This document shows, in pieces, positions 1 through 64,000 of a DNA stretch of 64,000 nucleotides; position 1 is the stretch's first letter; every line of letters begins with the position of its first letter. This DNA is from Paenisporosarcina antarctica (GTDB lineage: Bacteria > Bacillota > Bacilli > Bacillales_A > Planococcaceae). Below the pieces are notes generated by a model, which searched no databases, was not told where the DNA came from, and saw only the letters and a list, made by a program, of their open reading frames with translations. The DNA lies in the NCBI RefSeq assembly GCF_004367585.1, contig NZ_CP038015.1:567001-631000 (forward strand), written 5' to 3'. The position numbers and the translations under genes were made by a program.

Positions 1-159
1 AATCCAGTCAGCGCCCATGAATGGCACTGCGTCAATAAAGGTATCCTGTGCGAAGCTTGTACCAAATGCAAGAAGAATACCTGCTGCAGGTAAGAGAGCT
101 ACCGGAAGCATCAATGCCTTGCCGACTTTTTGCAAGGTACCAAATAAATTAATAGACAT
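1..159 (-). CDS. PTS glucose/N-acetylglucosamine transporter EIIC, N-terminal part
   Basis: Only the first 53 codons are in the window. The peptide begins MSINLFGTLQKVGKALMLPV and continues LLPAAGILLAFG, the characteristic opening of the membrane-embedded EIIC domain of glucose-family PTS permeases (PtsG, NagE, MalX type), which take up and phosphorylate a hexose using phosphate from HPr. The ATG is preceded by AGGAGG seven bases upstream. The gene follows the antiterminator gene on the same strand and a terminator that overlaps an antiterminator site, the arrangement known for glcT-ptsG in Bacillus subtilis. Glucose is the likely sugar from that context; the sugar cannot be read from this fragment alone. 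Confidence 0.85.
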   Translation of the reverse strand, partial: MSINLFGTLQKVGKALMLPVALLPAAGILLAFGTSFAQDTFIDAVPFMGADWI

Positions 160-240
160 GTGAAATTCCTCCTTTTTTATTGAAATAAAAGATGTAACCA
201 AATCAAACGCTTTTGACAAGTCGGAAGTAAGTAATGGAAT

Positions 241-350
241 AAATACAAAAAAGGCATGAGTAGAAAAGATAAAGATTAATAAAGGGTATAAAATATCCTC
301 GAAATTAACCTGTTAATCTTTTCATACTCATGCCTGATCGAATCAGTAAC
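241..350 (-). promoter_or_regulatory. Ribonucleic antiterminator (RAT) overlapping a transcription terminator in the PTS leader
   Basis: On the minus strand the leader reads TTACTGATTCGATCAGGCAT (350 to 331) followed by GAGT, resembling the RAT bound by GlcT. The GGCATGAGTA arm (334-325) is also the left arm of a terminator whose right arm is TACTCATGCC (262-253), extended inward to an 18-bp stem with one bulge and followed by TTTTTT. The RAT fold and the terminator therefore exclude each other. Known for B. subtilis ptsG: non-phosphorylated GlcT stabilises the RAT when glucose is present and lets RNA polymerase read into ptsG. Confidence 0.85.
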
Positions 351-363
351 ACGTATGAATGAT

Positions 364-1206
364 TTAGGAGTTATGTAGTAAGCGTTGCAGATGAATCGTC
401 AAATATAGAACTTCAGCTTCATCTATCGGCTTATTCAATTGGTTTTGCATTACTTTTACTAGCTTCCAAGCAAGATTATAGCATACAGGATATTCTTTTT
501 TCAACACTTCTTCCAGCTTTTTTTCTTCTCCAATAGATTCACCTTGGTGAGCACGGTCAATTGCCCGGTGAAGATGCTGGATTAGCCGATGATAGTTGAT
601 ATTGTCTTTTCCCAGATGGAGGACGAGGTTTTCTTCGATAATTTCAATAAGTTTTGAAATGAGAACGTGATCCCGGTTAATATCACGCAAAGATTTATCC
701 GTAACCGCACTATGTATATGAAGCGCGATGAAGCCAATCTCTCCTTCAGGAAACGCCACATCCATGCGTTTTTCCACCTTTTTGACGACGCCTTTTGCAA
801 CTTGGTATTCTTTTGGATACAAAGCCTCGATTTCATATAGAAATGGATTGGAGAATTGCATGTCTTTTTTTGCTCGACTGATTGCAAAAGCAAGATGGTC
901 CGTCAATGCCACATGAATATGCTCGTTCAGCTCTGTGCCCATCTGTTCTTCGACAAAAAGAAGCAGTTCATGGATAAAGACAATTAAGTTTTCTTCAATA
1001 TGGGGAAGGAGGTTGACGTATTGCTCTTTTTCCGTCTCATTCTTCAGTAAAAAGGTTTTATCCGCTTTATCAAAAGAGATCTTATCCCCTTTTTTTCTTT
1101 CGAAACCTAGACCTTTTCCGATCAGAACTACTTCTTTATATATATCATGATGGGCAATTACCACATTATTATTTAGTATTTTTTCAATAGTTAATATCTG
1201 TTCCAT
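364..1206 (-). CDS. glcT: PRD-containing transcription antiterminator, GlcT type
   Basis: BglG/SacY-family RNA-binding antiterminator of 280 residues. The N-terminal co-antiterminator domain (about residues 1-55, ILNNNVVIAHHDIYKEVVLIGKGLGF) binds the RAT RNA. Two PTS regulation domains follow, with the histidines phosphorylated in this family visible in LTDHLAF and FIALHIHSA (PRD1) and YHRLIQHLHRA and YLTIHLQRL (PRD2). I place the start at the ATG at 1206, because GGAGG lies five bases before it; an in-frame ATG at 1218 overlaps that ribosome site. The RAT-terminator and the PTS gene lie immediately downstream on the same strand, so it very probably controls that gene in response to glucose. 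Confidence 0.9.
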   Translation of the reverse strand: MEQILTIEKILNNNVVIAHHDIYKEVVLIGKGLGFERKKGDKISFDKADKTFLLKNETEKEQYVNLLPHIEENLIVFIHELLLFVEEQMGTELNEHIHVALTDHLAFAISRAKKDMQFSNPFLYEIEALYPKEYQVAKGVVKKVEKRMDVAFPEGEIGFIALHIHSAVTDKSLRDINRDHVLISKLIEIIEENLVLHLGKDNINYHRLIQHLHRAIDRAHQGESIGEEKKLEEVLKKEYPVCYNLAWKLVKVMQNQLNKPIDEAEVLYLTIHLQRLLHNS

Positions 1207-1218
1207 TTCAGCCTCCAT

Positions 1219-1570
1219 CCGCCACCTGATCCCTTTTTTCAGCCAGATTGCTTACATACTGACACATTTGCCTCTACGCGATAGGTTAAGTACACTTCTT
1301 TGTACTTTATTATATTCAAAAATGGTCTTTAATCATATAGGGAAGTTGATAGGAAATGGAACCCTCTTGCTTTAGGTTCTATAATATAGGAATACTTACA
1401 AAGAGAGAGCAGCGTATTCAATTTCATCATTATTTCTTGCCTGTGCTTCTCTTTCTACAACATAAATCAAATTGTAAGTTTTGTTATGTTTTTGTGCATT
1501 CATTGAGTTTAGAAATAGCAAAGCGTATACTAGCTAAATAAATTCTATTCACATAATAGGGGGAAACGTA
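1219..1570. promoter_or_regulatory. Intergenic region with promoter of the HAD phosphatase gene
   Basis: 352 bases between divergent genes. A good sigma-A promoter for the rightward gene is TTGAGT at 1503-1508, 17 bases, TATACT at 1526-1531. No clear promoter for glcT and no coding signal with a ribosome site was seen. Confidence 0.55.
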
Positions 1571-2434
1571 TTGGTATTAAAACCTAAGGCAGTATTCTTA
1601 GACATGGACGGTACGATCTTGAACCATCATAACGAAGTGAGCATTCACACGAAAGAAATCATAGACGACCTGCGAAGCGAGGGGATTTTCGTTTTTATTG
1701 CTACAGGGAGATCGGCATCGGAATTACATGAAATGTTACCTGAGGGCTTTAAGGTAGACGGGATCATCACAGCCAACGGTATGGCTGGATATATAGGAGA
1801 AGAAGTAGTATTTGAACATTCACTCCCAATGGACTTGGTGGAAACACTCATTGAGAAAGCGCGGAAAAGTAAGGTTTATTATGAGCTTTTCCCATACGGC
1901 GAATCTCGAATGGTGTTACAGCAGGATAAAGAATATGTGTTAGCTGAAATTAGAGAACCAAAGCCTGAAACTGTTGAAATCAATGAGTGGAGTTCGCGCC
2001 AAAAAGCAATCAAAGAAGAAATTTCGTGGACGGAAGAGATAACAGGAACTCAATTTTCGAAGTTTTATTTTTTCGCAAGAACGAAAGAGGAAATAAATAG
2101 CTGGAAAATGGAACTTGAGCAGTTACAAAAAGAGCTTGAATTCACGATGACTCCTTCTTCTCCTCACAATGCAGAAGTCATGGTCGCAAACGTCAGCAAA
2201 GCATCAGGTATCAAACAAATGCTGGAGCGCTATGATTTAGTGGGCTGTGAAACTTTGGCCATTGGAGACAGTGACAACGATTTGAAGATGTTCCAATTTG
2301 TCAGTCATTCTGTGGCTATGAAAAATGCAGCTGATCATATTAAAGAAGTAGTTGATGACATAACGGAATTTACGTGTGATGAAGATGGAGTCTATCATTA
2401 CTTGAAATCAAATGTGCTGGCTATAAAAATATAG
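1571..2434 (+). CDS. Cof-type HAD-superfamily phosphatase (IIB)
   Basis: 287-residue HAD hydrolase. Motif I is FLDMDGTI (D11 nucleophile, D13), motif II is the threonine of FIATGRS, motif III a lysine in the cap-proximal region, and motif IV AIGDSDNDLKMF near residue 235. The length and the alpha/beta C2B cap between motifs II and III fit the Cof family, which dephosphorylates sugar phosphates, phosphorylated B6/FMN compounds and similar metabolites. The substrate cannot be predicted. It starts with TTG, nine bases after AGGGGG, behind a sigma-A-like promoter, and ends at a terminator. A shortened second copy of its 3' end lies 800 bases downstream. Confidence 0.88.
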   Translation: MVLKPKAVFLDMDGTILNHHNEVSIHTKEIIDDLRSEGIFVFIATGRSASELHEMLPEGFKVDGIITANGMAGYIGEEVVFEHSLPMDLVETLIEKARKSKVYYELFPYGESRMVLQQDKEYVLAEIREPKPETVEINEWSSRQKAIKEEISWTEEITGTQFSKFYFFARTKEEINSWKMELEQLQKELEFTMTPSSPHNAEVMVANVSKASGIKQMLERYDLVGCETLAIGDSDNDLKMFQFVSHSVAMKNAADHIKEVVDDITEFTCDEDGVYHYLKSNVLAIKI

Positions 2435-2579
2435 TTGTTATATCTTCAGTTGGTATCGCTAGTTAAGTTACATGAAGATGGTGGCTACGAACTCACGTAG
2501 TACTGTTGATATGTTCCGACAGGCTACACATTTTGAAGCTGTAGCTTGATCGGAATAGAGAACGTTATAAATAAAGGAT

Positions 2580-2616
2580 GTCCTAGAATCGTTATAGATT
2601 CCAGGACTTTTTTTTC
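2580..2616 (+). terminator. Rho-independent terminator after the HAD gene
   Basis: GTCCTAGAATC and GATTCCAGGAC pair with one mismatch around a six-base loop, followed by TTTTTTTT. Confidence 0.85.
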
Positions 2617-2712
2617 TGGCAATTCTTATTACCTAACCGCGATAAAAGTTTTTTCAAAACACTGATTTTGGGCTATATTGGAAAAATGCTGTCATAAAGG
2701 GGTTAACATTTA

Positions 2713-3248
2713 GTGAATCAAATTATGGTGATTGGGATATCTTCAGGAGTTGGGAAGTCAACCTTTGCTCGGAAATTAGGTGAAGCAATAGATATTAATG
2801 TTTATCATCTAGATGTTTTCTATTGGAAGCCAAATTGGGTGGAAGCTACATTAGAGGAATTTTCAAAAGCTCAGCAGGAAATTGTGAGTCAACGTCAATG
2901 GATTATTGAAGGAAATTACAGTAATACTTTTGAGATTCGTGCTGAAAATGCTGATACGATTATTTATTAGAACTACCACTCTATGTTTGTCTTTATCGCG
3001 TTGTTAAACGATGGTTAATCAACATTGGGAAAACTCGAAGTGATATAGGTGAAGGGTGTAAGGAAAAAATAGATTGGGAATTTATTAAGTTTATTATCAC
3101 GACTTACTATCCTCGTAAGAGAAAAATGGTGAAACTGTTTCAGGACTTCCAAACGTTTGGTTCAACAAAGGACATTATTCCTTTGAAGAGTAAACAAGAG
3201 ATTAATTCTTTTTTAGAGAATTTAAAAAAGCAGGAAGAAAGAATTTAA
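2713..3248 (+). pseudogene. P-loop NTPase / topology-modulation (adenylate kinase-like) protein, frameshifted
   Basis: The gene opens with GTG (AAAGGGG about ten bases upstream) and encodes a Walker A motif, GISSGVGKSTFARKLG, with the later motif WIIEGNY typical of FlaR/AAA_17 small kinases. The reading frame stops at TAG 2968-2970 after ADTIIY. Reading on in the frame that starts TTA at 2967 gives LELPLYVCLYRVVKRWLIN, then IGKTRSDIGEGCKEKIDWEF to TAA at 3246-3248, the usual C-terminal half of the family. One missing T in the TATTTA run near 2961-2968 explains the break. Joined, the product would be about 178 residues, the family size. It may be a genuine inactivation or a sequencing error. 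Confidence 0.8.
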
Positions 3249-3254
3249 ATTCAC

Positions 3255-3400
3255 ATCCCAGGAATTAAACAGATGCAGGAGCGCTTTGATTTAGTGGGCT
3301 GTGAAACTTTGGCGATGGGGGACAGTGACAACGATTTGAAGATGATCCAATTTGTCAGTCACGCGGTAGCTATAAAAATATAGTTGTAATATCTTCAGTT
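3255..3400 (+). pseudogene. Degenerate partial copy of the HAD phosphatase 3' end
   Basis: This stretch repeats the end of the Cof-type gene: CAGGAGCGCTTTGATTTAGT corresponds to about 2219-2240, and the motif IV coding segment, the TTTGTCAGTCA stretch, the GCTATAAAAATATAGTTGT end and the following ATATCTTCAG are all recognisable. Relative to the parent (about 2205-2447) roughly 80 bases between TCAGTCA and GCTATAAAAATATAG are missing, and scattered substitutions are present. It has no start or ribosome site. It looks like a decayed duplication with an internal deletion, flanking the frameshifted kinase. Confidence 0.8.
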
Positions 3401-3834
3401 TTTATCGAAATGTAGTTTCATTTTTAAGCTGCTCTATATTTATTACTTGAGGGATTAATAAATGAAGTACTACAGATTTTTAACTCATTCATTCGTAAAA
3501 GATAAGGGATGCCTTCACTTGAAAAATGAGTCGAAGTCCATATCGTAAGTAAGTTTTCACTGTTTGAGAAACTATTAATATTTTAAAAGCACATCAATGA
3601 TTAAAGTTGATGTGCTTTTGTTTGCAATCGTGATATCCGTGCGGAGAACCAGTAGTCAAAAAATCGGAATAATGGGTGAATACAGGTTTAACAGGAACTA
3701 GTTATGTTGTATTATGCACTGCTAAATTTCCACACGATTTTACCTACGCACGCAGACTGATGATATTCAAATCTCTAAACAATCTGTAGAATGGACAGAA
3801 GAGCTTACAGAATCAAAAAAGGGGCACGGTTTTC
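3401..3834. other. Gene-free stretch with one terminator
   Basis: No credible coding sequence. It holds a terminator-like hairpin at 3585-3619 (AAAAGCACATCAA paired with TTGATGTGCTTTT, then GTTTG) and the leader of the aminotransferase gene. Confidence 0.5.
3585..3621 (+). terminator. Terminator-like hairpin
   Basis: A 13-bp perfect stem (AAAAGCACATCAA / TTGATGTGCTTTT) with a nine-base loop. It may have served the broken kinase or the relic upstream. Confidence 0.6.
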
Positions 3835-5046
3835 ATGAAACAAGACTATCCATTTTCAAAAAATATTAGCTTAGCTTTCAAAAACGATCCACCGGGACAG
3901 TGGCTGCTAACGCTACCGGAAGGATGCATCCGCCTCAGTTCAGGTTATCCAGAACCTTTGCTTGTGCCTGCCGTGGGATTGAAGACGGCTGCGGTACGCT
4001 TGCTTGAAGAGGAACAGGATTTGCCGCTGCAGTATATGGGCAGCCCGCGGATCCTTCAGCTGAAGGAGTTTATTCAAAAAAGGCTAGCTGAACGCGGTGT
4101 GGAAGTCGCGAAAGAAGAGCTGTTAGTGACCTCAGGGGCCTGCCAGGGAATTGATTTGATTGCTCGGATTTTATTGGACGATCAAGCGGTTGTAGCGCTC
4201 GAGTCGCCCACGTATATGGAGGCGCTCGAGGTGTTCCAGAATTACACGGAACATTTCATGGCTATTCCAGTAGATGAACAAGGACTTGATACAGAGCAGT
4301 TTGCGGAAATGTTGGAAAACGGCAAGCGGGATGGGCTAAAGATGCCAAGGATTCTTTATACGATTCCGACTTCGCAGAATCCTACGGGTACAACATTGAC
4401 AGCGAAACGCCGAAAGCGATTGCTCGAGCTTGCCGAAGAATTCGATTTCCTCATCTTGGAGGATGATGCATACGGCGAACTGGGGTTCACGCAAAGACCG
4501 CGTCTTTTGAAAGCGATGGACGACAACAACCGGGTGCTCCATATCGGCTCTATGTCGAAAGTGGTGGCGCCGGGTATGCGAATCGGTTGGGTGGCAGGAC
4601 CCGAGAAATTGATAAAGGTCTTGAGCTGGTTTAAGAAGGATTTAAACCATCCATTCGCGCAGTCGACTATGGCTTCGTTTCTCGAAAGCATCGATTTTGA
4701 CGACCACCTGAAATTGCTGACAGACGCTTACCAGGCGAAAAGTACGGCGATGATCGAAGCGTTGGAACAGTTCATGCCACCGGCCGTTACATGGTATGTT
4801 CCAGAAGGCGGTTATTTCGTCTGGGTCAAAATTTCAGGAGTGGATACGGCAGAAATGCTGTCTCAGGCTTTGGACGCCGGCGTGTCTTATGTGCCCGGCA
4901 AACACTTCTTCCTCGATCAAGAACGCTGCGAATATCTAAGGCTTTCTTTCAGTTACGCGGATGCGGAAGCGATTGTGAGGGGGATTCAGAAGCTGGCGGA
5001 AGTGGTTGCCGCGAATGTGCCGGAGAAAACTGGACAAGAGAGCTAA
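3835..5046 (+). CDS. PLP-dependent aminotransferase, class I/II (2-aminoadipate/MocR-like fold)
   Basis: 403-residue fold-type I aminotransferase. Visible family features are YMGSPRILQLKEFI near the N-terminus, VTSGACQGIDL, the SQNPTG motif, LEDDAYGEL (PLP-pyridine aspartate and tyrosine), and SMSKVVAPGMRIGW carrying the Schiff-base lysine at residue 242. The sequence most resembles LysN/2-aminoadipate transaminases and the catalytic half of MocR regulators, but it has no N-terminal wHTH domain. It therefore probably acts as a cytoplasmic transaminase on an amino acid or 2-oxoacid; the substrate is unknown. Start ATG follows AAAGGGGC. The gene is visibly richer in G and C than its surroundings (frequent GCG, CGG and CTG codons), which suggests a different origin or expression class. 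Confidence 0.85.
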   Translation: MKQDYPFSKNISLAFKNDPPGQWLLTLPEGCIRLSSGYPEPLLVPAVGLKTAAVRLLEEEQDLPLQYMGSPRILQLKEFIQKRLAERGVEVAKEELLVTSGACQGIDLIARILLDDQAVVALESPTYMEALEVFQNYTEHFMAIPVDEQGLDTEQFAEMLENGKRDGLKMPRILYTIPTSQNPTGTTLTAKRRKRLLELAEEFDFLILEDDAYGELGFTQRPRLLKAMDDNNRVLHIGSMSKVVAPGMRIGWVAGPEKLIKVLSWFKKDLNHPFAQSTMASFLESIDFDDHLKLLTDAYQAKSTAMIEALEQFMPPAVTWYVPEGGYFVWVKISGVDTAEMLSQALDAGVSYVPGKHFFLDQERCEYLRLSFSYADAEAIVRGIQKLAEVVAANVPEKTGQES

Positions 5047-5140
5047 TGGATATGATTTGGATATAGAATAAAACGATACAGAGGAACGACAAATCGCGAT
5101 GAAGAAAGCGAATCCACACGTCCCTAAGGAGGTAAAATCA

Positions 5141-5299
5141 ATGCCCGTGATATTAAATGATTTAAAAGAAGTGATGATTGCAAAAGCGAAATGTCTGATG
5201 ACGAGTTCGGTTTACCTGCTGAAATACATGGCGATCATTTTAGTGCCGCTGTATGTGATTTATCTGTTTATGAATTTAATTACTTCTTTTGAAAAATGA
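5141..5299 (+). CDS. Small single-pass membrane protein
   Basis: 52-residue protein. The ATG at 5141 has AAGGAGG eight bases upstream, much better than the in-frame ATG at 5099. The first half is polar (NDLKEVMIAKAKCLM) and the second half is one hydrophobic helix (LLKYMAIILVPLYVIYLFMN), so it is probably a bitopic membrane peptide. It ends just before a terminator. It is not a family I recognise; it could be a small regulatory or stress membrane protein. Its separation from the aminotransferase is only about 95 bases, so they may be co-transcribed. Confidence 0.6.
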   Translation: MPVILNDLKEVMIAKAKCLMTSSVYLLKYMAIILVPLYVIYLFMNLITSFEK

Positions 5300-5310
5300 C
5301 ATGAACTTAA

Positions 5311-5360
5311 AAGAACGCACAAGGGAGAGAGTGGAAATCTTCCTTATGCGTTCTTATTTG
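5311..5360. terminator. Bidirectional terminator between small ORF and aldolase
   Basis: AAGAACGCA at 5311-5319 pairs with TGCGTTCTT at 5347-5355. It lies between two convergent genes and has a T-rich flank on the plus strand. Confidence 0.7.
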
Positions 5361-5375
5361 ATTTAATAAACTAAA

Positions 5376-6263
5376 TTACGTTATAGATGCCTCATAGATT
5401 CCTTTAATCGAATCTTTCAGGCGTGTATTGAATTCTTCTTCTGACTGATCTGCATATAACCCTTCAGATAAAGCTCTTGAGAAGCTTGCAATCAAACCAT
5501 GGTTGGCTGCTAATTTCACATTTGCTTCTTCACGTGCATAACCGCCAGAAAGGGCAACCACTCTCAGTACTCGTGGATGATCGATTAATTCTTTATAGAA
5601 GTTGTCGACTGTTGGAATGGTCAACTTTAACATGACGTTTTGGTTTTCGCTTAAAGTATCCAATTGATTTACAATCTCTTCTTTTAATAGTTCTTCAGAC
5701 TTTTCTTTGTCCTTACTGTGGATATCCACTTCAGGTTCAATGATCGGCATCAACCCAGCTGCTAGAATCTGTTTGCCAATCTCAAATTGCTGGGCAACCA
5801 CTTTTTTGATCCCTTCAGGATTTGCTACTTTAATGACAGAACGCATTTTAGTTCCGAAAATATTTCTCTCGTTAGCTCGTTGTAAAGTCTCATCTAAGTT
5901 GGAAATAAGCTTCATCATTTGAACGCCGTCAACTTCTTCTGCCAATCCTTTATCGATTTTTAAGAAGGGAACAACGCCTTTCTTTTCCCATAAATAATCT
6001 GCCGTATAGTCGTCTTCGACTTTACGGTCCATCGTTTGTTCGAATAGAATCGCACCGAGGATAGAATCCGAACTGAAGGCAGGTGCGGTAATAACGCGCG
6101 TTCTCATTTCATGGATGAGACCGAACATTTCCTCTTCAGTGGAATATGCATCTTCAGGGACGCCATAAAGCTTTAACGCTTTTGGCGTACTGCCGCCACT
6201 TTGGTCGAGTGCAGCAATAAAACCTTTTCCGTTTTTGATAAAATCCACTTGTTCTTTTCGCAT
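5376..6263 (-). CDS. fda: Fructose-bisphosphate aldolase, class I
   Basis: 295-residue class I (Schiff-base) fructose-1,6-bisphosphate aldolase of the type found in Staphylococcus, which splits or joins dihydroxyacetone phosphate and glyceraldehyde 3-phosphate without metal. Diagnostic stretches are [17 protein letters not shown] at the N-terminus, [50 protein letters not shown] with the expected Schiff-base lysine, and [13 protein letters not shown]. Its length matches the family. It stands alone, with convergent terminator and no operon partner. ATG is preceded by AAGGAGCT. Bacillales normally also carry a class II aldolase elsewhere; that lies outside this window. Confidence 0.95.
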
Positions 6264-6867
6264 GATCCCAGCTCCTTAGAAAGATTTTTTATGGAAATTA
6301 AAAGCTAATACAAAAAAATGTAAACTAAAAGAAAGTCTTTCACTGAATAGTGTATCAATTAGAGGTTAAAACTACAAAAAGAAACTATGAAATCCATAGA
6401 GCAAGATGATAGTTCAAGAATCTCAGCTATAGATTACTAGGCTACTTCACTTATTCATAATTCATATTAAATGCCTGCTCCTACATGTACATTCCTAATA
6501 TAAGGCTCCCACTTTACACTTGTTAGAATTATGGATATTAGTACAGAAAAGACATCATCTTGAACCATTTGTGAGTGAAAGTTGATGTCTTTTCTTGTAT
6601 GTTTATTTCGTTTGGAAGGGGTATTGCTCAATGAATTAAGTAAATAAGAACCATAAAGCTCAATTTTTTCATAGTAATTATTTCCTGTTACGGCTATATT
6701 TCAAAATTGTTACTACACTACTTATAGAGAATCGTTGTATCTCTAGTAATTTAAAGTTATTTATTTCAGGTGTCATCAAATTGTAAAAATTCATCCATAT
6801 ATTAAGTAGTGAATTACTCAACGAAACTATTTACTATGAATATATACAAACAGGAGGGATTGATTTT
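6264..6867. other. Gene-free stretch of about 600 bases
   Basis: No ORF with a ribosome site was found. It contains one hairpin at 6545-6595 (AGAAAAGACATCA paired with TGATGTCTTTTCT, 13 bp, 25-base loop) that resembles a terminator but is not adjacent to any gene end. Confidence 0.5.
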
Positions 6868-7476
6868 ATGTTAAAAAAATTAGGTAAAGTTACTATTGCT
6901 TCAGTTATATCTATATCTTTATTATTTCCAATCAGCGCTATGGCGAATAGTTCATATACAGTAGTTTCAGGAGATTCTCTTTGGAAAATTGCTGTGAAAA
7001 CACAAACGGGTGTTCAGGAATTAATAGACTCAAATACACAGCTTGCTAATTCAAATCTTATCTACCCTGGACAAACGATTAATATTCCTACAAAAGAACA
7101 AGCTAGTGTAGAGCAAGAAGTGACTAGACTCGTAAATGTCGAAAGAGCAAAAGTTGGACTTCCAGCCTTGAAGAATGATTGGGAGCTTGCAAGAGTGGCA
7201 GAGTTTAAGTCTCAAGATATGCATGACAAAAATTACTTCAGCCATACAAGTCCAACATACGGTTCACCGTTTACAATGATGAAAAACTTTGGCATTACTT
7301 ATAAATCGGCCGGTGAAAACATTGCGCAAGGTCAAAGAAGCGCAGCTGAGGTAGTGCAAGCATGGATGAATAGCGAAGGTCATAAAGCGAATATCCTGAG
7401 CAAAGACTTTACTCATATTGGAGAAGGATATGTGAAGGACGGCAATTACTGGACACAAATGTTTATTAAAAAATAA
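6868..7476 (+). CDS. Secreted LysM and CAP-domain (SCP/PR-1, YkwD-like) protein
   Basis: 202 residues. A signal peptide (positive MLKKLGK, hydrophobic IASVISISLLFPIS, cleavage near AMA-NS) is followed by one LysM peptidoglycan-binding module at about residues 29-73 (YTVVSGDSLWKIAVK to NLIYPGQTINIP) and a CAP domain at about 83-200. The CAP signature appears in NVERAKVGLPAL, YFSHTSP, AGENIA, AWMNSEGHKANIL and YWTQMF. YkwD-like CAP proteins in Bacillus are secreted; their biochemical role is not settled. The LysM module should hold it at the wall. A good ribosome site (AGGAGGGATT) precedes the ATG and a terminator follows. Confidence 0.9.
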   Translation: MLKKLGKVTIASVISISLLFPISAMANSSYTVVSGDSLWKIAVKTQTGVQELIDSNTQLANSNLIYPGQTINIPTKEQASVEQEVTRLVNVERAKVGLPALKNDWELARVAEFKSQDMHDKNYFSHTSPTYGSPFTMMKNFGITYKSAGENIAQGQRSAAEVVQAWMNSEGHKANILSKDFTHIGEGYVKDGNYWTQMFIKK

Positions 7477-7527
7477 TTGTGTTTTAATAGAGTACCAGCA
7501 GGAAAAGTTCTTTTTCGATAAATTATG

Positions 7528-7566
7528 AAAGCACATCAATTTATAAAATTGATGTGCTTTTTTTAA
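7528..7566 (+). terminator. Rho-independent terminator after LysM-CAP gene
   Basis: AAAGCACATCAATTT pairs with AAATTGATGTGCTTT around ATA, followed by TTTTT. Confidence 0.9.
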
Positions 7567-7596
7567 TATATTTAGCTGATAAAATCGACCAATTGT

Positions 7597-8361
7597 TCAT
7601 GCGTCCTTTTTCATAATAAAACTCAGATGTCTTCCGCTTTTTTTGTCTTGACGATAAGAGAAACCATCGGGGCTTACATACGTACAGGTATGATCAATCG
7701 TAATTTGCTCAGCTGGGATGCCTGCTAACTCACATTGCTTTTTCACGGTTTGCTGATTGTCGATGTGATATTTGCGAGTTTGGTCATTGTAATACATAAA
7801 ATCATCGGCATAGCCAAGGTCTTTGAATTTTATATACACACCTTCATCAACTTCGAATTTTTCCTGGCTCAAAGCTGCACCAATCTGGACTTGAAAATCA
7901 TTTGGGTTACACTGTTCAACTTGTTTTAAGTGCTCAAATAATTGTAGGGAGATTTCTTTGACCGTCCCTTGCCAACCGGAATGAATTACGCCAATGATGC
8001 CATTCACTTCATTGTAAAAAATCACAGGGACACAATCGGCAGCAAAACTGCATAATAACACATTTGACTCAAACGTATACAGGGCGTCTGTATTCGCAAT
8101 AGCGGTATCTTTTCTAAAAGCGCCTTGCCCTTTGTCATCAAGCGTTACTCTATGGAAATTCGAGCTATGTGTTTGGTCGGTACAAACGAAATCATCTAGC
8201 TCGCAATGTAAGTAAGCAGCTAATTTCTTACGATTTTCCACTATATGATCGGGGTTTTCACAGGCATGAAGTGCCATGTTGTTGTTTTCATGTTCTGCAT
8301 TATCTTTAATGGTCATTCCAGCTATAAATTTCTCATTGTTTACGAATATGTTTGCTTTCAT
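7597..8361 (-). CDS. Laccase-domain purine nucleoside phosphorylase-like protein (YlmD/PgeF family)
   Basis: 254 residues of the Cu-oxidase_4 / laccase domain family (YlmD, YfiH, FAMIN fold). Family motifs are VCTDQTHSSNFHRV, LLCSFAADCVPVIFY and IIGVIHSGWQGTVKE, which supply the zinc/copper-binding His-Cys-His set, and ITIDHTCTY near the C-terminus. Members were first called multicopper polyphenol oxidases and have since been assigned purine nucleoside phosphorylase/adenosine deaminase activity; some are peptidoglycan-editing factors (PgeF). The gene here stands alone rather than in the division cluster beside ylmE, so it is probably a paralogue of the usual ylmD. Confidence 0.85.
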   Translation of the reverse strand: MKANIFVNNEKFIAGMTIKDNAEHENNNMALHACENPDHIVENRKKLAAYLHCELDDFVCTDQTHSSNFHRVTLDDKGQGAFRKDTAIANTDALYTFESNVLLCSFAADCVPVIFYNEVNGIIGVIHSGWQGTVKEISLQLFEHLKQVEQCNPNDFQVQIGAALSQEKFEVDEGVYIKFKDLGYADDFMYYNDQTRKYHIDNQQTVKKQCELAGIPAEQITIDHTCTYVSPDGFSYRQDKKSGRHLSFIMKKDA

Positions 8362-8543
8362 ATCATCACCTTGCTTTAATATATAGTAGTGTGATGCTGA
8401 TGTATAGGACAGTTTAACAGTGATTTTTCTAGAGTGAGTCGGAGTTATTTATGGCAATCCAATTGGAGAGATTTTGAATTAATGAGTTGAGCTTCTTAGT
8501 TAATTTATTTTCAATATATTGGGCTCTACTTACAGAATTCTAG

Positions 8544-8549
8544 TATAAT
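8544..8549 (+). promoter_or_regulatory. Probable -10 box of the MEDS gene
   Basis: TAGTATAATT supplies an extended -10 (TATAAT at 8544-8549), 31 bases before the ATG. No good -35 was seen, which fits an extended -10 promoter or one needing an activator. Confidence 0.4.
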
Positions 8550-8579
8550 TAAGTAAATACGCAGAGAAGGAGTGATTGC

Positions 8580-9152
8580 ATGAAAAGCAAAATGAATCAG
8601 TTGTTTGAGGACCAAAAAAATGTTCATGTGCTGTATTCGTTTAATGAGATAGAAAATTACCTTAAACAGATTTTGAGTTATATCGAAGATGGTATTGAGG
8701 CAGGAGATTACGTTATTCTTATTGAAAATGACCGTCTTTATCCTATGATTCACAAGGAACTGTGTACACGGTTAACGAAAGATCAAATGGACTACATTCA
8801 CTTTGTAAACAGCTTCGATTTCTATTATTCAAGTGGCAGTTATCATCCTCCTGCAATCGTTGAATACTTTAACAAAACAGTACAGCCCTACGTGGAAAAT
8901 AAAAGATCTTTTCGAGCATGGGCACATGTAGAGTGGGCGACTATGGAAGAGCCGCTGCATATCATCGAAGATTTAGAGAAAATAATAGACAAAGCAGTAA
9001 ATCAGCTGTCGTTTCCACTAATTTGTGCGTACGAAGGAAAGAGAATGCCAGACTACCTCAAAAAGATTTTAATGGAAACACATCCTTATGTTCTAATGGA
9101 AGATGATTTCATCGTTTCTGAACAATACCAGCCATCGAATGTTGTGAAATAA
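8580..9152 (+). CDS. MEDS-domain (DcmR-like sensory) protein
   Basis: 190 residues forming a single MEDS (methanogen/methylotroph DcmR sensory) domain. The typical pattern is HVLYSFNEIENYLKQILSYI, then EDGIEAGDYVILIEND near the N-terminus, FVNSFDFYYSSGSYHP in the middle and CAYEGKRMPDYLKKILMETH at the end. The fold is RecA/KaiC-like, usually without ATPase motifs, and in other proteins is attached to kinases or anti-sigma factor modules. Here it is free-standing with no output domain, so it would have to act through a partner. AAGGAGTG precedes the ATG, and a strong terminator follows, so it is transcribed alone. Confidence 0.7.
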   Translation: MKSKMNQLFEDQKNVHVLYSFNEIENYLKQILSYIEDGIEAGDYVILIENDRLYPMIHKELCTRLTKDQMDYIHFVNSFDFYYSSGSYHPPAIVEYFNKTVQPYVENKRSFRAWAHVEWATMEEPLHIIEDLEKIIDKAVNQLSFPLICAYEGKRMPDYLKKILMETHPYVLMEDDFIVSEQYQPSNVVK

Positions 9153-9188
9153 AACATGCTTAGGAAATTCTCCTAAGCATGTTTTATT
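9151..9188 (+). terminator. Rho-independent terminator after MEDS gene
   Basis: AAACATGCTTAGGA pairs with TCCTAAGCATGTTT around AATTC, followed by TATTTC. Confidence 0.9.
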
Positions 9189-9311
9189 TCGATATTGCAT
9201 TAATAATTCAGGTCTAGGTGTAAGTCTTTCAATTATAAAGAACGTTATTGATTTACAAAAAAGTGATTTAAAACTAATCATTTTATTAAGTTGAAGTCTG
9301 TCATCAATTTT

Positions 9312-9497
9312 TCAAAATAATTCAGGTGCATATTTAATCATATAATAAATAACATAAAGCCAACCTAAAAAGCCATGTAATATAGCCCATCCTATGGACT
9401 GATAAGCTGTGTAAGAGATCACCATGGAAAGACAAGTTCCAAAACCTATTCCCTTCTTTATGACAGCAACAGTTTTTTGTTCATTTGTACGAGTTAT
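9312..9497 (-). CDS. Small two-helix membrane protein with apparent ATA start
   Basis: 61 codons reading TRTNEQKTVAVIKKGIGFGT then CLSMVISYTAYQSIGWAILH and GFLGWLYVIYYMIKYAPELF. The pattern of a charged start, GIGFGTxLxMVIS and WAIxHGxLGWxYVIY recalls a small membrane protein common in Bacillales. No ATG, GTG or TTG lies between the upstream in-frame TAA (9500-9498) and the protein, but ATA at 9497-9495 sits six bases after an excellent GGAGGGG (9510-9504). It is either a rare ATA start or a gene silenced by an ATG-to-ATA change. Function unknown. Confidence 0.6.
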   Translation of the reverse strand: MTRTNEQKTVAVIKKGIGFGTCLSMVISYTAYQSIGWAILHGFLGWLYVIYYMIKYAPELF

Positions 9498-10740
<1,243 letters not shown>

Positions 10741-10749
10741 TAATTTTAA

Positions 10750-10905
10750 AAAACAGGCGATATCTTTCAGTTAGTATGCCCTGTTCTTGGATGGATCTGC
10801 GCATTTATTACCTCTGTTGTAAGTAGAAGTGCATTTTTCATGACGAAAAAAGAACAGACAATTTACTCGGGACATATTGTAGTCAATTTAAAAAGGAAAT
10901 GAACA
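10750..10905 (+). pseudogene. Remnant of L-lactate permease gene (lctP)
   Basis: In the frame that includes 10753-10755 the DNA reads TGDIFQLVCPVLGWICAFIT. This lines up with the conserved permease segment of the form [30 protein letters not shown]. The match fades after SVVSRSAFF and the frame ends at TGA near 10905. There is no start codon or ribosome site. The position directly behind ldh is where lctP sits in B. subtilis, which supports the reading that the permease has been lost by deletion. Confidence 0.6.
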
Positions 10906-11233
10906 AGAGCTAGTAGGATTTTCTCGATTCTTTGAACAAGAATCATTTGATTTATTTCAGCTATCTCAATGAATCGGTTGCACAGCTACTTTTACACCGA
11001 TACCTAACTTTTAAGAACCCAAATCATTGATCATTAAGAATCCAAATGACTTATTAAGTCAAAAGGACTTTGGGGATTTAATGAATGAACATGGGTTATA
11101 ACATGGATGCCAACAAAATTCACATGCTAAGTAAGAGAAGGAAACCTTACTGGCTTAAAGAAGAAATTGAGACATATATCCATGATTTACACATAAAAAA
11201 CAGACATTCGAACTATTGAAATTTATTTAAAGG
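10906..11233. other. Decayed stretch between ldh relic and retron
   Basis: Only short frames without ribosome sites are visible. The stretch is the left junction of the AT-rich retron block. I saw no direct repeat or tRNA end marking an integration site. Confidence 0.4.
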
Positions 11234-12127
11234 ATGAGTAGAAGAATGGATAATATAGCGGTCGAATTTATAACAAGAGTACAAAAGACATATTCTGATG
11301 AAAGATATTTTAAAGAAATAGATTCAAAGTATAGGAGTTGGATTGAAAATGTTAGGGCAAGTGATGATAAAAAAATCTTGAATAATTTGTTGTGCAATAT
11401 AAGGTTTTTTTCGAAAACTGAAATCAAATCTATTTTAGAAGGAGAAATAAGTAAATTAAAAGAAAGCTATGATGGTTTAAATGATGTCGTTATTTTACCG
11501 TTAAATCCCATTAACGGTAGATATAATGGTTCAAATGAATTGGTATCTTTAATTAAAGAAATTGATATTGAAGCGCAATTTAATGGGACAAGATTGTTAC
11601 CATACCGAGATTCAATTATTAATGATCTTCAATATGCTAAAGCTTATAATACTTTAATTTTTGTAGATGATATTTCAGGAACAGGAGGTACTGCTAGAAA
11701 ATTTATAAATTCTCATTATGCTGAGTTAAAGGGAAAAAAAGTAATTTTTTTATTTTTAAGCGTTACTGAACAAGCAATTAAAGAATTTAATACTTTAACT
11801 GTAGAATATAACGAAGCTCATATTGAATTTATTTATTACATAAAATTAGAAAAGCTTTCTGCTATAAATATTTTATCAACAGCACAATATGCTAGATTAA
11901 GTAATATTGAGGAGGGTTTATGGGGAAAAAATCATAATAATATATTGGGATATAAAAATTCGGAATTATTAGTATTATTCTCTCATAATATCCCGAATAA
12001 TACTGTTAGTTGTCTTTGGTACTTTTCAGAGGTGAATCCTAAAAAATGGAATAGATTATTTACACGAATCACCGCTCCAAATAGAAAGAGACAGAATTAC
12101 TCGAATTCTAAAAGGAGTAATGTCTAA
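11234..12127 (+). CDS. Retron-associated phosphoribosyltransferase-like effector
   Basis: 297 residues. A PRTase-fold signature sits at about residues 141-156: LIFVDDISGTGGTARK, hydrophobic residues, two acidic residues and a GTGGT phosphate loop, as in type I phosphoribosyltransferases that bind PRPP. The flanks (about 60-140 and 160-297) have no motif I recognise. The stop overlaps the next ATG (TAATG), so the two are translationally coupled, and an msr-msd RNA and retron reverse transcriptase follow. PRTase proteins are known effectors of one retron class (type III in the published scheme, from memory). I infer it is the toxic arm restrained by RT-msDNA. The start could also be ATG 11246; AAAGG at about 11229 suits neither perfectly. 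The gene is extremely AT-rich. Confidence 0.8.
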   Translation: MSRRMDNIAVEFITRVQKTYSDERYFKEIDSKYRSWIENVRASDDKKILNNLLCNIRFFSKTEIKSILEGEISKLKESYDGLNDVVILPLNPINGRYNGSNELVSLIKEIDIEAQFNGTRLLPYRDSIINDLQYAKAYNTLIFVDDISGTGGTARKFINSHYAELKGKKVIFLFLSVTEQAIKEFNTLTVEYNEAHIEFIYYIKLEKLSAINILSTAQYARLSNIEEGLWGKNHNNILGYKNSELLVLFSHNIPNNTVSCLWYFSEVNPKKWNRLFTRITAPNRKRQNYSNSKRSNV

Positions 12128-12444
12128 TGGATAAATATAAAATGAATATGGTATTGCACTATTTCAATAATGTTGCAGCAAGTTATTCTTATAACGAATT
12201 GCTAATGATATTTGGATTCCAAATTGAGCAGTTAGATTTGATGTTAAGGGAATTAATTGAAGAAAATTTACTCAAACTTGATGGATATTATAAGGTAACT
12301 GAATCAGGAATTAATGAATTAAAGAGACTGGGTTTATATGAGACTGAATTTGAAAATATTGAAGAACAAGAAATTTTTACAAAAATGCCAACATGTATTT
12401 CAGAAATATATATACCAAAAAGGTTTAATAAAAGCTTTAAATGA
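12127..12444 (+). CDS. Retron-associated small winged-helix protein
   Basis: 105 residues beginning MDKYKMNMVLHYFNNVAASY. Residues about 15-75 have the pattern of a winged helix: SYSYNELLMIFGF, then EQLDLMLRELIEENLLKLDG and YYKVTESGINELKRLGL, i.e. helix-turn-helix followed by a beta wing and LTxxG-like turn. It overlaps the upstream PRTase stop by TAATG. In PRTase retrons a small HTH protein accompanies the effector and is thought to be part of the complex; that role is inferred here from position. The last codons overlap a possible promoter for the msr-msd RNA. Confidence 0.75.
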   Translation: MDKYKMNMVLHYFNNVAASYSYNELLMIFGFQIEQLDLMLRELIEENLLKLDGYYKVTESGINELKRLGLYETEFENIEEQEIFTKMPTCISEIYIPKRFNKSFK

Positions 12445-12452
12445 AATATAAT
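12424..12452 (+). promoter_or_regulatory. Possible promoter of the retron msr-msd RNA
   Basis: TTTAAT at 12424-12429, 17 bases, TATAAT at 12447-12452. The expected start (about 12459) falls at the beginning of the a1 repeat, where retron RNAs begin. It lies within the 3' end of the winged-helix gene. Confidence 0.5.
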
Positions 12453-12455
12453 AAA

Positions 12456-12633
12456 ATTGTCTAGCTTCTAGATTGGCTGGGAGTCTCAGTCATAATTAAT
12501 GCTACTTTATAGCATTAGGGATAAAAAAGAAGGGCGCTTTTTAATCCCTAATCCAATTGCAAGCAATTGGATTAATATCGACAAGCGATATGAAGTAAAT
12601 TAAAACAATAAATTATAGTAGAAGCTAGACAAT
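12456..12633 (+). ncRNA. Retron msr-msd non-coding RNA
   Basis: A perfect 15-bp inverted repeat, ATTGTCTAGCTTCTA (12456-12470) and its complement (12619-12633), gives the a1/a2 stem that encloses every retron RNA. Inside it are, in order, a short msr stem (GGCTG 12475 / CAGTC 12491), a perfect 7-bp stem (AATGCTA / TAGCATT, 12498-12516), a 13-bp stem with one mismatch (12517-12549, loop AAGGGCG), a perfect 12-bp stem with loop AA (TAATCCAATTGC, 12549-12574) and a 6-bp stem (ATATCG / CGATAT, 12575-12591). The RT gene starts 17 bases after a2. The branching guanosine should lie just after a1 (G12471 or a nearby G). The exact msr/msd border and msDNA 5' end cannot be set from sequence. Confidence 0.88.
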
Positions 12634-12649
12634 AATTAGGAGATACATT

Positions 12650-13669
12650 ATGGATTATGTAGATGAGTTAAAAATGAAGATGATTAATAGAGGATTCTCA
12701 ACTAAATATATTGATAAATGTACAACATATGCAGAGAATTTATATAACAAAAATTCACCTATAATATTTGATATAAAACATTTATCGAAAATAATGGGAA
12801 TAAGTTATCCTATATTGTTTCACTATATATATAATAATCAAAAATTTTATAAAGAATTTAAAATCCCAAAAAAATCTGGATCATATAGAGTTATTGATGC
12901 TCCAAGTCTAAACTTAAAAAAAATTCAAAGGTGGATTCTAGATAACATATTGGTGAATTTTTCTATTAGCAAATATGCCATGGGTTTTAAAAAACAAGTT
13001 AACATTGTTGAAAATGCACAGATACATACGAATAAAGAACTTGTATATAATATAGATATTAAAGACTTTTTTCCATCAATCTCATTCGAAAATGTTTATT
13101 TTATATTTTATAATATTGGATATTCATCAGAAGTTTCGTATGCTTTTGCTAAACTAATGACCTATAAAGGATATTTACCTCAAGGTTCTCCATGTAGTCC
13201 AATTATATCTAACATACTTTGTATCAATCTTGATGAATCAATGAATTCTTTATCAAAGAATATTGGAGCGAATTATTCAAGATATGCAGATGATATGACT
13301 ATATCAACAAATGATATACCTACATTTTTAGTTAAAAAAGGAGCTTTTAAAAATATTATTGAGTTCTATGGTTTTAAATTAAATGATAAAAAAGAACGTA
13401 TGCAATATAAAAATCATCCTCAATTTGTTACTGGGCTTTTGGTTAATAACAAAGTACGGGTTAGAAGAGTATTTAAAAAAGAAGTTGAACAGCAAATTTA
13501 TTATTGTGAAAAATATGGAATATTTAATCATTTGAAAGAGTTAGGTTTGGAAGATAGGTCATTTTTTAAAGAATATATATATGGTAAAGTAAATTTTATT
13601 AAAAGTGTTGAACCTGAAGTTGCTGAGCGATTTCTTGAAAGATTGAATCGATTAAAATGGTCTTATTGA
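12650..13669 (+). CDS. Retron reverse transcriptase
   Basis: 339-residue retron RT. It carries the retron-specific NAxxH motif (NAQIH, residues 122-126), the palm aspartate of YNIDIKDFFPSI (about 134-144), LPQGSPCSPIISN (176-188), the catalytic YADD box (RYADDMTIS, 211-219) and the VTG motif (QFVTGLLVNN, 258-267) that recognises its own RNA. The size fits single-domain retron RTs. It has a good ribosome site (TTAGGAG) and lies immediately after the msr-msd RNA, which it should copy into branched msDNA. Upstream PRTase and winged-helix genes complete the module. Base composition is strongly AT-rich compared with chromosomal neighbours, suggesting horizontal acquisition. Confidence 0.95.
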   Translation: MDYVDELKMKMINRGFSTKYIDKCTTYAENLYNKNSPIIFDIKHLSKIMGISYPILFHYIYNNQKFYKEFKIPKKSGSYRVIDAPSLNLKKIQRWILDNILVNFSISKYAMGFKKQVNIVENAQIHTNKELVYNIDIKDFFPSISFENVYFIFYNIGYSSEVSYAFAKLMTYKGYLPQGSPCSPIISNILCINLDESMNSLSKNIGANYSRYADDMTISTNDIPTFLVKKGAFKNIIEFYGFKLNDKKERMQYKNHPQFVTGLLVNNKVRVRRVFKKEVEQQIYYCEKYGIFNHLKELGLEDRSFFKEYIYGKVNFIKSVEPEVAERFLERLNRLKWSY

Positions 13670-13776
13670 CAATTTTATTAGAAGGTGAAAATGAATCGAT
13701 TGAAACCCAAATTAAAATAGAAGTTAAAGCTGAGAAATTAAGCAAAACTTTCAAGAAGCAAAATATGATTAAGTGA
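13657..13776 (+). CDS. Possible 39-residue ORF overlapping the RT end
   Basis: ATG at 13657 lies inside the last codons of the RT gene in another frame and opens a 39-codon charged peptide (MVLLTILLEGENESIETQIK, then IEVKAEKLSKTFKKQNMIK). There is no ribosome site of its own, so it would depend on coupling to RT translation. It could equally be the relic 3' end of a gene interrupted by the retron. No homology recognised. Confidence 0.25.
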   Translation: MVLLTILLEGENESIETQIKIEVKAEKLSKTFKKQNMIK

Positions 13777-13855
13777 AAATAAGTTATTTCGGAGAATTTG
13801 TATGTTTATACAGAATCTCATTGTGAACACGGATAGATCAATACATTCAAAAGAT

Positions 13856-13902
13856 AGGGATATTGGACGAGAGATAACCTCTTGATCAATATCCCTTATT
13901 TT
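13856..13902 (+). terminator. Terminator downstream of the retron operon
   Basis: AGGGATATTG pairs with CAATATCCCT, with an inner GAGAG/CTCTT stem, followed by TATTTT. Confidence 0.75.
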
Positions 13903-14211
13903 GATCCCAAACAATAATACTAAAGTAAGTACTAATATCTACTGATTATCTTTTCTGCATTTGATTCCTTCTGTCTACTTAATCTTGCTTGCCACAGCTT
14001 GCTACTGTCCCCGAAATCAGTCTCAGGCTCATTTTTATTGCTGTATTCAGTATTACTAAAAATCATAAAATTACTGCTTCAGCAATTGCGAAGGGATTTA
14101 CAAGTATGAATCGGAAGCGGGATTTTAGAAATCGAGTGTTTCTACAGGGATATGTTCTCGGATACTAGTCGCTGGTTTGTAGGGTAGATAGAGTTGATAT
14201 AGTGCATAGGT

Positions 14212-14258
14212 AAGGAAGTTCTAGAATCTGAAGTGGTTTCTAGGACTTCCTTATTGAT
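14212..14258 (+). terminator. Orphan terminator hairpin
   Basis: AAGGAAGTTCTAGAA pairs with TTCTAGGACTTCCTT (one mismatch), followed by ATTGATTT. No gene ends nearby. Confidence 0.6.
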
Positions 14259-14356
14259 TTGGTATTAATGATTAACTGCATTGTGAAGAACACTGCAGAA
14301 AACTAATATTTATACTTTTCGACAAAATATTACATAAAAAATGGAGGAGACATATC

Positions 14357-14665
14357 ATGGCACATTTCTCATTACAAACATTGAGAAAAATTATTGAGTA
14401 CTTTCCTACTCCACAAGAAGAGTACAATCTTGACCCTTCCTATGAAGATACAAATTCAGAAATTGTGGAGCATTCTATAATTAGACCTTATGCAATACCT
14501 GAAAATGTAGCAATTTTTAAGAACTTGCAACAATTTCAAGATGTAGGACTAGTAGTACCTATTGAATCAGATTATATGTATTTTGCTGCTATGAATTCTA
14601 AATCATGTAGACTTACATCTTTAGGTCATCATTACTGGAGGCTTGTTAAAGACAAAAGACTTTAA
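14357..14665 (+). CDS. Small protein of unknown function
   Basis: 102 residues with ATGGAGGAG about nine bases before the ATG. The C-terminus (CRLTSLGHHYWRLVKDKRL) has the RLTxxGHxFxxxI look of DUF2513-type small winged-helix proteins, and residues 65-80 could be the wing, but the N-terminal half does not match any family I know. It lies between the retron and the helicase-nuclease-peptidase gene, with no partner. It may be an accessory or phage-derived regulator; that is a guess from location. Confidence 0.5.
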   Translation: MAHFSLQTLRKIIEYFPTPQEEYNLDPSYEDTNSEIVEHSIIRPYAIPENVAIFKNLQQFQDVGLVVPIESDYMYFAAMNSKSCRLTSLGHHYWRLVKDKRL

Positions 14666-14795
14666 TTGAGTAAATCATTTTAGTGGGAAAATTTTATTGT
14701 TATTTAATTTTAGTTTTTTCAGGGCTTCTGCCATCCCCTTTTGCTGAAACGATCGGTTATGGGAGCTTCTAAATTACAGTATATATTGAAAAACT

Positions 14796-14845
14796 AGAAG
14801 ACACCCCCAATCAAGCTACTATTAGCTTGATTGGGGGTGTCTTCT
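14796..14845 (-). terminator. Long perfect terminator hairpin
   Basis: A perfect 23-bp stem (left arm starts AGAAGACACCCCCAATC) with loop CTAT. The minus strand continues into AGTTTTTC, so it probably ends transcription of the leftward small membrane gene. Confidence 0.75.
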
Positions 14846-15035
14846 GTTTGCAAACTCGAGGAACGAAATAGTAATAATTGTTCCTTTTCTAGGAATGGGA
14901 AAATACAAGAGCAGCTGAAGTGCATCTTCCTAAGTCGAGTATATTGCTCTATGGTGAATACTAGTAGCAACCTTGTTAAACTCATTTCCAACATCCTAGA
15001 TCAAGGAATAGCCTGTTTTCATTTCGACGTCTTAA

Positions 15036-15251
15036 TTAGTCATTATCAAAGTCTGTATCGAGAAAGGAAGGTTTCTTATCTTCCTTAATTTCTAACTTTG
15101 CCTTTATTTCAGATAATTCTTTTAGGATAATCTGAGTATTCAACCAAGCTGCAATTGAAGAAAAAATAGCCAAAACTAAACCAAGTGTGATTAAAACATT
15201 AATTAACAGTATACTCACCTCAATAGATGTTACTTTTACTAATATTACCAT
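15036..15251 (-). CDS. Small membrane protein, single helix plus charged tail
   Basis: Up to 71 residues. A hydrophobic helix (LLINVLITLGLVLAIFSSI) is followed by AAWLNTQIILKELSEIKAKL, a short amphipathic region, and the acidic tail KKPSFLDTDFDND. The combination of helix, ILKELxEIKxKL and PSFLDxDxDND recalls a small protein seen in several Bacillus genomes. The start is uncertain: the ATG at 15251 has no ribosome site, whereas GAGGTGAG about 30 bases inside the frame suggests a start near the GTG or CTG that follows. A strong leftward terminator 190 bases downstream supports a real transcript. Function unknown. Confidence 0.5.
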   Translation of the reverse strand: MVILVKVTSIEVSILLINVLITLGLVLAIFSSIAAWLNTQIILKELSEIKAKLEIKEDKKPSFLDTDFDND

Positions 15252-15457
15252 AAAAAATCAAGTGATATACGATATATAAGCAATTTCCGAAGAACCTTAT
15301 GTTGATGACTAGTCATTGAATCCTCTGTTCCTTTGTTCGATCAACTAAACCCCTAGCAAAAAGAAGACTTTTACCATCAAGCGATACTCCCCAGATAACC
15401 TACACTTGCACAAGGAAACAATAACACAAGTCAATTTCTTCAATATTAGAAAGAAAG

Positions 15458-15486
15458 TTGCTATATACCTAATCAGTATCTAAAAT
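15458..15486 (+). promoter_or_regulatory. Promoter of the helicase-nuclease-peptidase gene
   Basis: TTGCTA at 15458-15463, 17 bases, TAAAAT at 15481-15486, then a leader of about 40 bases to the ATG with GGAGGTGG. By eye no LexA box (CGAAC-N4-GTTCG) overlaps it. Confidence 0.55.
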
Positions 15487-15534
15487 AGATATAAGAAGAA
15501 AGTCCCTGATAACTATTAGAATGGAGGTGGCAAG

Positions 15535-17970
15535 ATGAAACTAAATATGGAGCAACGAAGGATTGTAGAGCTCGAACCAAATGGTCATATGATGGTTAAA
15601 GGTGTTGCAGGGTCAGGCAAGACGACTGTGGCAATTAGACGCATTTCCTTTTTGCAAAATCATTACAGTCATGAAGAAGATGATACGATTCTTCTCGTCA
15701 CTTACAATAAAACACTACTACAATACATAAAATATCAATATCAAAAACTTGCCGATGAAGAGCAGGAAAAATATGAACAGTTATTCGCCAAGGAAAGTGA
15801 GGTTGAAATTGTAACGATTGATAGCCTCATGTATAAATATTTTACACAGCACATACGCCGTTTGAACCTTTCATTGAAACCCTCTAATAATATGTTGGAT
15901 CATAAGGTAATGATAAAGGCGATCCACCATGTGCAACACAAATACCCGAAGAGTAAAATAATATCTCCCAAAAATAGTCTTTTCTTATTGGATGAAGTAA
16001 CTTGGATTAACGCCTGTCAGATTGAAGATGTAGCCACGTATCAACAAATTGATCGAACAGGCCGAGCATCGGGTGGGAGTGGGGCACCTCAAAAACTTTC
16101 GAGAAACTCAGATCTTCGTGCAGGAATCTTTGAATTGATGGAGACATTTAACGAATTACTTGCCAAAGAAGGTTATCTAACCTTTAAACAAATGAACTTA
16201 TTGGCTTTGCAAGAAGCCCAGCAAATGAATCACGGGAAGTATACACATGTCATCATAGATGAAAGTCAAGATTTGACGAAAGTGCAGCTAGAATTTTTAA
16301 AATGTATATATCAGGAGAAAGCATATTCGTCGATCATGTTTGTTGCAGATAATACACAAAGTATTTATTCGCAATCATGGCTCGGAAAAGGAAGACCATA
16401 TACATCAATAGGGTACGATATGAGTGGGAAATCAAGAATTCTCAGTAAAAATTATCGTACAACGACTGAAATTTCAAAGGCAGCCTACCAGCTCATTGAA
16501 AATGATTCTTCTATTAATGCGAATGTAGACTTTGTAAAGCCTTCATTAATTGATCGGCATGGTCATCCACCTATTTATCGTTTTTTTACGTCAAGCCAAA
16601 ATCAAATCAACTTTTTAATTAAAGAAATACAGACGCTTACAAATGATTATCGATATGCTGAAATATGTATTGTAGCTAAAGAAAAAAGAATTATTGAGAG
16701 CGTGAGCCAAGGATTACAGAGTGGGGGAATTGCATGTGAAATCCTTCAGTCTTCGGAAGCCAATTTTGAGTCGGATAAAGTGAAATTGGTGACCATGCAT
16801 TCGATTAAAGGGCTAGAATTCAAAGTCATCTTTTTGATTGATTTGAATGAAGGTGTCATCCCGAATACGCGACTTTATGATTTGGATGAAGAAGAAATGA
16901 TGGATTCAGAAGATCGCAAATTGTTGTATGTAGGGATGACGCGGGCAAATGAATTGTTATATATGTCTTCCGTTAATAAGCCAACCAAATTTATTAAAGA
17001 AATGAATATGGAATATCTTCGGATGCAAAGAGATTGCCAATTACGTCCTTTCCAATCCATTGGAATTCAAGGGTATGAGCTAACAAACCAAGTGACTGAT
17101 CTAAATTCTAAAGAAGAAGTTGTCCGTCAATGGTTGATACGGGAGCTATACCAAACGTATGGATATCCACTTGATTTGTTGGAACTGGAGTTTCCGGTAC
17201 AGCAGTTTTCAAAAAAAGGCTATATTGATATTGCTGTGCAGATCTATGCCAAAGGTGAAATTGTTCCGTATATCTTCGCTGAAGTGAAACGGTTCGGAAG
17301 TGGAATTCAAGATGCCACCCAACAATTGAAATCGTATCTAGAAGCAAATTCACGTGTCCGTTATGGAATCGTTACGGATGGAATCGATGTGATTTGTATG
17401 GATCGATCAGGTGAGGTTCTCAATGACCTGCCGAAATGCCAACCGCAATTTTTACCTGAAACGAAAAATAGAAAATTGTATGTAAACTTGAAAAATAATA
17501 AAAAGTATAGCATGTCAACAGAGTTAGACAATGAAAATATTGTTGAAATTACGGACGTAGAATCAGGCTTATTGGTGAATTTTGATATGAAATGCAAGAT
17601 TCCCCTTATTGGCGATGTGGCAGCAGGCGTTCCAATATCCATCAATATTGTGTATGATTCTGTCCTTACTCTGCCTAAAGAATGGGTTGTATCTGAATCA
17701 AACTCATTTGCACTCATTGTTACAGGCGATAGTATGAAGGATGCAGGTATCGATAAAGGGGATGTTGTCATCGTCAATCGTCAGCAATCTGCTTCTAATG
17801 GAGATATTGTCATTGCCATTATTGACGAAGAAGCGACCATGAAGAAATTCATGCCAATGGGTGACTCCATCCTACTCCTTTCCGAGAACCCGAAATACGA
17901 ACCAATCCAAATGAAGAAAGAAGATGTGTTGATTAACGGCAAAGTTATTGGATTTATGAAGAATCAATAA
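15535..17970 (+). CDS. UvrD-type helicase / PD-(D/E)xK nuclease / LexA-like S24 peptidase fusion
   Basis: 811 residues with three parts. Residues 1 to about 510 are an SF1 UvrD/Rep helicase: Walker A GVAGSGKTT (K29), motif II IIDESQD (D242-E243), a Q-R rich NYRTTTEIS, motif V VTMHSIKGLEFK (419-430) and motif VI LLYVGMTRA (463-471). Residues about 535-660 look like a type I restriction HsdR_N/PD-(D/E)xK nuclease: GYIDIAV (D565) and FAEVKRF (E583, K585). Residues about 685-811 are a LexA/UmuD-type S24 peptidase: IGDVAAGVP with Ala697-Gly698 as predicted cleavage bond, GDSM serine S733, and lysine K770 in TMKKF. No LexA DNA-binding domain is present. It is monocistronic, with its own promoter and terminator. 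Family knowledge suggests DNA unwinding and cutting under control of RecA-stimulated self-cleavage; this is inference. Confidence 0.9.
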   Translation: MKLNMEQRRIVELEPNGHMMVKGVAGSGKTTVAIRRISFLQNHYSHEEDDTILLVTYNKTLLQYIKYQYQKLADEEQEKYEQLFAKESEVEIVTIDSLMYKYFTQHIRRLNLSLKPSNNMLDHKVMIKAIHHVQHKYPKSKIISPKNSLFLLDEVTWINACQIEDVATYQQIDRTGRASGGSGAPQKLSRNSDLRAGIFELMETFNELLAKEGYLTFKQMNLLALQEAQQMNHGKYTHVIIDESQDLTKVQLEFLKCIYQEKAYSSIMFVADNTQSIYSQSWLGKGRPYTSIGYDMSGKSRILSKNYRTTTEISKAAYQLIENDSSINANVDFVKPSLIDRHGHPPIYRFFTSSQNQINFLIKEIQTLTNDYRYAEICIVAKEKRIIESVSQGLQSGGIACEILQSSEANFESDKVKLVTMHSIKGLEFKVIFLIDLNEGVIPNTRLYDLDEEEMMDSEDRKLLYVGMTRANELLYMSSVNKPTKFIKEMNMEYLRMQRDCQLRPFQSIGIQGYELTNQVTDLNSKEEVVRQWLIRELYQTYGYPLDLLELEFPVQQFSKKGYIDIAVQIYAKGEIVPYIFAEVKRFGSGIQDATQQLKSYLEANSRVRYGIVTDGIDVICMDRSGEVLNDLPKCQPQFLPETKNRKLYVNLKNNKKYSMSTELDNENIVEITDVESGLLVNFDMKCKIPLIGDVAAGVPISINIVYDSVLTLPKEWVVSESNSFALIVTGDSMKDAGIDKGDVVIVNRQQSASNGDIVIAIIDEEATMKKFMPMGDSILLLSENPKYEPIQMKKEDVLINGKVIGFMKNQ

Positions 17971-18005
17971 GTCTCATTTGCAGAAACTGATTAAATTAAT
18001 GAATA

Positions 18006-18044
18006 AAGCGACTGAAATTAAATTTCGGTCGCTTCAACTTTTTT
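18006..18044 (+). terminator. Rho-independent terminator after the fusion gene
   Basis: AAGCGACTGAAAT pairs with ATTTCGGTCGCTT (one G-T type mismatch), followed by CAACTTTTTT. Confidence 0.85.
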
Positions 18045-18071
18045 ACGGATTTGAAAACTTTTTTTAAAAAA

Positions 18072-18134
18072 TATGGGTGGCACTTTATCCTCAAAAATGC
18101 ACAGGTACCAACAAAGGAAAAAGTGCCACCCATA
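18072..18134. repeat. Long imperfect inverted repeat
   Basis: TATGGGTGGCACTTTATCC pairs with GGAAAAAGTGCCACCCATA (18 of 19 positions) around a 25-base loop. It resembles the short dispersed GGTGNCAC-type palindromes of Bacillales intergenic regions rather than a normal terminator, because no T-run follows on the plus strand. Copies elsewhere cannot be checked here. Confidence 0.6.
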
Positions 18135-18178
18135 GAAAAGGGATAATGATAAACTATTTATAGAGGGAGGTTATCATA

Positions 18179-18700
18179 ATGAAGTTTCAGATTGAAGAGG
18201 CAATTGAAATACTCGAACGTACACCAAAAGTTCTTAGTAATTTACTTATTGGATTATCGAATTCATGGACTGTTTGTGACGAAGGAGAAGCAACTTGGAA
18301 TGCCTTTGATGTAATTGGCCACCTTATCGAAGGGGAAAAATATAATTGGATTCCACGAATAGAAACAATTATTTCAAAGGGAGAAACGGAAAACTTCCCT
18401 GTATTTGATCGCTTTAGTCAACTTCACCAAAACTCACAGAAAACTATTGAACAATTGCTTAGTGAGTTTACTGAACTCCGTTTGAATAGCCTAGAAAGGT
18501 TAAGCAGTTTAATTAACTCTCTTACAGATTTAGAACAAACGGGTTTACATCCGGAATTTGGAAGTGTAAAACTTAGAGAACAAATATCAACATGGGTTGC
18601 CCATGATCTTGATCATATATCCCAAATTGCCAGAGTGATGGCAAAACGGTATAAAGAAGATGTTGGACCTTGGAAGGCTTATCTGCGTATCCTGAATTAA
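18179..18700 (+). CDS. DinB-family protein
   Basis: 173 residues of the DinB/YfiT four-helix bundle superfamily. The three histidines expected to bind a metal are visible in FDVIGHLIEGEKYNW (first helix pair) and in WVAHDLDHISQIARVM (HxxxH) near the C-terminus. The family includes thiol-dependent transferases and the DNA-damage-inducible DinB of B. subtilis; most members are of unknown substrate. Ribosome site GAGGGAGG lies upstream of the ATG. It sits alone between the inverted repeat and the malonate transporter. The name does not imply polymerase activity. Confidence 0.85.
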   Translation: MKFQIEEAIEILERTPKVLSNLLIGLSNSWTVCDEGEATWNAFDVIGHLIEGEKYNWIPRIETIISKGETENFPVFDRFSQLHQNSQKTIEQLLSEFTELRLNSLERLSSLINSLTDLEQTGLHPEFGSVKLREQISTWVAHDLDHISQIARVMAKRYKEDVGPWKAYLRILN

Positions 18701-19006
18701 TAAACTCTTAAAAAACTTATAATTGGACCCAAAATGCTAGAAGAGATAGATCAATTGCATTAATAAAGCAGGGATCCAGCAATTAAGCTAGTAGCTTAAT
18801 TTTTATAATATTAGTTATTCAAATGATGAAAAATAAAAGGGAAGACACCTATACTCATAGCATATTATTCTAAATTCGATACATACGATACTCAAGTAAT
18901 GAAATGCGGTTTCCCTAAGGAAATAATATTTCAAACTGGAGTAATATAAATACAACTGCCGCCTGCAAGTAACTCTCTGACATTATCAATATTTTATAAA
19001 AATAAG
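18701..19006. other. Gene-free stretch
   Basis: No gene seen. AAGCTAGTAGCTT at about 18785-18797 is a small palindrome without a T-run. Confidence 0.4.
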
Positions 19007-19056
19007 AGAGGACGATCCTATAAGTCAGTAAATAATGACTTATAGGATCGTCCTCT
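19007..19056 (-). terminator. Terminator of madLM
   Basis: A perfect 21-bp stem (AGAGGACGATCCTATAAGTCA and complement) with an eight-base loop; on the minus strand it runs into CTTATTTTTAT. Confidence 0.9.
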
Positions 19057-19059
19057 TTT

Positions 19060-19824
19060 CTATCCGAAAATAGCTTTTGTCATTAAATACAATACTGATG
19101 GAGCCAATAAGACGCCAAGACCTGTATAAAATGTTGCTGTGACAGCGCCATAAGGTACTAATTTAGGATCTGTTGCAGCAAGACCGGCGGCAACACCGCT
19201 TGTTGTTCCCATCAACCCTCCATAAACCATGGCTGAGCGAGGATTATTTAAACCAATGTACTTAGCAATAAACGGGGTGCCAATCATTGTTAAGATTGAT
19301 TTCACAAGTCCGGCTGCGATACTGATAGTAATTACTTCAGAGCTCGCCCCAATTGCAGCCCCAGTAACGGGACCAACAATATAAGTTGCTGTGCCTGCAC
19401 CAATAGTTGTGAGACTGATAGGATCCCTATAGCCGAAAGCATAAGCAATGGCGACACCAACAACAAAAGACAATATGACACCAATGAACAGAGCTGCAAC
19501 ACCGTTCTTTCCAGCTTTTTTAATTTCATCGAAACTAGCGCCGAACGAAGTAGCAACAATCGCAAAATCTCGAAGCATTCCACCGCCCATTAACCCGATC
19601 CCAGCAAAGATGCTAATATCCGCTAGCCCTTTTTCGCCCCCTGTTAGCACTCCTCCTATATAGGCCAGTAATAAACCGAGAATAATGGCAATTGCTGACC
19701 CGTGGATTCGTCCTTTTGTTAATTTATCAGAAAGAACGTATGCGACGTACATCGTTATACCAATGACTGCGAAGGAAACTATCAGTGGATTATTTGAAAA
19801 AACTTTACTTAATGTTTCGAGCAT
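19060..19824 (-). CDS. madM: Malonate transporter subunit MadM
   Basis: 254-residue, multi-helix membrane protein, the larger subunit of the two-component MadLM malonate carrier described with the malonate decarboxylase of Malonomonas. Glycine-rich helices such as IAIILGLLLAYIGGVLTGG, FAGIGLMGGGMLRDFAI and MVYGGLMGTTSGVAAGLAAT are typical. It overlaps the end of madL by 20 bases, so the two subunits are translationally coupled. A complete mdc cluster is divergently encoded, making malonate the likely substrate. Transport is believed to be driven by an ion gradient. Confidence 0.9.
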   Translation of the reverse strand: MLETLSKVFSNNPLIVSFAVIGITMYVAYVLSDKLTKGRIHGSAIAIILGLLLAYIGGVLTGGEKGLADISIFAGIGLMGGGMLRDFAIVATSFGASFDEIKKAGKNGVAALFIGVILSFVVGVAIAYAFGYRDPISLTTIGAGTATYIVGPVTGAAIGASSEVITISIAAGLVKSILTMIGTPFIAKYIGLNNPRSAMVYGGLMGTTSGVAAGLAATDPKLVPYGAVTATFYTGLGVLLAPSVLYLMTKAIFG

Positions 19825-20236
19825 TGTAATCTTCGTCCCCTATAATAATAGTATTTTCTTCTACAGTTTTATCAATTGCTGTCTCAGATCCACCCTTACT
19901 TAAAAGAGGAACAAGCATCCAACTAATTACAACAGCTGCAATCCCTGCCATAATGGCGAGCGGGCCGCCGTCAAGTGCGCCAGCTACATTTTGATTAGCC
20001 GACATTGCAATGACGATTGGAATGTACATCGCACTCCAAAAACCGAGCCCTTCTTGAGCCGGCTGACTAAGTTTGTCACGTTTTTTTAAGTAATCAACGA
20101 GTAGAATGAGTATTATCATCGCAAGACCTATACCGCCTACATTTGCTTCAATACCAATGGAGAGACCTAATAATTCACCCAAAAAAACACCAATCAGCAT
20201 ACAAATTGCCAGTAATGCTACACCAAAAATAACCAT
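19805..20236 (-). CDS. madL: Malonate transporter subunit MadL
   Basis: 143 residues with about four hydrophobic helices (FGVALLAICMLIGVFLGELL, VGGIGLAMIILILLVDYL, MYIPIVIAMSANQNVAGAL, MAGIAAVVISWMLVPLL) and a polar C-terminal tail that runs into the madM start. The NQNVAGALDGG stretch is characteristic of MadL. GAGGTG lies six bases before the ATG. It is the first gene of the leftward transcript; a cre-like site and a GTCGAC palindrome lie between its start and the divergent regulator. Confidence 0.9.
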   Translation of the reverse strand: MVIFGVALLAICMLIGVFLGELLGLSIGIEANVGGIGLAMIILILLVDYLKKRDKLSQPAQEGLGFWSAMYIPIVIAMSANQNVAGALDGGPLAIMAGIAAVVISWMLVPLLSKGGSETAIDKTVEENTIIIGDEDYNARNIK

Positions 20237-20303
20237 ATTTACACCTCACTGTTTTATTTTTATTAAAGTAGTTAACACCGTAAAGAAAACAAAATAGATA
20301 TTA

Positions 20304-20320
20304 AAGCAAGCGCTTACATT
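20304..20320. promoter_or_regulatory. cre-like CcpA site
   Basis: AAGCAAGCGCTTACATT matches the B. subtilis cre consensus WTGNNARCGNWWWCAWW at all but one defined position. Its place between the divergent mad and mdc promoters suggests carbon catabolite repression of malonate use. Confidence 0.55.
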
Positions 20321-20328
20321 TAAAAAAT

Positions 20329-20344
20329 ATACAGTCGACTGTAT
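20329..20344. promoter_or_regulatory. Operator palindrome upstream of madLM
   Basis: ATACAGTCGACTGTAT is a perfect 16-bp palindrome whose core, AGTCGACT, recurs at the regulator promoter. It probably binds the GntR-family regulator encoded next to it. Confidence 0.7.
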
Positions 20345-20408
20345 TCTGGATTTATCATAAAGGGAAAAAAATAAAAAAGCAAACAATTATTTTAATTTTC
20401 TAAAAACA

Positions 20409-20460
20409 TTGAATATTTTTTTGTTTGTTTGTATAATATAGTCGACGGTCGACTATATTC
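20409..20460 (+). promoter_or_regulatory. mdc promoter and operator
   Basis: TTGAAT at 20409-20414, 17 bases, TATAAT at 20432-20437. ATATAGTCGAC, one base, GTCGACTATAT (20436-20458) directly overlaps the -10 and start. It shares the GTCGAC core with the palindrome before madLM. A protein bound here would block transcription of its own gene and the mdc operon. Confidence 0.75.
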
Positions 20461-20484
20461 TAAATTCAAGAGAGGGGCTTCAAC

Positions 20485-21132
20485 TTGAAATTCAATTTCA
20501 TGAATAACGCATTATCTACTTTAATTGCAGAACATATAACAGAACAGATAATTACCGGTGTACTTAAGTCAGGTGACAAGTTAGTTGAACATATCTATGC
20601 TGAAAAATACAGTACGAGCAGGGCACCAGTTCGTGAGGCAATATACTTACTTGCAATTGCAGGGCTGGTTGAAAGAATTCCACGAAAGGGAGCGATTGTA
20701 AAAGATTATACCGAAGATGAAATATACGATCTTCTTGAAATTCGAAATATGCTTGAAAATATGGGGATGGATAGAATTAAAAAGAAGGGGATAGATAACG
20801 TTTTATTAAAAGAAATGAATCAACTATTTGAAGAAATGAAAAAAGTTGAGGATGTCTATTCCTATACTCAATTAAATCACTCTTTTCATATGTGTCTTAT
20901 TAAGATGAGTAAAAGTGAAATGATTAATGATATGTACTCTCGTCTTGGCTGGCCGTTGTTAAAAATTCAAAGTAACTCTTTTACTAACGAAGGGAATATA
21001 GAAAAATCCATTTTAGAACATGAAATCATAATAAAATTGTTAGAACAACAAAACTTTACAGAATTGTCAGTAGTTTTATCGAAACATAATAGAGACGTGA
21101 TAAGTAGTATCCAAAAAAAGACTCGTTCATAG
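20485..21132 (+). CDS. GntR-family (FadR/FCD type) regulator of malonate genes
   Basis: 215 residues. The N-terminal winged helix (about 1-75: LIAEHITEQIITGVLKSGDK, STSRAPVREAIYLLAIAGLV, RIPRKGAIV) has the GntR recognition pattern SRxPVREAI. The C-terminal helical region (YDLLEIRNMLE, HSFHMCLIKMS, HEIIIKLLEQQN) is an FCD ligand domain with the metal-binding histidines H-x-x-x-H/H pattern. It starts with TTG, eight bases after AGAGGGG. It is the first gene of the mdc transcript and sits between two matching palindromes, so it is probably an autoregulated repressor relieved by malonate or malonyl-CoA. The Pseudomonas equivalents are LysR (MdcR) or GntR (MdcY) proteins. Confidence 0.85.
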   Translation: MKFNFMNNALSTLIAEHITEQIITGVLKSGDKLVEHIYAEKYSTSRAPVREAIYLLAIAGLVERIPRKGAIVKDYTEDEIYDLLEIRNMLENMGMDRIKKKGIDNVLLKEMNQLFEEMKKVEDVYSYTQLNHSFHMCLIKMSKSEMINDMYSRLGWPLLKIQSNSFTNEGNIEKSILEHEIIIKLLEQQNFTELSVVLSKHNRDVISSIQKKTRS

Positions 21133-21159
21133 TTTATCAAATCTAAGGAGGCTAACAAT

Positions 21160-22089
21160 GTGAAGCTTGCTTTTTTGTTTCCTGGGCAGGGTTCCCAGAA
21201 GCCAGGACTTCTAAATGATTTGCCAAAATGTGCTGCAGTAGAAAATGTGCTAAATACAGTTACCGAAACATTAAATGAGAGCGTTTTCAATTTCCATTCG
21301 AAAGAGGCACTTGTTTCAACAAAGGCTGTTCAGCTTACACTTTTGACTGCGGGAGTAGCTACTTTTAAAGCATTTGAAGCTGAAGGAGTAAAACCTGATT
21401 TTGTCGCGGGTCATTCTGTCGGTGCATTTAGCGCCGCGGTGGCTGCGGGTGTCATTGAACTTAAAGACGCAGTCAAAATCGTCAAGTTACGTGGCGAGTT
21501 AATGGAAAAGGCATACCCAGAAGGATATGGCATGGGCGTTGTACTAGGGATGGGATTTTATAAACTTCAATCGCTTGTTGCTGAACATTACGATGAAAAA
21601 AGTCCTGTATTTATGGCGAATCAAAATTCCCAAGATGAAATAACGATCTCTGGTGCTTTACCAGGGCTACAAAATGTACTCGATCATGCACGGCAGAATG
21701 GTGCACGTTGTGCCACAATGCTAAATGTTAGTACACCATCACATTGTCCACTTTTATCATCTGTTTCAGATGATCTAACTGGAGCGCTTCATGATATTTT
21801 ATTTTATAAGCCAGTTATTCCATATGCGGGAAATCGAAGGGCACGTCTTTTGTATGACCCTGTCGACATACGGCAAGATCTCGCTGAAAGTGTTTCTTCT
21901 CCTGTTCAATGGAATGATGCTTCTAGGGTTCTGTATGAAAAAGGAGCAAGACTTTTTATCGAGATGCCTCCGGGATCAGTGCTGTCACGTTTAGCAACAA
22001 AGGCTTTTCCGGAGGCTAGAGTTTTATCAGTAGCGGAGAATGGTTTTGATGATTGTCAGTTTGTTGCAAAACAACATCTATTGAAATGA
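21160..22089 (+). CDS. mdcH: Malonyl-CoA:ACP transacylase of malonate decarboxylase (MdcH)
   Basis: 309-residue acyltransferase of the FabD fold. AFLFPGQGSQKPGLL opens the protein, the nucleophile serine lies in VAGHSVGAFSAA, and MANQNSQDEITISGAL and STPSHCPLL (catalytic histidine) follow. In malonate decarboxylase MdcH primes the enzyme by loading malonyl onto the ACP subunit. Its position in the operon separates it from the fatty-acid FabD. The start is GTG at 21160, eight bases after AAGGAGG; the overlapping ATG is followed at once by TGA. Confidence 0.9.
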   Translation: MKLAFLFPGQGSQKPGLLNDLPKCAAVENVLNTVTETLNESVFNFHSKEALVSTKAVQLTLLTAGVATFKAFEAEGVKPDFVAGHSVGAFSAAVAAGVIELKDAVKIVKLRGELMEKAYPEGYGMGVVLGMGFYKLQSLVAEHYDEKSPVFMANQNSQDEITISGALPGLQNVLDHARQNGARCATMLNVSTPSHCPLLSSVSDDLTGALHDILFYKPVIPYAGNRRARLLYDPVDIRQDLAESVSSPVQWNDASRVLYEKGARLFIEMPPGSVLSRLATKAFPEARVLSVAENGFDDCQFVAKQHLLK

Positions 22090-22106
22090 TGAAAGGGGAA
22101 TGAGTA

Positions 22107-23768
22107 ATGGAATCGACAAAACAGTTTGGTAATAAAAAACGGATATGGACGACACGGCTCGATGCGAAAAATAGACGAATAGATAGTGTCAAAGGTTTGG
22201 TAAACGGGATGGTGATCCCAACTGATCAAATTGTAGATGTAATGGAAAAGCTAATCAGACCTGGCGATCGTGTAGTTCTAGAAGGAAACAATCAAAAGCA
22301 AGCTTCGTTTCTTTCAGAAGCACTTGCCCAAACGAATCCTAAAAACTTGTATGATTTGCACATGATTATGTCTAGTATCTCAAGACCTGAACATCTTGAT
22401 CTGTTCGAGCGTGGCATTGCGAAGAAAGTGGATTTTGCCTACGCAGGTCCGCAAAGCCTCCGGATGTCTCAAATGCTTGAAGATAAGCAATTGATGATGG
22501 GAGAAATTCATACGTATCTTGAACTTTATGGGCGCCTTTTCATAGACTTGATTCCGTCTGTTGCATTGGTCGCAGCGGATAAAGCGGATCGATTTGGAAA
22601 TCTTTATACAGGACCGAACACGGAAGAAACACCGACACTTATTGAAGCTACCGCATTTAGCGATGGGATTGTCATCGCGCAGGTGAATGAATTAACGGAT
22701 GATTTACCGCGAGTTGATATACCCGGATCGTGGATTGACTATATTGTGGTTGCTGATAAACCGTATGAACTTGAACCATTATTTACACGCGATCCCCGTC
22801 ACATTACCGATATTCAAATTTTGCAGGCGATGATGGTTATTCGCGGTATTTATGAAAAGCACGAAGTACAGTCGTTGAATCATGGTATTGGGTATAACAC
22901 TGCAGCAATTGAATTACTGCTACCGACATATGGAGAATCACTCGGATTGAAAGGTAAAATTTGCAAACACTGGGCGTTAAATCCTCATCCTACATTGATT
23001 CCTGCGATTGAGAGTGGCTGGGTCGAAAGTGTACATTGTTTTGGTGGGGAGGTTGGCATGGAGAAATATGTAGCCGCCCGCCGTGATGTGTTTTTCACTG
23101 GACGTGATGGCAGCATGCGCTCAAATCGGACTCTTTCACAAATGGCAGGACAATATGCAGTTGACTTGTTTATCGGTTCCACTTTACAAATAGATGAGGA
23201 AGGAAATTCCTCTACTGTAACGAGAGGCAGATTGTCTGGTTACGGAGGGGCACCTAATATGGGACATAATCCCGGTGGACGCCGTCATTCAACACCTGCC
23301 TGGTTAAACATGATAACGTCAGAAGATCCATTAGCTCGTGGGAAAAAACTGGTTGTGCAAGTGGTAGAGACATTCCAAGCTGGAAATAAGCCTGTTTTTG
23401 TCGAGTCCCTAGATGCAATTGACGTGAAAAAAGATTCTGGACTGGCTACAGCACCGGTCATGATATACGGTGATGATGTCACGCATGTTGTAACTGAAGA
23501 GGGGATTGCATATCTGTACAAGGCTGACAGCATGGAAAAGCGAAGGGAAGCCATTGCAGCCATAGCTGGTGTTACTTCAGTTGGATTAAAGCACAATTCG
23601 AATAAAACAGATAAATTGCGACGTGAAGGATTGATCGCATTCCCGGAAGATTTACAAATTCGCAGAACTGATGCAAAGCGGTCACTACTTGCTGCAAAAA
23701 ATATAGAGGAAATTGTCGAGTGGTCAGATGGGCTATATGAACCGCCGGCAAAATTCAGGAGTTGGTAA
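22107..23768 (+). CDS. mdcA: Malonate decarboxylase alpha subunit (acetyl-S-ACP:malonate ACP transferase)
   Basis: 553 residues, the normal size of MdcA. The subunit exchanges acetyl for malonyl on the ACP, a CoA-transferase-like reaction. Recognisable stretches are KNRRIDSVKGLVNG, RPGDRVVLEGNNQKQASFLS, YAGPQSLRMSQ, YGGAPNMGHNPGGRRHSTPAW and VTEEGIAYLYKADSMEKRREA. It follows mdcH by 17 bases with AAAGGGG before the ATG. Within the operon it is the largest catalytic component. Confidence 0.95.
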   Translation: MESTKQFGNKKRIWTTRLDAKNRRIDSVKGLVNGMVIPTDQIVDVMEKLIRPGDRVVLEGNNQKQASFLSEALAQTNPKNLYDLHMIMSSISRPEHLDLFERGIAKKVDFAYAGPQSLRMSQMLEDKQLMMGEIHTYLELYGRLFIDLIPSVALVAADKADRFGNLYTGPNTEETPTLIEATAFSDGIVIAQVNELTDDLPRVDIPGSWIDYIVVADKPYELEPLFTRDPRHITDIQILQAMMVIRGIYEKHEVQSLNHGIGYNTAAIELLLPTYGESLGLKGKICKHWALNPHPTLIPAIESGWVESVHCFGGEVGMEKYVAARRDVFFTGRDGSMRSNRTLSQMAGQYAVDLFIGSTLQIDEEGNSSTVTRGRLSGYGGAPNMGHNPGGRRHSTPAWLNMITSEDPLARGKKLVVQVVETFQAGNKPVFVESLDAIDVKKDSGLATAPVMIYGDDVTHVVTEEGIAYLYKADSMEKRREAIAAIAGVTSVGLKHNSNKTDKLRREGLIAFPEDLQIRRTDAKRSLLAAKNIEEIVEWSDGLYEPPAKFRSW

Positions 23769-23783
23769 AATAGGAGGAGCGAA

Positions 23784-24641
23784 ATGTTTAACGAGAAGAA
23801 ATCTTTTAGTATCACCGCAGCTAAATTAGCCGTTCATTCATTAATAGAAGAAGTTGAACTTACACCGAAGCCAGGACTTGTTGACAAAAGAAATAATGGT
23901 GCGCACCATGACATAACTCTTCAATTGATGAGAATATCAGCGGAATCACTCACAGAAACTTTTGAAAAAATTGCATTCATTAGTTATGGACGCAGTCCTT
24001 CACAATCTCTAAGAGAAGAAATTGCAGAGATTGGTCGTGCTGGAGAAAAAAGAATGTTTGAAGTTACTTTCGGAGTGAATACGCATAAAGGGGCTATTTG
24101 GGCTATCGGCCTGCTCGTATCATCTACCTCGATGGGAAAAGGAATGTATAACATAGAAGAAATTGTTACATTGGCCGGTGAATTAGCTCGTTTTACTGAT
24201 AGGTATTGTCCGGAAACTATTACAAATGGTAGTAATGTTACTACAAAATATGGTGTAGGTGGAGCAAGAGGGGAAGCTCAACAAGGATTTCCAAATATTA
24301 TGAATTTTTCTCTCCCTATGTTAAATCGTTCAAGAGAGTCAGGTTATACGGAAGAAGAAGCCAGACTTAATGCGCTTCTTTCATTAATTGCCCAGCTGGA
24401 TGATACGTGTATTTTACATCGTCAAGGACTTGAAGCCCTATCGTTTGCCAAACATCAGGCACATTATTTACTAACAAATGGCAATTTGGATTGGCTAAAT
24501 ACACTTGATGAGACTTTCACAAAACGAAATATTTCACCAGGTGGCAGTGCTGATCTGCTAGCTGCTACGCTGTTTTTAGATAAAATCCAAGCAAATAAAA
24601 CAGAAAAAATAACTCGTAAAGATTATGTATATACAAATTAA
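23784..24641 (+). CDS. mdcB: Triphosphoribosyl-dephospho-CoA synthase (MdcB)
   Basis: 285 residues of the CitG/MdcB family, which condenses ATP and dephospho-CoA to the precursor of the ACP prosthetic group. Motifs are EVELTPKPGLVDKRNNGAHH, FGVNTHKGAIWAIGLL, TKYGVGGARGEAQQGFPNI, LDDTCILHRQG and ISPGGSADLLAATLFL. It is translated right after mdcA (TAGGAGGAGC before ATG) and one base before the next frame. Together with MdcG it makes the holo-ACP. Confidence 0.95.
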   Translation: MFNEKKSFSITAAKLAVHSLIEEVELTPKPGLVDKRNNGAHHDITLQLMRISAESLTETFEKIAFISYGRSPSQSLREEIAEIGRAGEKRMFEVTFGVNTHKGAIWAIGLLVSSTSMGKGMYNIEEIVTLAGELARFTDRYCPETITNGSNVTTKYGVGGARGEAQQGFPNIMNFSLPMLNRSRESGYTEEEARLNALLSLIAQLDDTCILHRQGLEALSFAKHQAHYLLTNGNLDWLNTLDETFTKRNISPGGSADLLAATLFLDKIQANKTEKITRKDYVYTN

Positions 24642-24656
24642 ATGGGGGTGCTTCAT

Positions 24657-24953
24657 TTGGAAAGTATGACATTCACGTTTCCTGCAACGAAAAAAATTAA
24701 TAGCCTCGCACATGTAGGTGTCGTCGGATCAGGTGATTTAGAAATTATGATGGAACCTTCAGGTAGTTCTCAAACGGAAGTGACGATTCGAACAGGAATA
24801 ACTGGATATAAAGATACTTGGGAATCTGTTGTTCAACGTTTTTTCTCACAGCATGAAGTTGCAGTGAAGGTTAAAATAAACGACTTCGGTGCAACACCGG
24901 GTGTAGTGAAACTCCGTCTTGAACAGGCACTGGAGGTAATCTCTAATGATTAG
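24657..24953 (+). CDS. mdcC: Malonate decarboxylase acyl carrier protein, delta subunit (MdcC)
   Basis: About 98 residues from a TTG start six bases after GGGGGTG; the in-frame ATG at 24642 coincides with the stop of mdcB and would lie inside the ribosome site. The family motif VGVVGSGDLEIMMEP contains the serine that carries the 2'-(5''-triphosphoribosyl)-3'-dephospho-CoA prosthetic group. The rest (VTIRTGITGYKDTWESVVQR, INDFGATPGVVKLRLEQALE) matches the family. Its stop overlaps the next start by eight bases. Confidence 0.9.
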   Translation: MESMTFTFPATKKINSLAHVGVVGSGDLEIMMEPSGSSQTEVTIRTGITGYKDTWESVVQRFFSQHEVAVKVKINDFGATPGVVKLRLEQALEVISND

Positions 24954-26634
24954 AACACTAAAAACCAGTTTTGTAGAATCTAACGGACGCGAGCGAGTTC
25001 ATGGGATATTAGATAATGGTACCTATAAAGAATTGCTTGGCCCATGGGATGATCTAGAATCCCCTCATTTGGAGCCACAGGGAATCGTACCGCAAAGTGA
25101 TGATGGAGTTATTATTGCTAAAGGAACAATTAACAAACAGCTGGCGGTTGTCATATCGATAGAGGCAAATTTCCTGGGTGGCGGGATTGGTGAAGTATCT
25201 GGTTCGAAAATTGCTGGTGTACTTGAAATGGCGCTAAAAGATTGTAAAGCTGGTACAAAAACGATCCCTGTGTTGGTTTTAGATACAGGAGGCGTTAGAC
25301 TTCAAGAAGCAAATTATGGTGTACTATCAATCGCTGAAATCTGTGCAGCCATTGTGGAGTTAAGACGTTATGTCCCAGTTATCGCAGTCATTCCTGGGAA
25401 AATCGGAGCATTTGGAGGAATGTCCATTACTGCTGGTCTTTGCAGCACAATCATTATGACTCGTGGAGGACGTCTTGGACTAAACGGTCCGGAAGTAATA
25501 GAACAGGAAGCTGGTATCCGTGAATTTGATTCGAAAGACAGGCTACTCATCTGGAGAACGATTGGAGGAGAACAGCGGGCCGCTGCTGGTTTTGCAGATG
25601 TTATGATCGAAGATGATATAGAATCTATCATAGAAGTGATTTCATCTTATATAAACGACGATACGATACTTGTTCCTAGGACAGAGCAGGTAAGTCGGTA
25701 CGAAACATTTTTAAGTTTGGTCGATCCAGAGCATCGATTGTCATCTGAAAAAGTAGGGTTGCTTTGGACTGAGTCTAAAAATGCAGTGATTAAGGAGGAT
25801 AAATCGATTATTTTAGAGAGTGAAGAAGCCATGGGGCGTGGGAGAAAATGGTTTGATTTGCTACGTGATGATGCTTTAGAAATAGGGGATATACCATCTG
25901 TTCGAGTAGCAGACAGTATGATTGGAGAGAAAGCAGTTCGATTTATTGCCGTAGTTCCTGACTCTCAAAATCGTTTTCCGCGTGCGAGAAAAGGTGAAGT
26001 GGGTTTACAGGAAGGTTGGTCAATCGCAAAACATGTTCGAGAAGCCATGGAAGAGGATAAAAATAGTGAAAAGCGTACCATTGTCGCAATCGTCGATGTT
26101 CCGGGTCAGGCTTACGGCTATCATGAAGAACTTCTCGGTATTCACCAAGCTTGTGCAGCCGCGGTGGATGCTTATGCTTCAGCAAGATTGAATGGTCATC
26201 CAGTAATTGCATTCATACCGGGAAATGCGATATCAGGTGCATTTTTGGCACATGGTATGCAGGCGAATCGACTGATTGCACTACGTGATGATGGTGTGAA
26301 TGTACATGTCATGTCGAAACAATCGGCTGCTAGGATTACTCAGAGAAGTCTTGAAGAATTGGAAGCTGCTACGAAAAAAGTACCGGCAATGGCGTATGAT
26401 GTTGAGTCATTCGAAAAGTTAGGTGCCCTGTCCTCGTTAGTAGATGGAGTAGAAGCAGACACTCCTGGGAAAAAAGAGAGGGACATCATATATAAAGAGA
26501 TACACCTTGCCATTGAAGATGTTTGGATGGATGGTTCAATTGATTTAAGTGTACGGTTAAAGTCTTCTTTTGCTCAATCTGGCAGGGCAGCATCAATTTT
26601 AGTCAGAGAAAAGTTGAGTGAGCAGTGGAATTAA
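24946..26634 (+). CDS. mdcDE: Fused malonate decarboxylase beta and gamma subunits (MdcD-MdcE)
   Basis: 562 residues equal to MdcD plus MdcE, which are separate genes in Klebsiella and Pseudomonas. Residues 1 to about 290 are MdcD: RERVHGILDNGTYKELLGP, LGGGIGEVSGSKIAGVLEMA and DTGGVRLQEANYGVLSIAE. Residues about 300-562 are MdcE: RARKGEVGLQEGWSIAKHV, VDVPGQAYGYHEELLGIHQA and HPVIAFIPGNAISGAFLAHG. Both halves are crotonase-like carboxyltransferase folds forming the malonyl-ACP decarboxylase without biotin. No stop or frameshift separates them, and the joining region is simply a short linker (about 285-305). It overlaps mdcC at the start and mdcG at the end. Confidence 0.93.
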   Translation: MIRTLKTSFVESNGRERVHGILDNGTYKELLGPWDDLESPHLEPQGIVPQSDDGVIIAKGTINKQLAVVISIEANFLGGGIGEVSGSKIAGVLEMALKDCKAGTKTIPVLVLDTGGVRLQEANYGVLSIAEICAAIVELRRYVPVIAVIPGKIGAFGGMSITAGLCSTIIMTRGGRLGLNGPEVIEQEAGIREFDSKDRLLIWRTIGGEQRAAAGFADVMIEDDIESIIEVISSYINDDTILVPRTEQVSRYETFLSLVDPEHRLSSEKVGLLWTESKNAVIKEDKSIILESEEAMGRGRKWFDLLRDDALEIGDIPSVRVADSMIGEKAVRFIAVVPDSQNRFPRARKGEVGLQEGWSIAKHVREAMEEDKNSEKRTIVAIVDVPGQAYGYHEELLGIHQACAAAVDAYASARLNGHPVIAFIPGNAISGAFLAHGMQANRLIALRDDGVNVHVMSKQSAARITQRSLEELEAATKKVPAMAYDVESFEKLGALSSLVDGVEADTPGKKERDIIYKEIHLAIEDVWMDGSIDLSVRLKSSFAQSGRAASILVREKLSEQWN

Positions 26635-27245
26635 ATACACATGACTTGTTGGAATTTGAAAGTGTTAAGAATTTGATCAGTAATTCACCATTACCAGAAT
26701 GGGTTGAAACGTCAATCGCCAATGTACCTTTTGTAGTAGTGAGGCGTGCCAAGGTAAGTGAAGGACTTGTGCCAGTTGGAGTACGTGGTCCGAAGAGAAA
26801 TGAGCGGTTCGCCGCCTTCTTGCCAGTAGAACAAATTGTGAGGCGGATTACGCCGGAACAGCTAGCGCAAGAAAGGAAATGGAACGACAATTCTAAAGAA
26901 ATTTTTAATTATTTGGGGCGAGTTAGCAAATTAATGAATACCTATTCACTCAATTGGGGCCCAGTAGGAAGTGTTGGGTTTGAACTGGCGAGTGGGAAAG
27001 AAACGACAACGAAATCGAGTGATATTGATATTGTTATTCGCTTTTCGAAGGGATTCACGACTAGTATTGCCAAAGAAATAGAAGCGGAATTGAAAAAAAT
27101 CCAGGTTCGTGTAGATGTTCAGATGGAAGCGATGAAAGGTACTTTTTCATTAAGTGAATATGCTATATCGGAAGGACAACCAGTACTATTTAGGACAGTG
27201 GATGGACCTTTGTTAAAGAGAATAAGTATACATGATTTAAGGTAA
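26625..27245 (+). CDS. mdcG: Malonate decarboxylase holo-ACP synthase (MdcG)
   Basis: 206 residues of the MdcG/CitX-like nucleotidyltransferase family, which attaches the phosphoribosyl-dephospho-CoA group to MdcC. VRGPKRNERFAAFLPVEQIV opens the conserved part, and GPVGSVGFELASG with SSDIDIVIRFS gives the GS-x-DxD nucleotidyltransferase active site. It begins with GTG at 26625, overlapping the end of mdcDE by ten bases, with only a weak GAGTGAG ribosome site, so it is likely translated by coupling. It is the last gene of the operon; no clear terminator was seen after it. Confidence 0.9.
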   Translation: MELNTHDLLEFESVKNLISNSPLPEWVETSIANVPFVVVRRAKVSEGLVPVGVRGPKRNERFAAFLPVEQIVRRITPEQLAQERKWNDNSKEIFNYLGRVSKLMNTYSLNWGPVGSVGFELASGKETTTKSSDIDIVIRFSKGFTTSIAKEIEAELKKIQVRVDVQMEAMKGTFSLSEYAISEGQPVLFRTVDGPLLKRISIHDLR

Positions 27246-27460
27246 TAAGCTAATGTCAGGAGGAAGAATATTTATTAATTACCAATATATAACTTTTTGA
27301 AAATAGTCTACTTTTTTTGATGCTCTAAGTGTGGACACATTTGTTCACCATGGATGAAAAACCTCAGAGTATTCACTACAATTGCATTGATCGTTAATTA
27401 GTATGATTAGTTTCAGGTTTTGATTTTATTTGCCCTTATCGACATGGTAAACGGACATAG

Positions 27461-27485
27461 ACTCCTATTGTTAGCAAATAGGAGT
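27461..27485 (+). promoter_or_regulatory. Hairpin enclosing the ribosome site of the next small gene
   Basis: ACTCCTATT pairs with AATAGGAGT; the right arm contains the AGGAG ribosome site for the ATG at 27495. It could limit translation, but the gene behind it is broken. Confidence 0.35.
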
Positions 27486-27494
27486 TGATTTAAA

Positions 27495-27748
27495 ATGATT
27501 GATCGTTATTACCGTTATAACCCACATCAGCATAATCAAACTCCTCATTACAACCTATATTATTTTAAGAACAAAGTGTTGAACGAAGTGGAAGGAATTG
27601 TTCAATACGAATTAAAAGAAGCGCAATATACTTCCTACACACAGCATTACGAGAAGTTTCTGCTATTGCATATCTTATGGGTATGGGATATGAACCTATT
27701 GTAGCCTGACAAATGGTTGAGTCTTGGGAAATCAACGAAACATTTTAG
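27495..27748 (+). pseudogene. Small gene broken by a frameshift and a stop
   Basis: The intact first part reads MIDRYYRYNPHQHNQTPHYN and continues to EAQYTSYTQHY. After about 27650 the sensible protein continues in another frame as REVSAIAYLMGMGYEPIVA, then TGA at 27707-27709 where a TGG tryptophan would fit, then QMVESWEINETF to TAG at 27746-27748. The unshifted frame ends at 27704 with an unrelated tail. The second part has the GYxPxxAWxMVESWE pattern of a small Bacillus protein of unknown function. Two independent lesions make decay more likely than sequencing error. Confidence 0.6.
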
Positions 27749-27953
27749 CCGCAATAATACTCAGGAAAGATAAAGTAGGTAAATCCGAGTGAGACACCTT
27801 TTATAGTAATGACACAAGAAAAAAAGTAATGAGAGTCTCCTAACGTTAGTAGGTTTCTTTTCTTTGCTCATCCTAAAGATGTAGAATTCTTTCATCCCAT
27901 TGTACATGTGGTTTGGAAGAGTTTTTTTGTACAATTGATTTGAGGTGTTGAAA

Positions 27954-29006
27954 ATGAAAATTCTAAGAATCGTGTTGGAGACAGTAAATATACAAAAAAT
28001 GAAAGAGTTCTATTCTGAAGTTTTAGAGATGCCCATCGTAAGGGCAAAGGAAGGCTTTTTTACAGTAAGGGCAGGGAATACACATATTACCTTTCAGCAA
28101 TCAGGCCATGTGGAATCACCGTTGTACCATTTTGCATTAAGGAGTAATCTTGATTTTTTTGATTATATGTTTAGTAAAATCATGCGTAGTAACGTCAATC
28201 TTTTACCTGATTCCGATGGGAGATTGAGTGGGTATTGGGAGGGAAAGCGTGCATATTTTACTGATCCAGACGACAATATTGTCGAGATGTTGGAGCGTGA
28301 TATTCCTGGTAATGCAGATAATTTGGGGTGGTATGATGTGTGTGAAATAGGACTTCCTTGTGAAAATGTTGAGTCCATGAGTGAGTTCTTATCACCAATC
28401 ACGAATGATAACAAAACGAACTCAAATACATTTCGTTTTTATGGAGATAAGGTTGGAACTTTTATTTTGGTGAAAGAAGGTCGGAATTGGTATCCGACAG
28501 ATAGACCAGCAACAATTCATCCAATTACAGTTGAAGTCGAAGGGGAGCAATATCAGGTAATGGAACATCCGAGTTTACCTTATACGGTCAAGGTGAAAAA
28601 GCCATGGACAGATGCACTTCCAGTTTTGCAAATGAGAATTGCAAGACCAACAACCCAATTGGATAAGGTCATTGAATTTTATGAAGTAGGTTTAGGACTG
28701 CAGAAAGTCGGTGAGTTTTGGGGACATAATGGATATGATGGTGTGATGTATGGGCTACCTGATAACCATGTACATCTGGAGTTTACCAGTCATGTTGCAG
28801 GAACACCTTGTCCTGCTCCAACTAAAGATAATTTGCTTGTTTATTATTTACCGGATTGGAATGTGATATCTAAGGTCACAAGTAGGTTGGCAGATATGGG
28901 CTATCACGAAGTTGAAGCAGAAAATCCTTATTGGCAAGACTCTGGAATTACCATTGAAGATCCGGATGGTTGGCGAATCGTCTTGTTTTGCTCTACTGGG
29001 TTGTAA
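27954..29006 (+). CDS. VOC-fold (glyoxalase/dioxygenase-type) protein with repeated domains
   Basis: 350 residues from the ATG at 27954, six bases after GAGGTG; the in-frame GTG at 27945 lies within that ribosome site. At least two vicinal-oxygen-chelate modules are visible: residues about 1-110 (VNIQKMKEFYSEVLEMPIV, ending YFTDPDDNIVEML) and about 225-348 (TTQLDKVIEFYEVGLGLQKV, HVHLEFTSH, ending IEDPDGWRIVLF). The middle, about 120-215, looks like a degenerate third module. The C-terminal part resembles YycE of B. subtilis. Members include glyoxalases, dioxygenases and antibiotic-binding proteins; substrate unknown. It stands alone. Confidence 0.8.
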   Translation: MKILRIVLETVNIQKMKEFYSEVLEMPIVRAKEGFFTVRAGNTHITFQQSGHVESPLYHFALRSNLDFFDYMFSKIMRSNVNLLPDSDGRLSGYWEGKRAYFTDPDDNIVEMLERDIPGNADNLGWYDVCEIGLPCENVESMSEFLSPITNDNKTNSNTFRFYGDKVGTFILVKEGRNWYPTDRPATIHPITVEVEGEQYQVMEHPSLPYTVKVKKPWTDALPVLQMRIARPTTQLDKVIEFYEVGLGLQKVGEFWGHNGYDGVMYGLPDNHVHLEFTSHVAGTPCPAPTKDNLLVYYLPDWNVISKVTSRLADMGYHEVEAENPYWQDSGITIEDPDGWRIVLFCSTGL

Positions 29007-29155
29007 GTGAAGGGAATTCTGACTGTGTACAGAACAAAACTGTATATGTAAGATTATTCACCGTGACAGTATTGAAAGTACAAGGGTGGTCTAGTTCTAA
29101 TATAAGAACCACTTACTTTTTGTTCAGTAGGTGACCATTTACTAATCCACGAAAC

Positions 29156-29197
29156 GAAAACACCTCCAATCTATAATCTCGATTGGAGGTGTCTTCT
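29156..29197 (-). terminator. Terminator of the Fsr-like exporter gene
   Basis: GACACCTCCAATC and GATTGGAGGTGTT pair around TATAATCTC; the minus strand continues with TTCGTTTC. Confidence 0.75.
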
Positions 29198-29261
29198 GTA
29201 TGGTATGCATACTTTCTAGCATATGAGCTTCATAGTCATATGCCTCTCCTAATCGCCCATA

Positions 29262-30494
29262 TTACTTAGTAATCAGCGGTGGTGAAGTCATCTTTTGATC
29301 ACGAGGGAGTGCAAGTCCAACAAGTCCTAGTATTGGTAACAATGAAATGATGATCATGGTCGTATATATACCAATATGGTCCATCAAAATACCAATCACA
29401 ACTGCCCCTATAGCCCCCATTCCAAAAGCGAGTCCAACTGTTAGTCCCGCCATCGTCCCAATCTTACTCGGCACAAGTTCCTGTGCATAAACCACAGTGA
29501 CCGAAAAACTTAGCATGATGAAAAATCCAATAAGTATTAGTAGAACAATCACTGCTGGTAATGGTACATATGGCAGGAGAAGGCATAATGGTACTGGGAC
29601 TATAAGCGATAATACAATGACATTTTTTCGTCCTATTTTATCTGCCCAAGGGCCTCCGAAAAATGTGCCGACTGCTCCGACTGCTAGAAATAAGAAGATG
29701 ATGAGCTGTCCTTTTTGAATCGTTAACCCGTAAGATTCTATTAAATGAAAGATATAAAAGCTTGTTATATTCGTCACATAAATGGAGCGGGCGAAGATAA
29801 TCATGAGTAACAGACCAAGTGCGACACCTATTTGTTTTTTCGTTAAATTCGCCATTGAAGACAATAGTACTCTTTTACGCTTCAGTAATTTTTCTTGTTC
29901 TAACTGTGCCTTATACCAAGCTGAAATTTTCATTAATATAAAAATGCCAAGACCAGCGACTAGCAAAAATAGAGCAGCGCCTCTTTGACCAAGAGGTACT
30001 AAGATAAATGCGCTGATAAGCGGGGCTAATGCTTGTCCTGTATTTCCTCCCACTTGGTAAATGGATTGTGATAGACCTCTTTTATGTCCGGCTGCCATAA
30101 AAGACACGCGGGAACCTTCTGGATGGAAAATGGCAGAACCAAGTCCAATAAAAATGACGGAAACTAGAATCATCCAATATTCTGGGGCAAATGCTAGTCC
30201 TAAAATCCCTAGAAATGAAGCCATCATTCCAAATGGAAGTGAATATGGTTTGGGTTTCAGATCACTAAGATAACCGACGACCGGCTGTAGTACTGAGGCG
30301 ACCATATTCAATGCGAATGCAATTAACCCTAACTGTGTAAACGTAAGCCCAAGATCTTTTTCAAGGACAGGGAACATCGCTGGAATGACTGATTGGATTG
30401 AATCATTCAATAAGTGAACGCCACTAATCGCAAATATGATTGGATAGACTGGATTGGAAACCATTGAAGATGAAGTTGTTTTTGCTGTTGTCAT
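29262..30494 (-). CDS. MFS transporter, fosmidomycin-resistance (Fsr) type
   Basis: 410-residue, twelve-helix major facilitator protein. The N-terminal segment FAISGVHLLNDSIQSVIPAM with FPVLEKDLGLTFTQLGLIAF and LQPVVGYLSDLKPKP is the hallmark of the Fsr subfamily, which exports fosmidomycin and related compounds. Later signatures are FHPEGSRVSFMAAGHKRGLS and WADKIGRKNVIVLSL. It is transcribed alone, with GAGGATG before the ATG. Whether it gives resistance to a particular drug is not visible from sequence. Confidence 0.88.
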   Translation of the reverse strand: MTTAKTTSSSMVSNPVYPIIFAISGVHLLNDSIQSVIPAMFPVLEKDLGLTFTQLGLIAFALNMVASVLQPVVGYLSDLKPKPYSLPFGMMASFLGILGLAFAPEYWMILVSVIFIGLGSAIFHPEGSRVSFMAAGHKRGLSQSIYQVGGNTGQALAPLISAFILVPLGQRGAALFLLVAGLGIFILMKISAWYKAQLEQEKLLKRKRVLLSSMANLTKKQIGVALGLLLMIIFARSIYVTNITSFYIFHLIESYGLTIQKGQLIIFLFLAVGAVGTFFGGPWADKIGRKNVIVLSLIVPVPLCLLLPYVPLPAVIVLLILIGFFIMLSFSVTVVYAQELVPSKIGTMAGLTVGLAFGMGAIGAVVIGILMDHIGIYTTMIIISLLPILGLVGLALPRDQKMTSPPLITK

Positions 30495-30834
30495 AATACA
30501 TCCTCAATTCTCGAAAAATATAGATGAATATAGTATAACAATCAATTAGAAAGAAAAATGACATTATTATAAATATTACTGGTGTCTTTTGCTGCTTAAG
30601 TATGAATTGATCCTATCCCAAGGACATAATAATGATGATTACTTCCCTTAGGTAATGGCTAAGCTAAAGGGAAATTTAAAATGTAGCATTTGAAAATCAT
30701 ATGTATCAACATAAGGTTACACTATAAACTGGATTCATCTGTCTGTTATTTGACTAGGATGGGTATCTTAATATAGAGACAATTACTGTTACTAATGTAA
30801 ATGCCATACATTTTATTTTGAAAAGGAGTATAAA
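30495..30834. other. Divergent intergenic region
   Basis: 340 bases, AT-rich, holding the promoters of the two flanking genes. TTATACTATA on the minus strand near 30535 is a possible -10 for the exporter. No gene seen. Confidence 0.4.
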
Positions 30835-31368
30835 ATGTTACATACAATTGCTTGGTACACTCCATTATTTATTACTGTATCACTCATATTTGTGACATGG
30901 CGATATAGTGATTGGCGAAATTGGAGAAAATACTATTCAACTATTCTATTCATTAGCATTGTTAGTCTACTTTCCTTCATCTTAACTACCGATTATCCGT
31001 TGTGGTTATATAATGAATCTTTCTTGTTTCCTAATCGAATGATGCACGAAATTAGAATGATTTTCTTTCTATTCCCTTCAATCATTCTGCTTTTTTTAAC
31101 ATTTTATCCAAATGCATCTGTCATGTTAAGACAGCTTGCTTATATATTCATATGGGCCATTATGTGGTCAATATTTGAATCATTTTTGGTATTCTTAAAA
31201 ATCATAACGCATCATAATGACTGGAACATGCCATGGTCAGTAGTGGTTTGGTTTATGATGTTTTCCGTGATAGCTATCCACCCCAAAAAACCAATATGGG
31301 TATGGCTAATTTGTCTTATTTTTAGTGTGGTTGTTATAAGTTACTTTAATATTCCTTTCACAAAATGA
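30835..31368 (+). CDS. CBO0543-family membrane protein
   Basis: 177 residues with five predicted helices and a characteristic FVTWRYSDWRNWRKYYSTIL near the start, FLFPNRMMHEIRMIFFLFPS in the middle and WAIMWSIFESFLVFLKIITH toward the end. These match the CBO0543 family of small membrane proteins that is multiplied in many Bacillales genomes; no function is known. AAAGGAG lies before the ATG. A strong terminator follows directly. Confidence 0.75.
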   Translation: MLHTIAWYTPLFITVSLIFVTWRYSDWRNWRKYYSTILFISIVSLLSFILTTDYPLWLYNESFLFPNRMMHEIRMIFFLFPSIILLFLTFYPNASVMLRQLAYIFIWAIMWSIFESFLVFLKIITHHNDWNMPWSVVVWFMMFSVIAIHPKKPIWVWLICLIFSVVVISYFNIPFTK

Positions 31369-31402
31369 TTGAAGTGACTTATTCACTTTGATCATTTTTT
31401 TG
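31365..31402 (+). terminator. Rho-independent terminator
   Basis: ATGATTGAAGTGA pairs with TCACTTTGATCAT, followed by TTTTT; the stem overlaps the stop of the membrane protein gene. Confidence 0.85.
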
Positions 31403-31629
31403 TGCACTAAGTACTGTGCTCATAAGGTAGATAAAAGGGTGTCGGAAACCTATAGATATTAAAGACATGAACCGGACAGGAAACCATTGAATGAATAAAA
31501 TATATATTTCTCTTCTACTCAGAGAATAGGTTAGTTGATGAAGGAATATGCTATGTCTTTCAAGAATATTACAGTTATACAAATAATATTTTGTGAAAAC
31601 AAGAAGCAGTAATTCAAGGGGGAGTGGTA

Positions 31630-31950
31630 TTGTTTTTAAAAGTAATTATTTTTTTAGTTATAGTGGTTCCTTTCCTATATGTCTTGATAATGGATTATCA
31701 AGGTATAAAAAAGGAATTAAAAAACAATGCAGTATCCATTTTATTGGAACTTCTACTGTTCTTAAGTCTTTTAGTCTTTATTGCTGGTTTATTTAGTGAT
31801 TACAAAATACTTTCAAATGTAGCTGCAATATTATTACTTTTACTGACTTCAAAGAAGTTATTAGATCTTTGGAAGACGAAGAAGATAAGTGTAATTTATA
31901 CTTTAGTTCTTTTTATTTTATTTTTTTCCCTATCCAATCTCTTAAACTAA
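31630..31950 (+). CDS. Small hydrophobic membrane protein
   Basis: About 106 residues, with three to four hydrophobic helices (LKVIIFLVIVVPFLYVLIMD, VSILLELLLFLSLLVFIAGL, ISVIYTLVLFILFFSLSNLL). The likely start is TTG at 31630, five bases after AAGGGGGAG; a GTG at 31624 is part of that ribosome site. Not recognised as a named family. A second small membrane gene follows 120 bases downstream and may be co-transcribed. Confidence 0.6.
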   Translation: MFLKVIIFLVIVVPFLYVLIMDYQGIKKELKNNAVSILLELLLFLSLLVFIAGLFSDYKILSNVAAILLLLLTSKKLLDLWKTKKISVIYTLVLFILFFSLSNLLN

Positions 31951-32071
31951 CGGATACTTTAGTAAATTACAGAAAAGAAATCGTCAAAAAAAGGTCGAAT
32001 TTTATTAACAGATCATTTTTGGAAGTGCAAATTAGGGGACATATTAACTCTCAGACAGTGGGGTGTGAAAA

Positions 32072-32365
32072 GTGGAGAATTATTTAAAAGAAAATAAAGT
32101 GAATTGGATGCAGTGGAAATTAAGAATGCCGTTGGTTTTATTCTTGTTAGGCTTAATGGCAGGAATATATCAATCATTTCCAAAGTTATTTCTTATCCCA
32201 AATAGTTACTTAATTAGCAGTATTCAGTATTTAGGCGGAATTGCCTTACTTATTTGGCTGTTTGAAAAAATAGGTTTAAATGATAAGAAAGTCCATTTCT
32301 CTGTAGGAATTTTATTGATTGCTGCAGGGTTTCTAATTGATTTCATCTTTGTGGGATATAGATAG
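32072..32365 (+). CDS. Small membrane protein
   Basis: 97 residues starting at GTG 32072, about eight bases after GGGGTG. A polar N-terminus (MENYLKENKVNWMQWKLRMP) precedes three hydrophobic segments (LVLFLLGLMAGIYQSFP, YLGGIALLIWLFEKIGL, VGILLIAAGFLIDFIFVGY). The composition and ordered alternation of helices make it a plausible real gene, but no family is recognised. Confidence 0.6.
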   Translation: MENYLKENKVNWMQWKLRMPLVLFLLGLMAGIYQSFPKLFLIPNSYLISSIQYLGGIALLIWLFEKIGLNDKKVHFSVGILLIAAGFLIDFIFVGYR

Positions 32366-32748
32366 TAAACCTTATTGGTATACACTTTATGACTGTAGAC
32401 GTAATGATGTAATTACTTTTATTGAAGAAATATCAAGGATGATAATATAAAGACCGGAAAACTAAGGAAGCACTAATAAAACAAGGTGATAGAAAAATAC
32501 TTGAAATGGATGAAAAACGTTTAATATATATCAGATTTGCTGTTAATAAATAGAAAAAGCTGCCTTAACATGGCAGCTTTTCTTTGTTTGAACACATCCG
32601 AGGTCCGATTATTAGTTCGTCAATGTTATGTGCTTAATAATTCACTACATTGATTTCAAATGATTTGGAATCAAAATTGTTTTAGTTAATAACTTTATTT
32701 GCTATTCGTTGTATCTTTGTTTGAAAAACTTAAAGAGAAACACAATTA
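32366..32748. other. Stretch with a gene tail relic and terminator
   Basis: From about 32444 to 32551 one frame reads DRKTKEALIKQGDRKILEMD and EKRLIYIRFAVNK before TAG, directly followed by a terminator (32555-32585). It has no start or ribosome site and looks like the 3' end of a lost gene. The rest shows nothing. Confidence 0.4.
32555..32586 (+). terminator. Rho-independent terminator
   Basis: AAAAGCTGCC pairs with GGCAGCTTTT around TTAACAT, then CTTTG. Confidence 0.75.
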
Positions 32749-32940
32749 TTAAAAAAGACTCAAAAGAAAATACAATGAGGTAGATAATAAAATTACAGGT
32801 ACTATACCTACACCGGCACGTGCTACATACAGTTTAACGCTACTTGATTGATATTTTGCAAACTCTAGCTTCTGCACGTAATAATAAACTACAAGAATGG
32901 AGACTACTGTACTAAAAATGGCGACAGTACTACTTAACAT
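32749..32940 (-). CDS. Small two-helix membrane protein
   Basis: 63 residues: helix one MLSSTVAIFSTVVSILVVYY, a polar link (QKLEFAKYQSSSVKLYVARA), helix two VGIVPVILLSTSLYFLLSLF. AAAGG lies ten bases before the ATG. It is just downstream, on the same strand, of the ABC-2 exporter genes, and might be co-transcribed with them. Function unknown. Confidence 0.5.
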   Translation of the reverse strand: MLSSTVAIFSTVVSILVVYYYVQKLEFAKYQSSSVKLYVARAGVGIVPVILLSTSLYFLLSLF

Positions 32941-33109
32941 TGAGACCAGACCTTTCTTAGAGTGAAGTTTCTATAGAAATTATAGACTTCGCATTCTTAA
33001 TGTTTTACTTAAGTGTGTAGACAGTGCTCCTAAAATTACATTCGCAAAAAGCCAACTAGCAGCAGGAATTAGTGCAATTAGAAATCCAACAGCTAAGATA
33101 TGAATTTTT

Positions 33110-34780
33110 CTAAACTTTAGTTACATCAGAACCATCAGCTGGTTGTTTTATATTGAATATGACTGTTTTCTTAGGGAAAATGATTGCCCAACCGACAATA
33201 GTTGAGATGAGTAATGTGAACAGATAAATGTATATGCCATACGGGATTACTAAAGCTAACAGATGCCCCCCTACAAATAGTCCGGTGATCAATAGAAGTA
33301 GAAAATTTTTAGCTGTTTGTGTTTCTTGTGCAAATTCAAAGGATTGAGAAAAAGGATAGAATTCATTGTTTATAATCTTATACGTAATCAGTACTTGAAC
33401 AATCCCTGACAAAAAGACAACAAATAACTCTGGCACAATTTTAACTGAAAAAATCCAAAGAAATACGATGCTGACGATTAGGAATACGGGTAAATACAAT
33501 TTCACTAAAAAAGCTTTGAGTGTTGAGCTGTAAATTGCGGATACTTGGCTTATCGGAGCAGCTCGATATATCCAATTTCCTTTATAACTTCCTGAAAACT
33601 TCAGCATATGAACGATAGATGGAATCATGAGATTGCAAAAATATAGAGATAAGTACATTTTCCCTTGAGATAGATCTGTGAATGATTTCATTCTAAGCTC
33701 ATTAAAGACAAAGATAATGGGCAACACAATTGATAGTCCAAGAGCTGGGTATACTTTTAACTTAAATTGTCTTTCTTGTTTCATCATTAGTGTAGCGAAC
33801 CGAAAAAATAAACGTTCTTCTTTGCTGTAGCAGGTAATTTTTGCCCACAAGTCATCAATTCCATGCCACTTCTTTTTACCTGTTCCGGTATCAGTTAACA
33901 ACTTTTGCAAATTGCTTTCAAATGAAGGCATTAAACGATAATAAATGAAAAAAGAAAGTAATGGCACACAAATGGCGAGCATTGAAAAAACAATCATCGG
34001 ACTTGAAAAATTTTGATGGAGAAATAATTCAAATGGTGCTCCGAACCAAAACGCAGGGATTAGGGTGTGCCACCAACTGAAAGTGTATGAAATATCTAGA
34101 TTTACTAATTCAAAAGATCTGGCTAGAAGCTGATAACCAATCAAAATGCTTACAGATAAAATGATTTGCACATAATTAATGATATCTTTTAATCGTTCAC
34201 CATTAAAAAAACGCAAGATAAATAAGTAGGTTAAAGCGGTAAAAACAACGACAAAAATACAGACAAATAATAACTCCACCAAAAAAAGAATTGCAAACAG
34301 TATCCCTTGGCTTACTATGCTGATAACGAATGGTATGGTCACAAGCGCAACCGTTAATAAAGACATATAAATCATTACATGAAGCGTTTTTGCTGTACTA
34401 ATGGTTCTCTTACTAACGGGTTTTGTGTTTAGTATATCTTTATCTTTAAGGTCCAATAATACTGATGAAAAATCAGAAATCATCGATGTCATTAAAATGA
34501 ACATGATCATTCCAAATACAAGACTCATTTGAAACATATAATTTTCGCCTAAAAGGACAAAAGGAATTAATATCAAGCCATAAAAAGCATATAAACCTAA
34601 GGATTTAAGAAATTGATTCCCTTCCGATTTCTTCGCTCCATTGAAAATGGTGGGCACACGTCTTTGATCCATAGTCAGCTTTATTTGTAGAATTTTTCTC
34701 ATTACTTCGTAATCAATCCCGAACATAATAAATAAACGTTTAAATAAGTCTAGAAATCTTAAAGACTTGAACTCATTCAT
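33110..34780 (-). CDS. ABC-2 type exporter permease, large
   Basis: 556 residues from the ATG at 34780 (an in-frame ATG at 34837 lies deep inside the upstream gene). It has about twelve hydrophobic segments in two groups, separated by a soluble stretch (ESNLQKLLTDTGTGKKKWHG), as in large ABC-2 permeases of Bacillales with the CYSKEERLFFRFATLMMKQERQFKLKVYP motif. It overlaps the ATPase gene by eight bases. Together they form a two-gene exporter; the substrate could be a peptide, lipid or antibiotic, and none is evident. Confidence 0.8.
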   Translation of the reverse strand: MNEFKSLRFLDLFKRLFIMFGIDYEVMRKILQIKLTMDQRRVPTIFNGAKKSEGNQFLKSLGLYAFYGLILIPFVLLGENYMFQMSLVFGMIMFILMTSMISDFSSVLLDLKDKDILNTKPVSKRTISTAKTLHVMIYMSLLTVALVTIPFVISIVSQGILFAILFLVELLFVCIFVVVFTALTYLFILRFFNGERLKDIINYVQIILSVSILIGYQLLARSFELVNLDISYTFSWWHTLIPAFWFGAPFELFLHQNFSSPMIVFSMLAICVPLLSFFIYYRLMPSFESNLQKLLTDTGTGKKKWHGIDDLWAKITCYSKEERLFFRFATLMMKQERQFKLKVYPALGLSIVLPIIFVFNELRMKSFTDLSQGKMYLSLYFCNLMIPSIVHMLKFSGSYKGNWIYRAAPISQVSAIYSSTLKAFLVKLYLPVFLIVSIVFLWIFSVKIVPELFVVFLSGIVQVLITYKIINNEFYPFSQSFEFAQETQTAKNFLLLLITGLFVGGHLLALVIPYGIYIYLFTLLISTIVGWAIIFPKKTVIFNIKQPADGSDVTKV

Positions 34781-35582
34781 TATTCTGTACATCTCTGATA
34801 GTCGAAACAAAGTTTTCCGCAATACTTTTGTGTTCATTAAAACCAGTTAACTGATTAAAAATTTCCTCAAGTGTTCCTTCTTTACTTTGGAGTTTTAATT
34901 CTTCAAAACTTCCGTCAGCTACAATTTTTCCATCTACTATCAAAATAATTCTACTGCTTATTTTTTCGACCACATCCATGATGTGAGAGGAATAAAATAT
35001 CGTTTTTCCTTGTGCAGCGAGCAGTGACAACATCTCTTTAATAATCATCATACTATTGGCATCTAATCCACTTAACGGTTCATCTAAAAACAATAAATCT
35101 GGATCGTGCAATAAGCTAGAAATAATTAAAACTTTTTGTTTCATTCCTTTTGAGTAAGAAGAAATTCTGTTGTGATACATGTTTCCAAGTCCGAATTGAT
35201 TCATCAGTTTGAATGCTTTCAACTCTGCATATTTTCGGTCTAACCCGTATAGTTCACCACTGAAAGTTAAGTATTCACTTGCCGTCAGATTATCATAAAC
35301 TTCCGCATTTTCAGGCACATAACCGATTCTTCGTTTATATGTATGATCGCCTATTGCAATGTCTTGTCCAAAAATTTCAACTTTACCTTCATATCCGTCA
35401 ATTAAGCCAAGCATAATTTTAACCGTGGTGCTTTTACCCGCACCGTTTGGACCAATATATCCAATAATTTGTCCTTGATAAACTTCTAAATTTATACCAT
35501 TTAATACTTTTTTCCCACCATAACTCATGGTTAAATCCGTAAGAGCAAGTACCTTTTCAGAACCTATATTCATTATGTTCAC
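34773..35582 (-). CDS. ABC transporter ATP-binding protein
   Basis: 269 residues with Walker A IGPNGAGKSTTVKIM, Q-loop-equivalent GYVPENAEVYDNLTASEYL, signature SSYSKGMKQKVLII, Walker B LLFLDEPLSGLD and H-loop IFYSSHIMDVVEK. The sequence belongs to the CcmA/YhaQ-like group that works with ABC-2 permeases. It starts near GAGGTGAAC upstream of an ATG cluster; the first ATG is used here, the second is at 35573. It overlaps the permease gene at the 3' end. Confidence 0.9.
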   Translation of the reverse strand: MNIMNIGSEKVLALTDLTMSYGGKKVLNGINLEVYQGQIIGYIGPNGAGKSTTVKIMLGLIDGYEGKVEIFGQDIAIGDHTYKRRIGYVPENAEVYDNLTASEYLTFSGELYGLDRKYAELKAFKLMNQFGLGNMYHNRISSYSKGMKQKVLIISSLLHDPDLLFLDEPLSGLDANSMMIIKEMLSLLAAQGKTIFYSSHIMDVVEKISSRIILIVDGKIVADGSFEELKLQSKEGTLEEIFNQLTGFNEHKSIAENFVSTIRDVQNNE

Positions 35583-35718
35583 CTCTAAAAATTAATAGTA
35601 ATACTATTCTAACATATCCAAATGGGGAATTTGGATTTAATTTCCTGTTATGTCCATCCTGCCATTTTTAAAAAACTTTAGTATAATTATAAAAAATAAT
35701 AGGAAGGGGGAAACATAC

Positions 35719-36462
35719 ATGAGCATCGCAGATTATTCTAAATTCCAAACTTATAAAAAATTGATCCAGTCTATACCTGTCCCCTTTGATGATGATGCAT
35801 TAATCAATGACCAATTTCTACTAGAGAAAGATGACAAGAAGAAGCTTGAAATTTATTATGCTCCTTTTGAATATGTTAACGAGAACGCCAAAGTGGTGAT
35901 TGTTGGGATTACTCCCGGTTTACATCAAATGAAGAAATCCTACTCAACGGTGTTGAATGTGATGGATCAGCAGATATCAGATGAAGAGATTCTTCATGAA
36001 GTGAAGAAGAACTCCAGCTTTGAAGGACCTATGCGGAAAAACCTAATTCAAATGTTGGACGAACTTGGATTGAACCATTATTTGGGGTTATCATCTTCGA
36101 GTGAACTTTTTGGTGCGGCTAGTCATATGGTTCAAACGATGTCGGTATTACCTTATCCTGTTTTCTATAACGGCAAAAACTACAGTGGATCCACACCCGA
36201 TATACTAAAAACAGAAGTACTAAAAAGACATATTATTGATTACACAGCAGGGGAGATTAACAAGTTAAATGATCCACTCATCATTCCACTAGGAGTTAAT
36301 GTTTCAAAGGTGTTAATGTATCTTGCTGATAATGGTTATATTACTAAAGAATCGATTTTAATTGGATTTCCTCATTCATCAGGTGCGAATGGTAACCGAC
36401 ATAAGCAATTTGCCACACATAAAGAGAATATGCAAAGGAAACTACAGGATTATTTTGGGTGA
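35719..36462 (+). CDS. Uracil-DNA glycosylase superfamily protein
   Basis: 247 residues from the ATG at 35719 behind GGAAGGGGG; the longer in-frame start at 35650 overlaps the promoter (TATAAT 35682-35687). UDG-fold features are the active-site loop VVIVGITPGLHQ (compare VxxxGExPG), the central strand LIIPLGVNVSKVL and the C-terminal IGFPHSSGANGNRHKQF, which matches the HPSG-type minor-groove loop. It is longer than family 4/5 enzymes and lacks obvious iron-sulfur cysteines. It may act on DNA or, like some distant members, on another nucleic acid; activity is uncertain. Confidence 0.7.
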   Translation: MSIADYSKFQTYKKLIQSIPVPFDDDALINDQFLLEKDDKKKLEIYYAPFEYVNENAKVVIVGITPGLHQMKKSYSTVLNVMDQQISDEEILHEVKKNSSFEGPMRKNLIQMLDELGLNHYLGLSSSSELFGAASHMVQTMSVLPYPVFYNGKNYSGSTPDILKTEVLKRHIIDYTAGEINKLNDPLIIPLGVNVSKVLMYLADNGYITKESILIGFPHSSGANGNRHKQFATHKENMQRKLQDYFG

Positions 36463-36630
36463 AAGAGCCGTTGGAATGAAGGTTTGGATAGATGAATATT
36501 TACATAAGTAAGAAGCATAACTTCAGTAAAGTAAATACTAATGGTGACTCGAAGAAAATCGTTATATACAGTAGTTGTCCAATCAGGGTGGACGCACATC
36601 ATCCTCTGAAGGATTGTCTATAGGAACAGA

Positions 36631-36668
36631 TAAGAGCGATGTGATTTATTTGTCACATCGCTCTTAAT
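36631..36668 (-). terminator. Terminator between convergent genes
   Basis: AAGAGCGATGTGA pairs with TCACATCGCTCTT around TTTATTTG. Confidence 0.75.
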
Positions 36669-36757
36669 TGTAATTCTTTAAATTATGGTGAAGAAGGTTA
36701 AATTTCAGTCAGGATATATCTGGAATCCCATTAAATCCTAGGATATTTGCGTGCTGT

Positions 36758-37453
36758 TTATCCTTTTCCCTTATTGCCTTTTACTTTGATGAACCAATAA
36801 GCTACATAAATGATGTAGATGGGTGTTGCTATGTAAATTAAATAAGGGAATCTTCCATAGGATTCGATATTAACTATGACTAAAAGCGCCCCTAAAAATA
36901 TCGTTACAATGGTTCCATACTTAGGTAAAGGAACCTCTTTTAAGCTAGGTATTTTAAGTTTACTTACCATTAAGAAAGATAAAGCTGTAAAAATAACAGT
37001 TGTTACGATGCTCGGGATTTGATTATTAAATAATGTTAATAATGCTAATATTCCACCAGCGGCTGTGATGGGTACACCGGTAAAGTGAGTACTGGACTCA
37101 TCTTCGGGAGCGGTATTAAATCGTGCTAACCGGTAGGCTCCAAACAGAGGAAACAACCCGGAGATAGCGAGACCAAGCAATCCATTATTGAAAAATATCG
37201 TGTAGTATACCAAAAAACTTGGAGCTACACCGAAAGTTACGATATCGGCCAAAGAGTCTAATTCTTTCCCTAAAGGGGTTTCAGCATGTAACATTCTTGC
37301 AATTCTACCATCCATACTGTCTAACATCATACCAATGAGAATTAATACTGCAGCATTTGTATATTGATGATTTGCAGCATAGCCAATAGACAAAAATCCA
37401 CAAAATAAATTTCCTAATGTAAAGAGATTAGGTATCTGATTTTTTATATTCAT
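36758..37453 (-). CDS. pssA: CDP-diacylglycerol-serine O-phosphatidyltransferase
   Basis: 231-residue integral membrane enzyme that makes phosphatidylserine from CDP-diacylglycerol and serine. The CDP-alcohol phosphotransferase motif DG-x2-AR-x8-G-x3-D-x3-D is present as DGRIARMLHAETPLGKELDS, followed by LAD. The N-terminus IPNLFTLGNLFCGFLSIGYA and several further helices match PssA. The start is the ATG at 37453 with GAGGTGG upstream; an ATG four codons earlier overlaps that site. No psd gene is adjacent in this window. Confidence 0.93.
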   Translation of the reverse strand: MNIKNQIPNLFTLGNLFCGFLSIGYAANHQYTNAAVLILIGMMLDSMDGRIARMLHAETPLGKELDSLADIVTFGVAPSFLVYYTIFFNNGLLGLAISGLFPLFGAYRLARFNTAPEDESSTHFTGVPITAAGGILALLTLFNNQIPSIVTTVIFTALSFLMVSKLKIPSLKEVPLPKYGTIVTIFLGALLVIVNIESYGRFPYLIYIATPIYIIYVAYWFIKVKGNKGKG

Positions 37454-37670
37454 ATTCCACCTCACTTACATAGTCAGTTGTACACAGTTAGTTTACTCAT
37501 TGAAAAAGAAATCTAACAATTTTCATACTAATATCGTGTATTGCTTGTCTGATTATAACATGGTCCCATTGTACTGCCAGGGCTTGAGAAAGAAAATGTT
37601 ATGATTACTTCCATAAGGTGAAGGTTAGTATAGGGGAAAGTTCAAGGAAATTAATAGTGGAGGAATCTAT

Positions 37671-38186
37671 ATGTATGATCCAACAATTTTTGAGAATTTA
37701 AAAGTAGCATTTGAAAATCATGTGTATGATCTAGATACTATAAATCACAAAATTAATATTACGAACCGACTGGATCGAATGAATTTTTCCATTATGGCTA
37801 GGGATTTTGCCATTCGATTTACGCTAGTCGATCAACTAGATGTTACAGCAGAAATTGTATTAGAAGCTTCTTTAGAAGAACTAGCAGCGGAGATATTGGA
37901 GCAACCTGATAAAAATCCTGGTTGTACTTTATTATTACGTTTTTATAAGCATGTTCAAAATGTACCTAAACAGTGTAAGGAGATAGAGCAAGCACTAACA
38001 GATATTTGGGAACTTGACTCTAAGTTAACTCAGACACTGAGCTTCGTGTATGAACAAGGAGCGAAAAGTTACCTAGACATTATTGAAATGACATTTGACC
38101 ATAAAATTAATGAGCAGCATATGGGTGACATTGCAGATTTTCTAGATCATGTTTTAGAAACACTCGAAGTATTAAATAATATATAA
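37671..38186 (+). CDS. Conserved-looking protein of unknown function
   Basis: 171-residue acidic, mostly helical soluble protein (DLDTINHKINITNRLDRMNF, VTAEIVLEASLEELAAEILE, FDHKINEQHMGDIADFLDHV). No signal peptide or membrane helix. A ribosome site (GTGGAGG) precedes the ATG and a terminator follows (38208-38240), so it is probably expressed alone. I do not recognise the family. Confidence 0.65.
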   Translation: MYDPTIFENLKVAFENHVYDLDTINHKINITNRLDRMNFSIMARDFAIRFTLVDQLDVTAEIVLEASLEELAAEILEQPDKNPGCTLLLRFYKHVQNVPKQCKEIEQALTDIWELDSKLTQTLSFVYEQGAKSYLDIIEMTFDHKINEQHMGDIADFLDHVLETLEVLNNI

Positions 38187-38207
38187 AAACATATAGTTTG
38201 AGTAAGA

Positions 38208-38240
38208 AATGAGCAGTGACTAAGTCACCGCTCATTTTTT
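38208..38240 (+). terminator. Rho-independent terminator
   Basis: AATGAGCAGTGAC pairs with GTCACCGCTCATT around TAA, followed by TTTT; one mismatch. Confidence 0.85.
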
Positions 38241-38263
38241 CTATCTATAGGGTTTATTTAAAC

Positions 38264-38860
38264 TTATCGTAATTCAACAGATATGAGATACGCTTGCTCA
38301 TAATCAGTTGCTTTTTTTATATCTTCTTTTGTTTTTATTTCTTTCAAAACAGAAATGTCACTATTACTTGAGTATGCAATTGAACCAATTAAATTACTCT
38401 CTACAATAGACAAAGGGCCTTCATTTACACCCCCCGAGGCAGAAGCGAAATTTATTCTTTCTTTACCATCTATATTATTCGGAGATGAACTCGACAAGTG
38501 ACCATCGTCTTTCATAACCGACATTAACCAATTTTCTTCGTTTTCACTAAGAGTTTGTTGAATGAAGGCTACTCTTATCTTATCGTCAATAGTTTCTTGT
38601 GATATTTCTGAACTCATGTTGCCAACCTGACGCACAAATTCACCATTTTCATAATAATCAACGATTGTAATGACTTCCGTTATCTCCTCATTATTTATTT
38701 CCAAATCAAATACAAAGGAATGTTCACTCGTTAGATCAACAAGACTTTCTTCAAACTTTGTCAGCTCTGCATGTTTAATCATGGCATCGCCTGTTGATCC
38801 CTTTGTACATGCAGTGAGTAGTGATAATGAAAGGATTATACCGATAGATAAATATTTCAA
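38264..38860 (-). CDS. Lipoprotein of unknown function
   Basis: 198 residues. MKYLSIGIILSLSLLTACTK is a lipoprotein signal with lipobox LTAC, so the mature protein should be lipid-anchored on the outer face of the membrane. The rest is acidic (LTKFEESLVDLTSEHSFVFD, EITEVITIVDYYENGEFV), with regular beta-strand-like patterning and no catalytic motif. The start is TTG, preceded by GGGGT. It is divergent from the sugar transporter operon. Confidence 0.75.
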   Translation of the reverse strand: MKYLSIGIILSLSLLTACTKGSTGDAMIKHAELTKFEESLVDLTSEHSFVFDLEINNEEITEVITIVDYYENGEFVRQVGNMSSEISQETIDDKIRVAFIQQTLSENEENWLMSVMKDDGHLSSSSPNNIDGKERINFASASGGVNEGPLSIVESNLIGSIAYSSNSDISVLKEIKTKEDIKKATDYEQAYLISVELR

Positions 38861-39071
38861 ATGAAGACCCCAATTCTTATTGATAATTTCCTGAACATAG
38901 TTGTAATTTTTTCCCTGTTCATTTGTACATATTTTAACTTACCAGTAATTCTATCATTATTAACTTCTTTTTTTCAGAGAACTTTGGATGTTATTGACGA
39001 AGGTCTTGCAGATTATTAATTGAATAATTCGAAAAAGATGAAAAAGTATAGGTAATACTAAAAGAGTGCTA

Positions 39072-39088
39072 TTGATAGCGCTTTCATA
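39072..39088. promoter_or_regulatory. cre box (CcpA site) before the sugar ABC operon
   Basis: TTGATAGCGCTTTCATA matches every defined position of WTGNNARCGNWWWCAWW. It overlaps the -35 region of the likely promoter, whose -10 is TATAAT at 39104-39109, so CcpA would repress the sugar transporter when glucose is plentiful. Confidence 0.8.
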
Positions 39089-39143
39089 ACCGATTTCCAT
39101 AGCTATAATTGAGTTGTAGCTAAGAAAACAAGGGAAAAGGGGC

Positions 39144-40256
39144 ATGGAAATGAGTAGAATTTGGAAAGCAATTTCTTTAGCAATCGTTGTCATGATGTTC
39201 ACAGTTATCGCAGCAGGTTGTAGTGATGGTAGTAGTAATGAAGTAAACGTAGGTATCGTATTACCGACGAAAGACGAACCAAGATGGGTACAAGATGAGC
39301 AAAGATTTAAAGATGCAATCGCTGAAACAGATTACACAAGTGAAATATTGTTCAGTCAAGGTTCTTCTGCTAAAGAAAAAGAAAACGTTGAAACATTGAT
39401 TAGTAAAGGAATCGATGTATTAATTATTTGTCCACAAGATGGGGACGCTGCAGCAGCTGCAGTAGAAGCTGCTAAAAAAGAAGGAATTACAGTTATTTCT
39501 TATGATCGTTTAATTACTAATACAGATGCAGTTGATTACTATGTTACTTTCGATAGCTTGGCAGTTGGGGCGGCTCAAGCACAATACCTAGTAGACAATG
39601 CACAAGGTACAGACGTTCCTTTGTATTTATACGCTGGAGCAGCTACTGACAATAATGCATTTTTATTCTTTGAAGGAGCATGGAAAGTGCTTCAACCAAA
39701 AATCGCTGATGGCACATTCAAAATTGCAAACTCTAGCGAAGCGGAAACTTTAAAAGATACAGCTGACCTTTCACGAGATCAACAAAGTAAAATCATTGGT
39801 CAAATTACAACAAACTGGGATGCAAACGATGCGAAAAACAAAGCACAAACACATTTAACAGCTGTAAGTGATGAGTTGAAAGGCGATGTAGCGATCCTTG
39901 CACCTAATGATGGAACGGCTCGTTCGATTGCTGATGTATTCGGTTCAGATAGCGAGGTTTCAAGTTTCCTTGTAACTGGTCAAGATGCTGAAAAAGCGTC
40001 CATACAATACATTTTAGACAGCAAACAATCTATGTCTGTATTTAAAGATGTACGAACGCTTGTAAAAGATGCAATGGGTATGGCAGTAGAAGTATTGGAT
40101 GACAAAACACCTGAAACAACTGGATCTTATGACAACGGGGAAGTCGATGTCAAAGCTAAACAAACAGATGTAATTGTAGTGGATAAAGAAAATGTTAAAC
40201 AAGAGCTTATTGATTCTGAGTATTACGAAGCAAGCGAATTTACAGGTCTGGAATAA
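39144..40256 (+). CDS. Sugar ABC transporter substrate-binding lipoprotein (ChvE/XylF-like)
   Basis: 370 residues with a lipoprotein signal (VIAAGC lipobox) and a type I periplasmic binding fold: VNVGIVLPTKDEPRWVQDEQ, ETLISKGIDVLIICPQDGDA, GITVISYDRLITNTDAVDYY, AATDNNAFLFFEGAW and DVAILAPNDGTARSIADVFG. The pattern fits ChvE/multiple-sugar-binding proteins such as those for xylose, arabinose or galactose. It captures sugar for the GguA/GguB-type ATPase and permease encoded downstream. A hairpin between this gene and the next probably gives higher levels of binding protein. ATG at 39144 follows AAAAGGGG; ATG 39150 is also possible. Confidence 0.9.
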   Translation: MEMSRIWKAISLAIVVMMFTVIAAGCSDGSSNEVNVGIVLPTKDEPRWVQDEQRFKDAIAETDYTSEILFSQGSSAKEKENVETLISKGIDVLIICPQDGDAAAAAVEAAKKEGITVISYDRLITNTDAVDYYVTFDSLAVGAAQAQYLVDNAQGTDVPLYLYAGAATDNNAFLFFEGAWKVLQPKIADGTFKIANSSEAETLKDTADLSRDQQSKIIGQITTNWDANDAKNKAQTHLTAVSDELKGDVAILAPNDGTARSIADVFGSDSEVSSFLVTGQDAEKASIQYILDSKQSMSVFKDVRTLVKDAMGMAVEVLDDKTPETTGSYDNGEVDVKAKQTDVIVVDKENVKQELIDSEYYEASEFTGLE

Positions 40257-40278
40257 CAAAAATATATAAGTAGAACGA

Positions 40279-40310
40279 GAAATAGTGATAGATACATCTA
40301 TCACTATTTC
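40279..40310 (+). terminator. Intercistronic hairpin after the binding-protein gene
   Basis: GAAATAGTGATAGAT pairs perfectly with ATCTATCACTATTTC around AC. No T-run follows, so it more likely protects the upstream mRNA end or attenuates weakly than terminates fully. Confidence 0.6.
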
Positions 40311-40347
40311 GCCATTGTACTAGTTGTTTTGTTAAGGAGGCAATCAA

Positions 40348-41868
40348 ATGAGTGAATACATTTTAGAGATGAATGGAATTTCGAAAGAATTTACAGGGGT
40401 AAAAGCACTCGATAATGTGAATTTCAAAGTGAAAAAAGGTGAAATACACTGTTTAATCGGGGAGAATGGTGCCGGGAAATCAACACTGATGAAAGTACTA
40501 AGCGGCGTCTATCCTTATGGTACCTATCAAGGCGATATTGTATTTGAGGGAAATGTTCAGCAGTTTAATAAAATAAGTGACAGTGTGAAGATAGGCATTG
40601 GCATTATCTATCAGGAGCTTGCCTTGTTCCCAGACCTTACCGTATACGAAAATATATTTGCAGGTAACGAAGTGAAGCGCGGTCCATTCATCGACTGGAA
40701 CCAAACGATTGTTGAGTCTACTAAAATGCTGAAAAAAGTAAAACTGAATGTAACGCCAGAAACACTTATTAAAGACTTAAGTGTAGGAAAGCAGCAGTTA
40801 GTCGAAATTGCCAAAGCTCTGAGTAAAGAAGTAAAGCTACTCATTTTAGATGAACCGACTGCAGCTCTCAATGAGGACGATAGCGAGAACTTGTTAGAGG
40901 TATTGAGTGAACTGAAAAATCAAGGGATTAGCTGTATTATGATTTCCCATAAGTTGAAAGAAGTGATTTCAATTGCGGATAAAGCAACTGTTCTTCGAGA
41001 TGGTCGAACAATTTGCACACTCGATGCTTCAAAAGGTGAAATTTCTGAAAGTGTCATTATAAAGAACATGGTTGGTCGTGAAATCAATGATATTTACCCG
41101 AAGCGTGCGAACAAATTGTTTGGGGATAATGTTCTTGAATTAACGAATTGGTCAGCATTTGATGTCCAGTTAGGACGTAAAGTCGTCAATGATGTTAATC
41201 TTCACGTGAAAAAAGGAGAAATTATTGGCATTGCAGGATTGATGGGCTCGGGTCGAACTGAACTAGCGTTGAGCATTTTTGGAAATCCAAAAGCGTATAA
41301 ATTGCAGGGGGATTTAGTTGTGAATGGTTCATCTAAACCGATCAAACATCCCAGGGACGCAATCAAGGCTGGAATCGCTTATGTAACGGAAGATCGAAAA
41401 GGTGACGGACTGTTTTTGATACAAGATATTAAAAACAATGTGTCTGTTGCCAATCTTAATGGCATCTCAACGAATGGAATTATTAATACGAATGAAGAAG
41501 TTATAGTCGCAACTGATTATAAAAAGTCATTAAATATTAAAGCTAGCTCTTTGGAACAGGTTGTCGGAAATTTAAGCGGTGGAAATCAACAGAAAGTATC
41601 GTTAGGTAAATGGTTGTTTGCAGGACCAAAGATATTGATATTGGATGAGCCGACTCGTGGAATTGACGTAGGAGCTAAGTTTGAAATTTATACGATTATG
41701 AATAAGCTGATTAGCCAAGGTATGAGTATTATCATGATTTCATCAGAGCTTGGTGAAGTTTTAGGAATGAGCGATCGCATATACGTGATGGCCGAAGGGA
41801 AAATCAAAGGCGAGATGGCGATTGACGTAGCCACTCAAGAAAATATTATGCAACTTGCTACGCAATAG
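40348..41868 (+). CDS. Sugar ABC transporter ATP-binding protein (GguA/XylG-like)
   Basis: 506 residues with two fused nucleotide-binding domains, as in all CUT2 sugar importers. The first (1-250) has IGENGAGKSTLMKVLSGVYP, DLSVGKQQLVEIAKALS and LLILDEPTAAL; the second (about 255-500) has the degenerate Walker A GLMGSGRTELALSIFG and a standard NLSGGNQQKVSLGKWL with ILDEPTRGIDVGAK. AAGGAGG precedes the ATG. It is followed after 12 bases by the permease gene. Confidence 0.95.
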   Translation: MSEYILEMNGISKEFTGVKALDNVNFKVKKGEIHCLIGENGAGKSTLMKVLSGVYPYGTYQGDIVFEGNVQQFNKISDSVKIGIGIIYQELALFPDLTVYENIFAGNEVKRGPFIDWNQTIVESTKMLKKVKLNVTPETLIKDLSVGKQQLVEIAKALSKEVKLLILDEPTAALNEDDSENLLEVLSELKNQGISCIMISHKLKEVISIADKATVLRDGRTICTLDASKGEISESVIIKNMVGREINDIYPKRANKLFGDNVLELTNWSAFDVQLGRKVVNDVNLHVKKGEIIGIAGLMGSGRTELALSIFGNPKAYKLQGDLVVNGSSKPIKHPRDAIKAGIAYVTEDRKGDGLFLIQDIKNNVSVANLNGISTNGIINTNEEVIVATDYKKSLNIKASSLEQVVGNLSGGNQQKVSLGKWLFAGPKILILDEPTRGIDVGAKFEIYTIMNKLISQGMSIIMISSELGEVLGMSDRIYVMAEGKIKGEMAIDVATQENIMQLATQ

Positions 41869-41880
41869 GAGGTAAAATCG

Positions 41881-43056
41881 ATGAACTTTATTAATGAAGC
41901 AAAGTCTCTATTTAAAGTGAATATTCGTGACTATGGCATGTACATTGCCTTGATTGTCATTATGCTAACCTTCTCTATCATGACGGATGGATTGTTTATG
42001 TCTTCTCGTAATATTAGTAATTTACTAGATTCTGCAGGGTATATTGCCGTATTAGCTGTCGGGATGACATTAGTAATCGTCATTAGACATATTGATTTAT
42101 CTGTAGGATTTGCAGCAGGATTCCTTGGTGCCATCACCGCAATCCTCCTCACACAAGTGGGAATGCCAATTTATTTGACCATCCCGATTATTCTTGTACT
42201 CGGAGTTGTTGTTGGATTATTTAATGGTGTTTTAGTAGCCTCTATAGGGATTCCCTCGTTCGTAGCGTCTTTAGCTGGAATGCTTATCTTCCGTGGAGCA
42301 CTTTTACAAGTGACTGAAAAAACAGGAACGATTATCATAAAGGACGATAACTTTAATGCAATTGGTAATGGCTTTATTCCTTCGATTCTTCAAATAAATG
42401 GTTTGCATTTACTGTCTTTACTTGTCGGTTTAGTCGGTATTTTATTGTACATTTACAGTGAAATCTCCACACGTAAAAGTAAAATAAAGTATCAGTTTGA
42501 AGTGGTCTCTAAAAAGATTTTCATCATGAAATTGGTAATGGTTTCAGCCATTATTGCTTATATTACTTGGATTCTAGCAGGCTATAATGGGTTTTCATGG
42601 ACGGTTGTTATTATGCTGTTGGTCGTTGTTGTCTATCATTTCCTTACAACAAAAACAGTGTTGGGTAGACATATATATGCAGTTGGAAGTAACCCCGAAG
42701 CTGCCCATCTTAGCGGCATCAACGTGAAGAAAATCACGTATATCGTCTTTGGATCGATGGGTATGTTAGCAGCACTTTCCGGTATTCTCTTCACCTCGCG
42801 TCTCCAGTCCGCAACAACGACTGCAGGTACACTATTCGAGCTTGACGCAATCGCGGCGGCTTACGTTGGTGGTGTATCTTCTGCAGGAGGAGTCGGTAAA
42901 GTAACAGGTGCTATTATCGGAGCAATTGTTATGGCCTCTTTATCAAGCGGGATGAATCTACTGGGTGTAGGGATATCCTATCAGTATATGATTCGTGGAG
43001 GAGTATTGGCTGGAGCGGTAATCTTTGATGTTATGACCCGAAAACAAAGAGGGTAG
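41881..43056 (+). CDS. Sugar ABC transporter permease (GguB/XylH-like)
   Basis: 391-residue membrane protein of the BPD_transp_2 family. LAVGMTLVIVIRHIDLSVGF carries the family signature IDLSVG, and NGVLVASIGIPSFVASLAGM, VLGRHIYAVGSNPEAAHLSG and IAAAYVGGVSSAGGVGKVTG follow. About ten helices are predicted. It forms the channel for the importer with the ATPase and binding protein. AGGAGG lies before the ATG. Confidence 0.95.
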   Translation: MNFINEAKSLFKVNIRDYGMYIALIVIMLTFSIMTDGLFMSSRNISNLLDSAGYIAVLAVGMTLVIVIRHIDLSVGFAAGFLGAITAILLTQVGMPIYLTIPIILVLGVVVGLFNGVLVASIGIPSFVASLAGMLIFRGALLQVTEKTGTIIIKDDNFNAIGNGFIPSILQINGLHLLSLLVGLVGILLYIYSEISTRKSKIKYQFEVVSKKIFIMKLVMVSAIIAYITWILAGYNGFSWTVVIMLLVVVVYHFLTTKTVLGRHIYAVGSNPEAAHLSGINVKKITYIVFGSMGMLAALSGILFTSRLQSATTTAGTLFELDAIAAAYVGGVSSAGGVGKVTGAIIGAIVMASLSSGMNLLGVGISYQYMIRGGVLAGAVIFDVMTRKQRG

Positions 43057-43371
43057 ATTTTAGCTCATTACTTATTATTGTAACAGTATCCGGGGCACCT
43101 ATCAAAATAGGTGTCCCCAAAAACGTAATACAAGTGTTAAGTTCAACCTTTACTTAATTACATCTTCCCCCTATAACATCCCTTACTCCTCCCACTCCGT
43201 CTAAACTTATTTACTAGTATAAGCGAAGGTTAAACAGTTATTTAGAGCTTGCTCATAACGACTCTCAAATAAGGTGATTCATACCTCCTGTAAGTTATCA
43301 GAAAGCATTGAATATTATCCGGTAGATGGTAAGATGAAAAGAGTTTCACATAGGGAAAAGGAGACACTGCT
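43057..43371. other. Intergenic region with a hairpin
   Basis: GGGGCACCTAT at 43092-43102 pairs with ATAGGTGTCCCC to 43118, with no T-run behind it; it may mark the end of the transporter transcript. No other feature was seen in 315 bases before the sensor operon. Confidence 0.4.
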
Positions 43372-44346
43372 ATGCGGAAAATAAGCATTATTATACTCTG
43401 TTTCATATTCACTATTCTTAGTTATTTTACATTTATATCGGCAGAAAAGGTGTTTCACTCCGATTTTCAACAGCCTCAAACTTCAGCCCTAAATGAGGAA
43501 CAATATCGACTTGTTCTTATTACACAAGAACTTGAAACTCCATTTTGGGACAAAGTTGCCAAAGGGGCGATACAGCAAGCTCAACAAGAAGGAGTGAGCC
43601 TCGAAGTATGGGGAAGTTATGGCAATAACCAAGATGATTTTTTGAAAAAAATTGAACTTGCTATCCATTCGAAAATGGATGGAATTATCGTGCAGGGGCT
43701 GGACACGGAAGAGTTTAGTAGCTTGACGAAATTCAAGGCTGCATCTTCTGGAATCCCGATTATTACCGTGGCAAATGACGTTCCAATAGAAGAGAGTCTT
43801 AGAAAAACGTATGTTGGTTCTGATCAAATCTTGGCTGGGAAGATGATAGCCAAGCAGTTGATAGCTGACATGGGTTCCTCAGGAAAAGTCATCATATTAG
43901 GTGAAAGTAAACAAGAGTATCATCAACAACAACGACTTCAAGGAATCCAAGATATTCTAAAAGACTACCCAAACGTTGAAACATTGTACGCAGAAACACC
44001 CGATACGAAGGAACAGGTCATCACAACTACACAGGATTTACTAAACCAGTTACCAGATGTGGATGCGTTTATCGCTGTTAATGCGAACAATGCGGGAGCC
44101 ATGATTCAAGAAATCGGCAGACGCTCTCGAGTCGAGCCGTTTCATATTTATACGTTTGACGATGGAACTGAATCGTTCTCGTTGTTAACACAAGGAAAAC
44201 TCGATGGGATGCTTGAACAATCTCCAGAGAAGATGGGGGAGCTCAGCGTGAATTTAATCATGAAATGGTTAACAGATGAAGCCGTTCCTCTTAACATGGA
44301 TGGTTATCTCACTGATATTCGTATAGTAAAGGCGACAAATATGTAA
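43372..44346 (+). CDS. Membrane-anchored sugar-binding sensor protein
   Basis: 324 residues. One N-terminal hydrophobic segment (KISIIILCFIFTILSYFTFI) without a lipobox anchors or exports a type I periplasmic-binding domain of the RbsB/Peripla_BP_4 kind: LVLITQELETPFWDKVAKGA, AIHSKMDGIIVQGLDTEEF, IPIITVANDVP, KTYVGSDQILAGKMIAKQLI and AFIAVNANNAGAMIQE. Its TAA overlaps the histidine kinase start (TAATG). Such three-gene sets (binding protein, LytS/YesM-like kinase, YesN-like regulator) sense extracellular sugars in Gram-positive bacteria. It probably presents the sugar to the kinase, rather than serving uptake. Confidence 0.88.
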   Translation: MRKISIIILCFIFTILSYFTFISAEKVFHSDFQQPQTSALNEEQYRLVLITQELETPFWDKVAKGAIQQAQQEGVSLEVWGSYGNNQDDFLKKIELAIHSKMDGIIVQGLDTEEFSSLTKFKAASSGIPIITVANDVPIEESLRKTYVGSDQILAGKMIAKQLIADMGSSGKVIILGESKQEYHQQQRLQGIQDILKDYPNVETLYAETPDTKEQVITTTQDLLNQLPDVDAFIAVNANNAGAMIQEIGRRSRVEPFHIYTFDDGTESFSLLTQGKLDGMLEQSPEKMGELSVNLIMKWLTDEAVPLNMDGYLTDIRIVKATNM

Positions 44347-45812
44347 TGAACACTATTCAGAAGAAAATATGGATGCTCGCCAGTGTCGTATTATTAATCA
44401 TGCTTTCGATTTGGCTAGCATTTACCTATTATAATCAGAAAACACAAAATCAATATAATGATATTTTGCAGCGTTATTTAATCATGAATGAAGTAACGAG
44501 TGCAAGCCAACAAGTGATTACGGATCTTAACAACTATCTACTTAATCCATCACTGACTAATCTTGAGCAAATTAATATGAGTCAAGAAGAAATTCGATAT
44601 GCGAAGTACGAAGTTTACAATTTGGTAAATGTAGAGAACGAATTCGCATTGACCAACTATATTAATTTAATCGATAGTTTCATTGAAACGACTAATCGAT
44701 CACTGAAGTTTCAGTCCGAGGAAGAAGTCGAGGCATCCGCGAAAGAGTTTTCTGAAGCGACGCGCATCTCTAAGTATATTTCTGAAATGACACTAACTGT
44801 TATCGACACAGAATTGAAGACATATGACCGATTCTATCGTGAAATTATAGAGCAATCGGACGAATTTAAAAAGCTCGGAATTTGGTTACTTCTATTAATT
44901 ATCGTGTTCCTACTTTTGCTCACGTATTGGTTCTCGTTGACTATTACGAGACCAGTCCAACAACTTACGAAGGCGGCGAATGAACTGTCTAAGGGTCGAT
45001 TTGATCGGCCAATAAAAGTGGAGTCTAATGACGAAATTTCTTTTCTCGCAAAAACATTCGATCATATGCGAATCAACATCAATAACTTAATCTCAGAAAT
45101 TCAGCAGAAAGCTCAGCTTGAGCATGAACTCCAGCAGAACAAGCTTCTCTTGCAAGAGAGTCAGCTTCGCAGTCTGCAAAGTCAAATAAATCCACATTTC
45201 TTGTTTAATACACTGAACACACTTTCCAAAAAGGCTTATCTAGAAGGTGCTGAGGAGACGAGTGATTTACTCGTAAGTGTCGCAGGGCTATTACGCTACA
45301 ATTTAAAACGTTTGGACAGATCCGTTACAATCCACGAAGAAGTCGTCGTTTTGCAGCAATATATGGAGATTCAAAAAGCAAGATTCACCGACCGCTTAGA
45401 CTTTCATTTGGACATAGACGAGTCTTGTTTGCAAGTGCAGATTCCCGGCCTAACCTTACAACCGATTGTAGAAAACGCAGTTATTCATGCAATCGAACCA
45501 AAGGAAGATGGAGGCAGCATTTGGTTCAGAGTACTAGATGAAAACGACTCAGTGACGATTGAAATTGAAGACGATGGAGTGGGCATGTCGAAGGATAAAG
45601 TTACGCAAATCCTGGAGGAACGCTTAGTCGAAACGGAAGGGCATTCAACTGGAATCGGATTTAGTAACGTCGTTAAGCGTTTACGTCTGTTTTATGGCTT
45701 TGAGGACGTCATCCAAATCGATAGCACAGAAGGTCAAGGTACAAAAGTTGTATTGAAAATACCGAAAATAAGGAGAATCGACAACAATGAGAAAGCTCCT
45801 GATCGTAGATGA
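44346..45812 (+). CDS. Sensor histidine kinase, LytS/YesM type
   Basis: 488 residues. Transmembrane helices lie at about 9-28 and 178-198, enclosing an extracellular helical domain of 150 residues; then HAMP (TRPVQQLTKAANELSKGRFD), a coiled coil (KAQLEHELQQNKLLLQESQL) and the His_kinase box SLQSQINPHFLFNTLNTL with H284 as phosphate acceptor. The ATPase domain has LQPIVENAVIHAIEP (N box) and DDGVGMSKDKV and GIGFSNVVKRL (G boxes). It overlaps the binding-protein gene before it and the regulator gene after it by 26 bases, a tight operon. Confidence 0.93.
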   Translation: MNTIQKKIWMLASVVLLIMLSIWLAFTYYNQKTQNQYNDILQRYLIMNEVTSASQQVITDLNNYLLNPSLTNLEQINMSQEEIRYAKYEVYNLVNVENEFALTNYINLIDSFIETTNRSLKFQSEEEVEASAKEFSEATRISKYISEMTLTVIDTELKTYDRFYREIIEQSDEFKKLGIWLLLLIIVFLLLLTYWFSLTITRPVQQLTKAANELSKGRFDRPIKVESNDEISFLAKTFDHMRININNLISEIQQKAQLEHELQQNKLLLQESQLRSLQSQINPHFLFNTLNTLSKKAYLEGAEETSDLLVSVAGLLRYNLKRLDRSVTIHEEVVVLQQYMEIQKARFTDRLDFHLDIDESCLQVQIPGLTLQPIVENAVIHAIEPKEDGGSIWFRVLDENDSVTIEIEDDGVGMSKDKVTQILEERLVETEGHSTGIGFSNVVKRLRLFYGFEDVIQIDSTEGQGTKVVLKIPKIRRIDNNEKAPDRR

Positions 45813-47331
45813 TGAACCAATTGAGCGGGACGGAATGCAAGCCATCCTGCATAAAGCTTATCCAGAGCTAGAAATTAAACAAGCGAAAAATGGGAAAATT
45901 GCTGTAGAAATGGCCGATGAGTTTAAACCGGATTTAATCCTAATGGATATAATGATGCCGGGGATGAATGGTCTTGAAGCAATAGCACAAATAAGCGAAG
46001 AACATCCTAGCATTAAATTCGTGATGGTAACAGCTTTTGATATGTTTGATTACGCACGACAAGCGATTAAGCTTGGTGTAAAAGACTATTTATTAAAACC
46101 TAGTAAAGCTAGCGAAATCGTCGCGACGGTTGGAAAAGTACTGAAGCAAAGTGAGATAGAGCAACATTCACTAGCTACGAGCAAGTTCCAACAAGCAGCC
46201 ATACAAAACGCATTGACAGTTGTTGAAACAGACGTCGTTACCCAATTATTATTTGACCATGTGCATGAAGTACATATTGACATGCTGGTTGAGATGTTGG
46301 ACATTCGGTCAACGAATGAAAAATTTGTCATGGTCATTTTACTACCGGCAGGCTCAGAAATATACTATTCACAAGTAAAAGAGAAAGTTAGACAGATAGG
46401 AAGCGGTTGGGTAGGGGCTTTATACGGTCGCCAACTTCCGATTATTGTATTTAGAGAGCCGCACAGATCATTCCGTTCACAAGCGATTTTCCTCGCTAAT
46501 GAAATACTCTCCATAGCAAGAAAATCCAATCTCCAAGAAGGTTGGTTTGTTGGAATTGGAAACGTCTGTGAGTCTCAGGACCAAATTAGACAATCCTACC
46601 AGGAATCATTAATTGCAACGATGGATACAACTCTTGCGGGTAAATACCGTTTTTATTCAGATGTGCCTGCATTGAGTACTATAAGCGACGGGCAAGAAGC
46701 CAAACAATTGGAGAAGCAATTTTTTGAACAAATCCGCCTTGGGCAATGGGAACAAGTCCATGTTAACGTGATGGCTATAATTCATCGATACGAGAACGGA
46801 GGTGCCATTTTACTACAAACACAGCAACGTGTTCTTGAATTACTTTGGATCACAACGCGCGTAATGAGCGAGATGGGCATTGAAACGGAAGCACCTTTTT
46901 ATTCCTTACAAGCGCAGGATTATCGTCAGCTACGAGTAGAGACCGAACATTTAATTGGTCGAATGAAGAAATCTTATGTAGAGCACTATGACAGAGTAGA
47001 GGTAGATAAGATTCATCAAATTAAACAATATATTTTTGACCATTCACATGAAGATATTTCTTTGGATGCATTAGGAAGAAAAGTGGATTTGAGTCCAATT
47101 TACATTAGTAAAATGTTTAAGGAAAAATTGGGTATTAATTACATTGATTTCTTAACTGAATGTCGGATTGAAAAAGCTAAAAAACTACTAAGAGATCCCG
47201 AGAAAAGCTTGAAAGAAATCACATATGAGATAGGCTATCACGAGCCTAATTATTTCAGCAAGGTGTTTAAAAAGGTGTGTAGTGTTTCACCGAAAGAATA
47301 TCGAAATAGTTTTTTGGGCAAAAAAGACTAA
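45787..47331 (+). CDS. AraC-type response regulator (YesN-like)
   Basis: 514 residues. The receiver domain (1-120) has LLIVDDEPIERDGMQ, the phospho-acceptor D54 in LILMDIMMPGMNGLEA and K104-type PSKASE. A long middle region (about 140-400) of unknown fold is followed by a C-terminal AraC domain: QYIFDHSHEDISLDALGRKV, LSPIYISKMFKEKLGINYID and ITYEIGYHEPNYFSKVFKKV. It is the output of the kinase upstream. The neighbouring ggu-type importer and the following binding lipoprotein are its likely targets. Confidence 0.93.
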   Translation: MRKLLIVDDEPIERDGMQAILHKAYPELEIKQAKNGKIAVEMADEFKPDLILMDIMMPGMNGLEAIAQISEEHPSIKFVMVTAFDMFDYARQAIKLGVKDYLLKPSKASEIVATVGKVLKQSEIEQHSLATSKFQQAAIQNALTVVETDVVTQLLFDHVHEVHIDMLVEMLDIRSTNEKFVMVILLPAGSEIYYSQVKEKVRQIGSGWVGALYGRQLPIIVFREPHRSFRSQAIFLANEILSIARKSNLQEGWFVGIGNVCESQDQIRQSYQESLIATMDTTLAGKYRFYSDVPALSTISDGQEAKQLEKQFFEQIRLGQWEQVHVNVMAIIHRYENGGAILLQTQQRVLELLWITTRVMSEMGIETEAPFYSLQAQDYRQLRVETEHLIGRMKKSYVEHYDRVEVDKIHQIKQYIFDHSHEDISLDALGRKVDLSPIYISKMFKEKLGINYIDFLTECRIEKAKKLLRDPEKSLKEITYEIGYHEPNYFSKVFKKVCSVSPKEYRNSFLGKKD

Positions 47332-47360
47332 GGAAATACAAAAGTACAGGAGAGATGCCA

Positions 47361-48452
47361 ATGGGACAGATATTAATCAAAGGAAGACTCATCCTGCTCG
47401 CATTGGTACTCATGTTCATCGCTTCGGCTTGTGAAAAGGAAGTAGTCAGAACAGAGAAGGTAGAGAAGACAACTCCTCTTAAGACGACAGAAAATAAAGA
47501 ATCTACGAATGAAAAAATTAAAATTGGTTTTTCAATGGACACTTTATTAGAGGAGCGTTGGATAAAAGATAGGGATTTGTTCAAAGAGGCAGTGGAAGCT
47601 TTAGGAGCGGAAGTGGAGATTATGGCAGCGAACGGTGACGATGCTTTGCAAATATCTCAAGCTGAAACTTTGATTAGTCAAGGCATCGATTTGCTTATAC
47701 TTGTTCCGCACAACGCTGAGTCGACTGCAACAATTGTTCACAAGGCTCATTTGGCAGGCATTAAAGTAATTGCGTATGATCGCTTGGTGAAAAACGCGGA
47801 AATCGATTTATATGTGTCATTTGACAATGAGCAAGTGGGGGAAATGCAGGCGAGAGCAATCACCAAGTTGGTTCCTAAAGGCAATTATGTCTACATCGGT
47901 GGCGCAAGTACGGATAATAATGCGCATTTATTTAAGAAAGGCGCATTCAATGTGCTTAAGCCGTTAATCGATAAAGGGGACATTACCATTGTCTATGACC
48001 AATGGACGAAGGACTGGGAACCTGCGAATGCACTGGTAAACATGAGAGAAGCGTTAAAAGCGAATGGTAATCAAATTGACGCAGTTATCGCTGCCAATGA
48101 TGCAACTGCTGGCGGTGTTATTCAGGCACTCCTGGAACAGGGGCTTGCAGGAAAAGTCCCAGTGACTGGGCAAGACGCAGAGCTGGCAGCCGCTCAACGG
48201 ATCGTTGAAGGTACGCAGTCAATGACTGTGTATAAACCAATTAAATCTCTAACTACCAAAGCCGCACAACTTGCAGTCGCATTAGCAAAAGGTGAAAATA
48301 TATATGGTTATCAACAAGTGAACAACGGAAAAATTGAAGTGCCATCGGTTCTACTTTCACCAATAGCTGTTGATTTGTTAAATATTGACGACACGATTAT
48401 TGCAGACGGCTTCCATTCTAGACAGGATGTTTATCAGACTTTGGGAGAATAA
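47361..48452 (+). CDS. Second sugar-binding lipoprotein (XylF/ChvE-like)
   Basis: 363 residues from the ATG at 47361 (six bases after AGGAGAG; the ATG at 47355 touches that site). A lipobox ASAC follows a hydrophobic segment. The mature domain reads IKIGFSMDTLLEERWIKDRD, AETLISQGIDLLILVPHNAE, GIKVIAYDRLVKNAEIDLYV, GGASTDNNAHLFKKGAFNVL and PVTGQDAELAAAQRIVEGTQ, paralogous to the binding protein at 39144. It has no ATPase or permease of its own, so it may feed the upstream importer with another sugar. Decayed remains of a similar gene occur at 52060-52443. Confidence 0.9.
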   Translation: MGQILIKGRLILLALVLMFIASACEKEVVRTEKVEKTTPLKTTENKESTNEKIKIGFSMDTLLEERWIKDRDLFKEAVEALGAEVEIMAANGDDALQISQAETLISQGIDLLILVPHNAESTATIVHKAHLAGIKVIAYDRLVKNAEIDLYVSFDNEQVGEMQARAITKLVPKGNYVYIGGASTDNNAHLFKKGAFNVLKPLIDKGDITIVYDQWTKDWEPANALVNMREALKANGNQIDAVIAANDATAGGVIQALLEQGLAGKVPVTGQDAELAAAQRIVEGTQSMTVYKPIKSLTTKAAQLAVALAKGENIYGYQQVNNGKIEVPSVLLSPIAVDLLNIDDTIIADGFHSRQDVYQTLGE

Positions 48453-48565
48453 AGGATTGCTGCAACAGAACACTTATTTATGAATCTGTGAAGTTAAGTT
48501 GATAAAAGTGTAGGTCTGAAATCCACTCAGATGAAAATTTAATTCCTAAACATCGAGGAAAATAA

Positions 48566-49159
48566 ATGGTGAAAAGGGTGATTAGCATGAAAGATCCGGA
48601 AAAATACGAAGCAATAAAATTCTTAGAGGGTAAAAGAGTTTATCTTAGACCAATAGAAAATGAAGACCTAGATTTGTTCTATGCTAAAGCTCTTTGGGAC
48701 AAGGAGGTTAGGAGACTAACAGGAACACAAGTTGTATTTAGTCGATTAGGAGTTCAAAAATGGTTTGAAAACATATCAGAAGATAGTAGCAGGGTAGATC
48801 TAATAATTTGTTTGCAAGAAAATGATCAACCTATTGGGGATATTGCCTTGTTGGATATTGATCACAAAAACCGAAACTCGGTAGTTCGAGTCTCTATATT
48901 CAATCGTGAATTTTGGGGCAAAGGTTATGGTACTGAAGCGATGTCATTGCTACTAAAATTCGGATTTGAAATATTAAATTTACATAGGATAGGATTGAAT
49001 GTCTTTTCTTACAATACTAGAGGAAAGAAGTCTTATGAAAAGCTAGGATTTAAACAAGAAGGAATAGTCAGGGATGAACTCTTTTATAATGGACAATATT
49101 ATGACTCCATTTTAATGGGTGTTCTGAAAGATGAATTTAATCAGAATAACTCATCTTAG
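48566..49159 (+). CDS. GNAT N-acetyltransferase, RimJ/RimL-like
   Basis: 197 residues. LEGKRVYLRPIENEDLDLFY is the start of the Acetyltransf_3 family; acetyl-CoA binding is indicated by FNREFWGKGYGTEAMSLLLK, and LHRIGLNVFSYNTRGKKSYE with KLGFKQEGIVRDELFYNGQY completes the fold. It might acetylate an antibiotic, polyamine or protein N-terminus. ATG 48566 has GAGGAA upstream; ATG 48587 with AAAAGGGTG is an alternative. A terminator follows. Confidence 0.85.
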   Translation: MVKRVISMKDPEKYEAIKFLEGKRVYLRPIENEDLDLFYAKALWDKEVRRLTGTQVVFSRLGVQKWFENISEDSSRVDLIICLQENDQPIGDIALLDIDHKNRNSVVRVSIFNREFWGKGYGTEAMSLLLKFGFEILNLHRIGLNVFSYNTRGKKSYEKLGFKQEGIVRDELFYNGQYYDSILMGVLKDEFNQNNSS

Positions 49160-49174
49160 CTTAATGCTAAATTC

Positions 49175-49212
49175 AAAATCAGCCGAAATTATATATTCGG
49201 CTGATTTTATTT
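49175..49212 (+). terminator. Rho-independent terminator
   Basis: AAAATCAGCCGAA pairs with TTCGGCTGATTTT, followed by ATTTTG. Confidence 0.9.
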
Positions 49213-49341
49213 TGTTTAATATCAGGAAATCCGTAGAGTAACTAGAGGTGAAAGTATAAAAATAAATTGGAATTTAAAGGGATTTTAGCATTTTTAGCGA
49301 ATGTAATAATTATTCAACATACGGAGATAAGGAGGAATGGA

Positions 49342-49683
49342 GTGAAAACAGCATTACTAAAAATGATAATTCATGAAGAATCGGTAAAATACGTTAATCG
49401 TGTACATAGATCTGATTGGAAGCAGTTCCTCTTTATGGGACGAAATGAAGAATGGTACCCATTTGAAGAGACAAAAGATTTGGTAGGCATTGCTTGTCCT
49501 GTTGTATTTATGGTTGGTGAAGGAAATAAAGATGAAACAAAAGGCGCTATCATGTACCCGTTAATGAAAGAGAATATCCACGTATCAATCATTCCCTTTG
49601 CAGGGCACTTAATTCATTCTGATCAGCCAAAAATATACACAAAAGTACTAGAACTATTTATAAATAAGGGAGATAAAGTTTAA
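49342..49683 (+). CDS. Truncated alpha/beta-hydrolase (C-terminal part)
   Basis: 113 residues from GTG at 49342 with AAGGAGG six bases upstream; the frame extends to TTG 49267. The protein corresponds to the C-terminal third of an alpha/beta hydrolase: LVGIACPVVFMVGEGNKDET (acid-strand region) and VSIIPFAGHLIHSDQPKIYT with the catalytic histidine. The GxSxG nucleophile and oxyanion parts are missing, so it should not be an active hydrolase. The unusually good ribosome site suggests it may still be expressed. It may be a decayed gene. Confidence 0.55.
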   Translation: MKTALLKMIIHEESVKYVNRVHRSDWKQFLFMGRNEEWYPFEETKDLVGIACPVVFMVGEGNKDETKGAIMYPLMKENIHVSIIPFAGHLIHSDQPKIYTKVLELFINKGDKV

Positions 49684-49716
49684 TTAACTTATCGATATCA
49701 AAAGGGAGCTTAGAAT

Positions 49717-49836
49717 ATGGGGTGGTTAATCATTGTTGTCATTGCATATTTACCGATTATTTATAGAATAAATAAACGGCTAAATTATTTGGAAAACGAA
49801 GTGGAAAGACTAAATAGAGAAAAAGACATTATTTAA
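49717..49836 (+). CDS. Micro-protein, 39 residues, membrane helix plus coiled coil
   Basis: MGWLIIVVIAYLPIIYRINK then RLNYLENEVERLNREKDII. One helix inserted in the membrane is followed by a heptad-like charged stretch. AAAGGGAGC lies before the ATG. Too short for most gene callers; the architecture is common among small Bacillus membrane peptides. Function unknown. Confidence 0.55.
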   Translation: MGWLIIVVIAYLPIIYRINKRLNYLENEVERLNREKDII

Positions 49837-49893
49837 CTAGTAATCTTTTATATAATTACTCGAACAAAGTGAAAGGAAAAAGGAGGGGGATTT

Positions 49894-50193
49894 TTGAAAA
49901 CGTTTAAAAAGTATTTGCTAATTAATATCTTCTTAATTGTATTTCATTTTATGATGTACTTCACAGCAGCCATGGGTTTTGGCAGTGGTAGCCCTAATCC
50001 GCCTCAAATTGTGGTTTTTGAAGCGATACTTACGTTGTCTATTGTTGGAGCTTCTCCTAACCTTTTTATCTTTCTGTATTCTGCAATTAGAAAGAAAAAA
50101 ATTGTAGAAAATGCGCTATGGGCATTAGTGTTTTCATTGATTGTAATGATAGGTTATTTTACAGTATTTTGGGAGCTGTTAAATCTGTCCTGA
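49894..50193 (+). CDS. Small four-helix membrane protein, tandem copy 1
   Basis: 99 residues starting with TTG after GGAGGGGG. Hydrophobic helices: YLLINIFLIVFHFMMYFTAA, FEAILTLSIVGASPNLFIFL and LWALVFSLIVMIGYFTVFWE, joined by a short SAIRKKKIVEN loop. The next gene encodes a protein of identical length with about 70% the same residues by eye. Not a family I can name. Confidence 0.7.
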   Translation: MKTFKKYLLINIFLIVFHFMMYFTAAMGFGSGSPNPPQIVVFEAILTLSIVGASPNLFIFLYSAIRKKKIVENALWALVFSLIVMIGYFTVFWELLNLS

Positions 50194-50299
50194 TATCGAT
50201 TGAAACAATCAGGATACACATTTATAAAGAGTTTACATAGAAAAGAGTTAATTTTCCCTCAAATTATTAACATAGTGAAATGAAAAAGGAGAGAGATTC

Positions 50300-50599
50300 T
50301 TGAAAACGTTTAAGGAGTATTTGCTAATTAATATCCTTTTAATTGGGTTTCATTTTATGATGTACTTTACTGCTGTCATGGGATTTGGCTCAGCAACTGG
50401 TCGCCCCCCTAAAATCGATATAATTAAATTTTTATTATTTTTTTCAGCAATTGGAGCTTCTCCTAACCTATTGGTTTTTCTGTTTTCTGCGATAAGAAGA
50501 AAAAGCATAAGAGAAAATGCACTATGGGCATCTGTATTTTCATTGATAGTTATGGTAAGTTACTTCACTGTATATTGGAATCTGCTTAATATGTCCTGA
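50300..50599 (+). CDS. Small four-helix membrane protein, tandem copy 2
   Basis: 99 residues, TTG start after AAAGGAGAG. Nearly collinear with the preceding protein (MKTFKEYLLINILLIGFHFM, GASPNLLVFLFSAIRRKSIR, ENALWASVFSLIVMVSYFTV). The similarity extends to the DNA just around the start (TTGAAAACGTTTAA), so the pair arose by tandem duplication. Both keep open frames, which suggests both are used. Confidence 0.7.
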   Translation: MKTFKEYLLINILLIGFHFMMYFTAVMGFGSATGRPPKIDIIKFLLFFSAIGASPNLLVFLFSAIRRKSIRENALWASVFSLIVMVSYFTVYWNLLNMS

Positions 50600-51152
50600 T
50601 ATAAGAACTGAATCTGAATACTAATAAGTAGCAGGAAATGATTTCTGAAAATAAAATAATACGATTAGTTCCTTAAATAGAATTAAGGTTTATTAATAAA
50701 TATTTCAAGACAGAAAATTTACTGATATCCTCTTACTAGTTCAACTTGATATGTTTGATTATTCATTTTTTTTGAAGTAGTAGTGATATAATCAGTTTAA
50801 TTGCATAAAACCGGTTAGGGTTACTTCCAAATAAACAAAATTCAGAAGGTCAATCCTTATACACTATTCGTTGAATTGAAAAGAAAGAAAAGGTATGGAT
50901 GATTTGGTATAGTATACAACCGGATAGTGATAGCTCGCCTGCATATATCTATCATCTATATTAAGGAGAGTTCAGAATGATGTATGCCAGTTCTGTACTT
51001 CAAAATTAGAAATAATGGTGAAGATTTCATGAATAATATCCCTTGGATTAAGTGTTTTTGGTGGAAATTAATATGTTTGCACTCTATATAAAAAATTGGA
51101 TATAAGACCAACTCTATTTCAATGGGAAAAAACTTATAAGGATGGGGATATG
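50600..51152. other. Intergenic stretch with a possible leader peptide
   Basis: About 550 bases without a normal gene. AAGGAGAG is followed six bases later by ATGATG at 50977, opening a ten-codon frame (MMYASSVLQN, stop 51007-51009). It could be the relic 5' end of a lost gene. Nothing else recognised. Confidence 0.35.
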
Positions 51153-51683
51153 ATGAGTAGTCAACGGAAATTAATATCGTTTATTGCTACGAGTTTAGAT
51201 GGATATATTGCGACAAAAAATGAATCATTAGATTGGTTGTTTAAAGTTGAAGGCGAAGATGATAATGGGTACTCAGAGTTTTATGAAACTGTGGATACAA
51301 TTATAATGGGAAGAAAAACGTACGATTGGATTTTGAACCAAGAAACAGAGGATTTTCCATATAATAAAGAATGTTTCGTTTTTTCGAGATCTGTAAACGG
51401 TGAAAACAAGAATGTGAAATTTGTTAATGAAGATATCGTTAATTTTACAAATAAACTGAAGAATGAAGAAGGGAAAAATATTTGGATTGTCGGTGGAGGA
51501 GAATTATTGCATCCTTTTATAAAGGAAAAATTAGTGGATGAAATTATACTTACAGTTGCACCTACTTTAATTGGAACAGGTATTTCCTTGTTTAAAGAGG
51601 ATAATTATCAACTAGAACTTTCTTTAAAAGGAACGAGACGTTTCAATCAATTCGTCGAACTTCATTACGAAGTGCAAAAGTGA
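51153..51683 (+). CDS. Dihydrofolate reductase/RibD C-terminal-family protein (YwjB/YyaP-like)
   Basis: 176 residues from ATG 51153 behind AAGGATGGGG; the longer frame from 51096 lacks a ribosome site. RKLISFIATSLDGYIATKNE, DTIIMGRKTYDWIL, NIWIVGGGELLHPFIKEKLV and LTVAPTLIGTGISLFKE are the signatures of the DHFR-like RibD_C family, whose members bind NADPH. The true substrate of stand-alone members is generally unknown. A terminator follows 95 bases later. Confidence 0.85.
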   Translation: MSSQRKLISFIATSLDGYIATKNESLDWLFKVEGEDDNGYSEFYETVDTIIMGRKTYDWILNQETEDFPYNKECFVFSRSVNGENKNVKFVNEDIVNFTNKLKNEEGKNIWIVGGGELLHPFIKEKLVDEIILTVAPTLIGTGISLFKEDNYQLELSLKGTRRFNQFVELHYEVQK

Positions 51684-51778
51684 CAAACTTTGTTCAACTT
51701 TTTTAATGCTCGATTTGCATCATGGTAAAGCCGAACGACGGACACTAACATCTACGCAGAATTACTTGTTGAAAAAAA

Positions 51779-51828
51779 GCCGAACTTAGTGACTTATTCA
51801 ATTAGTTCGGCTCTGCGTTTTTTTTAGG
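51779..51828 (+). terminator. Rho-independent terminator
   Basis: AGCCGAACTTAGT pairs with ATTAGTTCGGCT (short internal mismatch), followed by CTGCGTTTTTTTT. Confidence 0.85.
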
Positions 51829-51831
51829 AAA

Positions 51832-52055
51832 TGGATCAGAGCCTCATTGATTAAGCCACGAAAATCAGGATCATTCGTAGCAATTGGATTAATCGGTCGT
51901 GATGAGGTGTACTCAGCAGAAATAGTAAAAATGATTAAGAATTTAGAAGAAGATTCACAGGAATCAAAAGTAAACATCCATGGTTTAAGATGTGTTCATT
52001 TGTAAATCCACATGATATTGCTTTATATGGGGTATTCAAAGATCTTAATACCATG
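51832..52055 (+). pseudogene. Decayed sulfatase fragment
   Basis: This DNA repeats about 53405-53630 of the intact sulfatase gene downstream: AGCCTCAT, CCACG, TTCGTAGCAATTGGATTAA, TCGGTCGTGA, GTGTACTCAG, ATTCACAGG, TCAAAAGTAAA, and GTGTTCATTTGTAAATCCAC with ATGATATTGCTTTATATGG all correspond, with substitutions and small deletions that break the frame. It stops inside the coding sequence at about 52052 and is joined directly to a piece of another gene. Confidence 0.8.
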
Positions 52056-52059
52056 TTAT

Positions 52060-52443
52060 TTAAAAGCCAATGATAATCAAATTGACGCCGTCATCATTGC
52101 TAATGATCCAACAGCTGGCGGTGCATTCAGGAACTCATGGAACACGGGTTTGTAGGAAAAGTTCCAGTGGTTGGGCAAGACGCAGAACTGGTAGCCGTGC
52201 AGCGAATTGTTGAAGGTACTCAGTCAATGACAGTCTTATAAACTGATCTAAGCGCTAACGGATAAAGCAGAACAGCCTGCAGTAGCGTTAGCGAAAGGTG
52301 AAAAAGTCGGTGAAAGTTAAAAAGTGAACAATAGAAAAATCGAAGTGCCATCGGTTCTACTTTCACCAAAATCTGTTGTCGATGATACGATTGCAGATGG
52401 AATACATTCTAGACAGAATGTTTATAAGACGGTTGGAGGTTAG
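52060..52443 (+). pseudogene. Decayed sugar-binding-protein fragment
   Basis: Corresponds to the last third of the binding lipoprotein at 47361-48452: TAATCAAATTGACGCCGTCA, AATGATCCAACAGCTGGCGG, GTTGGGCAAGACGCAGA, GTTGAAGGTACTCAGTCAAT, and GAAGTGCCATCGGTTCTACT through to ATTCTAGACAGAATGTTTA. Frameshifts, an in-frame TAA after GTCTTA and short deletions disable it. It is joined to the sulfatase fragment without a gap, so the junction lies in the middle of both parent genes. Confidence 0.85.
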
Positions 52444-52852
52444 ACGGTGTCTACTTATTTGACCTGAATTAGTTACCTAAATAAACGAGGGTGTCATCTT
52501 TAGATGATGAAAGTCTGAGTTGTTGAACAAACTGTATATATAGGAACTTCAAGAGCGGCCGAAATTACATCTTCGGCTGCTTTTCTTGTATAGAGGTTGC
52601 AGATCATTCTTTTTTTTATAAATTAATAGGTAGAGTTCAAAGGGAGTTACCGATTTATAGCGAATATATTTAATCAATTTATTACGATACCATATTATAA
52701 TCAATCTTTATGTGGCAGAGAATTTAACTTTTACTACACAATCACAATCGGGACAGATTGTTTGAAAGCTTATTTGAAACACAAATGCATGTCTACTCCA
52801 CTTTGATTGATAATATCTTTCGGATGAACATATAGTACTAGGAAGCCTAATA
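52444..52852. other. Gene-free stretch before the sulfatase
   Basis: Holds a terminator hairpin at 52554-52587 (AGCGGCCGAA / TTCGGCTGCT, then TTTCTT), a remnant of the decayed locus. No other feature seen. Confidence 0.5.
52554..52590 (+). terminator. Terminator behind the decayed binding-protein fragment
   Basis: AGCGGCCGAA pairs with TTCGGCTGCT (one mismatch) around ATTACATC, then TTTCTT. Confidence 0.7.
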
Positions 52853-54604
52853 ATGAGTAGGAGTGACATAGGGTTGAGTAAAAAACGACAGAGAAAGAAC
52901 GAGAACAAAAAGAAACGTCCGAATATTCTTGTTTTAATGGTCGATCAGCAACGATTTCCTGCTGTATATGAAAATGAAGAGTTACAGAAATGGAGTGAAG
53001 AAAACTTAGTTACACAACAATTATTACGAAAAAACGGGATGGAGTTCCTAAATCATTATGCAGGGAGTACTGCTTGCTCGCCAAGTAGAACCACATTATA
53101 TACAGGACAGTATCCATCATTACATGGAGTTTCTCAAACGACTGGAGTTGCAAAAGAATCCTTTGAACCAGACGTATTTTGGCTCGATCCTAATACAGTT
53201 CCTACTATGGGTGATTATTTTCGTGGGAAAGGATACCAAACATTTTGGAAAGGGAAATGGCACGCTTCAGATGAAGATGTTTTAATTCCAGGAACACACG
53301 ATGGAGTTCCTAGCTATAACAAGATAACGGGTGTACCTATTAAAAATAAAAAAGAGGTTTATAAAGAAGCTAACCGTCTTGATCCTTTTGGGTTCTCTGG
53401 TTGGATAGGACCAGAACCTCATGGAACAAGCCCACGTAATTCAGGTTCGTCCGCAGCAATTGGGTTAAGCGGTCGTGACGTGGTGTACTCAGAAGAAACA
53501 GTCAAACTGATAAAGTCATTAGAAAAAGAATCACAGGATTCAAAAGTAAATACACCATGGTTTGCGATGTGTTCATTTGTAAATCCACATGATATTGCTT
53601 TATATGGTGTATTCACAGCTCTTAATCCCTCGTTTAGCTTTGAGGTTGACCCAACACTTCCGTTAATACCTCCAGCTCCTACAGTAGGTGAGTCACTTCT
53701 TACTAAGCCAAGGGCACAGGAAAGTTATCGAATCACGTATCCTAAAGCATTACAGCCAATTTTAGATAACGATTTTTATCGCCATCTATATTACAGTTTG
53801 CAAAAAAAAGCGGATCAAGAAATGCTCAAGGTCTTTAATGCGCTTAAAAACTCGATTTTCTATAAAAATACAATCGTTTTGTTTACCTCAGATCACGGTG
53901 AGTTATTAGGTGCGCATGGTGGTCTACATCAAAAGTGGTATAACATGTACGAAGAGTCCATCCATGTTCCATTAATCATTCATAGCCATGCTCTTTTTTC
54001 TAAAAGCGAAAAAACGGATGTGCTTACTAGTCATGTTGATATCCTGCCTACATTGTTAGGATTAACGGGATTAAATGAAAAGTGTCTACAAGCGAAACTT
54101 TCAAAAAATCATACGGAAGTAAAACCATTAGTCGGTAGAAACTTGACGCCACTACTGGAAGGGAGTGAACAATTTTGTAGAGTGGATGAACCTATCTATT
54201 TTATGACTGATGATGATGTGACGAAAGGATTAAACCAAACTACGGTAACAGGTAAGCCATATAAATCAGTTGTTCAACCTAATCACATCGAAGCTGTCAT
54301 AACAAAACTTAAAACTGGAGCTGGAAATGTAAAAGAGATTTGGAAATTCGCTCGTTACTTTGATAATCCTCAGTTTTCGAGTAACTCTGATGCTAATGAA
54401 TTTGATGAAACAGAAGAATGTCCAAATGCACCAGTATCAGATGAATTTGAATTATACAATCTTACCAAAGACCCACTAGAAGAAAAAAATCTAGCTGACC
54501 CTATATTTGCAACTGAAGAAACAGCTCTCATCCAGCAACTATTAACAGTTATTCTTAAAGATCAAAGCAAGCAAAAACGTCTATATCCAACAAATGATGA
54601 ATGA
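52853..54604 (+). CDS. Sulfatase (cysteine-type, arylsulfatase/choline-sulfatase family)
   Basis: 583 residues. RPNILVLMVDQQRFP is the metal-binding N-terminal motif; ACSPSRTTLYTGQYP has the CxPSR signature with C75 to be converted to formylglycine; WKGKWHASDED and FTSDHGELLGAHG supply further active-site and metal ligands. There is no signal peptide, so it is probably cytoplasmic and acts on an imported sulfated compound. A formylglycine-generating enzyme is required and is not encoded in the window. ATG 52853 follows AGGAAG; a TTG at 52874 is an alternative. A sugar importer and relics of an older sulfatase-binding protein arrangement lie upstream. Confidence 0.88.
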   Translation: MSRSDIGLSKKRQRKNENKKKRPNILVLMVDQQRFPAVYENEELQKWSEENLVTQQLLRKNGMEFLNHYAGSTACSPSRTTLYTGQYPSLHGVSQTTGVAKESFEPDVFWLDPNTVPTMGDYFRGKGYQTFWKGKWHASDEDVLIPGTHDGVPSYNKITGVPIKNKKEVYKEANRLDPFGFSGWIGPEPHGTSPRNSGSSAAIGLSGRDVVYSEETVKLIKSLEKESQDSKVNTPWFAMCSFVNPHDIALYGVFTALNPSFSFEVDPTLPLIPPAPTVGESLLTKPRAQESYRITYPKALQPILDNDFYRHLYYSLQKKADQEMLKVFNALKNSIFYKNTIVLFTSDHGELLGAHGGLHQKWYNMYEESIHVPLIIHSHALFSKSEKTDVLTSHVDILPTLLGLTGLNEKCLQAKLSKNHTEVKPLVGRNLTPLLEGSEQFCRVDEPIYFMTDDDVTKGLNQTTVTGKPYKSVVQPNHIEAVITKLKTGAGNVKEIWKFARYFDNPQFSSNSDANEFDETEECPNAPVSDEFELYNLTKDPLEEKNLADPIFATEETALIQQLLTVILKDQSKQKRLYPTNDE

Positions 54605-54694
54605 ATACTTTAGGAAGAGTACTAGAACGGACTTAAATTTATAGGGGGAAAAATTTTACAGAATTCTAACATTTAAATTCTATTTAATTCATAC

Positions 54695-54732
54695 AAAAGA
54701 CACCTTCAATCAGATGATAGGTGTCTTTTATA
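54695..54732 (+). terminator. Terminator after the sulfatase
   Basis: AAAAGACACCT pairs with AGGTGTCTTTT around TCAATCAGATGAT, then ATATG. It may act in both directions. Confidence 0.75.
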
Positions 54733-54805
54733 TGAATGCTTAAGAAACGGAATTTATATTTCTCCTCATTTCTGGGAGGAATAATCATCTCAAAATAAAT
54801 CTCTA

Positions 54806-55438
54806 CTATTGAGTAGCCTTTGTTTTTAATAATTTTATACTCATTGCAATAAAAACGATTCCTGTTAATTTATTTAAAATGAATTGAACGTTCTTATTTC
54901 CTCTTAATTTATTTGTGGATTGAGAAGAGAAATGAGCAATAAAAAAGCCCCATATGCCACCAGTTACGCAAAAAGTAAGACCTAAAAGTAGAAATGGAAG
55001 AGGGCTTGAATTTTCTGGACTGATAAACTGAGGTATAAATGCAATAAAGAATAGTGCCACTTTAGGATTTGTAATGTTGACTATCAACCCTTGTAGAAAT
55101 ATCTTTCTATGTAACATCACTTGAACGTGTTTTGGTTCTGGAGCAGTGGTCTTTCTAGCTAGGATCATCTTAATGCCTAAATAAGCTAAATATACAGCGC
55201 CTATTATTTTAACGGTATTAAATAGAAAAATAGAATTCATTAAGATAATAGATAAACCAAAGGCAGCTAACAAAGTATGAACGATAGAACCTGAGGTAAT
55301 ACCGAGTGCAGAATAAATACCTGCTTTCGTTCCTTGAGAAATACTTCTGCTTATTATATACATGGTGTCTGGTCCTGGGGTTAGGTTTAATAGAATAGCA
55401 GTCAAAATAAAAATTTCAAAGTTTACAATGCTAAACAT
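54806..55438 (-). CDS. LysE-family amino-acid exporter
   Basis: 210 residues with six helices. FILTAILLNLTPGPDTMYII is the start of the LysE/RhtB family; GIYSALGITSGSIVHTLLAA, VYLAYLGIKMILARK and FLQGLIVNITNPKVALFFIA follow. These proteins export basic or neutral amino acids or homoserine lactones; the substrate here is not defined. AAGGAG lies seven bases before the ATG. Confidence 0.88.
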   Translation of the reverse strand: MFSIVNFEIFILTAILLNLTPGPDTMYIISRSISQGTKAGIYSALGITSGSIVHTLLAAFGLSIILMNSIFLFNTVKIIGAVYLAYLGIKMILARKTTAPEPKHVQVMLHRKIFLQGLIVNITNPKVALFFIAFIPQFISPENSSPLPFLLLGLTFCVTGGIWGFFIAHFSSQSTNKLRGNKNVQFILNKLTGIVFIAMSIKLLKTKATQ

Positions 55439-55509
55439 TTACATTCTCCTTATATAAATCATGTATTCTGTCACCTATGTATTTTTCTCTTTAAGAAAAA
55501 AGAGGACAA

Positions 55510-56412
55510 TTAAATTTGTCGCGTCCACCTTTTAGAAAGAATGGTTTTACCTTTGACATTTATGATGAAGACACCAGATAGTGCAATTATTCCTCCAATT
55601 AACGACAGAGTTGTTGGCCATTCACTTAGCCAAATCCATGCAACACAAATCGCAACTGCCGGTTCGAGGTACATCATACTGGCTACAGAACTTGCATTAC
55701 CTAAAGAAAGGGCAATCGCCCAAGTGACATAAGCAATGGCAGCCGGAAAAATACCCACATAAAGGGTAGATAAATGAGCTTCGATTGTGGCGTTTTGAAT
55801 GGATGTAAAAAGTCCGGGCGAAAAAAAGAAAAAAGGAAGCGTCCCTGCCCAAGTAAAATAAGCTGTCAATTCAATCGGATTGTAACGAGTTAACAATGTT
55901 TTTTGAAATACAAAGAACACGGATGTTGCAACTGCCGCTATTAAAACTAAAATCGCTCCATTAGACAATGTGAGGGATGGGCCAGTTGATCCCAATGTAA
56001 TGCACAAAATCCCAATAAACCCAACACCGAGTCCAATCCATCCAAGAGAGGTTAAACGTTCCTTTAATATTAGGATAGCGATGATCGCAGTAAAGATGGG
56101 TGTTGAGCCTATTAGCATACCAGCTGTACCAGCAGTGATGGTTTGTACACCGAAAGTTACCCCGATATGATAGACACTAATACCTGTCCAGCCGAGAATA
56201 ATAATTCTTAATAAATCGCTTTTGTTGGGTAAACGGAATTTGCTCCCTGGCCACAAGGCATAAATGAGAAATAACCCAGATGCAATAAGATAACGAACTA
56301 GCACTAGATGACCGGCATCGTAGCCACCTTGTAAACTAGCACGTATAGCAGCAAAAGCAGAACCCCATATAATAATCGTAATAAATGCCATTAATAAAGC
56401 CTTTGTGTTCAA
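55510..56412 (-). CDS. EamA-family (DMT superfamily) transporter
   Basis: 300 residues with ten helices in two EamA repeats (about 5-135 and 150-285). The first begins MAFITIIIWGSAFAAIRASL, with GTAGMLIGSTPIFTAIIAIL; the second contains YVGIFPAAIAYVTWAIALSL and MYLEPAVAICVAWIWLSEWP. The family exports metabolites or amino acids. It starts with TTG behind AAGGAGAG, and is on the same strand as the LysE gene 70 bases downstream, so the two may be co-expressed exporters. Confidence 0.88.
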   Translation of the reverse strand: MNTKALLMAFITIIIWGSAFAAIRASLQGGYDAGHLVLVRYLIASGLFLIYALWPGSKFRLPNKSDLLRIIILGWTGISVYHIGVTFGVQTITAGTAGMLIGSTPIFTAIIAILILKERLTSLGWIGLGVGFIGILCITLGSTGPSLTLSNGAILVLIAAVATSVFFVFQKTLLTRYNPIELTAYFTWAGTLPFFFFSPGLFTSIQNATIEAHLSTLYVGIFPAAIAYVTWAIALSLGNASSVASMMYLEPAVAICVAWIWLSEWPTTLSLIGGIIALSGVFIINVKGKTILSKRWTRQI

Positions 56413-56735
56413 ATTTATCTCTCCTTAAAACGTTCAAAATAACGCTCCCTTGAGTGAACACAATGGGAATTAGATGTCTTTTATTATAATCTAGAAAATA
56501 CGTGGTGAATAAGATATATAGGTAGGTTAAAGAATACCTTAACATTACAGCTTTTTGCGATTTTGTAAACAATACAAGTGTACTCTTTTTGCTAATCGAA
56601 TCTGTTTAGCGAACTTGGAAAAGGATAATTTACAGATGGTTTTGTATGACATGGTGGATTCAAATAATTGTTCAACCCGGTACTGTTTATTTTTTATAGT
56701 AAAATATAAACAGTAACAGGGGAGTAAATGAAAAA

Positions 56736-58118
56736 TTACTCTTTTGGTAAGTGGATACTGATTGTTGTTCCTTCTTGAAGTCCAGTCTTAACTGTGATGC
56801 TGCCTTTATGCAAATGAATAATATTCTTTACTATAGCGAGACCAAGCCCCGTTCCTTCTGTTTTGCGACTTCGTGCTTTATCTACCCGATAGAATCGATC
56901 GAATGCCTGATTTAGCTGTTCTTCAGACATTCCGATACCCTCATCGTGGATAGATATAGTGATTTGGTTATCATCGTTATATGTTTCAATGTAAATATTG
57001 CCATTTTTCTCGCTATATTTAATCGCATTACTCAATAGGTTCTCCCACACAGTTTGAAGCAATGGCGCATTTCCCATTATATTGTCAGCTTTTAAGGAAT
57101 GTGAGAGGCCCATTTCTTTTTCTTCTAATTTCCATCGAAATCTTTTAATGGTTTCTAACCATTGTGTATTAATAGAAAGTGGTTCTAAATCTTGAAGTTT
57201 AGTTACTTCATCCAAAGTAGTTAATGAAAGTAATTGCTTGGTTAGTTGGGAAAGTCGAGTAGTCTCTAAGTGGACAATATTTCTGTAAGCAGTTTGTTGT
57301 TTTTTTGATAGGTCGGGCTGATCTAATAGTGTCAGGTAGCTTTGAATATTATGGAGTGGAGACTGAATATCATGAGAGACGTTGTTCACAAATTCTTTTC
57401 GCTTTTTTAGTAGCTCTTTTAATTGACCACGCATAAGCTGAAAACTTTCTGCTAACTGACCTATTTCATCTTTTCGATGGATATTTATAGGTTCATCAAA
57501 AGATTCAATGGCCATTTTTTTGGTTACATTGGTTAAGTGTGTGATCGGATCAATGAGTTTTTTAGCTACTAGGATCATCCCTAAAATACTTAACAGCATT
57601 AGACCGATAGCAAGGCCACCGAATAAAAGCCGGAGTTCTCCAAACAACATGTCGATGTTTGGACGAATAAAAAGTGCATGTTCTATGCCATCAACTGTCA
57701 AAGGTACGCCTACAGAATTTCTCAATTCATTTGCAAAAAAACCTGTCACAAACGTTTTTCGAGGGAAATTAAGCATACCGTGATATACATCACCGGCTAT
57801 AACAGTAGAGATTAGATCCTCCGATAATATTTTTTCGCGGTAAGCTCCTCCATAAAATAAACCAATACCTTTTTCGTCCTCGATATAAAGTTGATAACCT
57901 GATGCGCCTAACATATCTAACGCTGGGCTAAGCTGTGAAGAATCAAGACCTTCCAAGTATGTCGCCATTTCAGTTGCTATCGCTACGTTCTTGGCATCAT
58001 TATCTTCTTTAACAAATTGGTGGTAATAAGTATTCATTACATAAAAGGAAGTAACACTACTTATAAGCATTGTTAAAAGGGTAAACCATATGAACTTAAC
58101 ATAAAGGGAATGTGTCAT
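56736..58118 (-). CDS. hssS: Sensor histidine kinase, HssS-like
   Basis: 460 residues with helices at about 9-28 and 160-184, an extracellular domain of 130 residues, HAMP (KLIDPITHLTNVTKKMAIES), the phospho-acceptor H249 in EFVNNVSHDIQSPLHNIQSY, and ATPase boxes N (LLSNAIKYSEKNG), G1 (DEGIGMSEEQL) and G2 (EGTGLGLAIVKNIIHLHKG). Its length and position beside an OmpR-type regulator and a two-gene ABC exporter match the heme sensor HssS. The start overlaps the regulator stop by four bases. Sensing of heme is inferred from context. Confidence 0.85.
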   Translation of the reverse strand: MTHSLYVKFIWFTLLTMLISSVTSFYVMNTYYHQFVKEDNDAKNVAIATEMATYLEGLDSSQLSPALDMLGASGYQLYIEDEKGIGLFYGGAYREKILSEDLISTVIAGDVYHGMLNFPRKTFVTGFFANELRNSVGVPLTVDGIEHALFIRPNIDMLFGELRLLFGGLAIGLMLLSILGMILVAKKLIDPITHLTNVTKKMAIESFDEPINIHRKDEIGQLAESFQLMRGQLKELLKKRKEFVNNVSHDIQSPLHNIQSYLTLLDQPDLSKKQQTAYRNIVHLETTRLSQLTKQLLSLTTLDEVTKLQDLEPLSINTQWLETIKRFRWKLEEKEMGLSHSLKADNIMGNAPLLQTVWENLLSNAIKYSEKNGNIYIETYNDDNQITISIHDEGIGMSEEQLNQAFDRFYRVDKARSRKTEGTGLGLAIVKNIIHLHKGSITVKTGLQEGTTISIHLPKE

Positions 58119-58789
58119 GTTACTCCCTCGAGTTTATATCCGACTCCCCGTACTGTTGTGATTTGAAGATCTGGTGCCCACGTTGAAAGTCTATTACGAA
58201 TCCGTTTAATATGAACATTCACGGTTTGATCATCGCCTGCGTAGTTGATGCCCCAGACACTCTCAATGATTTGATCTCTGGTGAAAACAGACTTAGGTCG
58301 AGAAGCTAGGAGACGTAAAACTTCGAACTCTTTAAGAGGAAGCATCAGGGTTTCGCTAGCAGTCTGAACTTCATAGCTTCTACCATCAATTTTTATTGAG
58401 CCAATACATATAATCTCATCCTGATGCTTATCATATCTTCTCAAAATGGCTTGAATTCGGAAAAGTAACTCCTTAAATTCAAACGGTTTTACTATATAAT
58501 CATCAGAACCTGATTTAAATCCTTTTTCTTTGTCCTCAATTTGATGTCTCGCGGTTAATAAAATAACAGGTATCTCGTAAATCTTTTTTAGTTCCTTTGT
58601 AACTTCAAATCCATTGATTTCGGGCATCATAATATCGATTACGGCTAGATCTACTTTTTGTGTTCTCATCAATAAGAGAGCCTCATTACCAGAATATGCA
58701 GAGACTACTTCATAGCCAAAACGATTTAATTCAATTTGTACAAATTTCACCATGTTTTGATCATCGTCCACTACTAAAATTCTTGTCAT
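58115..58789 (-). CDS. hssR: OmpR-family response regulator, HssR-like
   Basis: 224 residues, the same length as Staphylococcus aureus HssR. The receiver has ILVVDDDQNMVKF, D52 in LAVIDIMMPEINGFEV, T in ILLTARH and K in YIVKPFEFKELLFRIQAILR. The winged helix (about 125-222) ends in HIKRIRNRLSTWAPDLQITT and VRGVGYKLEG. It would bind the GTTCAT direct repeat upstream of the exporter. GAGAGGAAG lies before the ATG. Confidence 0.88.
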   Translation of the reverse strand: MTRILVVDDDQNMVKFVQIELNRFGYEVVSAYSGNEALLLMRTQKVDLAVIDIMMPEINGFEVTKELKKIYEIPVILLTARHQIEDKEKGFKSGSDDYIVKPFEFKELLFRIQAILRRYDKHQDEIICIGSIKIDGRSYEVQTASETLMLPLKEFEVLRLLASRPKSVFTRDQIIESVWGINYAGDDQTVNVHIKRIRNRLSTWAPDLQITTVRGVGYKLEGVT

Positions 58790-58904
58790 ATTCTCTTCCT
58801 CTCAGCATATAAACAGTAGCAAGATCTAATTGCTTAAGTGGTTCCTATGTATTTGCATGTATCAAGTCTATAGTTATTATAACCACAAGTGAGGTTAATC
58901 AAAA

Positions 58905-58932
58905 TAGGTTCCCTAAGCCGAAGGAACCTAGT
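58905..58932 (-). terminator. Terminator of the exporter operon
   Basis: TAGGTTCC pairs with GGAACCTA around a ten-base loop; the minus strand continues TTTTGATT. It separates hrtBA from the hssRS promoter. Confidence 0.65.
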
Positions 58933-58993
58933 ATTATCTTACTTTTATTAGGAATCTTAGTATATATCATTCCCTTTACCACGTTTTATACAG

Positions 58994-59668
58994 TTACTTA
59001 ATTAAACCATCTCTCATGGTTACTATGTTATCTGCATATAACAGCATTTCTTCATCATGTGTTACCATCAACGTTGTAATTTTCATCGTTTTAGTTAAGT
59101 CTTTAATTAAGTTCATTATGTCTATTGATCTTCGAGAATCTAAACTTGCGGTTGGCTCATCTGCAAACAACATTTTTGGCTTGTGTATCAACGCTCTAGC
59201 AACGGCTACTCTCTGCCTTTCTCCTCCTGATAAAGATGATGGAAAAGCGTCTTTCCGATGATACATGTCTACCAACTTAAGTAACTTTTCTACTTCATTT
59301 CTTTGTTCTTGTTTTTTTAGCCTTACTTCAGAGATTTCGAGCATGAGTGTAAGTTGGTCTTCAACTGAAAGAAACGGAACAAGATGAGATGACTGAAATA
59401 TAAAGCCAAACTGCTTTGCTCTAATTTTTCTAATTTGTTCTTGGTTCATTTCACTTAAATTTATCCCTTGAAAATAAATTCGCCCTTCAGTTGCACGCTG
59501 AAGTCCTGCTGCTATAGTAAGCATAGTGCTCTTTCCAGATCCTGATGCACCAATTAATGCAGTTATTTGTCCTTCTTTTAAAGTTAGATTAATCCCTTTC
59601 AATACTTGCTCTTTTATTTCTCTGTTTTTAAATGTTTTTTTAACATCATTAATTTGAAATATGGTCAT
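58994..59668 (-). CDS. hrtA: ABC exporter ATP-binding protein, HrtA-like
   Basis: 224 residues from the ATG at 59668 with GAGAGGG upstream; the longer frame runs back into the permease gene. Walker A LIGASGSGKSTMLTIAAGL, Q-loop FGFIFQSSHLVPFLSVEDQL, signature SSLSGGERQRVAVARAL, Walker B MLFADEPTASLDS and H-loop MVTHDEEM are intact. It belongs to the MacB/LolD-type ATPases. With the FtsX-like permease it forms a heme/hemin exporter in Staphylococcus; the same role is inferred here from the regulatory neighbours. Confidence 0.88.
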   Translation of the reverse strand: MTIFQINDVKKTFKNREIKEQVLKGINLTLKEGQITALIGASGSGKSTMLTIAAGLQRATEGRIYFQGINLSEMNQEQIRKIRAKQFGFIFQSSHLVPFLSVEDQLTLMLEISEVRLKKQEQRNEVEKLLKLVDMYHRKDAFPSSLSGGERQRVAVARALIHKPKMLFADEPTASLDSRRSIDIMNLIKDLTKTMKITTLMVTHDEEMLLYADNIVTMRDGLIK

Positions 59669-59669
59669 A

Positions 59670-60704
59670 TTATCCCTCTCCTTGTTGAATTGCTTGAATA
59701 GGTTCAACTTTTTTAATTTGAATCCCTGAAATTGTAGCCCCAACAAATCCAATAACTCCAAAGATTAAAGACAGTTGAATACTTGTTCCAATAGATAAAT
59801 CAAAAGGCAACCCTTTTGGAGCTATTAGTGCAAATGCTTGGCTTAAAATAATAGATATACCTAGAGAAATCAAGGTAATAAAAATCATTTGGTACCACAT
59901 CATGACAAACAAAGAAATAGTTTTGAAGCCAAGAGCTTTTAATATCCCATACAACCCTATTTTTTGGACATTCATCATGTAGAAAAATATTGAAAATAAC
60001 ATCCCACTAATTACTACTAAAAACCAAGTAATCATATTCAATGAGAGTTGTTCTGCACTGTAGCTTGGAATTGTTTTGAGAAATTCATTAGTAGAAAATG
60101 ACTGAAGTCCTGAAAAGGATTGAGCTTCATCTTGTCCTGGGATAAAGATTAGTTGCATCTCATTCAATTTATAGATCTCTTTGTAATCATTCGTATTGAT
60201 AAAAGCTACAGGTGCATGACTAAATTTCTTTTGGTCTACGAACCCTTTTACTTTGAATTCGCCACTGATTTGATTGTTCGTTAACGTATCTCCAATCTTC
60301 ATTCCTTCATCTTCCAATGATTGATCTACTATCACATCTCCTTTACTAAGTTCTTCAAACAAATGTGATTCAGTCGTTGTTACAAAAGCAACACTTTGTT
60401 GTTTACCATTACGATCATTCAGAAAGCCCATTTGTATGGAAAGTGCTACAGATTCTTTATAGTTGCCTAAGATGTTAGCCTCAAGTTTGCCATCAATTTT
60501 AGAAGCATTAAAAATTTCTTCTGCATTTGTATTCATATAAAATTGACCTTCTGGCAGATCTTTAATAATCGCTGCATTATCTTGAGATAAACCATTTGCT
60601 AGTCCAGAAATAATAAATGTTAAAAAACTAATTAAAAATATAATAGATCCTAAAATCATGAAACGCACTTTGCTTTTTTTAATCTCTTTCCATGCAATAT
60701 TCAT
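59670..60704 (-). CDS. hrtB: ABC exporter permease, HrtB-like (FtsX family)
   Basis: 344 residues. An N-terminal helix (MILGSIIFLISFLTFIISGL), a large extracellular domain (about 40-225) and three C-terminal helices (WFLVVISGMLFSIFFYMMNV, MWYQMIFITLISLGISIILS, LSLIFGVIGFVGATISGIQI) are the MacB/FtsX topology. ANGLSQDNAAIIKDLP resembles HrtB. It is the first gene of the operon with GGAGGAAG upstream, and the ATPase starts two bases after its end. A direct-repeat operator precedes it. Confidence 0.85.
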   Translation of the reverse strand: MNIAWKEIKKSKVRFMILGSIIFLISFLTFIISGLANGLSQDNAAIIKDLPEGQFYMNTNAEEIFNASKIDGKLEANILGNYKESVALSIQMGFLNDRNGKQQSVAFVTTTESHLFEELSKGDVIVDQSLEDEGMKIGDTLTNNQISGEFKVKGFVDQKKFSHAPVAFINTNDYKEIYKLNEMQLIFIPGQDEAQSFSGLQSFSTNEFLKTIPSYSAEQLSLNMITWFLVVISGMLFSIFFYMMNVQKIGLYGILKALGFKTISLFVMMWYQMIFITLISLGISIILSQAFALIAPKGLPFDLSIGTSIQLSLIFGVIGFVGATISGIQIKKVEPIQAIQQGEG

Positions 60705-60735
60705 ATAACTTCCTCCAGTTCTACTTGCTAATTAG

Positions 60736-60768
60736 AGTATAGTTTTGGATGATGAACTAAACATGAAC
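60736..60768 (-). promoter_or_regulatory. Promoter and HssR-type direct repeat of the exporter operon
   Basis: On the minus strand GTTCATGTTTAGTTCATCAT carries two GTTCAT units (starting 60768 and 60757) exactly eleven bases apart, one helical turn. TATACT (60741-60736) lies ten bases further as the -10. S. aureus HssR binds a GTTCATATT direct repeat before hrtAB; the similarity supports the same regulatory link. Confidence 0.7.
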
Positions 60769-61116
60769 AAAGGATTACAATTCATTCGTGTTGAGAAGGC
60801 AAAACTTTAGTAACCGATGGAATCTTAAAAAAGGATTCATTTGGAGGATGACTTAAATTATTTAGTAAAACGTAATGGGGGTTGGCAATTCCTTAATTTT
60901 TGATATGCAGGGAGCGGATTGAAGAACCAGTGGATTTTGGGTTTAATTATTCACGCTAAAAACACTTTACAATGGAGTTAATTAACAGATGACGCTTGGT
61001 ATGTAGGATGGGACAATCAAGAATAGCTAAAAATCTTCAACAACTGGCGCTTATAATTTAAACTATATTTTGTGAAAAAAACAGCCTATCCATTATCTCG
61101 GACGGGCTGTTTTAAT
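60769..61116. other. Gene-free stretch with terminator
   Basis: No credible gene. A terminator hairpin lies at 61078-61115. Confidence 0.45.
61078..61115 (-). terminator. Terminator of the OsmC gene
   Basis: AAAACAGCC(TATCC) pairs with (GGACG)GGCTGTTTT around ATTATCTC; T-rich flank on the minus strand (TTTTTTCAC). Confidence 0.75.
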
Positions 61117-61569
61117 TTATTCAGCTAATGTAATTTTAATATCTAATTCCAATTCCACGTTTCCAGCAAGCGCTTTACTAATCATACAAGCTGTTTCTGC
61201 TTTTTTTGCGATACGTTCTACTAACGAAAGAGTACGCTCTATCGTGCCAGCTGCTAATACAATATGTGGACGGTGAATGATTTTTTCATACGTTAGAGCT
61301 CCGCTTTGCGCAACTGCCACAATTGCTTCTGATTTAACCGTTAAAGCAACTTGTTCAATCTTATTAAATCCTAACATTGCTGCTAAGGTAGCTGTATAAC
61401 AAGTAGCTGCAGCTGCTAATAACATTTCCTCTGGATTCGTTCCGATTCCAGGACCTTTTAATTCACTTGGAACAGATACTTGAGTTTTTAACGTTTTTGT
61501 TTCTAATTGACCTACACCTGTGCGAGGGCCTTTCCAATCTAGTGATAGTTGAAATGAGTGCTTTTCCAT
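61117..61569 (-). CDS. OsmC/Ohr-family peroxiredoxin-like protein
   Basis: 150 residues of the OsmC fold. GIGTNPEEMLLAAAATCYTA holds the first redox cysteine and KAETACMISKAL the second, as in the SACOL1771-like branch of the family. These enzymes reduce organic peroxides with thiols. The ATG has GGAGGTG upstream. It is expressed alone. Confidence 0.88.
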   Translation of the reverse strand: MEKHSFQLSLDWKGPRTGVGQLETKTLKTQVSVPSELKGPGIGTNPEEMLLAAAATCYTATLAAMLGFNKIEQVALTVKSEAIVAVAQSGALTYEKIIHRPHIVLAAGTIERTLSLVERIAKKAETACMISKALAGNVELELDIKITLAE

Positions 61570-61939
61570 GATAACACCTCCACATAAATCTAGTTACAAA
61601 TTACTATATTAAATTATGGTACAAAAATACTGCGTCAATACTTTATATCATTTACATTGTAGAATTTCAATTAAATGAACTTGTTCTAATAATTACACAT
61701 AAAAGAAAGGGATGAGCCTTAATACTTTACTTATTTAATTATTCTGAAACAAATAAAAGAATTATGTTATTATTTACATGTATCTATTAAACATGGAATT
61801 TATATGAAAAATAATAATGTTAGAAATCGTCAAAATAGCTAAGGTGAAATGATGGACAACTAATCGAAATCACTTGTTTTAATGAATATTTAAAATTCAA
61901 CTAGCTCGATAGTTCGTTCAATTAATAGGAGGAACTTAC
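61570..61939. other. Divergent intergenic region
   Basis: About 370 AT-rich bases between divergent genes. No gene or recognisable operator; promoters are presumably here. Confidence 0.4.
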
Positions 61940-62566
61940 ATGTTAAACAACCAAGGGTTTGACTTATGGGCAAATGAATATGATAGAACTGTACAAGTAA
62001 GTGAAGAGAATAATTTGTATCCTTTTGCTGGATACAAAAATATTTTAAACGTTATTTTTAATGAAGCTATGCAAAAACAGCAGTCAAAGGTTTTAGATAT
62101 AGGGTTCGGAACAGGTATTTTAACTAGTAAACTTTATGAAAATGGTCATCAAATAGATGGCTTAGACTTTTCCAAGAAGATGATTGGCTTAGCACAAGAA
62201 AAAATGCCAATGGCAAATTTAATGGAATGGGATATTTCAAATGGTTTACCGGACTATGTTAAAGAAAAAAAGTATGATTCTATCATAAGCACATATACAT
62301 TACACCATTTGACTGATGAAGATAAAGTTATTTTAGTCAAGAGTTTACTACCTTTACTTGCTGATAATGGAAAAATTATAATTGGGGATATTGCTTTCCA
62401 AACAAGAAAGAAACTTGAAATATGCAGAAATACTAGTATTCAGTATTGGGATAATGATGAATTTTATTTTGTATTTGAAGAGATAAACGCATCACTAAAA
62501 AACATATGTACATGTGAATATCATTCTGAATCTCACTGTGGTGGTGTATTAATTATTTCAAAATGA
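61940..62566 (+). CDS. Class I SAM-dependent methyltransferase
   Basis: 208 residues. Motif I VLDIGFGTGILTSKLY, acidic loop IDGLDFSKKMIGLAQ, motif II DSIISTYTLHHLTDEDKVIL and motif III LLADNGKIIIGDIAFQ place it in the Methyltransf_25/11 group (YrrT/UbiE-like). The N-terminal GFDLWANEYDRTV with NNLYPFAGYKNILNVI is common in Bacillus small-molecule methyltransferases. Substrate unknown. AGGAGG precedes the ATG. Confidence 0.88.
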   Translation: MLNNQGFDLWANEYDRTVQVSEENNLYPFAGYKNILNVIFNEAMQKQQSKVLDIGFGTGILTSKLYENGHQIDGLDFSKKMIGLAQEKMPMANLMEWDISNGLPDYVKEKKYDSIISTYTLHHLTDEDKVILVKSLLPLLADNGKIIIGDIAFQTRKKLEICRNTSIQYWDNDEFYFVFEEINASLKNICTCEYHSESHCGGVLIISK

Positions 62567-62662
62567 TATGTATTTTAGTGGAAGAATTAGCTGCCTTTAC
62601 AGGGTAGTTTTTTTATTAAATTAAAGATGTGCGTAAAAATTGATGTTGAGAGGAAGCTTAAA

Positions 62663-63328
62663 TTGAAGAAATATAAAATTATATTATTTGATCTAGATGG
62701 GACTCTTTCAGACCCTAAAGTTGGAATAACTAAATCTGTACAATATGCTCTGCGAAAAATGGATATTGTTGAACCAGATCTAAACAAACTAGAATCCTTT
62801 ATTGGTCCACCTTTGCAAGATTCATTTGCTGAATATTATCATTTCAATCAAGCAAATATTAAAATAGTTATCGACTATTATAGGGAAAGATTCATAGAAA
62901 AAGGGATGTTTGAAAATGAGCTATATGTAAATATTCCTCGTCTATTAGAAAGTTTAAAGCAACAGCAAACAATCTTAGTTGTAGCTACTTCCAAGCCTAC
63001 TGTGTTTGCGGAACAAATTTTAAACTATTTTAAGATTGACCAATATTTTGAACTAGTTGTAGGTAGTAATTTAGACGGAACTCGAACATCAAAAACAGAA
63101 ATCATTCAATACATACTCGATTGTTATAAAGAGTATAAGAAAGAGGATTTTATTATGGTTGGCGATCGTAAACACGATCTTATAGGTGCAAATAATACTG
63201 GTATCGACTCTATTGGAGTAACTTATGGCTTTGGTTCATTGGAGGAGTTGAGTAAAGAAAACCCAACTCATATTGCGAACAGCGTTGAAGAATTAGCGAA
63301 ACTTTTAAAACGGATAATTCTCAAATAA
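62663..63328 (+). CDS. HAD-superfamily phosphatase (phosphoglycolate phosphatase-like)
   Basis: 221 residues from TTG 62663, seven bases after GAGAGGAAG; the frame extends to an ATG at 62627 without a ribosome site. ILFDLDGTLSDPKVGITKSV is motif I with the PGP-type cap start, ESFIGPPLQDSF is in the cap, VVATSKPTVFAEQ is motif II, and FIMVGDRKHDLIGANNTGID is motif IV. The family hydrolyses phosphoglycolate or nucleotide monophosphates. Its position next to the methyltransferase is probably not functional. Confidence 0.88.
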   Translation: MKKYKIILFDLDGTLSDPKVGITKSVQYALRKMDIVEPDLNKLESFIGPPLQDSFAEYYHFNQANIKIVIDYYRERFIEKGMFENELYVNIPRLLESLKQQQTILVVATSKPTVFAEQILNYFKIDQYFELVVGSNLDGTRTSKTEIIQYILDCYKEYKKEDFIMVGDRKHDLIGANNTGIDSIGVTYGFGSLEELSKENPTHIANSVEELAKLLKRIILK

Positions 63329-63409
63329 TTAAATAGGAAATATAGTAGATTTGCTTAATCCAGCGACTAAAAAGATTGATTAAATTAATCAAGAAAGTGG
63401 GCGTCACAT

Positions 63410-64000
63410 TTGTTTAGAAAAGCAAAAAACATATTTTTAATAGGGATGCTAATGTTTTTTTTCACAGCGTGCTCACCGTTAACGAGCACGAAACAAGATT
63501 ATTTCAAAGATAAAGCCTTGGAATCTATTGTTCTTCAAGAGATTGAGAGTGAAGATGGAAATTTAGAGGAAGATGATTTTGCATCTATTAAAACATTGGA
63601 TGCTAGTGGTTCTGGAATCAGTGATATTAACGGAATAGAATCATTAACTTCTCTTAATTACTTAGATGTGTCCGGTAACGATATTGTCGATTTAACACCT
63701 TTACTGACGTTGGAAAAATTATCAGAAGTCCATCTAGGTGACGTATATTTCACAGGTGATATGGATGCACCTGTGTGGAGTGTACCGGAAAAACTTGAGG
63801 AAAAAGGGGTAGAAGTTAATGTTCGCGAGCGACTATCGTTTGATGAACATGATGGACCTTCAGAAGGTGTTTTTTATCGAATTCAAAAAGATAATCAAAC
63901 CGTTTATTTACTCGGATCTATTCATATAGGAGATCAAAGCTTGTATCCGCTTCACAATCAGATTGAAGCGGCATTTGAGGAAGCCGATTATTTAGCTGTT
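63410..64000 (+). CDS. TraB/GumN-family lipoprotein with leucine-rich-repeat-like N-terminus, partial
   Basis: The first 197 residues are in the window; the gene runs off the end. It starts with TTG. A lipoprotein signal (NIFLIGMLMFFFTACSP, lipobox FTAC) is followed by a stretch with leucine-rich-repeat character (ASIKTLDASGSGISDINGIE, SLTSLNYLDVSGNDIVDLTP, LLTLEKLSEVHLGDVYF; about 50-115) and then, from about 155, by the start of a TraB/GumN domain: FYRIQKDNQTVYLLGSIHIG and DQSLYPLHNQIEAAFEEADY. TraB proteins carry a metal-dependent fold with the GSIH motif; their activity is not established in most bacteria. Confidence 0.8.
   Translation, partial: MFRKAKNIFLIGMLMFFFTACSPLTSTKQDYFKDKALESIVLQEIESEDGNLEEDDFASIKTLDASGSGISDINGIESLTSLNYLDVSGNDIVDLTPLLTLEKLSEVHLGDVYFTGDMDAPVWSVPEKLEEKGVEVNVRERLSFDEHDGPSEGVFYRIQKDNQTVYLLGSIHIGDQSLYPLHNQIEAAFEEADYLAV

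Follow-up and report, generated by a model that had tools for sequence, protein, structure and literature searches.

Why would a DNA helicase-nuclease carry a LexA-type peptidase at its C-terminus, and what would follow if that peptidase cut its own chain? One gene raises the question. It lies in a 64,000-nucleotide stretch of the Paenisporosarcina antarctica genome (NZ_CP038015.1, positions 567,001 to 631,000), all of which we call the window. Proteases of the LexA type are known from repressors and from UmuD, and the host genome (3.97 Mb, two contigs) encodes RecA, LexA and ClpX.

Domain architecture

The gene is one uninterrupted reading frame (Table 1), and the opposite-strand frame examined over the same interval is riddled with stops. 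Within the 811-residue protein, Pfam places UvrD-helicase at residues 3-279, UvrD_C at 407-481, HSDR_N_2 at 526-632 and Peptidase_S24 at 690-805. Since the identical domain order spans residues 1-810 in relatives from many genomes, a chance reading frame is excluded. The original prediction, made from the letters of the window, was that helicase, nuclease and S24 peptidase are joined in one polypeptide; reading frame, Pfam calls and 56 full-length homologues bear this out. All residues it had named are in place: K29, D242-E243-S244, T469-R470, D565, E583-V-K585, A697-G698 (in IGDVAAGVP), S733 (in GDSM) and K770.

Table 1. Features of the gene and its surroundings, in positions of the window
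Feature	Position	Strand	Basis
Helicase/nuclease/S24 peptidase gene	15535..17970	+	Single 811-residue ORF, ATG start, stop codon within coordinates
SF1 (UvrD/PcrA-type) helicase core, about residues 3-490	15541..17004	+	PF00580, PF13361; Walker A K29, DES 242-244, R308, R470
PD-(D/E)xK nuclease, residues 526-632	17110..17430	+	PF13588 HSDR_N_2; G562xxD565, E583xK585, Q597xxxY601
Linker, residues 636-688	17440..17598	+	Predicted beta strands 644-651, 656-663, 670-674; poor conservation
LexA-type S24 autoprotease, residues 689-811	17599..17967	+	PF00717 E 9e-31, NCBIfam lexA, LexA fold match
Predicted scissile bond Ala697-Gly698	17623..17628	+	55/56 homologues; spacing to Ser/Lys
Catalytic Ser733	17731..17733	+	56/56 homologues
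Catalytic Lys770	17842..17844	+	56/56 homologues
Terminator-like stem-loop and T tail downstream of the gene	18006..18034	+	Consensus scan; 6 such sites versus 3.2 in shuffles
Nearest upstream promoter-like match	15458-15486		Consensus only; such matches no commoner than in shuffles
Retron PRTase	11234-12127		PADLOC type III-A retron, upstream
Retron winged helix	12127-12444		PADLOC type III-A retron, upstream
Retron RT	12650-13669		PADLOC type III-A retron, upstream

By sequence and by fold alike, the best PDB matches to the helicase are PcrA and UvrD, and chains of AddAB and RecBCD are among the fold matches. GxxD, ExK and QxxxY are the motifs that define a RecB/AddA-type nuclease, the QxxxY form being typical of RecB, AddAB, Cas4 and HsdR nucleases. 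Judged by its motifs the nuclease looks RecB/AddAB-like, and with its UvrD-type motor the whole protein has a layout resembling that of AddA or RecB. The equivalog scores for these enzymes were not reached (addA_Gpos, 57 bits against a cut-off of 707.65; recB, 50.7 bits against 696.05). In the defence libraries the top matches, both made through the helicase core, were Gabija GajB with 116 bits and the PADLOC family C3a187 (NERD+UvrD) with 119 bits. Neither a RecC/AddB-like gene nor Gabija GajA was matched among the five neighbouring ORFs scanned.

The S24 part passes the cut-off of the NCBIfam lexA model (TIGR00498; 116.6 bits against 110.95) and scores lower with the UmuD model (75.9 bits, cut-off 110). 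A LexA DNA-binding domain had been predicted to be missing, and rightly so: Pfam found none, and TIGR00498 aligned at its positions 78-201 of 203 only. An AlphaFold model of the whole protein reached a mean pLDDT of 80.8, with values below 50 in the loop just after the bond (698-706) and likewise in five other segments. For a C-terminal model (505-811; mean pLDDT 85.2) LexA was the top fold match, with target-normalised TM scores of 0.87 and 0.88 to LexA chains of RecA-filament structures (8s7g_A and 8gms_A) and 0.89 to the LexA mutant 1jhe. A tree was built from 54 S24 domains of the family (55 were aligned; L096, being short, was omitted) together with 45 distinct C-terminal domains of LexA, and one branch splits the family from LexA at 100/99 and in 200/200 bootstrap trees. 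With few columns, no outgroup and a midpoint drawing that puts LexA inside the family, this tree does not give the root or the direction of descent. The sequence data support the S24 part as a LexA-type self-cleaving domain with a Ser-Lys dyad and a predicted scissile bond.

Distribution of the family

Helicase-nuclease-S24 proteins form a coherent family, patchily distributed and mostly found in Bacillota. Within the Planococcaceae, 35 of 261 genomes and 7 of 19 genera had a match at E 1e-60 or better, four of these 35 matches (G127, G079, G082 and G089) being broken or cut short in the match table. Among 398 evenly drawn Bacillota genomes, 18 gave a match below 1e-140, the own genome included; two of the 18 carry stops (G310 and G463) and one is split across contigs (G652). 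LexA and other helicases make up most of the weaker matches listed in this tally. The species-genome collection, in a pattern-seeded scan, yielded 60 loci, two of which (L097 and L098) are short weak matches only and some others fragments or broken copies; this collection also holds members in Desulfosarcina and Propionigenium. One full-length member, from Ilyobacter polytropus (39% identity), was found in 72,556 plasmid records.

A phage origin was considered and rejected as far as the scans reach: at the settings used, pattern-seeded or limited by E-value, phage and viral collections contained no full-length member. When viral contigs were searched with the single protein, no relative was obtained. 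A search with the family alignment gave 38 loci, all within residues 1-528 and thus on the helicase side only, and in two Vibrio phages the match is confined to the helicase (residues 3-478). In the literature, searched by titles and abstract openings and with subscription papers mostly outside its scope, we found no description of this architecture.

Several members are broken. Programmed frameshifting or phase variation was considered for L040, L078, L079 and L088 and rejected, for L088 only tentatively: the breaks lie at differing places and are taken as decay or sequence error. The break in L088 sits at a run of seven A; by eye, the other three are without such a run. Broken copies also occur in G082, G079, G310 and G463, and they fit an accessory role. 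L062, which lacks residues 1-14 and 640-811, is probably a remnant and therefore provides no example of a working form without S24. Genome G618 encodes, in addition to a full-length member, a 495-residue paralogue. It retains roughly 300 residues from the start of the helicase (motif II being altered to DEGE), part of the linker and an S24 domain with AAG, Ser and Lys, and has lost the remaining helicase and the nuclease. This paralogue may be a decoy or a dimer partner; because it has S24 and no nuclease, S24 may serve more than nuclease control.

Conservation of the predicted self-cleavage machinery

Residue conservation was counted over 56 proteins of at least 780 residues and without internal stops, from which truncated, frameshifted and identical sequences had been removed; 44 came from the species-genome scan and the rest from Planococcaceae genomes or plasmid records. 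Their identity to the window protein ranges from 39 to 100% (below 50% in 11, 60% or more in 37), and since at least 14 of the 56 are Planococcus or Planomicrobium, the counts do not represent independent events. Invariant in 56/56 are K29, T30, D242, E243, Q275, R308, H422, R470, D565, E583, K585, Q597, S733, M734 and K770, and in a 34-row alignment also G562 and Y601. A697 and G698 are each present in 55/56, with the same single exception, and A696 in 52/56; position 695 holds V in 49 proteins and I in the other 7. In the linker (636-688), zero columns are conserved at 97% or more. The original prediction had been tied beforehand to whether homologues keep the Ala-Gly bond, Ser and Lys; all three are conserved while the linker preceding them is not, and the prediction survives.

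The exception, L038 of Ilyobacter, reads VSGD in place of VAAG, with an Asp directly after the bond and with Ser and Lys retained; L085 (Propionigenium) reads ISAG at the bond. LexA G85D is a known non-cleaving form, and 1jhf, a structure in our fold-match list, is titled LEXA G85D MUTANT. The distance from the P1 residue to Ser is 36 residues in 52/55 members and 35 in 3/55, and that from Ser to Lys is 37 in 55/55; the corresponding ranges in 50 Bacillota LexA rows are 35-37 and 37-38. Predicted cleavage would leave VAA or IAA as the end in 52/55 family members, compared with VTA in 42 and VAA in 8 of the 50 LexA rows, although 52/55 against 42/50 is not a test, because the rows are related, with the own LexA included twice alongside others from the genus of the window. 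In E. coli, where LexA also has VAA before the bond, the VAA end of the LexA fragment is a ClpX signal.

Between the window protein and its closest relative L039 (87% identical), dN/dS was 0.058 for S24, 0.087 for the helicase, 0.143 for the nuclease, and 0.105 and 0.237 for the first and second linker, respectively. The 24 codons around the bond (residues 689-712; 83% identical) gave 0.126. By this pairwise measure constraint is strongest in the S24 domain taken as a unit, but not in its cleavage loop.

Genomic neighbourhood

A retron had been reported about 2 kb from the gene, and the type III-A retron does end 1.9 kb upstream. Within three genes, a retron-type RT was found in 3/42 loci, namely at the window and L041 (both best matched by III-A) and at L062 (best matched by XI). 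The PRTase and winged-helix genes, sought with one query sequence each so that divergent ones may be missed, turned up at no locus other than the window. Given this sparse linkage, the retron probably just shares an accessory stretch with the gene without being its partner.

The three nearest genes on each side of 42 loci were scanned with PADLOC at E 1e-25 (237/248 scanned, the window's six genes and five others being left out). In these near genes 87 PADLOC families were matched in 115 proteins and 65 in 122, compared with 15 families in genes 6 to 8 away (149/155 scanned; the window's six dropped); these counts are a pointer and not a tally of defence genes, as one protein can match several families and near genes have the greater average length. 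Nine proteins were checked singly. The L041 neighbours proved to be a retron-type RT, PDC-S07 and a full-length match to a type IV restriction enzyme, and the L062 neighbour a type XI retron RT. A neighbour of L053 matches a type IV restriction enzyme solely across its helicase part, for the RT near L185 the best match was not a retron model, and two of the nine proteins had no match. We take the family to live in accessory stretches that are rich in defence genes; the neighbours hint at defence, and a defence role is plausible.

A conserved partner gene was sought among 904 neighbour genes around 60 targets, and none was found. In this set 24 neighbour clusters recur in at least four loci; 15 of them lie wholly within Planococcus/Planomicrobium, while the others sit at varying distances from the gene or look generic. 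SF2-helicase-like proteins of differing length and architecture lie near the gene in six loci. A protein of about 580-610 residues is encoded next downstream, in the same orientation, in L069, L088 and L089, and upstream in L070.

Transcriptional control

The gene looks monocistronic. Within 300 nt upstream, the strict LexA box (GAAC-N4-GTT[CT] or its mirror) was found in 0/55 stretches (the window's own counted twice) and a looser form in 0/54, and the best upstream scores were no higher than those of shuffles. Among controls in the host genome, lexA was matched by the strict and the looser form and recA by the looser form only. CGAAC-N4-GTTCG has no exact copy in the host genome and was too strict, hence the use of looser forms. 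Judged by these upstream regions, the gene is probably not SOS-induced, and any link to damage would be post-translational.

A proposed off switch and its alternatives

From the comparisons above, the S24 domain very likely cleaves itself, and RecA is the likely trigger. Because nearly every relative examined has kept what self-cutting requires, the cell probably switches its helicase-nuclease by this route, and by a modest margin the cut is more likely to turn the enzyme off than on. The reading we prefer, to which we assign a probability of about 0.4, is that of a helicase-nuclease with a LexA-type autoprotease in which RecA-triggered cleavage after Ala697 would lead to removal by ClpXP, with the nuclease turned off. 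The protein would be made without SOS induction and would act at DNA ends or forks. RecA filaments on single-stranded DNA would bind the S24 domain and bring about cleavage after Ala697; the freed helicase-nuclease of 697 residues, ending in -VAA, would pass to ClpXP as the fragment of LexA does, and the nuclease would be shut off. The enzyme would then act on DNA outside RecA-mediated repair, for example on phage DNA, and would be removed where the cell's own recombination takes over, the switch being a built-in counterpart of restriction alleviation. RecA-stimulated cleavage of LexA exposes residues that promote degradation of both fragments, according to PMC9578287, which cites Neher 2003. 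The -(V/I)AA end predicted here is of the type that marks the LexA fragment for ClpX and therefore weakly favours the off direction, although it may reflect merely what the active site of the peptidase accepts.

The reverse polarity, in which S24 restrains the enzyme and phage replication or damage brings about RecA filaments, so that the freed residues 1-697 destroy phage or host DNA, corresponds to the damage- or phage-triggered nuclease of the original prediction and seems to us somewhat unlikely. It draws on the same residue conservation and dN/dS data as the off direction, known defence genes adjoin some members, and nuclease-helicase defence systems (AbpAB and others) are activated by damage or by phage SSB (PMC10732053). 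The degradation-type end in 52/55 members speaks against it, however, and mitomycin C activation of AbpAB needed neither RecA nor LexA in PMC10732053, so that AbpAB offers no precedent for RecA. A trigger other than RecA, such as another partner, oligomerisation or DNA occupancy acting on a genuine self-cleavage, has a parallel in IrvR, an S24 regulator of Streptococcus mutans that is reported to depart from the rule of RecA dependence (PMC7101444); we nonetheless hold it to be improbable, as the S24 part passes the NCBI LexA cut-off and fits the LexA chains of RecA-bound structures, and the host has both RecA and LexA. Least of all do we expect S24 to be a docking or dimerisation module, binding RecA filaments or forming a dimer like that of the LexA C-terminal domain, with cleavage incidental. 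The LexA C-terminal domain does contribute to dimerisation and LexA does interact with RecA filaments (PMC9578287), and L038 keeps Ser and Lys without the usual scissile bond, but Ser in 56/56, Lys in 56/56 and Ala-Gly in 55/56 homologues, down to 39% identity, would hardly be kept for docking alone.

The off switch could also take a narrower form. Because the nuclease motifs look RecB/AddAB-like, RecA filaments might silence the enzyme that resects the DNA on which they form. In such product feedback, which we consider unlikely, the enzyme would unwind and trim DNA ends, its LexA-type tail would read directly the RecA filament loaded by the cell on its own resected DNA, and self-cleavage would lead to the enzyme's destruction. 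Loaded RecA would then be a mark of self, in a Chi-like role as for RecBCD/AddAB that needs no DNA sequence signal, and invader DNA not coated by host RecA would stay open to attack. More generally, if the protease controls the enzyme, a damage sensor would govern a DNA-degrading enzyme directly and post-translationally, without transcription, which bears on how helicase-nucleases of defence and repair distinguish self from foreign DNA.

Relation to known systems

As in RecB and AddA, a UvrD-type helicase precedes a nuclease that bears GxxD, ExK and QxxxY, but the protein differs from them: it has 811 residues, a nuclease of the HSDR_N_2 type and an attached S24 domain. It differs from Gabija and C3a187 in carrying its own nuclease and protease domains within the same chain. 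LexA has the same C-terminal autoprotease, with the Ser-Lys dyad, the Ala-Gly bond, nearly equal spacings and the same fold; its winged-helix DNA-binding domain is absent here, where the protease is attached to a helicase-nuclease and not to a repressor. UmuD, like the present domain, is an S24 autoprotease that is no repressor, and its RecA-induced cleavage yields the active form of a polymerase subunit (PMC9578287); it is a separate small subunit, however, whereas the protease studied here forms the C-terminus of the enzyme itself. The proposed logic comes closest to the alleviation of type I restriction by ClpXP, described for EcoKI (PMC11109961), in that a nuclease would be removed proteolytically when the cell's own DNA would be attacked. 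In EcoKI alleviation ClpXP acts on the restriction complexes, whereas here self-cleavage would create the signal.

Sequences flanking the gene

Upstream of the gene for the 811-aa helicase-nuclease-S24 protein, in the interval that separates it from a retron, lies a 102-aa ORF that matched no family in Pfam, PADLOC or NCBIfam, and an Rfam scan of the window returned no ncRNA family at gathering score. Sequences akin to the near-perfect palindrome that follows also occur in G073 and G076, both from the same genus.

Downstream, the imperfect palindrome (RNA fold z -5.6) has nine further copies of 75-83% identity in the P. antarctica genome, eight of which fall within 2.61-2.65 Mb. By its appearance this may be a REP-like element. 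The neighbouring DinB-like gene region shares 90% DNA identity with a stretch in G072. Because the G072 contig that bears this relative also carries copies of the downstream palindrome, the DinB-like region may, judging from these sequences, travel with repeats of this type.

Features around the gene and at loci with homologues of its product
Feature	Position	Strand	Remarks
Retron	window 11234-13669		PADLOC type III-A; PRTase, winged-helix protein, RT
Small ORF	window 14357-14665
Near-perfect palindrome	window 14791-14849		lies upstream of the gene; 20 or more pairs in its stem
Long imperfect palindrome	window 18074-18136		separates the gene from the DinB-like gene
DinB-like gene region	window 18149-18703
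Ilyobacter homologue	L038:8001-10430		VSGD where the window has VAAG
Evansella copy	L062:10001-11875		lacks residues 1-14 and the S24 domain
495-aa paralogue	L181:6834-8321	+	genome G618

Departures from the family pattern

In addition to a full-length protein, G618 carries a short paralogue in which helicase domain 1, with an altered motif II, is fused to the S24 domain. The nuclease and the C-terminal half of the helicase have been lost from it; its S24 domain keeps AAG, the Ser and the Lys. The truncated Evansella copy is adjoined by a type XI retron RT. At L088, the Halolactibacillus alkaliphilus locus, the reading frame is broken at a run of seven A (around 11190), which may reflect a sequence error, decay or slippage. 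The Ilyobacter homologue has Asp directly after the bond position and nevertheless retains the Ser and the Lys; LexA G85D, a non-cleaving form, likewise has Asp at this place.
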